Below, one piece after another: positions 1 through 29,433 of a DNA stretch of 29,433 nucleotides; position 1 is the first letter of the stretch, and each line of letters starts with the position of its first letter. Under the pieces are notes generated by a model. It was not told the DNA's origin and made no database searches. It worked only from the letters and a program-made list of their open reading frames with translations. A program made the translations under genes and the position numbers. Source of the stretch: a virus; IMG/VR virus record IMGVR_UViG_3300001460_000082, positions 1-29,433 of that record; one strand, given 5' to 3'.

Positions 1-141
1 GAGGACAATAGACAAAAGAAGCAGGATGACCCAGACAAGTATGGCAAGATACCTAGTTGGAGTTGCAGTAAGTATCAAGGCAACAATGGTTGTGGATGGA
101 CTGCTTGGGGCGACACTGACTGCCCAACAGAATGGCTTTAG
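1..141 (+). CDS. C-terminal end of an unidentified protein with a Cys-rich tail (cut by window edge)
   Basis: An open frame runs from the first base to a TAG at 139-141, giving 46 residues with no start in the window. The visible part is charged (EDNRQKKQDDPDKYGK) and then has three cysteines among tryptophans: WSCSKY, GCGWTAWG and DCPTEWL. That spacing resembles a small C-terminal zinc-ribbon-like tail, but only three Cys are present, so metal binding is a guess. The next gene starts inside its last codons (overlap 132-141), the usual sign of a co-transcribed, translationally coupled phage gene. I do not recognise the family. Its position before a nuclease suggests DNA metabolism, which is inference. 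Confidence 0.6.
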   Translation, partial: EDNRQKKQDDPDKYGKIPSWSCSKYQGNNGCGWTAWGDTDCPTEWL

Positions 142-428
142 AACAAGCAGGTAGTAATCTTGATAAAATTATCGCTAGGGTAAAAGAAAAATATCCTAGC
201 TATAACTGGGATATACCACCTGAACCAGACACAAAATGTAAAAGCCAATTTGGTTGCAATGGAGTACTTAACATAACCTATTACGATAAAGATGGAAATG
301 TTTTTTGTGGCAGAAGATACAAGTTAGTAGCGGATGAAAAGAAGCCATGGTCGTGGGAATATAGAGAATGTCATGCACTGTTAAAAAAAGCAGAACAAGG
401 TGTTGAACCAGATGAGTTACCTTTCTAA
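132..428 (+). CDS. Small Cys-containing hypothetical protein (98 aa)
   Basis: This 98-residue acidic protein starts at the ATG overlapping the upstream stop by 10 bases, and its TAA shares one base with the ATG of the nuclease gene (TAATG). Cysteines sit at about 36, 42, 59 and 80: CKSQFGC, then VFCGRRY, then RECHALL. Together with aromatic residues, this could form a zinc-stabilised fold, but the spacing matches no zinc-finger class I can name. The N-terminus (residues 1-20) looks helical and the C-terminus is acidic. Coupling on both sides suggests it belongs with the neighbouring DNA-processing genes. Function unknown. Confidence 0.75.
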   Translation: MALEQAGSNLDKIIARVKEKYPSYNWDIPPEPDTKCKSQFGCNGVLNITYYDKDGNVFCGRRYKLVADEKKPWSWEYRECHALLKKAEQGVEPDELPF

Positions 429-904
429 TGGGTAGTACATACAAAGATTCGTACAAGGATAGAAATTCTGGTGAAGATATGGCAGACCTTGCTATGCAGA
501 AGTATCTTAAAGACAATGATTGTGTAGAGTATCAAGACTATTTAAGAATAGGAACTGACCCTAAAGAAAATAAATTAGACCTATTCTGGTTTGCAACTAA
601 GGTGTTACTAATACCAGACTACATCCTAGTGCGTAAAGGTTACATCTTTTTTATAGAAGTTAAAGGTACAAACAAACTTAAAGAAGAAGATTACTTTAAG
701 ATACAAGAGATGGCGTTTAAAGGTACAAGATTTAAAGAAGTTAAAGTAGGCATCATGTATTTTAAAACACCAGATGCTGAACCAGTATGGGTTGACCATC
801 TTAAATTAAGAGATTATTGGATAGACCCACGCATACCTATGAAGCATTATCCAGAGTTAGATTTTCAAGGTAACAAAAAAGCATACAAGGAATTACCATT
901 ATAG
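428..904 (+). CDS. PD-(D/E)xK superfamily endonuclease (possible Holliday-junction resolvase-like or VRR-NUC-like)
   Basis: This 158-residue protein has the ordered core of a PD-(D/E)xK nuclease: GEDMA with Glu16 on the first helix, IPDYILV with Asp64, then FIEVKG with Glu77 and Lys79 on the next strand. Asp64, Glu77 and Lys79 would bind the metal and activate water. In phages, single-domain enzymes of this size usually resolve branched DNA or trim replication and recombination intermediates in the cytoplasm. The subfamily cannot be decided by eye. It overlaps the upstream gene by one base, so it is probably translated by re-initiation. It sits 20 bp before the lysin gene. The superfamily call is well supported; the exact substrate is inference. 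Confidence 0.75.
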   Translation: MGSTYKDSYKDRNSGEDMADLAMQKYLKDNDCVEYQDYLRIGTDPKENKLDLFWFATKVLLIPDYILVRKGYIFFIEVKGTNKLKEEDYFKIQEMAFKGTRFKEVKVGIMYFKTPDAEPVWVDHLKLRDYWIDPRIPMKHYPELDFQGNKKAYKELPL

Positions 905-924
905 AATCTATTATTTTATCGTGC

Positions 925-1308
925 ATGATGTACATAACTGGACCATTAACTTTTGATATGTTACAAGAGTACAGATGGTGTAACGATACAAATGAGAAAG
1001 TAGAACATGTTGTTGAGTGGCTACCACTTGTACATAAATACTTTACTATGGATGATTCTAGGAAAGCATTACTTGTTATATACTGCGAAAGTTCTGGCAT
1101 AGAAGCGGCAGTTGGCAAGAATACAAATGGTACAAAGGATGTAGGACTATGGCAATTCAATGATGACACATGGTCCTGGTTAAAAAATAAATTAAACATT
1201 ACAAGTAAAAGAACTAATGCAAAAATATCTACTGCAGTTGCAAGTTGGTTAGTTTACAATGATGGATGGCATCACTGGAATAGTAGTAAACATTGTTGGG
1301 GAAGGTAG
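925..1308 (+). CDS. Lysozyme-like/transglycosylase endolysin (Rpf-like fold)
   Basis: This 127-residue protein carries the signature of a compact lysozyme-like domain: VIYCESSG, with Glu55 as likely catalytic acid, then KDVGLWQFNDDTW (residues 71-83), the G-L-W-Q substrate-cleft motif. The C-terminal SWLVYNDGWHHWNSSKHCWG resembles resuscitation-promoting-factor and phage-lysin domains of actinobacteria. It should cleave peptidoglycan glycan strands, with the holin of the other strand releasing it. There is no signal peptide and no separate cell-wall-binding domain, so it is a single-domain lysin. Two ATGs (925, 928) are possible and no Shine-Dalgarno is visible before either. It is transcribed with the nuclease genes, away from the late lysis cassette. 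An ejected or virion-associated role is possible but less likely. Confidence 0.75.
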   Translation: MMYITGPLTFDMLQEYRWCNDTNEKVEHVVEWLPLVHKYFTMDDSRKALLVIYCESSGIEAAVGKNTNGTKDVGLWQFNDDTWSWLKNKLNITSKRTNAKISTAVASWLVYNDGWHHWNSSKHCWGR

Positions 1309-1314
1309 TATAAT
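1309..1314 (+). promoter_or_regulatory. Candidate -10 box for a leaderless mRNA
   Basis: A perfect TATAAT lies directly after the lysin stop codon, and exactly six bases (AAGATT) separate it from the ATG of the 42-aa gene. Transcription would then begin at or one base from that ATG, which has no Shine-Dalgarno. This is the geometry of leaderless actinobacterial promoters. I see no convincing -35 box. In AT-rich DNA a single TATAAT can occur by chance. Confidence 0.4.
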
Positions 1315-1320
1315 AAGATT

Positions 1321-1449
1321 ATGTCAGTACACGCAAATGGCTTAATGAAAAAAGCACACAAACAAATGAAAGAAAACTTTAAACAAACTGGTTTATATGA
1401 AACTAATGCAGAAAAAGTTAAAAGAGAATCTAAACTAGAGAATCTTTAA
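1321..1449 (+). CDS. Small basic hypothetical protein (42 aa)
   Basis: This 42-residue Lys-rich protein begins MSVHANGLMKKAHKQMKENF and ends SKLENL. It is predicted to be helical, has no membrane segment, and is too small for a domain call. It starts 12 bases after the lysin stop, preceded by a perfect TATAAT at leaderless spacing. Its last 15 bases overlap the 3' end of the phosphoesterase gene on the other strand, so the two transcription units collide here. The coding claim rests on the intact frame and the promoter placement. A nucleic-acid-binding role is possible from its charge but unproven. Confidence 0.5.
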   Translation: MSVHANGLMKKAHKQMKENFKQTGLYETNAEKVKRESKLENL

Positions 1450-2601
1450 GTTATCCCAACCTTTTTTATTAACAGTAAAAGTTAATACTCCAGGATGCGA
1501 CCACATACCAGTTCTTGCAGTAAAGTCTAATGACTTATCTAAACTAGGAGATTGAAACCAAGTCCTATCACCTTGTTGCTTACTTCTAAAATGATGGTAG
1601 TGACCTGTTATCAAAATCTGTGCATCTTTTGCAGGTAGAAAACCATACATCTGACCCTTCCACCAGTTTTCTATTTTGTTTTCAGGATTTCCAGAACCAC
1701 CAGTCATGTGACCATGGGTCCAAGCACAAGGTATATTTTTGATGGTCATAACCTGATGAAATCCATCAGGTACTTTTACAGATACTTTTTTATATCTATC
1801 TGGATTAGCTTTCATTATCTCTTCACATATCTGCAAGTGCATAGTGTCTGTATTGTCTAATCTGTTAGTTACGACTTGACCTTTCTGTGACCTAGATGCT
1901 TCTCCATGATTTCCTGGACAACCTGCCAATATTAATTTATCAGCATGAGGTAGAAATGTTTCTATAGTTTTCATCATCATAGACCTAGCCAACGCATACT
2001 GTTCTATCATTGTTAGTTCAATATTAAATGGTTGGCTATCGTAAAACCCATAACAGTTTTCTGTAAGGTCGCCTAATCCTATCATATAGATTTCATCTAT
2101 CTTTACGCCAGTCTTTCTTAAATCTTTTATACGATTCACTGCATCTTGTAAAGCTATGTCGTATCTTTTAATCGTGTTCTCTACTCCATAATCTTTTTTT
2201 CCAAGTTGCCAGTCTGCCATAAAAAATAAAAAGGCAGTGTCACCTCCGAATGTTTTACTTTTTAATGGTGGTTTTTTCTTTGCTTGTTTAAATAATTCTT
2301 TAAAATATTTATCTTGTCCAGGTCTTTTCTTCTTTACAATACCTTTAAAGGCATAAAAAGTTTCAACTGTGCCACCTTTAAGTTGTGTATTCCATGAGGA
2401 TGCACGAACTGAACCCTCTATTTCATATTGCTCTGGATTAAAACCCCATTCTTTTAATATAGAATCGAATTTATTTCTGTAGTTTGGGTCTGTTCCTACA
2501 TGAGTAATCTCACCTAGACCAGTCTGTTCATTGACTTCTAGTCCTGGTTGCCACCCAGTTTTGTAGAAATTATTACCCCAATCTTCAGGTATATTAGGCA
2601 T
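1435..2601 (-). CDS. Calcineurin-like metallophosphoesterase (nuclease/phosphatase)
   Basis: This 388-residue protein shows the full metallophosphoesterase motif series: MADWQLG (Asp130, with Gln132 where many members have His), GLGDLTE (Asp178), CPGNHGE (Asn231, His232), THGH (296-298) and ITGHYHHF (His335, His337). The family uses a two-metal centre to cleave phosphodiesters or phosphomonoesters. Residues 1-115 form a separate N-terminal region, containing an Arg/Lys-rich stretch, that I do not recognise and that could bind DNA. Phage members are often annotated as SbcD-like exonucleases, and a nuclease role is plausible here. The ATG has an excellent ribosome binding site (AAAGGAGGTATC before it). 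It is the last gene of the late strand, possibly with its own promoter in the 54-bp gap upstream. Confidence 0.85.
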   Translation of the reverse strand: MPNIPEDWGNNFYKTGWQPGLEVNEQTGLGEITHVGTDPNYRNKFDSILKEWGFNPEQYEIEGSVRASSWNTQLKGGTVETFYAFKGIVKKKRPGQDKYFKELFKQAKKKPPLKSKTFGGDTAFLFFMADWQLGKKDYGVENTIKRYDIALQDAVNRIKDLRKTGVKIDEIYMIGLGDLTENCYGFYDSQPFNIELTMIEQYALARSMMMKTIETFLPHADKLILAGCPGNHGEASRSQKGQVVTNRLDNTDTMHLQICEEIMKANPDRYKKVSVKVPDGFHQVMTIKNIPCAWTHGHMTGGSGNPENKIENWWKGQMYGFLPAKDAQILITGHYHHFRSKQQGDRTWFQSPSLDKSLDFTARTGMWSHPGVLTFTVNKKGWDNLKIL

Positions 2602-2616
2602 GATACCTCCTTTGCC

Positions 2617-2636
2617 CTGTTAATACTATTATACAG
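2617..2636 (-). promoter_or_regulatory. Candidate promoter -10 with overlapping imperfect dyad before the phosphoesterase gene
   Basis: On the - strand CTGTATAATAGTATTAACAG contains TATAAT (2628-2633). It also folds as CTGT/ACAG plus TAAT/ATTA with one bulged A and the loop AGT. The Shine-Dalgarno and ATG of the phosphoesterase follow within about 26 bases. A dyad centred on a -10 box is a typical repressor-operator arrangement. There is no good -35 box at 17 bp. Chance occurrence in an AT-rich gap is possible. Confidence 0.35.
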
Positions 2637-2655
2637 GACTAAGCAGACAATTTTT

Positions 2656-2946
2656 CTATTTAGATATTTGTTTTTTAGCGTATGTCTTGACAACTGCAAG
2701 TGCAGCACCACCACCTGCTAATGCAGCTAACTCTAAAGTATTTGCATCAACAGAAATCAAAGGTGCGACAACTAAAGCCCCAAGGAATGCTTCAACGAAA
2801 GTCCATATAGTTCTTTCAAGCATATCTTTAAGTTCTTCACTCATTTTATAACTCCATGATTCGGACCAAGGTGTCCACTTTAAGTCCTTTTTGAACTTAC
2901 CTTCTCGGTTTCTTTTTCTTTTATTTTTTTCAAATAAATCTGACAC
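2656..2946 (-). CDS. r1t-type holin
   Basis: This 96-residue protein has two hydrophobic helices, about residues 46-66 (RTIWTFVEAFLGALVVAPL) and 71-89 (LELAALAGGGAALAVVKTY), separated by a short acidic turn and followed by a basic tail. The pattern matches the two-helix r1t-type holins of Gram-positive phages, which make the membrane lesion that frees the endolysin. The start is a GTG whose first base is the last base of the DUF5675 stop (TAGTG). The first 34 residues are unusually basic (about ten Lys/Arg). Met35 is a second possible start with its own good ribosome binding site, so a long and a short product are likely. It sits between the DUF5675 and phosphoesterase genes. Confidence 0.8.
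   Translation of the reverse strand: MSDLFEKNKRKRNREGKFKKDLKWTPWSESWSYKMSEELKDMLERTIWTFVEAFLGALVVAPLISVDANTLELAALAGGGAALAVVKTYAKKQISK
2842..2855 (-). promoter_or_regulatory. Internal ribosome binding site and start (Met35) in the holin gene
   Basis: Before the Met35 codon (ATG at 2844-2842) the - strand reads TGGAGTTATAAAATG. This is a GGAG Shine-Dalgarno core with seven bases to the ATG, stronger than anything before the GTG start at 2946. Initiation here would give a 62-aa protein starting MSEELKDMLERTIW that keeps both membrane helices but loses the very basic N-terminus. Dual-start holin/antiholin pairs are known from lambdoid phages; its use here is inference. Confidence 0.45.
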
Positions 2947-3536
2947 TATTCTATTACCCTTCCACTAAGTTTTGCTTTTATTGTTAAAACATTTCCATTT
3001 ATTTCCTGCAATTTATCATAAACTGTGGTAGCTAATACAGTGTGGTCTTTAGCTTTGTTATCTACTTCTTTGTCTAGTAATTTATTTATTGTTGTGTATT
3101 CTATACTGACTGGTTTACCTTGTAGTAATTCACCTGCTACTTTTCTGTACATTTTTTTGTACGCCACAGCACTTGAACCTATGAATCCATCTTTAGATAT
3201 GTCTAAATCTTGTTGAGTTTCCCCAATTATTAAACAACCGCTCGTGTGTTCATCTGAATTTCCTGTATGAATTAAAATATAGGTAAAGTTAGGTACATCT
3301 TGTATGTGTAACATACCATAATGTGCGTTTTGGTATCTTTCTGTATACTTAGCGTGGAATCCACCTGTCTTTCTAAAGTTTATATCGTATGTACCTTCTG
3401 GTATGCAGGTTTCGTGCATTACTTTTACCGCTTGATACTGGTCCTCTAATGTATAACACTCAAAGATACCATCAATTAATAAAATTCCATTGGTCGCATC
3501 AGTTCCAAACTGATTTCTAACAACTGTTAGTTTCAC
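2946..3536 (-). CDS. DUF5675-family protein, probable lysis or wall-related enzyme
   Basis: This 196-residue protein begins MKLTVVRNQFG with a GTG start; GGAGG lies five bases upstream, which fixes this start. Features typical of DUF5675 are an N-terminal strand pattern with CYTLED (28-32), CIPEGTYDI (44-52), and the block ILIHTGNSDEHTSGCLIIG (87-105). The His...Thr-Ser-Gly-Cys arrangement is reminiscent of the L,D-transpeptidase active site, with Cys101 as a candidate nucleophile; that parallel is my inference. Residues 150-196 form a charged, probably helical extension. It lies directly upstream of the holin with a one-base overlap, so a role in lysis or peptidoglycan modification is reasonable. 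The family has no firmly established function that I know of. Confidence 0.7.
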   Translation of the reverse strand: MKLTVVRNQFGTDATNGILLIDGIFECYTLEDQYQAVKVMHETCIPEGTYDINFRKTGGFHAKYTERYQNAHYGMLHIQDVPNFTYILIHTGNSDEHTSGCLIIGETQQDLDISKDGFIGSSAVAYKKMYRKVAGELLQGKPVSIEYTTINKLLDKEVDNKAKDHTVLATTVYDKLQEINGNVLTIKAKLSGRVIE

Positions 3537-3587
3537 CTATACCTCCATACTTACAGTTACATATTGTAATGTAAGTTCCTTTTTCAT
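3537..3587 (-). CDS. Possible 16-codon leader peptide before the DUF5675 gene
   Basis: An ATG at 3587 opens MKKELTLQYVTVSMEV and ends in TAG at 3539-3537, immediately abutting the GTG of the DUF5675 gene. The DUF5675 Shine-Dalgarno lies inside its last codons. It has no Shine-Dalgarno itself, but an extended -10 (TGTTATACT) ends seven bases before the ATG, as in leaderless mRNAs. Ribosomes translating it would melt the hairpin at 3549-3576 and end at the downstream start. It could equally be a chance frame. Confidence 0.3.
   Translation of the reverse strand: MKKELTLQYVTVSMEV
3549..3576 (-). promoter_or_regulatory. 12-bp hairpin just upstream of the DUF5675 ribosome binding site
   Basis: The arms are 3549-3555 (ACTTACA) with 3570-3576 (TGTAAGT), then 3557-3561 (TTACA) with 3565-3569 (TGTAA). 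There is a single bulged base at 3556 and the loop is TAT. The stem ends two bases before the GGAGG of the DUF5675 gene (3542-3546). There is no U-run after it, so it is not a typical terminator. It could control translation, mRNA decay, or protein binding. Confidence 0.5.
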
Positions 3588-3591
3588 TAAT

Positions 3592-3608
3592 GTAAGTATA
3601 ACACTTAC
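3592..3608 (-). promoter_or_regulatory. Extended -10 promoter (TGTTATACT) inside a GTAAGT/ACTTAC dyad
   Basis: The - strand reads GTAAGTGTTATACTTAC: a 6-bp inverted repeat with a 5-nt centre that covers the extended -10 element TG-T-TATACT (3595-3603). The same GTAAGT/ACTTAC half-sites recur as the outer arms of the hairpin at 3549-3576. This looks like a promoter covered by an operator, placed to drive the DUF5675-holin-phosphoesterase end of the late strand. There is no clear -35, which an extended -10 can tolerate. Confidence 0.45.
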
Positions 3609-3646
3609 TTGCCCCCACAGCATCCACCACCACAACATTCACTCAT
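3605..3646 (-). CDS. 13-residue Cys/Gly mini-protein MSECCGGGCCGGK
   Basis: The frame reads MSECCGGGCCGGK and stop. It starts one base after the TAA of the 62-aa membrane protein gene. The last codons of that gene (encoding RKGE) supply an almost ideal ribosome binding site, AAAGGAGAATAAC-ATG, with six bases between AGGAG and ATG. The peptide has two vicinal cysteine pairs separated by three glycines (CC-GGG-CC), which could bind a soft metal or a bis-thiol reagent, or form disulfides. Strong initiation signal plus non-random composition argue that it is translated, although it is far below usual gene-calling limits. Its stop codon lies within the dyad at 3592-3608. Function unknown. Confidence 0.5.
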   Translation of the reverse strand: MSECCGGGCCGGK

Positions 3647-3647
3647 G

Positions 3648-3836
3648 TTATTCTCCTTTCCTAAATCCTATTGTTAATAACCAAACAGCTAATGTAATTA
3701 CAGTAGCTAGTCCTGTCACTTGTTGTGCAGAACCAGTTAAGGTCAGTGTTGCGATTACTAAACCAACTAAAGTCCACGAAAGGTTTAATGTTTCTTTAAT
3801 TATACTTACTAACCATGACCATATTTTTTTTATCAT
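3648..3836 (-). CDS. Small two-helix membrane protein in the lysis-like cassette (62 aa)
   Basis: This 62-residue protein has a basic, amphipathic start (MIKKIWSWLVSIIK) followed by two hydrophobic stretches, about 19-35 and 40-56, and a short RKGE tail. That is the architecture of a small holin, antiholin or pinholin, but I see no family signature. The ATG overlaps the stop of the 628-aa gene by four bases (ATGA) and has AGGAG six bases upstream. Its own last codons form the ribosome binding site of the 13-aa gene. With the r1t holin and the XhlA-like protein it makes at least three small membrane proteins in 3.3 kb, so one may be an antiholin. Confidence 0.65.
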   Translation of the reverse strand: MIKKIWSWLVSIIKETLNLSWTLVGLVIATLTLTGSAQQVTGLATVITLAVWLLTIGFRKGE

Positions 3837-5719
3837 AAACTTCTCCTAAATACGAAAGCTGCCATACTAGCTATTCTAGTCAAAATAACTGGCACTACAA
3901 CTTCTTGTGCTTTTTCTCTCTGGTCTTGTGTCATGTCATCACCAATGTTTGATAGTGTGACATCTTCAAAATCTAAATCAACAAATATTTCTATAGGGTT
4001 TTCTATAAACGCTTCGTAAGTTTTTTCTGTTACAACATCAGCAAGTGTGTAGTTCTCTACAGCTGCGTTCTCTACAGCTCTCTCTACATATTCTTCTACA
4101 GCTTCTGCTATTACTTCATCATCTTTTACAGATTCAGCAATAATAGCTACATCTTCTGCTTCTACTTGTAGTACTTCAGCTACAACTTCTACCTGTTCTT
4201 CAGTAAGCTCTGCAACATCTGCAATAGCTTCCTCAACAACAGCTTGTACTATCTCTTGAACTTCTACAGATACTTGTTCCAAGTTCTGTACACCAACATC
4301 ATTAACTTCTTCTAAGACCTCTGATGCTTCTTCATTGGTAAGCTCTTCGACATACTCTTGTATTGCTTCTTCTTTAGCTTCTTCATACTCTACTAACTCC
4401 TCTTCTGTAAACTCTTCTATCTCTTCTTCTGTTGCTATTTCTAACTCAATAACAATAATTTCTTCTATCTCTGCAACTTCAACAGCGACTTCCTCTTCAG
4501 TAAGTTCTATCTGTTCCAGGTCCTGTTCCTGGGGTATCTCTCCAGTGACATCCTCGTTAACAATTTCCTGTATTGGCTCATCCAAAACTTCCTTGACATC
4601 TTCTTCAACTTCTTCATCTATAATCTCCTCTTCTATTTCATCTTGTATTGGTACTTCATCCACGATTTCGGTAACAATATCTTCCAAATCAAATTCAATA
4701 ATCTCGAACTCAATAGGTAGTTCTTCAAACTCCAGTATTTCTTCTTCAAATACAATAATTTCTTCTTCAAGAATCTCCTCTTCGAGTATGTCGAGTACCA
4801 CAGTATCATCTTCAAGAATGATGATTTCCATTTCTTCTTCAAGTTCAAGTAACTCTTCTTCAGTAAGTTCAATGTATTCTTCATCAATAATCTCATCTTC
4901 ATATTCTATAACTTCTTCTATTATAATAATGCAATCACCACGCTCTATTTGTGCATTAGTCATAAAACAACCAAACATATCCTCATTATCTATACGCTCT
5001 TGGTCACGCTCAATAGTGCCATCATTAACATCAGCTTGTGTATAAGTTTTATCAACACCTTCTACCACTATATCTACAATAATTTCTTCAGGTAATGGAG
5101 GTGGTGGAGGTGGTGGTATGTAAGGTTCTGGCTCAGGTTCTGGTTGAGGAGGTACAGTTGTAGTAGTTGTGGTAGTTGTAGTAGTGGTAGTTGTAGATGT
5201 TGTAGTAGTTGTTGGAGTAGGAGTAGCGTAAGTAATAGCTATATCATCTAGTCCTACATAATCACTATAAAAATTAAGGTTTATTTCTTTTATAAATTTG
5301 CCTGATGTTTCTGTGTAACTAAACTCTTTATCTTCCCAAGCAGGACTTTCATCAGGTTTATTAGCAGTAAATGTATTAGCTATCCATCCACTATCTGTAT
5401 CATCTGTATATAAATACTTTATATCCCAGTCATTGTTTAGTCCACTAAGGTCAACAGCAAAAGTTTGTATGTCTGTTCTTTCCCACCATAATCTAAGGAC
5501 ATGTCCACTACCAGAGTTACGATTGTATTCTAAACAATAACCAACACATAAATGAGTGCCATCATATAGATTTGTTACAGAGTTTTCTGCACCACCACTA
5601 TCGTAAGATATTACAGATGTCCAACCATTTTCATCAAAAGATTCTGTAACTGTTGTTACTTCATTTGCAAATACAGGTGTAGGTATTAATAAAAATAGTG
5701 CAAGACATAATCTCCACAT
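3833..5719 (-). CDS. Secreted Thr/Pro-linker, Glu-rich protein of unknown function (628 aa)
   Basis: Residues 1-18 are a clear signal peptide (MWRLCLALFLLIPTPVFA, with the A-N junction as cleavage site). Residues 19-165 look like a compact beta-rich domain with two Cys (58, 62). A Thr tract (169-188) and a Pro/Glu-Pro stretch (189-210, including seven consecutive Pro) form a wall- or surface-type spacer. Residues 211 to about 590 are extraordinarily acidic, alternating Glu/Asp with Ile/Leu/Val. The end (596-628) is amphipathic to hydrophobic with a terminal FRRSL, a possible membrane anchor. I infer export from the infected cell or display on its surface. The start overlaps the XhlA-like stop by one base. 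Similar Thr-Pro linkers occur in surface proteins of actinobacteria, so capture from a host is possible. It is not a recognisable spanin or lysin. Confidence 0.7.
   Translation of the reverse strand: MWRLCLALFLLIPTPVFANEVTTVTESFDENGWTSVISYDSGGAENSVTNLYDGTHLCVGYCLEYNRNSGSGHVLRLWWERTDIQTFAVDLSGLNNDWDIKYLYTDDTDSGWIANTFTANKPDESPAWEDKEFSYTETSGKFIKEINLNFYSDYVGLDDIAITYATPTPTTTTTSTTTTTTTTTTTTTVPPQPEPEPEPYIPPPPPPPLPEEIIVDIVVEGVDKTYTQADVNDGTIERDQERIDNEDMFGCFMTNAQIERGDCIIIIEEVIEYEDEIIDEEYIELTEEELLELEEEMEIIILEDDTVVLDILEEEILEEEIIVFEEEILEFEELPIEFEIIEFDLEDIVTEIVDEVPIQDEIEEEIIDEEVEEDVKEVLDEPIQEIVNEDVTGEIPQEQDLEQIELTEEEVAVEVAEIEEIIVIELEIATEEEIEEFTEEELVEYEEAKEEAIQEYVEELTNEEASEVLEEVNDVGVQNLEQVSVEVQEIVQAVVEEAIADVAELTEEQVEVVAEVLQVEAEDVAIIAESVKDDEVIAEAVEEYVERAVENAAVENYTLADVVTEKTYEAFIENPIEIFVDLDFEDVTLSNIGDDMTQDQREKAQEVVVPVILTRIASMAAFVFRRSL
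5156..5215 (-). repeat. ACN triplet tract encoding the poly-Thr linker
   Basis: Twenty codons of almost pure ACN (ACT, ACA, ACC), interrupted by one Ser codon, form a low-complexity trinucleotide tract within the 628-aa gene. It is followed by a GGN/CCN-like tract encoding poly-Pro (about 5091-5120). Codon choice varies, so it is an imperfect repeat; length change would stay in frame only in steps of three. Confidence 0.6.
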
Positions 5720-5886
5720 TACATTACAAGTGCTGCTACAACTCCACCTATTGCTACAAATAATGTTAATACTTTATAAAATTCTGTTTTGTCTAGCTTT
5801 GCATCTAGTTTATCTTCTATTTTGTCTAGTCGTTCAATAACCATATTAAGAAGTTCCTTTTGGGTATAGCCATTGCTGTTTGTCAT
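5719..5886 (-). CDS. XhlA-like small coiled-coil/membrane protein (55 aa)
   Basis: This 55-residue protein has a charged heptad-like stretch (ELLNMVIERLDKIEDKLDAK, residues 11-30) followed by LDKTEFYK and one transmembrane helix (about 38-55, VLTLFVAIGGVVAALV). This short coiled coil plus C-terminal membrane helix is the pattern of the haemolysin XhlA family, which works with a holin in lysis of Gram-positive phages such as PBSX. Its ATG directly abuts the TAA of the 44-aa gene, and its TAA overlaps the ATG of the 628-aa gene, so all three are coupled. The family call rests on architecture rather than a unique motif. Confidence 0.6.
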   Translation of the reverse strand: MTNSNGYTQKELLNMVIERLDKIEDKLDAKLDKTEFYKVLTLFVAIGGVVAALVM

Positions 5887-6021
5887 TTATGGTAAATCAT
5901 CATGGGATAACATATCCCAGTCCTCATCTAAGAAAATAGTTTCGGATGTACTCATATACTTAATTAAATTGTATATTTCTTTGCAACAATATCCTATTAT
6001 AAAACCGATAAAATAATCCAT
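5887..6021 (-). CDS. Small membrane-associated hypothetical protein (44 aa)
   Basis: This 44-residue protein starts MDYFIGFIIGYCCKEIYNLI, a short hydrophobic N-terminus with a vicinal Cys pair, then an acidic tail (LDEDWDMLSHDDLP). It could sit in the membrane as a small lysis accessory. There is no Shine-Dalgarno before the ATG. Instead a perfect extended -10 (TGTTATAAT) ends seven bases upstream, so a leaderless mRNA is likely. It abuts the XhlA-like gene with no gap (TAA-ATG). I do not recognise the family. Confidence 0.55.
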   Translation of the reverse strand: MDYFIGFIIGYCCKEIYNLIKYMSTSETIFLDEDWDMLSHDDLP

Positions 6022-6028
6022 AGACTGG

Positions 6029-6037
6029 ATTATAACA
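6029..6037 (-). promoter_or_regulatory. Extended -10 promoter, leaderless geometry, for the lysis-like cassette
   Basis: TGTTATAAT is an exact match to the extended -10 consensus (TG-n-TATAAT). Seven bases (CCAGTCT) separate it from the ATG of the 44-aa gene at 6021, so the transcript would start at or next to the ATG. It lies in the 22-bp gap after the 100-aa gene and would give the cassette its own transcript. No strong -35 is visible. Confidence 0.55.
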
Positions 6038-6043
6038 TATTAT

Positions 6044-6346
6044 TTATTCAGGTTTAGGATTATCTGATTTAACTTTAGCTATGTGGTCTTTCCATGTGGT
6101 TGTACCATTTACCAAGTCTTTATATTGCATATCAAGTTGGTCGCCAATGAAACCATAAGCATCTTGCCTAGCTTGTACATAACCAAACTGTTGTGCATTC
6201 CACTTGCTATTACCTAAATCAGTTTTAGCTTGTGCATACTCAGAATCTGTAAACTCTCTACGCTCATTGTCAACTTGAGCATACATGGGTTTAGCTGCTT
6301 CTATTTCAGAATCAGCTTGCGTTTGTAGTTCTTCTTTTGTTGCCAT
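6044..6346 (-). CDS. XkdW-like phage tail-associated hypothetical protein (100 aa)
   Basis: This 100-residue soluble protein has an N-terminal helical half (residues 1-50) and a C-terminal half carrying YVQARQDAYGFIGDQLDMQ (56-74) and NGTTTWKDHIAKVKSDNPKP (80-99). The R-x-x-A-Y-x-x-I-G-D-Q-L-D...T-T-W-x-D-x-I-x-x-V-K-x-x-x-P pattern is common at the end of tail-fibre modules in many phages and resembles the XkdW family. Exact function is unknown; an accessory or chaperone-like role in fibre assembly is inferred from position. The ATG has TAGGAG seven bases upstream. It follows three fibre-like genes and precedes the lysis-like cassette. Confidence 0.65.
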   Translation of the reverse strand: MATKEELQTQADSEIEAAKPMYAQVDNERREFTDSEYAQAKTDLGNSKWNAQQFGYVQARQDAYGFIGDQLDMQYKDLVNGTTTWKDHIAKVKSDNPKPE

Positions 6347-6378
6347 AATATTCTCCTATGTTAGCATACTTTATTTAA

Positions 6379-6906
6379 TTAAGTACTATCTACTTTATAT
6401 AAAACAAATGTACTACCTGCTTGAAAACCACCACCACCTGATTGATTAGTATTTATGTTAACGCCATTGTGTGATGTTTGTTCTTTTTTAACACCTGCTT
6501 GAATATGACCTCTGACTCCTTCAGTGGCATGATTGTAAGCAGGTTGAATTGTAACATAAGAATATTCGTTAGCATCATACCAATTATATAAAAATGCAGT
6601 AGCATTTAATGAAGCAGGGGCTGATGACATACCATCAGTATATCTAAATATATCTTGTGGTTGATTACCAAAGTTTTGATAACTATTATTTGCTCTAACT
6701 AAAGTCCACGATATAGCAATATTATTTGTTGTATCAGCAGAACCACTGGTTAATGGTTGTAAATCACATACACCACCATCAGCACCAACATTCAAATTAT
6801 TGACAGTTAACATATAAACTGAATTATCTGATATACCTGTCATTGATACAACTTGTGTTTCATTACCTGATGTAACAATATGTTTGTTTACTTGTACTAA
6901 TTTCAT
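6379..6906 (-). CDS. Tail-tip/fibre-like protein, copy 3 of a tandem set (175 aa)
   Basis: This 175-residue protein is rich in Ser, Asn, Gly and Thr with alternating beta-strand character. It ends in a Gly-rich loop (QSGGGGFQAGSTFVLYKV), typical of an exposed adhesin or tail-tip domain. Features shared with the next two upstream proteins are an aromatic TAFLYNWYDANEYSYVTIQ segment at the same relative place as GFLNIYNPFSSACYTYN and GFIWMYCAVDSTKYTTFN, and a terminal x-V/L-Y-x-V strand. I infer a trimeric beta-sandwich involved in receptor binding. Its ATG directly abuts the stop of the upstream gene. Sequence divergence from its neighbours is high, as expected for receptor-binding parts. Confidence 0.6.
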   Translation of the reverse strand: MKLVQVNKHIVTSGNETQVVSMTGISDNSVYMLTVNNLNVGADGGVCDLQPLTSGSADTTNNIAISWTLVRANNSYQNFGNQPQDIFRYTDGMSSAPASLNATAFLYNWYDANEYSYVTIQPAYNHATEGVRGHIQAGVKKEQTSHNGVNINTNQSGGGGFQAGSTFVLYKVDST

Positions 6907-7440
6907 TTAATCAACCTGCAATCCATAAACTTTAATTTCTCCACTATTCACATTTGAACTAGGAAACAAAAATTGAAAACCTGTAATACTAACAGATTGT
7001 TTTAAACGACCAACACCGATAGTTGAAAGGTATCTTGGATTTGAATAATGCGAACTCTGTTGCCCAGTATTATAAGTATAACAAGCACTACTAAATGGGT
7101 TATATATATTTAAAAAACCACTAGCTACATCTGGTGCTTGGTCTGCGTTTCCCATTGCATAATGAATTTGTGTAGCATCTCCTGTATTGGTGCTATTTAT
7201 CTTAGAGTAACCTGTATCAGCTGGCATATACCAACTAGCATAATCGTAATCAGCACTGATAATACTATCATCTGATTTAATATATCTTAAATATACTTCT
7301 GTTGCAGTTGTACTTACAGTAGAAACTCCATTAGCAATTATTTGATAGACCTCATAGTCAGCACTAAAAACATTAGTAACACTTACATTAGCTACTGAAG
7401 TGCTTATAGTTGTTGTATCTAATAATTTTAAATTACTCAT
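6907..7440 (-). CDS. Tail-tip/fibre-like protein, copy 2 of a tandem set (177 aa)
   Basis: This 177-residue beta-rich protein begins MSNLKLLDTTTISTSVANVS. It contains GFLNIYNPFSSACYTYNT (about residues 106-123) and ends GEIKVYGLQVD. The 'G-x-I-x-V-Y-G' ending and the preceding loop-rich half are typical of small, frequently duplicated fibre or lectin-like domains in environmental phages. It overlaps the upstream paralogue by four bases (ATGA). The likely role is part of the host-recognition apparatus; sugar binding is speculative. Confidence 0.6.
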   Translation of the reverse strand: MSNLKLLDTTTISTSVANVSVTNVFSADYEVYQIIANGVSTVSTTATEVYLRYIKSDDSIISADYDYASWYMPADTGYSKINSTNTGDATQIHYAMGNADQAPDVASGFLNIYNPFSSACYTYNTGQQSSHYSNPRYLSTIGVGRLKQSVSITGFQFLFPSSNVNSGEIKVYGLQVD

Positions 7441-7982
7441 TTGACCCCATATAAAGACATGCTACCTGTCAAAGTATCTGCATTAGGATAGAAATGTACA
7501 CCACTTAGAGTGTTAGCTACCTTATAGGCACCACCTCCAAAGCTACCCTCGAACACCCCATTATAAATTATTTGACTAAGGTGTTGATTAAATGTTGTAT
7601 ATTTAGTGCTATCTACTGCACAATACATCCAAATAAAACCATTGATTGCTTCTCCTGTTGCATTACCTGTTTGTGCTGATAATCTTAATCTGTCTAGATT
7701 AGGGTCTTTATCTTCGGCTTCTGAACTACCACCAACTTGCATAGCTCTAGCGTAAGTGCTACTTGCTGACTGTACTGTGCCACCTACTTTTGCTCTAAGA
7801 TTAATGTCACGATTATCTCCTGTATGAATATTATTCCATTGAATTTTGTGAACTTTAAAATCTCCTAAATCATCAAAAGCTACTGAACTAGCACCACTAA
7901 AAGTTTTGGTTTCAATAAGTTGTATTGATTCAACAGCACCACCTGCTGTGATTAAAGCTCTGGCTACACCTAAAGGTGACAT
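7437..7982 (-). CDS. Tail-tip/fibre-like protein, copy 1 of a tandem set (181 aa)
   Basis: This 181-residue protein starts MSPLGVARALITAGGAVESI and continues with a beta-rich domain: KTFSGASSVAFDDLGDFKVH, NGFIWMYCAVDSTKYTTFNQ and a terminal GSMSLYGVK. The first about 20 residues look like a short attachment segment. The rest matches the layout of the two following proteins, so the three are probably diverged duplicates. The start overlaps the 318-aa stop by one base (TAATG). Likely a distal tail or fibre component. Confidence 0.6.
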   Translation of the reverse strand: MSPLGVARALITAGGAVESIQLIETKTFSGASSVAFDDLGDFKVHKIQWNNIHTGDNRDINLRAKVGGTVQSASSTYARAMQVGGSSEAEDKDPNLDRLRLSAQTGNATGEAINGFIWMYCAVDSTKYTTFNQHLSQIIYNGVFEGSFGGGAYKVANTLSGVHFYPNADTLTGSMSLYGVK

Positions 7983-8938
7983 TATGCGAAAGCTAGTTGA
8001 CTAAATAAAAATGGTGTTGTACCTACAAATACAAATGTAAGTATATCTATAGATGCTGCTGCTGTTGATAGTGTTAGTCCTGCAGCACCTGCAGTTTTAG
8101 CAGTGACATCACCACCACCATTAACACTTACTGCATCTATGTCCATTGTTCTTGAACCTGTACCATCTTGTGTTACTACTAAAGTAAATGTTGTTACTCC
8201 TGATGTAGGTACATTTGTAAAATGTAAGTCATCAACATTGTGTCCTAATGTTACTGTACCTGTATTACCATTTGCTAAATCTATAGCCATATCTTCTGCT
8301 GATGTAATAGTTGCTGTTGTTTCATTATAGTCTTTTAATACTGCTGCTGATATTGTTTGGTCAGCACCTGTTACAGCACCTGATAAAGTAACAGCACCTA
8401 ATGTTTTATTTGTTAGAGTAGCTGTTTCTGCATCAACATAGTTCTTAACTGCTGCTGTTGTAGGTATCTTTGTTTCACTATCATTTCCAGTAATTGTTTC
8501 TGTTTGTGTAATAATATCTGCAGGATTTATCATAGCAAAATCTACTGCACCTGCACCTATTGTTGTAGCTACATCTTGTGTAGCTGAAGCTAATGTACCT
8601 GTAATATCTCCTGTTAGAGCTATGTCATTAACTCTGTCATGTATATCTTCAAAATGTTGTTTAACTACTGCAAGTCTTACCTTAGTACCTGATGCGTGTG
8701 TTGGACCACTATTATCACCATCTAAATCTCTGTTAATAGAAGCAGCAGCGTGGTCATCTCCTGTTGACCAAAAAACTATTTCTCTGTTGTCACTATCAGG
8801 GTCTATTACAAAATATGCAGGACTATTAATTCCTGGGTCTGCCGCTAAATTCATTGTACCTGTTGGTCCACCCGCACTTAACTGTGCAGCTAATGTAGTT
8901 TCAAAAGCGTTTACTATATTAGATTCTTGTGCTGTCAT
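7982..8938 (-). CDS. Phage tail/fibre structural protein (318 aa)
   Basis: This 318-residue protein is Ala/Thr/Gly-rich with low Cys content, typical of extended virion proteins. Residues 24-90 form an N-terminal beta module ending in SINRDLDGDNSGPTHASGTK. This is a variant of the R-G-x-x-G-T-x-x-x-x-H-x-x-G module found in many phage tail proteins. The middle (100-200) is repetitive (TLTNKTLGAVTLSGAVTGAD), as in fibre shafts, and the C-terminus is hydrophobic beta. It has a good ribosome binding site (GGAGAAG) in the 24-bp gap after the 640-aa gene. I infer that it links the tail to the fibre-tip proteins encoded next. Confidence 0.7.
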   Translation of the reverse strand: MTAQESNIVNAFETTLAAQLSAGGPTGTMNLAADPGINSPAYFVIDPDSDNREIVFWSTGDDHAAASINRDLDGDNSGPTHASGTKVRLAVVKQHFEDIHDRVNDIALTGDITGTLASATQDVATTIGAGAVDFAMINPADIITQTETITGNDSETKIPTTAAVKNYVDAETATLTNKTLGAVTLSGAVTGADQTISAAVLKDYNETTATITSAEDMAIDLANGNTGTVTLGHNVDDLHFTNVPTSGVTTFTLVVTQDGTGSRTMDIDAVSVNGGGDVTAKTAGAAGLTLSTAAASIDILTFVFVGTTPFLFSQLAFA

Positions 8939-8962
8939 TCTTCTCCATTATATACTATTTTT

Positions 8963-10885
8963 TTATCCAAATCTCATTATTCCAAAACCATTTACTCCAG
9001 GTACATTACCTGATGTAACTTGGCTAAAGGTTGTTTGTCTTGTACCTCTGACAGTTAGTATAGCATATTGTGTTACGCTGCCAACATTTGGATTACTTTG
9101 TATTGGGTATGTAATTTTTTCTACAACACCTCTAACTATCTCAGCAGGGTCATATAGTTCTAAAGTTATAGCAGCACCTTCTTTTTCTTTTAAAGATTGA
9201 TAAATAGTTTCACCTAAATTCTTAACAAGGATTGGTTTTCTGTATGGTCTTTCTACTCTATCAGATATGTTTACTGGTATCTGTATAACTATAAGCTCTG
9301 GTCTTGCTAATGCTCTTACTTTAAATGCTTTAAACTTAGGAGAGTTAATTTGATTAGGAGATTTTAAAACAATTTTTGCTACCACATATCTTGCTACTCT
9401 TGATAACTGTACTGATTCTTCTCCTACTCCTGATAAAACATTCACTTCTAAATCCCAAGTGCTGTCACTGCTATCATTAATAGCTTCGTATTTATTTGAT
9501 AGGTATAATTCTACAGTGTTGCTGTCTGATAATGCTTCTACTTCAATACTTGCTTCTACAAACTGTTTATTTTCTGCAGTAAAAAAATCTGCAGGAGGTG
9601 CTATAAGAAAACCTTCCTGTTCATGCACAGATGTTTGTTGATATACACCATCTGCACTAACTGTAAATAAAAACTTTTCATTTACACTGGCTATATTATT
9701 TACTGTACCTCCTGCACTAGCTTTGTAATACCTAGCTATACCTGCTGTAGGTAAATAATATCTCCATAAAAAACTTGAACTTCCTGATTCTTTTATACCT
9801 GTGTACACACTATCTCTAGTAGTAAATAAAGCATTCGGTGAATTGTCTATGCCATCAACATCCCATTGTTTTATTAATTGATTGTTAGCAAGTACATATA
9901 AATCATCTGCAACTGTTAAATTTGCACGATATAATCTTCCAATAACTTTACTACCTGTTTGTAATTCTTTAGTTCCATAAAAAACTATACCCTGCGATTC
10001 TACAATACAAGTAACTTGTTCTCCTGATATTTCTGTTTGCCCTTTTAAAGTTAATGTACCTGTTACATCTTTAAGAGAATATATCCTTCCATCTGTTGCT
10101 GTAACTAAAACAACAGCACCTGCATCTGTCGCATCTGTAAATGTTTGTCCTGAAGGTAATGTAACAATAGCTGCACCTACAGTTGTGTTACCATCATACG
10201 CATGTAAAGCATTACCTATACTTACAATTAATTGTCCTTTTACAGAAAATATTTTGTCATATACTGCTGCTGACATTTTTTGTGTAGATGTACCACCACT
10301 TGTTAAATTTTCTATTTCACCTGCTGAACCATTGTTAGCTGTTATATAAAGTAAGTCACCATGTGCAGCTAAACCTTTTATTTGATAACCTGCAGTTAAA
10401 CCTTCAGTAACTGTACCCCAGTTTTCACCACCATCATCCGACTTGTACAAAGTTTCATCATCAGATACATATATTCTTGTTCCAACTACTGCCATGTGGC
10501 TTACAGCAGAAGCTAATGCTTGTTCTTTTTCTGTAGTGTGTAGTAACTGTACATTATATCCTTTACCTAAATCTGTATTAAATACATCTACGCTTTCACT
10601 ATCCCAAAATCTTGTAACATCATTAGGATTGCCATTTGCTTTATGTGCATTATCTAAATTAGAACCACCACTAAAGTCATTCCTAGAATATATACGACCT
10701 ATGTTTGATGTAAAATCTTCTGGGTTTTGTTTAACATTTACACCTTGTTCTTGAACATCTGATGATTGTATAGTCATCTCTCTACCAGGACCAATAGCAC
10801 TTCTATATAATTGATTGTCTATACGAAAGTCATAACCTTTTCTTTTAGGGTTAGTTTCTTCTGCTTGCGTTGTTAATCTAGGCAT
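8963..10885 (-). CDS. Large tail protein with beta-propeller-like region (nozzle/tail-tube candidate, 640 aa)
   Basis: The N-terminal 100 residues are polar. About 100-420 is a series of repeating four-strand-like units, including an Asp-box, KSDDGGENWG (148-157), the turn found in sialidase-type propeller blades. Residues 420-640 are a separate beta domain ending GFGIMRFG. In podoviruses the tail nozzle protein encoded after the adaptor often contains a propeller, so nozzle is my best guess; a baseplate or hub protein is the alternative. It shares one base with the 338-aa gene stop (TAATG). The length and order (capsid, small proteins, connector, this, fibre) support a short-tailed particle. 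No enzymatic residues are evident. Confidence 0.6.
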   Translation of the reverse strand: MPRLTTQAEETNPKRKGYDFRIDNQLYRSAIGPGREMTIQSSDVQEQGVNVKQNPEDFTSNIGRIYSRNDFSGGSNLDNAHKANGNPNDVTRFWDSESVDVFNTDLGKGYNVQLLHTTEKEQALASAVSHMAVVGTRIYVSDDETLYKSDDGGENWGTVTEGLTAGYQIKGLAAHGDLLYITANNGSAGEIENLTSGGTSTQKMSAAVYDKIFSVKGQLIVSIGNALHAYDGNTTVGAAIVTLPSGQTFTDATDAGAVVLVTATDGRIYSLKDVTGTLTLKGQTEISGEQVTCIVESQGIVFYGTKELQTGSKVIGRLYRANLTVADDLYVLANNQLIKQWDVDGIDNSPNALFTTRDSVYTGIKESGSSSFLWRYYLPTAGIARYYKASAGGTVNNIASVNEKFLFTVSADGVYQQTSVHEQEGFLIAPPADFFTAENKQFVEASIEVEALSDSNTVELYLSNKYEAINDSSDSTWDLEVNVLSGVGEESVQLSRVARYVVAKIVLKSPNQINSPKFKAFKVRALARPELIVIQIPVNISDRVERPYRKPILVKNLGETIYQSLKEKEGAAITLELYDPAEIVRGVVEKITYPIQSNPNVGSVTQYAILTVRGTRQTTFSQVTSGNVPGVNGFGIMRFG

Positions 10886-11901
10886 TATGCCTGTATTCCG
10901 AACACCATTCCATCAACTGATACTGCTTCAGGATATTTGGCTCTTAAATATTTTCTCGCCTGATTAATAAGAAGTTGTTGATACTGCAATAAAGAATTTC
11001 TTACACTGTTAGAACTACCAACAGGGTAGTTGCTAGTTGCTAATTGGTCAGATATGTAATCTGCTGTTGCTGCAGGTATATCTCTACCTGACATCATTTG
11101 TGCTGCTACACCTGCCATAATAATTGGAACATATTCTTCTTCCAACCCTACTGTTGCTAATGTATCTGTTTCTGCAGTTGGTTCTATAAATTTCTTTTTA
11201 AAAGTTACATGTGCTGTATGACCTGATGCTATACCTGCAAACTGTATTGCGTGTACAGTAGAAGGACCAGTGGTATATGTTATAGTCCTTGATACTCCAT
11301 CACTATCTGTGTATGTAAATGGATTAGGTAATTCAACAAGGGAACAAGTTACAGGTGAAAAGTTAACACTAGTGGTGTTTGTACCTGAACTAAAATCTGT
11401 ATATTGTGATATTGCACTAAGTATTGAAACTAAATAATTGTTTGTTCCAGGACTATCGTGACTTCCAATAAGTGTATATCCTGACCCTGTTGTAATTGAT
11501 TGTGTTTCTACAGCAAATATTGTAGGAAATAAATTTTTAATTTGGTCACACACTGCATCAAAAACATTTTTACGAGGAAATGGAGGTGATATTTTTAATA
11601 CCTTTCCATCTGCATGTGTTGAAGCTGTTGTTCCTCTAACTCCTCTAACTACAGTTACTTGATTATTTACTGTGTCTAAAGATACACAACGCATAAGTTC
11701 TGTTTCACACTCTATGATTGTTCCTGCATCCATAGCATCTTCTTCTTCTTGTGTAAGTAAGTCACCATTAAATGTAATTACTGTATCTGATGCACTTAAT
11801 TCAGAACCTTCATTTAATGTTGTATAAGAGGTTAAGTCATCCATAGGTTCAAGATATTCTCTATAAACTCTATCAACTAATCCTTGTATATTTGTACTCA
11901 T
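10885..11901 (-). CDS. Head-tail connector/adaptor-like structural protein (338 aa)
   Basis: The N-terminus (1-25, GLVDRVYREYLEP) is helical. It is followed by a beta module with VVRGVRGTTASTHADGKVL (85-102), the same motif type as in the 318-aa protein. A Ser/Thr-rich beta insert (about 135-240) and a helical C-terminus (about 250-330, GVAAQMMSGRDI, NQARKYLRAKYPEA) follow. Helical ends that pack against the portal plus a beta insert are common for adaptor or neck proteins, and the position between head and tail genes fits. I have no unique family motif, so this is inference from layout and position. It overlaps both neighbours by one base. Confidence 0.5.
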   Translation of the reverse strand: MSTNIQGLVDRVYREYLEPMDDLTSYTTLNEGSELSASDTVITFNGDLLTQEEEDAMDAGTIIECETELMRCVSLDTVNNQVTVVRGVRGTTASTHADGKVLKISPPFPRKNVFDAVCDQIKNLFPTIFAVETQSITTGSGYTLIGSHDSPGTNNYLVSILSAISQYTDFSSGTNTTSVNFSPVTCSLVELPNPFTYTDSDGVSRTITYTTGPSTVHAIQFAGIASGHTAHVTFKKKFIEPTAETDTLATVGLEEEYVPIIMAGVAAQMMSGRDIPAATADYISDQLATSNYPVGSSNSVRNSLLQYQQLLINQARKYLRAKYPEAVSVDGMVFGIQA

Positions 11902-12086
11902 TATGCAGCACCTTCTTCAACTAATTCTGCAGCAAAAATTGCTTGTCCAAACGCACCTAATCCAAACCACCCATCATTAGCTGTATTGTTTGGGTCAACA
12001 ATAGGGAATGAAGGTTCTAGTGGTTGGTCAGGAATACTTTCTATACCAAGATTTCTTCCTTCTTTTAACATTAAGAGAATACCCAT
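11901..12086 (-). CDS. Small hypothetical protein between capsid and connector genes (61 aa)
   Basis: This 61-residue acidic protein has a Pro-rich centre (DQPLEPSFPIVDPNN) and a small hydrophobic C-terminal stretch (GLGAFGQAIFAAELVEEGAA). Its ribosome binding site is good (AGGAGATACTT before ATG), and its stop overlaps the connector start (TAATG). The size and position resemble small head or neck accessory proteins, but nothing diagnostic is visible. Confidence 0.6.
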   Translation of the reverse strand: MGILLMLKEGRNLGIESIPDQPLEPSFPIVDPNNTANDGWFGLGAFGQAIFAAELVEEGAA

Positions 12087-12095
12087 AAGTATCTC

Positions 12096-12425
12096 CTAAC
12101 TATGTCTAAAGTGTAATACTATTTTTCTGTCTGCTGCTTCAGTTCCATTTGATGAAACTCTTAGATAACCATTACTTGCGAAAGCCCAACCTGAAGGGTC
12201 TACTCTTACAATATCACCTGCTGAAACAGTGTAACTTACTTCAGTACCATCTGTTTCTTTGACATCTAACCATGTAGAATTGTCCATTGCAAAGTCAAAT
12301 GTAATTGCAGAACCTGTCATAGCTGCAGGGAATTGAATACCACAAAGTAGCATTCCATCTGTTTGTACACCTAAGCTGTCATTGTTATCTGCTGAAACAT
12401 CTATTAAAGCTAATTTACTAATCAT
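12096..12425 (-). CDS. Small beta-rich head-associated protein (possible decoration/head fibre, 109 aa)
   Basis: This 109-residue protein is predicted to be almost entirely beta: LCGIQFPAAMTGSAITFDFA, WLDVKETDGTEVSYTVSAGD, then GYLRVSSNGTE and a basic KIVLHFRHS end. A compact beta-sandwich directly after the major capsid gene is the usual location of decoration or head-fibre proteins, which is my inference. It lies behind the terminator at 12441-12474, so it should be expressed less than the capsid protein unless there is read-through or another promoter. AAGGAAG lies just before its ATG. Confidence 0.55.
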   Translation of the reverse strand: MISKLALIDVSADNNDSLGVQTDGMLLCGIQFPAAMTGSAITFDFAMDNSTWLDVKETDGTEVSYTVSAGDIVRVDPSGWAFASNGYLRVSSNGTEAADRKIVLHFRHS

Positions 12426-12440
12426 ATCTTCCTTACTATA

Positions 12441-12474
12441 GCAGAAGAAAAGGGTGGAGGTGGAAATCCACCCT
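12441..12474 (-). terminator. Rho-independent terminator after the major capsid gene
   Basis: On the - strand AGGGTGG (12474-12468) pairs with CCACCCT (12457-12451), a perfect 7-bp GC-rich stem, followed by TTTTCTTCT. An alternative tighter stem, GGTGGA/TCCACC, overlaps it. It starts 16 bp after the capsid stop in the 65-bp gap. Terminators right after the capsid gene are common in phages and raise capsid relative to tail transcripts by partial read-through. Confidence 0.75.
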
Positions 12475-12490
12475 AATCTTCAATTTTATT

Positions 12491-13609
12491 TTATGCTACT
12501 GATTGAATTTTACAATGGTATGAAGGAGGTCCGAACTCGAATCCCATCTCCATATAAATTGCTTTACCAATTCTAGCGTTTGCATCTTGGTCTAAGTCAC
12601 GAACAAACACAGTACCAAATCCTGGGATATTGGTAAATACTGGTTGTATGTGTGCTAGGTCTAAGATGAAAGCAGAACCTGCAGGTATGATATTAGGGTC
12701 CATAACCATCATTCCGATTGAACCGAATGGGGTCACTATTGTATCAATATCTAGCCCTGCAACATTTCTATCTCTAGGAATGATTGCCCCTGCTATATCA
12801 ACTGTACCTTTAACAAGTTCATTGTTAAGGTCTAGTAATTGTTGTGGTGAAACACACAACACTGGTTGATTCATTGGTGCATGATTGTCATACATTCTCT
12901 TTAAAGCACCTGAAATGGTTTTAAAGGATATAACTTGTGATGCACCTGTTCCATCACCATCTACATCATTGTAGAAACAGTTACCACCTAAGGGGTTAAC
13001 TGCTGCTGCGTTGTTTGCGTTCTTGCCAATGGTAATCCAATGGTCAAGACCATACATTTCTCTTATTCCTGTACCAGGGGTGACATTTGCACCATCTGAA
13101 AAGGAACCATTGAATGCAAACCACTCAACTTCTCTTGCTACTTTTTCCATTGCTTTTTCAAGTTGCAATGCAAATTCATCATTTACTGGGTTGCCACCAA
13201 ACAATCCTAGTTTATCTGCTGCTGTTGTTGTTCCATCTCCATCAGATGAGTTAGCAATATTAGCGGATAAATCAAAAGGATTTTGGTTGCCTGTTGATGC
13301 TAAAGCTGTGTAAGTCATTTGTACACCCTTATGGAAAATTTGAGTTACATAAGTATATGCTGCTCTATCTCTTCCAAGGTATTCTGTAGGTGCATCACCC
13401 TCTTTTCCTTTGTCAGGTTCTGAAGAAATGGTTGCATTATCTTCTACTTGGACTTGCCAAAATGTAGAGTTTAATGTTTTACCACCATTCAGACCCCCAA
13501 CTGCTGAAAGTAAAGGTGTTCTTTGACCACCAACTTTAAACAATTCACCAGTAAAGTTATTAATATTTTGTGCATAAATCGTACTGTTAGTTAACGAAAT
13601 ATTTGCCAT
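12491..13609 (-). CDS. Major capsid protein, SU10/DUF5309-type
   Basis: This 372-residue protein has features of the SU10-like HK97-fold capsid family: an N-terminal region with FWQVQVEDNATI, then HKGVQMTYTA, the acidic helix EKAMEKVAREVEWFAFNGSF (about 150-170), GTGIREMYGLDHW, a conserved FKTISGALKRMYDNHAP (about 228-244), and a C-terminal GFEFGPPSYHCKIQ. It would form the icosahedral shell in the cytoplasm. No long N-terminal scaffolding or protease-processed extension is apparent; a separate scaffold-like gene lies 57 bp upstream. The ATG has AGGAGAAGATAAAA before it, and a GC-rich terminator follows. The Asp-rich loops NDVDGDGTG and SSDGDGTTT could bind Ca2+, which is speculative. Confidence 0.8.
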   Translation of the reverse strand: MANISLTNSTIYAQNINNFTGELFKVGGQRTPLLSAVGGLNGGKTLNSTFWQVQVEDNATISSEPDKGKEGDAPTEYLGRDRAAYTYVTQIFHKGVQMTYTALASTGNQNPFDLSANIANSSDGDGTTTAADKLGLFGGNPVNDEFALQLEKAMEKVAREVEWFAFNGSFSDGANVTPGTGIREMYGLDHWITIGKNANNAAAVNPLGGNCFYNDVDGDGTGASQVISFKTISGALKRMYDNHAPMNQPVLCVSPQQLLDLNNELVKGTVDIAGAIIPRDRNVAGLDIDTIVTPFGSIGMMVMDPNIIPAGSAFILDLAHIQPVFTNIPGFGTVFVRDLDQDANARIGKAIYMEMGFEFGPPSYHCKIQSVA

Positions 13610-13666
13610 TTTTATCTTCTCCTATAAGTTAATTGTTTACTTGTTGTTAGAAGAAGTTTAGAAAAT

Positions 13667-14131
13667 CTATTTAGAGTTTTTCTTCGCTTCCTCTATAACA
13701 GATAACTTAGCAGATATTGAATTTCGTATGTTGCCTGACTTTTCTACTTCACGAACTTGCGATATTACATCCTCGTTGTATAAATCTACAACTGAATTTT
13801 TTTGTATATTGTTTAGTCTATCTTGACTTTGTTCTGTAGCTTGTACAGTATCTTGTAATCTGTCTTGATTCCCAAACTCAACTCCAAATTCATTAGATGC
13901 GTATTGCTGTATTCCTTCGACAGTCATGTCACCTTCATACATCATCTCAACTGCTTTTCCAACACCCTTAGTAGTGTCAAGACCTGCTTTGTTAAAAACT
14001 TCGTGTCTTTCTTTACCTTCGTATTCTGCGATTTTTGTTTCATAGAGATTAAGTTTTTCCCTCATCTCTTTCCAGTTCTTTTCGCCAGTGTCAGAGTTGT
14101 TTAGTTCTTCTGTCATTATTCTATTGTCCAT
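13667..14131 (-). CDS. Capsid scaffolding-like protein (154 aa)
   Basis: This 154-residue, highly charged, Gln/Glu/Lys-rich protein is predicted to be mostly helical. The N-terminal helix (19-45, EKNWKEMREKLNLYETKIAEY) looks like a coiled coil, and the C-terminus is basic (SVIEEAKKNSK). Size, composition and place directly before the capsid gene are those of scaffolding proteins, which guide shell assembly and then leave. No protease domain is present. Two starts are possible, ATG at 14131 or Met6 at 14116, and neither has a good Shine-Dalgarno. That is unusual for such a gene and may relate to the structured leader upstream. Confidence 0.65.
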   Translation of the reverse strand: MDNRIMTEELNNSDTGEKNWKEMREKLNLYETKIAEYEGKERHEVFNKAGLDTTKGVGKAVEMMYEGDMTVEGIQQYASNEFGVEFGNQDRLQDTVQATEQSQDRLNNIQKNSVVDLYNEDVISQVREVEKSGNIRNSISAKLSVIEEAKKNSK

Positions 14132-14290
14132 TCTTTATACGATATTTTTACAAGTGGTGTATAAGTTACCACTGCGTTTTAGTCTTACACTACTGTTTTT
14201 ATTTGACAGGTCTTGTCAGTAGGCATCAAGACCGATTACAAAATTGTAGGTCATTCTTTTACCCCCAGACCTAACTACAGGGTCAATGTT
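14132..14290 (-). promoter_or_regulatory. Structured 5' leader of the scaffold-capsid unit
   Basis: This gene-free region holds several inverted repeats. In transcript order they are TAGGTC/GACCTA (14268-14273 with 14247-14252), a tight TACAA/TTGTA (14237-14248), GGTCTTG/CAAGACC (14227-14233 with 14209-14215, 11-nt loop) and AGTGGT/ACCACT (14168-14173 with 14153-14158). A further hairpin TGACA/TGTCA (14204-14218) overlaps and excludes the GGTCTTG stem, so alternative folds exist. There is no U-run and no tRNA signature. A leader of about 155 nt between promoter and scaffold start could control capsid expression or mRNA stability. Confidence 0.45.
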
Positions 14291-14291
14291 T

Positions 14292-14318
14292 AGTATAACA
14301 GATATTTTAAAGGTGCAA
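14292..14318 (-). promoter_or_regulatory. Promoter for the scaffold-capsid unit
   Basis: An extended -10, TGTTATACT (14292-14300), identical to the one at 3595-3603, lies just after the stop of the 352-aa gene. TTGCAC (14313-14318) could be a -35 at a short 15-bp spacing. Together with the only large intergenic gap in the late strand, this marks a separate start for the capsid genes. Confidence 0.5.
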
Positions 14319-14320
14319 GT

Positions 14321-15379
14321 CTATTGTTCTTCTAATCCTATTACTTGACCTGTTTGTGTTGTTGCAGAACCTAATTGAACTGCTGACTGTGATGCAGATT
14401 GTTCTGCAATTCTTTGCACAGTTTGTATGTCATCTGATTCACCTAACCTAGAACCTATAATCTGTCCTTCTGTTAGTTGCCTACCTTGTGCTGCTGCTGC
14501 ACCCATAAGTCCTGGTGCTACTGCTGCTGTAGTTTGAAATATTTCTTTTGCTTGTGTTTGTGTCAGACCTTGTCTAGCTAAACTTTGTGCAAATGCTACA
14601 TTTACCATTCCCATACCTGCTACTTCTGATTCAGCTAATATTTGACTTGCTCTTATATTACCTTCTAATATATTTTTACCTACTGTAGGAGATACAAACA
14701 TAGCAAATATTGCTTCATCTGGAAAATCAATACCAAAGTTTTCTAAGTAAGCTGCTTTTACCTCTGGTATATTATTTACAATGCCTTCGTAACCTAATGT
14801 TAATCTTGTATTAAACTCATCAGGCGATACACTACCTGCTATAGCAGCAACTATGTCATCAGAAAACTCTGATGGATTTAAATTATAATCTCTTAAATAA
14901 CTACTCATTGTATCTACAGAAGTTAAATACTCTACTTCTGTCATTCTTAATACGCCAGTTGATTCATCTCTTATGCCTGGATATATAGCTTCCATTAATG
15001 GATTAGCTCTCATGTCTGCAAGTGATTGTGTCATATCTTGTGATACTGTATAAGATTCTAATAATACATCTACTAATCTTGCATCTAAGTATGGGTATCT
15101 TCTAGCCATTTCTTCTTTAGTAGTATTTTTTGCTACAGGTGCAGCTATATTTTCTGTTTCAGTATCTTCTACTCTAAATTGATTTGCTTGTCTTGATACT
15201 TGGTCATCTTCTGCTTGGTTTTTTGAAAATTTGTAACTAGAGGTTCTTACTAAATCTTCTGCAAATTCTTGTGCAGTACTGTATGAAGAACCATCTTCTT
15301 TTTTTTGTGTTCTTGCATAAGCATCATCAAATGTTTCACCTGCAAGATTGTCATATCTGTATATTGTTACTGATGCCAT
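14321..15379 (-). CDS. Putative internal virion protein (352 aa)
   Basis: This 352-residue, mainly helical protein is rich in Ala, Glu and Gln. The N-terminal 70 residues are charged. The middle contains YPYLDARLVDVLLESY (about 95-110), VLRMTEVEYLTSVDTMSSYL (about 144-163) and SPDEFNTRLTLGYEGIV. The last about 100 residues are Ala/Gln-rich (SQSAVQLGSATTQTGQV). There is no membrane segment or enzyme motif. As the last of seven closely packed large genes before the capsid unit, it probably belongs to the same internal or ejection assembly, which is inference. GGAG lies upstream of the ATG (CAGGAGATAACA). Confidence 0.5.
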   Translation of the reverse strand: MASVTIYRYDNLAGETFDDAYARTQKKEDGSSYSTAQEFAEDLVRTSSYKFSKNQAEDDQVSRQANQFRVEDTETENIAAPVAKNTTKEEMARRYPYLDARLVDVLLESYTVSQDMTQSLADMRANPLMEAIYPGIRDESTGVLRMTEVEYLTSVDTMSSYLRDYNLNPSEFSDDIVAAIAGSVSPDEFNTRLTLGYEGIVNNIPEVKAAYLENFGIDFPDEAIFAMFVSPTVGKNILEGNIRASQILAESEVAGMGMVNVAFAQSLARQGLTQTQAKEIFQTTAAVAPGLMGAAAAQGRQLTEGQIIGSRLGESDDIQTVQRIAEQSASQSAVQLGSATTQTGQVIGLEEQ

Positions 15380-15381
15380 TG

Positions 15382-16608
15382 TTATCTCCTGTATATTGTA
15401 GATGCGTTAAACACACCAGACACATCACTTTGTAATTGCCTAGATGCTTCACCTAATATTTCTTCTTGAATATATGGTGTGTCTATATATTCCTTGTACA
15501 TGTATGTTTCAAAATCCTGGTAGTTTCCTTGAAATTTTTGTGCTTGTCTTGCTACATTTGTAAGTTGTGTTTCTGTTAATGTTTTTTGTCCAAGTATTTT
15601 TGTAGTCAGACTTTCAAAGCTACCTGCCCAACCAGAGTATTTGCTACCTTTTGCCCAAGGATATAAAGCATCAGCAGCTTTCTGTAAATCTTCTTTAATT
15701 AATGTTTCGTTATTACTTGTGTCACCCTCTGCATCTAATCTAAGTTTTGCAGCTATCTCATCTAGTTTACCATTATTTTTATACCCATCTAATAACAATG
15801 GTCCGCCATAATCTAATATAAGTATTTCTGCAGCAGAATATCCACTTCTAGTTTCTTCTATCTTTCCAATGTATTTTTGGAAATCTTCATGTATGACACT
15901 ATCGCCACCCATAAGGTTTCTCCTAGAAGTATCACCTAAATTTCTAATTATTTCATTAGCTTCAGGTTGTGTAATTTTTCCTGTCGTTACAGCACTGTTT
16001 AAATCAACAATAAGATTGTTAATTTCTTCACCTGCTAGTCCTTTTTTACCTGCTTCTAATTTATAATAAGCTAGGTTATCATTAATAATCTGTGTTGCTT
16101 CTTCTTCATTTTGAAATGAAAACTCTGACCATGCTCTAGCTGCACCAGAGGGATGTGATTTATACCAAGATGTTTCTGACAACAACTCTGTAGGCACAGT
16201 ATCAAGATTTAACAATGCTGATAATGCAAAAGCATACTGCATATCTAAATCTAAATAATGGTCGCCAATATGTTTAGCGTTGTAATTTAACTGGTCTTGT
16301 GTAATATTAAGAATTTTATCAGTGCTTGTGTTTGATGCTGATTGTTCAGCAAGTGTCATAACTTCGCTGTACCCTAATTGATACTCCATAAAAACATACT
16401 CTCCATTATATTCTTCAACCTCTTCTATAGTTGCAAACACCATATCTGGCTTGACATTGTCTTTTAACATTGATGGTTCATCTACTCTTATATATATTGG
16501 TAAATTGCCACCTGATGATGTTGTCATATAAATTACGCCATACAAACTATCACCAATTTGTATTAGTTCATCTGGTTCTATAAATTCATCAACAAAATAA
16601 TCTGCCAT
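15382..16608 (-). CDS. Putative internal virion protein (408 aa)
   Basis: This 408-residue acidic protein has an N-terminal beta region (1-85, DSLYGVIYMTTSSGGNLPIY) and a long helical part (from about 95, NITQDQLNYNAKHIGDHYLD). The segment ALADALYPWAKG-like (KAADALYPWAKGSKYSGWAG, about 310-329) is Trp/Tyr-rich. No family is recognised. The ATG overlaps the stop of the 1799-aa gene by one base, and two bases separate its stop from the 352-aa gene, so stoichiometric production with both is likely. Virion role inferred from context only. Confidence 0.5.
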   Translation of the reverse strand: MADYFVDEFIEPDELIQIGDSLYGVIYMTTSSGGNLPIYIRVDEPSMLKDNVKPDMVFATIEEVEEYNGEYVFMEYQLGYSEVMTLAEQSASNTSTDKILNITQDQLNYNAKHIGDHYLDLDMQYAFALSALLNLDTVPTELLSETSWYKSHPSGAARAWSEFSFQNEEEATQIINDNLAYYKLEAGKKGLAGEEINNLIVDLNSAVTTGKITQPEANEIIRNLGDTSRRNLMGGDSVIHEDFQKYIGKIEETRSGYSAAEILILDYGGPLLLDGYKNNGKLDEIAAKLRLDAEGDTSNNETLIKEDLQKAADALYPWAKGSKYSGWAGSFESLTTKILGQKTLTETQLTNVARQAQKFQGNYQDFETYMYKEYIDTPYIQEEILGEASRQLQSDVSGVFNASTIYRR

Positions 16609-19600
16609 TAATATCCTATACTTTCGTATGCTTCAGCTATTTTAATATAATTATCTACAGTAGCTAAAAATTCTTCATTACCATTGTACAATAAATCTTC
16701 AGTATTGTTCCACACTCCATATTTAGTTACATTATTTAGTTCTTTATTTAATGTTGCTTTATGTCCTGGTGTTCCTGAATTTTGCATAGACATATTGACA
16801 TGTCTATTTATATTGTCAAAATTTTCGTTATATTGTGGGTCGTATTTATTAACATTGTCAAATATATTTTGGTTATTGTTAGCAAAACTTGCAACTTCTT
16901 GTACATAATTATAGTTATTATTTCTTCTTTCAGTTATTTCATTCATCCCCATGTTAAATGCCTTCCCTGCACCACTCATTAATTGTTCTTCTACCCATCC
17001 TGATACTGAATGGTCTTGTTGCCACTCTAACCCTCTCCAGGCATTTTTACCTGTGCTTACCCAGAATCGTTTCCATGCACCATCACTTGCGTTGTCATCT
17101 CTTAATTCTTTCATTAGTTTTTGTGTATCACCAAACAAATCACCTTCTTTTATAAGACCATGTGCTAGTAAATACAATTCCTGTGCAGCATATATTGTTG
17201 CCAATCCTGCACCAATAGTTCCTGCTGCTGCTGCACCACCTAATGCTGCTACTACTGCTTTACCTCCTGTCATAGATACACCTTTGGCTATTGCACTTGA
17301 TACAGGTCTAATTGATTTCATAACTATTTTGTCAGCTACATCAAATTTTTCTAGTAATTTAAATGCACCACCAACTGGTTTTAATACTGTTTTTATAGCA
17401 GAACCTGACAACCTAGCAACTTTAGAAATATCAGAAGAAGTTACAAGACTATGCCTAGAAAGACCATCTGTGTATTCTGGGCTACTTACAATATCTGGTT
17501 CTAAACCTATATTACTGAAATTGTTAATAACTTCTGCTCTCCTTAAAGGTGTTGGGTATCTACCTCTAAGAGGATATAAGTTAGTAGAAAATCTACCATA
17601 CATATTTTTAACATACATTTCAAACGCAGTATCAAAATCTCTTGCATCAAGATTTTCAACTCCAGACTGGTAAAGGTCCATACGAGAAACATCATCTCTA
17701 TCACCCATTCCAATGTAATTATTACTTTCCATTATGTCTGTTACAAAAGGATTGTATGTATGTACGCCTGTTCCAGTGTTATCAATAAAACTAATTCTTA
17801 AATCTTTAAATACTTCATTTACTTCTAATGCTGTTTCTGTATCGCCATACATAGTTAAAGTACTGTCAAAAAATTGTATTTTTTTAACTTTAAATTCTCC
17901 TAAATTACTATCACCTAAAGAACTTAAATTTCTCTTACCAGTTGTAGTATCTAACTCTGCAAATGATAAATATGATTGTCGCAAATCTTGTTGTTCTTTT
18001 GAATTTAGCTCATCAAAATTAGGGTAATTTCTTTCTATTGTTTCATCAATAACATTTGTTATTTGTGCATCATCTAAGTTGTCACTATTTATACTATGTA
18101 CTCTTAGTAAAACTAAATCTTGATTTAAATCTCCAATTAATTCTATATTCTCACCTGATTCTGCTTCAAACAAAATGTGTACATTTGAGATTTTAAAACC
18201 ATTTATATTGTCTTGTTTCATTCCAAAAGGTTCAAACAATGTAGATGCGTTATTAATAAAATCTGTTGAAAGAGTTTCATTTTGTATACCTGTTGTATAA
18301 AAATTAGGATGATTAGTAATAGGTTGCAATCTTACATCAGTATCACGCAACAATTCTTCTGTATCTTTAAACTCCTGTATAGGAGAATCTGTAAACATAC
18401 CCCATAATGTACCTACTTTTCTACTTCGTAGTAATGGTGCATTAGATTCCGATAATGTTTTTGTGTACATACTAGAATCTGGGTCTGGGTCATCTGTACC
18501 AACTAATTTAAATGAGTGTGCTATTCTACCTGGTACAATATTAACAGTATCAAAATTTCCAGTCGCATCAACTTCTACGCCTTGCGACAAAGGTAAAAAT
18601 CCTTCGCCATCTACGACTAATGATTCATCAGTAACATCATGCAAATCCATTAGACTCCTTATTATTGCTGAATCTTTAATAGCGTATATATTATTTATAT
18701 TGCCTTGATTTCTAACAACGCTTCCCATATTTGGATTTTGGTCGTTTGGTATATTGTCTATGTAATGATGTATTTTTAATTCGCCAGTTGCTTCATCTAA
18801 TGAATAAGCAACTTGTGTGTATATTCGAGATACATCTTCTGCACCATTAGGTAGTCTTTGACCAATTCCTATGTCAAATTCTAACATGTGTATTCTGTTT
18901 TTAAACACAGCGTTTGTTTGTACTGGAGATACATCAAAAAATAATACCTTTGTATCTGGTGAAGTAGTTGCTCTATTTAAAAAATTAGTAGATGTATCTC
19001 CACTACTGTAAATTCTATTACTTATTAATAAGTTTTTCTTAAAAACATCTTTTGCGTTTTCATTCAAAAACGAAACTGCTGTAGTTCCATCAAATCTATC
19101 TAAAAATTTAAAAGAATAATTTCTATACACAGTTGGATTGCCATTAACTAAATTTGCTACAACAGATTTAGCTTCATTAATATCCTTACCATCTATATGA
19201 CTAGGACCTTGTGCTAAACCAGTAACCAATAACTCATACTCACTATGTTGTGTAAGGTCAAAAAAATTAGCTAAAGCATCAACACCATTAACTGCTTCAT
19301 CTATGTTTCTACCTAAATGAGGTGTGTCATAATAAGTAATAGTATTTTCTGGATTGTTTGTTATGTTTATTAATTGTGAGTATGGTGAATTATTGTCAAC
19401 TCCACTACTGGCTCTTGTGTCTAATAATCTTTGATGTCTTGCTCTAATTCTTGCTTCTGCACTACTCATATCTGCAACAGAAGCATCCTCATCCAAGGTT
19501 CCTAAGTCTATATCTTCTAGTTGTTTGTTTAAACTTTCCATTATAGTTGTATATTCACTAGCCCCTTCGGTTAGTAATTTATCAAAATTTATAGGGTTGC

Positions 19601-22007
19601 CATCTTTATCTACATCTGGTAAATCTGCTATAGTAATATCATCACGACCCATTTGTGCTGTTAATCTTTCTAAATTTCTTAAAACTGCATCAGGTAATAT
19701 ATCAAATACTTCATCATTTAATGAGTTGTGGTAAGTTATAAATAAATTTAAAAATGTTTTAGGTGACTTTTTAAATATATCTTGTATTGAATATACTGTT
19801 GATGCTGTTGGTTTTACACCATCAGGATTTTCTAATCCAACAGGTGGAACTGAAACGATTTGAGAAACATTACTACTAAAGAAATCTAATAAATCTTCGG
19901 TGAATAAAATGTTTCTAAAACCTTCTACAAGTTCAGGTGTATAATTTACTTTGCCTATACTGCCACCGAAATATATATCTGGGGTGTAATTCTTATTACC
20001 TTGTTTCATGTATGCAAGGTTTACCATATCATCTGCTGACATTGCACCTAAAGGAATAAATGTAAATCCTGCTCTTTCTGGTATAGGAACAGCTAATAGT
20101 TGTTGTGCATCTCCATCAATAAATTCTCCATTAAATAATGTCTTTACTATTTGTTTGAGAAATAATTCTTCAGTACCTATATCACGAAGTGCTAATCTAA
20201 ATTTAGTAAAAAAATCTGTATATATAGATGTTTTACTTGGTGCTTTATCCCAGGTTTTATAAGTAAATTCTTCTATGTCGTAACCTAAAGCAGGTTGAGA
20301 AATGCCTGTATTTAGCAGTTCTCTGTTTAACATATCAGTTGTTTGCAGAAGTCTATTTGCTGCACCACTACCAAATTTCATATCAATAGCAGTTCTGGCA
20401 TAACCTATAGCTGCTACTGGAACATTTCCTAGTTTTTTAGCACCAGTAACTCTACTTACAGGTGATTCTGGTAAATCAATACCCATTCTTTTTGCCATCT
20501 GTTTTAAATTTTTAAACTGAGAGTCAAAAAGAATTTCACCTTTTCTAATTATTTTTGGCTCTCCATCCTTATCTATCCACTTAAAGTCTTTTGTTAATTG
20601 TCTAACTTCATCATTCCACACAGTATTTCTTTGAGTTGGTATTATTATTTTTTTAGTGACATTATCGTTCAACATATATTCAGGAAGAATAAGAATACTT
20701 GTTGTGTCTTGTCCTGTATTTCTACCTCTGTAATTTTTTTTAAAGTCAGAATAATCAGCTAAAAGCATAGCACCAAAACTTTGGTACATACTTATTAAAT
20801 TTGGTAATCCTTTACTTGCACTTGATGTTATTGGTATGTTCTGAGTTTTAAAATGACCCATAAAATCAGTAACTAGATGCATCAATGGAACTAAAGATTG
20901 AGTTTTTAACTTACTTCTTGCCGCACCATTTGATACTGCAGGGTCATTTAAAAATGGTAAGAATCCATCTGCTGAACCTACTTGCATAAAACTCCAATCA
21001 ATTTTCATCATGTTATCCAGAGGTATATTTAGTTTATCTGCAACCAATCTTGCTTCATCATCAACAATATCTGGCAAGGCATTCGCTTGTTCATCTGTTA
21101 GTTGAAATATATTTTTAAACAATGATGCTAGTATGCTTGTATCATTACCTGTATAATTTTCTAATACACCTAAAGGATTTGTATTAGTAGATTTTTCTAG
21201 CTCTATTGAACCCTGTATTGTTCCACCAGGCAAACCACCTAAATCTGTTTCTATAGAATCTAGTAGTTTTAAAGACTCTGAAGGTATAATTTCTCTAATT
21301 TTTTCACCTATTTTTATTTTATAAGACATTGTTGGTATAAGATTTACATCCATATTCATATCATAATTTTTAAGTAATGCTCTAAATAAATCAACTCCAG
21401 GTGTTCTATTAGAAGGCAAACCTTCTATGTCTAACAAATTTTTTATTTCTGGGTATGTGTATAAATCACCATTTACACTAAGGTGTGTCATTTCTCCTGA
21501 CATAGATAAGTGATTGTTTATAAAACTCCAAGCTAAAGCATCATAGAGTTCTGGAAAATCTGACTTCAAAGCCATAAAATTAAAGTTTTTACTACTTCCT
21601 GTGTGAAAATCATTTCCCATCATTATCCCAATAACCCTATCTAATACTGCTTGGTGCAGTGAATTTCCACTACTATCCAGATTTAAATATTCACCTAATT
21701 GGTTATCTTCAATGTCAACTAATCTTGATAAAGAAAAATCATTTTCTTTTTTAATAACTTTATAATCATCTTTATTAACATTAGGTTCAATTCTTTTGAA
21801 TTGATGCAATCCTAATGTTTCAAAAAATCTTTTTGCATTCTGCCCTTGTGTATCTGCATCAGAACTTCCTAGTTCATTTTGTATATCTTGAATTTTTACT
21901 CTGTCATATTCATCTAAATATTCTTTAAATGTCACAGCATACAAGTTAAAAAAATCTTTTAAGGTAGCTAAGTATTTTTGTTCTAGTGCAACATCTATTT
22001 CTGACAT
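16608..22007 (-). CDS. Giant putative internal/ejection virion protein (1799 aa)
   Basis: This single uninterrupted frame of 1799 residues is mixed alpha/beta, with few Cys and no recognisable enzyme motif. I looked for lysozyme, protease and single-subunit RNA-polymerase signatures. Near the C-terminus (about residues 1580-1616) is a glycine/alanine-rich hydrophobic segment, VVAALGGAAAAGTIGAGLAT then IYAAQELYLLAHGLI, flanked by Lys-rich amphipathic helices (VARLSGSAIKTVLKPVGG). This could insert into the host membrane during genome delivery. The tail end (1690-1799) is Asn-rich. Its length fits ejected internal proteins of podoviruses, such as the largest T7 core protein or N4-type virion proteins, but no homology is claimed. 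TAG of the 60-aa gene directly abuts its ATG. Confidence 0.55.
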   Translation of the reverse strand: MSEIDVALEQKYLATLKDFFNLYAVTFKEYLDEYDRVKIQDIQNELGSSDADTQGQNAKRFFETLGLHQFKRIEPNVNKDDYKVIKKENDFSLSRLVDIEDNQLGEYLNLDSSGNSLHQAVLDRVIGIMMGNDFHTGSSKNFNFMALKSDFPELYDALAWSFINNHLSMSGEMTHLSVNGDLYTYPEIKNLLDIEGLPSNRTPGVDLFRALLKNYDMNMDVNLIPTMSYKIKIGEKIREIIPSESLKLLDSIETDLGGLPGGTIQGSIELEKSTNTNPLGVLENYTGNDTSILASLFKNIFQLTDEQANALPDIVDDEARLVADKLNIPLDNMMKIDWSFMQVGSADGFLPFLNDPAVSNGAARSKLKTQSLVPLMHLVTDFMGHFKTQNIPITSSASKGLPNLISMYQSFGAMLLADYSDFKKNYRGRNTGQDTTSILILPEYMLNDNVTKKIIIPTQRNTVWNDEVRQLTKDFKWIDKDGEPKIIRKGEILFDSQFKNLKQMAKRMGIDLPESPVSRVTGAKKLGNVPVAAIGYARTAIDMKFGSGAANRLLQTTDMLNRELLNTGISQPALGYDIEEFTYKTWDKAPSKTSIYTDFFTKFRLALRDIGTEELFLKQIVKTLFNGEFIDGDAQQLLAVPIPERAGFTFIPLGAMSADDMVNLAYMKQGNKNYTPDIYFGGSIGKVNYTPELVEGFRNILFTEDLLDFFSSNVSQIVSVPPVGLENPDGVKPTASTVYSIQDIFKKSPKTFLNLFITYHNSLNDEVFDILPDAVLRNLERLTAQMGRDDITIADLPDVDKDGNPINFDKLLTEGASEYTTIMESLNKQLEDIDLGTLDEDASVADMSSAEARIRARHQRLLDTRASSGVDNNSPYSQLINITNNPENTITYYDTPHLGRNIDEAVNGVDALANFFDLTQHSEYELLVTGLAQGPSHIDGKDINEAKSVVANLVNGNPTVYRNYSFKFLDRFDGTTAVSFLNENAKDVFKKNLLISNRIYSSGDTSTNFLNRATTSPDTKVLFFDVSPVQTNAVFKNRIHMLEFDIGIGQRLPNGAEDVSRIYTQVAYSLDEATGELKIHHYIDNIPNDQNPNMGSVVRNQGNINNIYAIKDSAIIRSLMDLHDVTDESLVVDGEGFLPLSQGVEVDATGNFDTVNIVPGRIAHSFKLVGTDDPDPDSSMYTKTLSESNAPLLRSRKVGTLWGMFTDSPIQEFKDTEELLRDTDVRLQPITNHPNFYTTGIQNETLSTDFINNASTLFEPFGMKQDNINGFKISNVHILFEAESGENIELIGDLNQDLVLLRVHSINSDNLDDAQITNVIDETIERNYPNFDELNSKEQQDLRQSYLSFAELDTTTGKRNLSSLGDSNLGEFKVKKIQFFDSTLTMYGDTETALEVNEVFKDLRISFIDNTGTGVHTYNPFVTDIMESNNYIGMGDRDDVSRMDLYQSGVENLDARDFDTAFEMYVKNMYGRFSTNLYPLRGRYPTPLRRAEVINNFSNIGLEPDIVSSPEYTDGLSRHSLVTSSDISKVARLSGSAIKTVLKPVGGAFKLLEKFDVADKIVMKSIRPVSSAIAKGVSMTGGKAVVAALGGAAAAGTIGAGLATIYAAQELYLLAHGLIKEGDLFGDTQKLMKELRDDNASDGAWKRFWVSTGKNAWRGLEWQQDHSVSGWVEEQLMSGAGKAFNMGMNEITERRNNNYNYVQEVASFANNNQNIFDNVNKYDPQYNENFDNINRHVNMSMQNSGTPGHKATLNKELNNVTKYGVWNNTEDLLYNGNEEFLATVDNYIKIAEAYESIGY

Positions 22008-22190
22008 CTATATACCACTAAGTAGGTCCATAGCATCTTGTATCTCTTCTATTTCTGGATTTGGGTCTGTAAAGACAATCCATGGTTTGTCATTATCTAC
22101 ACCATATTTATATAAACTTTTTGGGTTGTTATCTAACATAAGTTTTTTTTCAGTTTCATCTGCTTGTGTAAAGAAATAATGACCAAGCAT
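22008..22190 (-). CDS. Small hypothetical protein in the large-protein block (60 aa)
   Basis: This 60-residue protein begins MLGHYFFTQADETEKKLMLD and ends EIEEIQDAMDLLSGI, an acidic C-terminal helix. Its ATG directly abuts the stop of the 307-aa gene and its TAG abuts the ATG of the 1799-aa gene, so it is embedded in the coupled set. No family is recognised. It could be a small partner of the giant protein or merely a linker gene. Confidence 0.55.
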   Translation of the reverse strand: MLGHYFFTQADETEKKLMLDNNPKSLYKYGVDNDKPWIVFTDPNPEIEEIQDAMDLLSGI

Positions 22191-23114
22191 TTAAAAAAAC
22201 CTTCTTCTTTCTACCTTTTTTTTATTAGCCACTTTAGGGTTTGTTCTTCTCATGTCTGCCATTATATCTATAAAGTCTTGTCCTTTTTGTAAAGGATTAA
22301 CCTGTGGTTTTAAGGGTTGCTCATTAGGATTAATTGCAAATTTATTTGGTCTGTTGTACTGTGAAAATTCTGGTCTTGGAAATTTAGAGTTTGGTACATC
22401 TTCTTGTTGTTCAGGTTTTGTTGGGAACTTAGTATTAGGTGTAGACATAGGGTCTACAAATGGTTCTTTATCATCATAAAATCCTGCATCAACAATACTA
22501 AAATCTTCTGCTTGTTTCTGTCCTGGTTGTAATACAGCTTGTAGATTTGCAACATCTCTTAAATACCATTCATAAAACTCTGCTGTATTTTTAAAACCTC
22601 CATCAATATAATCTGTTACTGAACCTGTTTGTATTTCTGAAGCTATAATCATTCCTTCATCATATTGAACTTTGCTACCCATTGGACTTTCTTTAGTGCC
22701 TTCACCTGTTCGAAAATATTGTGCAACATTGTTTATGTTATCTAATGCAGGAAGAAACGCATCAGCAAATGCTACTGGGTCCTTAATTTCGACTATTGGT
22801 GGGTATCGCTTAATTCTACTAATGTACACAGAAACAATTTGGTCATCAGACATATCTTTATACTCTTCAGGTCCAGGTCCTTCAGGTGCTTGGTCGTTTA
22901 AATCAAAACCACTAATAATAGATACTTTGTCATTACCACCTAATTTAGGTCCTTTGTTATTTGGATTATCATTAGCAGCAGCATAGTCTTGGTCATTATC
23001 AAAGTATTTTCCTTGTGCCAATAGGACTAAATCACTACGCATTTCTTCTATTGTTTTAGCTTTATACCAATCAAGTTCTCCAAATACATCTGCACTGTTG
23101 TTTTCTTCTTCCAT
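22191..23114 (-). CDS. Putative virion protein with Pro-rich disordered C-terminal half (307 aa)
   Basis: This 307-residue acidic protein's middle (about 85-200) looks folded (MSDDQIVSVYISRIKRYPPI, GFKNTAEFYEWYLRDVANLQ). Residues 210-307 are Pro/Asn/Lys-rich and probably disordered, ending in a very basic KKVERRRFF. The repeated NTKFPTKP and NSKFPRPE phrases in the tail could be short linear binding motifs for a partner in the virion. It shares one base with the upstream 549-aa gene (TAATG). Function unknown; grouping with the internal proteins is by context. Confidence 0.5.
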   Translation of the reverse strand: MEEENNSADVFGELDWYKAKTIEEMRSDLVLLAQGKYFDNDQDYAAANDNPNNKGPKLGGNDKVSIISGFDLNDQAPEGPGPEEYKDMSDDQIVSVYISRIKRYPPIVEIKDPVAFADAFLPALDNINNVAQYFRTGEGTKESPMGSKVQYDEGMIIASEIQTGSVTDYIDGGFKNTAEFYEWYLRDVANLQAVLQPGQKQAEDFSIVDAGFYDDKEPFVDPMSTPNTKFPTKPEQQEDVPNSKFPRPEFSQYNRPNKFAINPNEQPLKPQVNPLQKGQDFIDIMADMRRTNPKVANKKKVERRRFF

Positions 23115-24763
23115 TATCCCTCTGTCATAAATTGTCTAGCTGCTAAAAATCTATTTTGAAACTTTGCACCTTGTTCTCTAAGTGCTTTTACATTGTTAAC
23201 AGCACCTAATCTATCTGCAAGTCCTGTTTCTAATATTTTATTAAACTCTAGTTCAGAATTGTAAGTTTCTAGTTCAGGCATATTATATCGTTCTCGTAGT
23301 TCTTCTTCAGTAGGAACAATGTATTCTCCTACACCTGCAACAGTTCTAATTTTTCCTTCTTCTTTTGCTTGTATATATTCGTTATACAATTTTAAGTTTT
23401 TATTATATGCTTGTTTTTCTATATAATCTGCACCTGGTGCTGGTGGTTCTGGCATTTCTGTAACTAACGCTTGTGATTCTAATAACCTTGTGCTTTTCAG
23501 CAACATTTCTATTTGACTCTCTATTTCTCCTTGTCTTTTAGCTTCTGTTGCTCTTGTGGCTAACAAGTGTTGTCCAAACCTTACAGCATCACTAGATGTC
23601 ATGTTTAGTCCTAAAGCATTAAAATACTTTTGAAGTTCTGCTTCCATTTCTATTGGACTTGGATTTATTAAATTGTATATTCTATCTTGCCAATATTCTG
23701 AACCGACACCCATAGCTGCATCCAATGAATTTATCTCTGTTGTTTTGTCTATAATGCCTTGGACAATATTTGATTTACTTGCACCAAAACCTAAGTTGTT
23801 CCAATCAGATACTTCTGAATCATAATTAGATACAACATTGTCATACGCATCTGGATTTAATGCGTTCATTAATATACTGTTGTTACCCTCTTCCATTAAC
23901 AATGCAATAAACTTTAACTCTGGATTATCTGGACTAATAAATCCCTCTCTTTCTATTAATCCTTCAAATGTTTGTCTATCGTAAAATATCATAAGGTCTT
24001 GTAATTCTTTTATCTCTGTATTGCTTAATGAGTACAATAACTCTTCTGCATCACCTAATTTAAATACTGATTTAACAACATTGCCATTAGCATCTTTAAT
24101 AGATTCAGCAGATTCATCTCCTGTTTTAATAAATGAACCATCTTCTATTGCTATATATCCTGGTGTGTTTCCATAATAAAAAGTTACTGGTTGTCCTGTC
24201 ATTGGGTCAGGGTCTGCAACTGGTATGAAGTCACCGACACTTAAACCAGTTTGTTCTGAATCTCCAACAAATATATTTACAGATGACTTTATATTGTCTG
24301 GATATGCAAATGTGCTATTTAAACCTTTTAAAGCAGTAAAATCATAGTTTTCAATTTCTTGTGCATCTTCAGCATTCATAGCTATTTGTGTAGCTATACT
24401 TACATCATATTGTAAATTGTGAAGAATACCTTTTAAGTCATTTATTTGAACTAATCTACCTTGATATTGTTTATTACTTTTTACAAAACCTAATGATGGT
24501 GCATCTAACATGGATTGTTCATAACTTATATTTCCTCCATTAAGACCGAAATCAACACCTTTATCCATAAGTTTTTGTATTGTTAAATTTTCTCCTAATC
24601 CTTCTCCTGTGTATGTACCAATAACTACTACAGTTATAATATCTTCAATTATATCTTGTGTAGTTTTACCTACTAAGGAATCAGGATTTTCTTGATACCA
24701 ATTAACTAATTCGTTAAATGTTAATTCTCGTTCATCTCTAACTTCTGATATATATACACCCAT
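23114..24763 (-). CDS. Putative internal virion protein (549 aa)
   Basis: This 549-residue protein begins MGVYISEVRDERELTFNELV. The first about 260 residues are mixed alpha/beta, with a loop PVADPDPMTGQPVTFYYGN near 182-200. The last about 200 residues are helical and probably coiled coil (KRQGEIESQIEMLLKSTRLL, EELRERYNMPELETYNSELE). I tested it as a portal because that gene is missing here, but it lacks a portal-like clip/wing pattern that I can recognise. Overlaps of one base on both sides show tight coupling with the giant protein upstream and the 307-aa protein. Likely an internal virion protein by context. Confidence 0.5.
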   Translation of the reverse strand: MGVYISEVRDERELTFNELVNWYQENPDSLVGKTTQDIIEDIITVVVIGTYTGEGLGENLTIQKLMDKGVDFGLNGGNISYEQSMLDAPSLGFVKSNKQYQGRLVQINDLKGILHNLQYDVSIATQIAMNAEDAQEIENYDFTALKGLNSTFAYPDNIKSSVNIFVGDSEQTGLSVGDFIPVADPDPMTGQPVTFYYGNTPGYIAIEDGSFIKTGDESAESIKDANGNVVKSVFKLGDAEELLYSLSNTEIKELQDLMIFYDRQTFEGLIEREGFISPDNPELKFIALLMEEGNNSILMNALNPDAYDNVVSNYDSEVSDWNNLGFGASKSNIVQGIIDKTTEINSLDAAMGVGSEYWQDRIYNLINPSPIEMEAELQKYFNALGLNMTSSDAVRFGQHLLATRATEAKRQGEIESQIEMLLKSTRLLESQALVTEMPEPPAPGADYIEKQAYNKNLKLYNEYIQAKEEGKIRTVAGVGEYIVPTEEELRERYNMPELETYNSELEFNKILETGLADRLGAVNNVKALREQGAKFQNRFLAARQFMTEG

Positions 24764-27700
24764 TATTTATCTCCATAAAGTCTGTTGTTTACTTCTCTAT
24801 AAAATACACCATAATACATACTACTCCAATAGTAGTCAGGATAAGGATACTTTTTCATTAATTCTAATCCATAACTATGCAAATTAGCTCTTATTGCATC
24901 CCCAAATTCTTTGTTTTCACTTATAAGATATGCACCTTTGAGAACATCTTTTGGGTCAACAGTAACACCTTTGTATGTACCACCTTGTTGTTGTAACCTA
25001 ACCCATCTATTTCTTTCTTTTAAATATTCTTGTAATGGTGTGTTCGTAGGACTCTGGTTAAAAAACTCATCATTATCCCATTGTTGTGCTTCTACTATTT
25101 TTTGTTTCCAGTCTGCAGTATCTACACTTTCTCCTAATGAACCAAATGGTAATACACCATACTCTTGTACTTTTCTTTCTGTAAAAGCTGCCATGTGTGC
25201 TTCTAAATCATTTCGTTGAATAGCAGGATTAGCTAGTTTAATTCTTTTCTTTTCGTTTTTTATTTCTAATTGCAATAATGTTTGGTTTAATAAATCACCA
25301 TACACTGCAGGTTTTAGTTTTACATTTGCATTTAAATATCCTTCATACGAAAACTCATCATCATAATTATCTGGAAAATGATATACACCTGTAAGAGGAA
25401 ACTCATTTAAATGTTTTTCGTTTTTTACTTCTGACCAAAATCTATAAGAATCTTCAGTTACTGGTCTGTTACCAATTCTTGCAGTTTGTCTTTCTCTAAG
25501 TGGTACTGGGTTTATTCCATACTTTTCTATAAATGTTTGTGTTGTTAAGTAATAGTCATAATCGTTTTCTACCAACATATCGCTATATGATTTAGTTAAT
25601 GCCTGTATTTGCCACCATCTACCATTTTTATCTTCTAGTTCATACCTAGGTTGTATACCTGTAGGTAAACCAAACTTAGCACCACCTCTGAAAAACCAGT
25701 GATTTGATGCAGCTTGTTCTGCTTGTTCCCATGCTCTATCTTGTGATGCAGCATCATCTGGTTTCCATTCTCCTGCATAATATAACATTGTATAAATGTC
25801 CATAACTGTACTGTTAAATGCTTCATCATATTCAGGGTCATCTAATACATCTCTAGCAACATCCGAACCTTTGATAATATCTCTTGCCCAACCTACTTGG
25901 TCTAATATTCCGAATCTTTGTTTTCTATCTCCAAAAGAACCTAATAAAAACTCTTCTACAAACTCTGGTGGATTTACACCATAACGCCTACTAAATAATC
26001 TGTATGGTACTGTTACCCACCAACCGAAACCAGGTGAATAACCATTAGCAGACACTAAGTTAAGACCAGACACAAAACCTTCTGGTTTTACTCTTAAACC
26101 TTCATCTTGATAGTTGCCACCTAAAAATGCTTGTTGCATAGGTGCAGCATTAAGACCTGATTTTCTATTCAATAATTTAGGAATACCCATTGACATAATA
26201 TTAAATACATCTAACCAGTGAAACATTAACTCCCCAGTGACTGGGTCCTCTTCAAAAAATCCATTTTTGCTATCCCATGGTTTTGCTTCTTTACCAGAAT
26301 CTATAGCAAGACTTGCCCTGTAAAATTTCTGTGGATTATCTTTTATTAAGTTACTCCAGGTCTTAGGAACCTCTGCCCATATTTCTGGGAATGGTACATA
26401 AGTTTTTCCTAAATCGGATGCCACATGTCTTGTTGTACTTGCATATAACAAATCACTTACAAACTCTAATGATTTTGATTTAAGTCTTAGGTCCATATCT
26501 TCTAGTGTCATTATGGATTCTTGTGGGTCCAATGGAGTTTCACGAACTTGTCTTTGTATGTCATCATTTAATTTAGAACCTGTTAACCATTTATTAGCAA
26601 ACACACCTAACTCTTGTCTGGCATCTTTGTTAAGAAATGCTATTTCTTCTTTGGACAAATGAAAATATGCCCACTTAAATAATGGTTCTCTGTTTAATGT
26701 ATCTGATGGTTTAGTAAGTAATAGACTGTAAGCATCTCTTAAAAATATATCTAATGCTTCTCCTAAGTTTTGTGCATTAACACCATCTAACATATATTCT
26801 TTATTCATGTTTCCTGCAAGTTCTTTTGCACCTAAATCTAAATCTATAAGGTCTTTTTTAAATGCTTCTTTGAGTGATGGCATAAATTTATTAACAAATG
26901 ATTTTTTAGCAGTATTAATATTTACTTTTCTTGCATACTCTACAAAATCTTCTCCATCTATAAATCCACCATTAGCGATAAAGTCAAGTACTTGTCTTGA
27001 CCCTTGTGATAAATCTACTTCGTAGTTGTGAAATAAAAATTCTCCTTGGTCACTTTTTTTAAGTATGTCAGAGTATCTATTTAGTATTTCATTACCTGCA
27101 TCATCAAATATTTTAAGAGTAGAGTTACCTTGCAATTGACCAATTCTATATGCAGCAGCTTTAACATATTTTTCTAAACCTCCTGGTTTAAGTAGTTCTC
27201 CACGCATTTTATAATCTTCTGACATAGATATTATTTTCTCTATGTACTCTCTACCTGTTTTAGAGTTTTGCACCCAGTTAAGTGTTTCCTCTACACCATC
27301 TCTAGCAACACGAATATGTAGTTCATCTGTAGAAAAATTTAATATTCTTGTTGTAAAAAATCTCCACCATTCAGGTCTTATGTTTCCACTAGCATCTCTT
27401 TTAGTTACAGTGTCGTAAAAATCATCTCTTATTTTGTTTCTTGTTCTACCTGGTCTAAGTCTTTGTATAATAGACTGGTCTGCTGATGCTTTCATAAATT
27501 CATCAGTATGTCTGAAATTTTGACCAGTAACTCTAGTTGATGCAAATGTTCCTGGTTTAGAATCAATAATTTGTTTAGCTACTGTAAAGTTTTCTTCATA
27601 CAGATACTCCAATACATTTTTGTTTATGACTGTGTATAAATTTACATCAGATGTAAGCGTATCTTGTATGGTTCTTTGTTTACCACTTATGTCATCTACA

Positions 27701-29433
27701 AGACTAACTAAATAACCTTCATCTACTTCAAACAACAAATCGTTTAATTCTTTAGGAACTGCATTACCTAAACTGTCAATAACATCTCTAGGTATAAATA
27801 TAGATTTTTGGTGTCCTTTAATTCCTATAATCATAGAGTTTTGTATTTGTCGTATGGTGTCTTTAAGTGCTAAATCACCTTCTTTTGTAATCTTTGGCAC
27901 AGCAACGCTAATATCAAAAAACCATTCTTTTGTGGAATCATCCCACCAATATCCGAACACATGATTTTCTTTTTCTAATAAACTTTTTATTTTAGGGTCA
28001 GTTATGTAATCTTCTAAGATAACTTTTAAAGCACCTTTTCTGTCAGTATTGTTTATTAATGCCTGGTTGTTTAAATACTCATCATTAATAATTCTCTGAT
28101 ATGGTTTGTAGGGAGATACATAAGCAATAACATTACCTTCATATCTAGCTTTATTTTTATTATTAAGTGCTACAGAACCACCTTGTGATTCACCACTTGT
28201 TACAATATCTCCTAACTGATTACTAACTTCATCAACAGTTTTTCTGTTTATAACACCATCATCTTTAAGTGTTTTAAGTTCTCCTATATCTTCAAACTCC
28301 CACCACTTAGCATCATTACCTTCAAAAGCTGCTTTAAGGTAACGACTACCTACTTGTCCTTCTATGTTGACACCTAAGTTTGTTGTTTTAATTAATTGTT
28401 GTATTTCAGGAAATGTAACTTTACTTAAACCATCAGAAAACTCATCTGAACCTAATAATTGCGTTGCATCAGATATTTCATCTTTCATTATTCTTGTTGT
28501 GTACAAAACTTCTTTATTTGCATTGACTAAAGATATTGAAGGATTGTCTGACCTACCTAACATTTTTTTCATGTATGGGTTTAACAAATGATATTCGTAT
28601 GGATGATTAATTAAAGAAGGTGCACCTTTAAAAAACATTCTTATGTGTTCTTCCCCAGGAACACGAATAGCCAATGCTGCTCTAAGCATCCACATAGGTT
28701 TTAATGCTCTTTGTTGTATTATGTCATTGTAAATAAAACGAAGTCTGCCTTCAGGTGCAATTTGTTCTATTCCTCCTGTTCTCCATGATTTTTCAAAACC
28801 TCTTTTTGGTATTTTTGCAAATTTAAGTATTTCTTGTGCATCTTCCCATGTTGTAGCTTTACTAAATGCTTCTCTCATACGACTTCCTTTTGGACCAACA
28901 ACTCTTGTAAACATAGATGTTGCTCTTAATAAATCTTGGTAATCTGGTAATACAGCATAATGTTCTGCCATTTCTCTTAAAGAAAAAGCTGTAGGCACTG
29001 CTTCGTTTACTTCATCAATAATGTTTCCTGCTTCATCTACAAAAGATGATGTATTTACTTTTGTGCCAGGAAACTGCATAGGGATTCCTTTTTCACCATA
29101 AAAATACATTCTCTCTCTGCTTTCATCTTGAAACACTTTTGATATGTAATCAAATATTTCACCTTCATCAACTAAATCAGGATTAGAATCTTTTATAGAC
29201 TTAGTCATTGTTCTAAATACGCTATTGACTACAGCATTTACATCTTGTTGATTTTTAGCTTTTAGTAATTGGAATATAATTTCATCTCTTTCTTTGTACC
29301 CTGCACCTGAAACTTTCATTAATCTATCTAAGTTATCTGCTGTTTCTGTCATAAGATTGATAGATGCAATTCGTGTAGGTGCTAATCCAAATGCTCTTTT
29401 AAGTTTTACTGGTAACACACCTGTAAGTTGTCC
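24763..29433 (-). CDS. Giant putative internal/ejection virion protein, 5' end beyond the window (1556+ aa)
   Basis: The frame is open to the right edge (GGA CAA CTT ACA GGT GTG...), so the GTG at 29418 is not necessarily the start and the protein is probably longer. The visible part is soluble, mixed alpha/beta and rich in Asp, Asn and aromatic residues, with Trp-rich stretches near the C-terminus (NGRWWQIQAL, SNHWFFRGG) and a YPYPDYYWSSMYYGVFYREV end. I see no polymerase, lysozyme or protease signature. It leads the block of seven tightly packed genes and with the 1799-aa protein dominates it. Internal virion or ejection role is inferred from size, position and lack of a tape-measure-like coiled coil. 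Confidence 0.55.
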   Translation of the reverse strand, partial: GQLTGVLPVKLKRAFGLAPTRIASINLMTETADNLDRLMKVSGAGYKERDEIIFQLLKAKNQQDVNAVVNSVFRTMTKSIKDSNPDLVDEGEIFDYISKVFQDESRERMYFYGEKGIPMQFPGTKVNTSSFVDEAGNIIDEVNEAVPTAFSLREMAEHYAVLPDYQDLLRATSMFTRVVGPKGSRMREAFSKATTWEDAQEILKFAKIPKRGFEKSWRTGGIEQIAPEGRLRFIYNDIIQQRALKPMWMLRAALAIRVPGEEHIRMFFKGAPSLINHPYEYHLLNPYMKKMLGRSDNPSISLVNANKEVLYTTRIMKDEISDATQLLGSDEFSDGLSKVTFPEIQQLIKTTNLGVNIEGQVGSRYLKAAFEGNDAKWWEFEDIGELKTLKDDGVINRKTVDEVSNQLGDIVTSGESQGGSVALNNKNKARYEGNVIAYVSPYKPYQRIINDEYLNNQALINNTDRKGALKVILEDYITDPKIKSLLEKENHVFGYWWDDSTKEWFFDISVAVPKITKEGDLALKDTIRQIQNSMIIGIKGHQKSIFIPRDVIDSLGNAVPKELNDLLFEVDEGYLVSLVDDISGKQRTIQDTLTSDVNLYTVINKNVLEYLYEENFTVAKQIIDSKPGTFASTRVTGQNFRHTDEFMKASADQSIIQRLRPGRTRNKIRDDFYDTVTKRDASGNIRPEWWRFFTTRILNFSTDELHIRVARDGVEETLNWVQNSKTGREYIEKIISMSEDYKMRGELLKPGGLEKYVKAAAYRIGQLQGNSTLKIFDDAGNEILNRYSDILKKSDQGEFLFHNYEVDLSQGSRQVLDFIANGGFIDGEDFVEYARKVNINTAKKSFVNKFMPSLKEAFKKDLIDLDLGAKELAGNMNKEYMLDGVNAQNLGEALDIFLRDAYSLLLTKPSDTLNREPLFKWAYFHLSKEEIAFLNKDARQELGVFANKWLTGSKLNDDIQRQVRETPLDPQESIMTLEDMDLRLKSKSLEFVSDLLYASTTRHVASDLGKTYVPFPEIWAEVPKTWSNLIKDNPQKFYRASLAIDSGKEAKPWDSKNGFFEEDPVTGELMFHWLDVFNIMSMGIPKLLNRKSGLNAAPMQQAFLGGNYQDEGLRVKPEGFVSGLNLVSANGYSPGFGWWVTVPYRLFSRRYGVNPPEFVEEFLLGSFGDRKQRFGILDQVGWARDIIKGSDVARDVLDDPEYDEAFNSTVMDIYTMLYYAGEWKPDDAASQDRAWEQAEQAASNHWFFRGGAKFGLPTGIQPRYELEDKNGRWWQIQALTKSYSDMLVENDYDYYLTTQTFIEKYGINPVPLRERQTARIGNRPVTEDSYRFWSEVKNEKHLNEFPLTGVYHFPDNYDDEFSYEGYLNANVKLKPAVYGDLLNQTLLQLEIKNEKKRIKLANPAIQRNDLEAHMAAFTERKVQEYGVLPFGSLGESVDTADWKQKIVEAQQWDNDEFFNQSPTNTPLQEYLKERNRWVRLQQQGGTYKGVTVDPKDVLKGAYLISENKEFGDAIRANLHSYGLELMKKYPYPDYYWSSMYYGVFYREVNNRLYGDK

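Follow-up and report, generated by a model that had tools for sequence, protein, structure and literature searches.

Metallothioneins and the C-terminal vicinal-cysteine tails of MerA and some thioredoxin reductases bind soft metals or cycle disulfides. The micropeptide described here resembles them in being cysteine-rich or in having vicinal, glycine-flanked cysteines, and its conserved, clustered cysteines are metallothionein-like, although three cysteine variants were seen; unlike it, those systems are longer proteins or the tails of enzymes. Small phage genes have reportedly been predicted by Fremin, Bhatt and Kyrpides in work from 2022 that is cited in PMC11323111; like this one, those genes are reportedly short, conserved, unannotated and derived from comparative genomics. 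Compared with described small phage proteins, the micropeptide (10–18 residues) is far shorter than most and has an almost invariant tetracysteine core; a review of such proteins (PMC11323111) does not mention cysteine, zinc or metal. The engineered FlAsH tag CCPGCC (PMC7542560) likewise places two vicinal cysteine pairs around a turn and was designed as a bis-thiol ligand. It is an artificial tag with a two-residue PG spacer and binds biarsenical dyes, whereas the micropeptide is natural and has a three-residue G-x-G spacer; by analogy only, the tag suggests that cysteines arranged as CC-turn-CC are able to bind bis-thiol reagents. The papers searched, which did not include that of Fremin, Bhatt and Kyrpides (2022), contained no account of this motif in phages. 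Unnamed copies may be present in a global catalogue of small ORFs, whose predictions start at 30 nt (PMC11364881). The micropeptide belongs with the conserved small proteins of phages, and its size and composition are unusual.

The micropeptide gene and its surroundings

The window is the whole stretch of viral DNA that was analysed, 29,433 nucleotides of IMG/VR record IMGVR_UViG_3300001460_000082. The original prediction was that it contains a 13-residue ORF of CC-GGG-CC type, with AAAGGAG six bases ahead of its start and that start one base past the stop of the upstream ORF, and each of these points was borne out on the minus strand (Table 1). The DNA pattern for CCGxGCC occurs once in the window and was found in none of 100 dinucleotide shuffles. 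Neither the small transmembrane protein encoded upstream (TM62) nor the large acidic protein beyond it (T628) had a Pfam or PHROGs match. In T628 the linker is of poly-Thr/Pro type and another region is repeat-like and very acidic; other phages carry the micropeptide gene immediately ahead of a T628 homologue.

Table 1 Features of the window around the micropeptide gene
Feature	Position	Strand	Remarks
Holin	2656..2946	-	phrog_443
DUF5675 (PF18925) lysozyme-like protein, downstream neighbour	2946..3536	-	E 1.2e-28; phrog_1501
ORF2, 33 aa, VGASKCYTYINEKGTYITICNCKYGGIGETNSC, unannotated, Cys-containing	3517..3618	-	Conserved; start site inferred
Micropeptide gene, MSECCGGGCCGGK-stop, 13 aa, tetracysteine CCGGGCC core	3605..3646	-	Translation of window
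TM62, 62-aa small transmembrane protein, upstream neighbour	3648..3836	-	Family 0 among neighbour families
Shine-Dalgarno AAAGGAG	3653..3659	-	6 nt (AATAAC) 5' of micropeptide ATG
T628, 628-aa acidic protein, signal peptide and Thr-rich linker	3833..5719	-	Homologues in other phages

The gap between the flanking genes had also been thought to have no other need for a ribosome binding site. This was partly wrong, because a second small conserved ORF (ORF2) fills the rest of it, with its 3' end overlapping the lysozyme start and its proposed GTG start lying inside the micropeptide gene. A 25-codon core, [K/N/M]C-Y-T-Y-I-N-x-x-G-T-H-I-S-V-C-x-C-K-x-G-G-I-G-E, spans the micropeptide stop through the lysozyme start; it has a pN/pS of 0.25 in frame, and every sequence has stops in each of the two remaining frames. 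In one group of relatives ORF2 begins with an ATG of its own, located where the micropeptide stops (TAATG). The window's group has no such ATG and reads ORF2 in the +1 frame relative to the micropeptide, but the micropeptide gene of this group always offers a GTG in that frame, at TGT-GGN. The last cysteine codon was TGT in 25 of 25 sequences of this group compared with 54 of 104 contexts without ORF2 (Fisher 1.2e-6), a test weakened by relatedness because the group with its own ATG also had TGT in 18 of 18. We read ORF2 as a putative overlapping gene for 33 aa with an internal GTG start, the start being inferred; the alternative is that it is read by +1 frameshifting after the micropeptide stop.

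Conservation of the peptide and its motif

Relatives were gathered from IMG/VR with the neighbouring DUF5675 lysozyme as the sole query, so that the resulting 80 loci form a sample independent of the peptide. A cysteine-rich ORF of 12–15 aa occupied the same slot at 52 of the 80, in 25 distinct nucleotide sequences, and the peptides were mostly of the MDCCGSGCCGGK/E/R and M(x)ECCGGGCCGGK types; cysteines were changed in three of them (L044, L064, L066). Over ten core codons of the 25 unique versions pN/pS was 0.15, falling to 0.077 when codon x and the last codon were omitted, compared with 1.3 and 3.6, respectively, in the +1 frame. Third positions accounted for 66 of the 95 differences from the consensus. 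These ratios and the excess at third positions indicate strong selection on the peptide and not on a DNA or RNA element. An RNA element was ruled out by the lack of any Rfam match near the gene and by the variation at synonymous sites, and a chance ORF by the selection statistics and by recurrence. The proposal of an overlooked conserved phage micropeptide was upheld, in that relatives keep the start, ribosome binding site, frame and CCGxGCC with synonymous variation. Frame-breaking changes in relatives, which were to have refuted it, were not encountered as remnants in any sequence inspected; in relatives without the motif the peptide was wholly absent, located elsewhere or altered by a cysteine missense change.

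Pattern scans condition on the motif, and therefore two complementary scans were run. With the start, four cysteines and stop fixed and every spacer and tail residue left free, 107 of 109 distinct contexts among the matches listed read CCGxGCC, indicating that the glycines are also conserved, and the tails in this list were nearly always xG(K/R/E/N/S/G). With the glycines, start and ribosome binding site fixed and the cysteines free, all four cysteines were intact in 8 of 10 contexts among the matches listed; the other two carried single cysteine substitutions in the same slot. The consensus is M-[D/E]-CC-G-[N/G/S/Q/H]-G-CC-x-G-[K/R/E/N/S/G]-stop, usually of 12 residues, and the residue between the glycines was N (38), G (34), S (26), Q (13) or H (8) among at least 121 distinct ORFs. 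Among the matches listed, the motif recurred in at least 156 distinct contexts, about 155 of them true (L188 is probably a chance match), and as at least 61 distinct peptides. The gene has its own start codon and ribosome binding site: in 132 of the 156 contexts among the matches listed, at least five consecutive bases matched AAGGAGGTGATC at -18..-4.

A chance ORF, or conservation of the DNA or RNA without a peptide, might still be argued from the extreme shortness of the ORF and the absence of translation data. It is very hard to reconcile with a pN/pS of 0.08–0.15, a fixed length and stop, a ribosome binding site in nearly all contexts, recurrence amid unrelated flanks and a pattern missing from every shuffle, and we consider it highly improbable. 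On this comparative evidence the micropeptide ORF codes for protein, is held by strong purifying selection and is almost certainly a selected gene.

Neighbourhoods, carriers and hosts

The micropeptide gene was found in at least six types of neighbourhood, including those of the lysozyme, T628, the tail terminator with a 73-aa protein, and the neck protein with the major tail protein. The order in the window (TM62, peptide, lysozyme) accounted for just under half of the at least 156 contexts. About 25 of the contexts listed had a 66-aa coiled-coil/TM protein upstream and a T628 homologue downstream, and several carriers with the peptide at this T628 site had no copy before the lysozyme. In about 10 of the contexts listed the gene followed a tail terminator (phrog_17840) and preceded a 73-aa protein, in about 7 it stood just before the major tail protein (phrog_9522), and in others listed it came after holin-like genes. 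The gene was packed between same-strand neighbours with its own ribosome binding site, and it is not tied to one fixed neighbour; because its position varies, it is an independent gene and not a lysozyme leader.

Of the 41 true carrier records searched in full, 40 had a single copy; a chance match in G036 was left out. The exception (G002, IMGVR_UViG_3300030380_002584) had two copies and a duplicated lysozyme. This 44-kb record contains two divergent lysozyme-micropeptide regions (L006 and L043), with lysozymes 91% and 86% identical to that of the window, and reflects either duplication or chimeric assembly. Three close relatives of 34–38 kb (G003, G007 and G010) had no micropeptide in whole-record searches. 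Since it is absent from some close relatives and its cysteines are changed at three loci, the peptide is not essential everywhere. Other short cysteine-rich ORFs were seen in the same slot of relatives lacking CCGxGCC, at L013 381 (MSKQKCCNTCCCKEGGQDETNSS), L078 2107 (...KCCNKCCCKEGG...), L305 3265 (MICGLCSGSCATCPLGGGLRNEVNCS) and L314 10502 (MCMVTEKEDGSFVQICNCKNGSSCCKEGGQDETNSS), and are possible functional replacements.

The major capsid protein of carriers was either SU10-type (PF17236) or HK97-type (PF05065), and T628 was found with both. Common genes were exo388 (phosphoesterase/exonuclease-like; 23 of 24 genomes), T628 (19 of 24) and the lysozyme (19 of 24). As a universal gene partner exo388 was rejected, because non-carriers also have it and it marks the phage group and not the peptide; no gene partner that would explain the chemistry of the peptide was found. 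The varying neighbours, two capsid types and common genes indicate an accessory gene of one mosaic pool, not of one lineage or operon.

Database relatives of the capsid protein were mostly from Mycobacterium, Propionibacterium and Bifidobacterium phages, and those of the tail terminator from Rhodococcus and Pontimonas phages. A search of 84,980 GTDB species genomes gave 21 pattern matches, of which only one was an M[DE]CCGxGCC micropeptide. It lies on a 54-kb contig that carries phage genes and belongs to an Actinomycetota MAG (about 1.1 Mb), and the micropeptide is missing from the 41 further genomes (0.6–1.1 Mb) in that MAG's order. Cellular homologues were rejected, the remaining 20 matches being internal to longer frames (RnfC-like motifs or chance), and the micropeptide is essentially virus-only. 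The clostridial MECCGCGCCSYVCP matches, which we take to be an RnfC-like ferredoxin motif by recognition without a search, also contain the letters MECCGxGCC, but unlike the micropeptide they have frames open up to 400+ codons upstream, cysteine as x and a further CP motif. A 4Fe-4S ferredoxin motif (CxxCxxCxxxCP) was likewise discarded for the micropeptide itself, whose spacing is CC-xxx-CC and which ends three residues later.

The small, streamlined genomes fit Candidatus Actinomarinales as host, by inference; phages of this group have been described, one with an enlarged WhiB, a protein described as actinobacterium-specific (PMC7771536). In one micropeptide carrier (L256, G047) a WhiB domain at 15303-15500 lies within a 220-codon frame and resembles that enlarged WhiB (PMC7771536). 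It was the only carrier record with WhiB, which was not accepted as a general host marker. From homology and the one MAG contig, we infer that the hosts are probably marine Actinomycetota. Cultured phages gave no DNA match and no match for the 62-aa transmembrane or 70-aa holin-like neighbours, and in six named phages the regions surrounding homologues of two further neighbours contained no such peptide.

Proposed chemistry and rival explanations

We propose an independently translated micropeptide gene in a mosaic phage group, probably on marine Actinomycetota. Expression would be late, an inference from neighbours that are lysis or virion genes, and the peptide product would work in trans. 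With the Gly-x-Gly turn holding its four cysteines together, it would present a single thiolate site, which may either take up a soft metal ion (such as Cu(I), Zn(II) or Fe) or cycle between dithiol and vicinal disulfide, so that the peptide would be a small metal/thiol effector in late infection or particle assembly. This is inferred to be the simplest chemistry that needs all four cysteines and the spacer. Metal or bis-thiol binding, as originally suggested, is plausible as an inference from the cysteines alone. Stated as a mechanism, a soft-metal ligand or dithiol/vicinal-disulfide switch has, in our estimate, about an even chance of being correct. More tentative, and rather short of even, is the full reading, in which a 12-residue metallopeptide or dithiol redox peptide, genetically encoded and free-standing, shifts position among mosaic phages with a marine actinobacterial host in common and serves metal/thiol chemistry in late infection. 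Against the mechanism, neither translation nor metal binding nor a redox state has been shown directly, the peptide is missing from some close relatives, cysteines are changed at three loci, and no gene partner accounts for the peptide's chemistry.

A structural, virion or host-target role without a metal would fit the same data. The peptide might be packaged in the late particle or crosslink it through its cysteines, whether in the tail or in the lysis apparatus; it lies among late genes, and one set of carriers has it between tail terminator/neck genes and the major tail protein, but most carriers have lysis and not virion neighbours and large relatives do without it, leaving such a role unlikely. 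We give the same low weight to a host-directed effector that binds and inhibits an actinobacterial thiol protein or metalloprotein (for example an Fe-S, Zn or redox protein). Its passage across capsid lineages with a common presumed host, and its near-restriction to viruses, would suit this, yet no target is indicated, and host-takeover genes are usually early, which makes a late neighbourhood less typical of them. Short cysteine-rich upstream ORFs are a known type of bacterial leader, and the peptide gene immediately precedes another gene, its stop codon often overlapping the next start codon, so that translation of its cysteine codons or the nascent peptide might act in cis to tune the next gene (for example through cysteine limitation or ribosome pausing). 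This appears slightly less probable still: the downstream gene varies (lysozyme, T628, 73-aa protein, major tail protein, 160-aa protein), which excluded a lysozyme leader as the main reading for want of a fixed position; glycine and tail residues are conserved as much as cysteine; there is no Rfam match nearby; and TGT and TGC interchange freely at the cysteine codons in most contexts.

The peptide is short enough for its chemistry (metal, disulfide or target binding) to be tested directly on synthetic material, and with its CC-turn-CC layout it may lend itself to biarsenical labelling inside infected cells. Standard length cut-offs conceal genes of a dozen codons that are rigidly conserved, and the sequence of this one can readily serve to mark an uncultured group of marine phages. 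If the proposed chemistry is true, few conserved stand-alone genes of viruses would be smaller than that of the metallopeptide.
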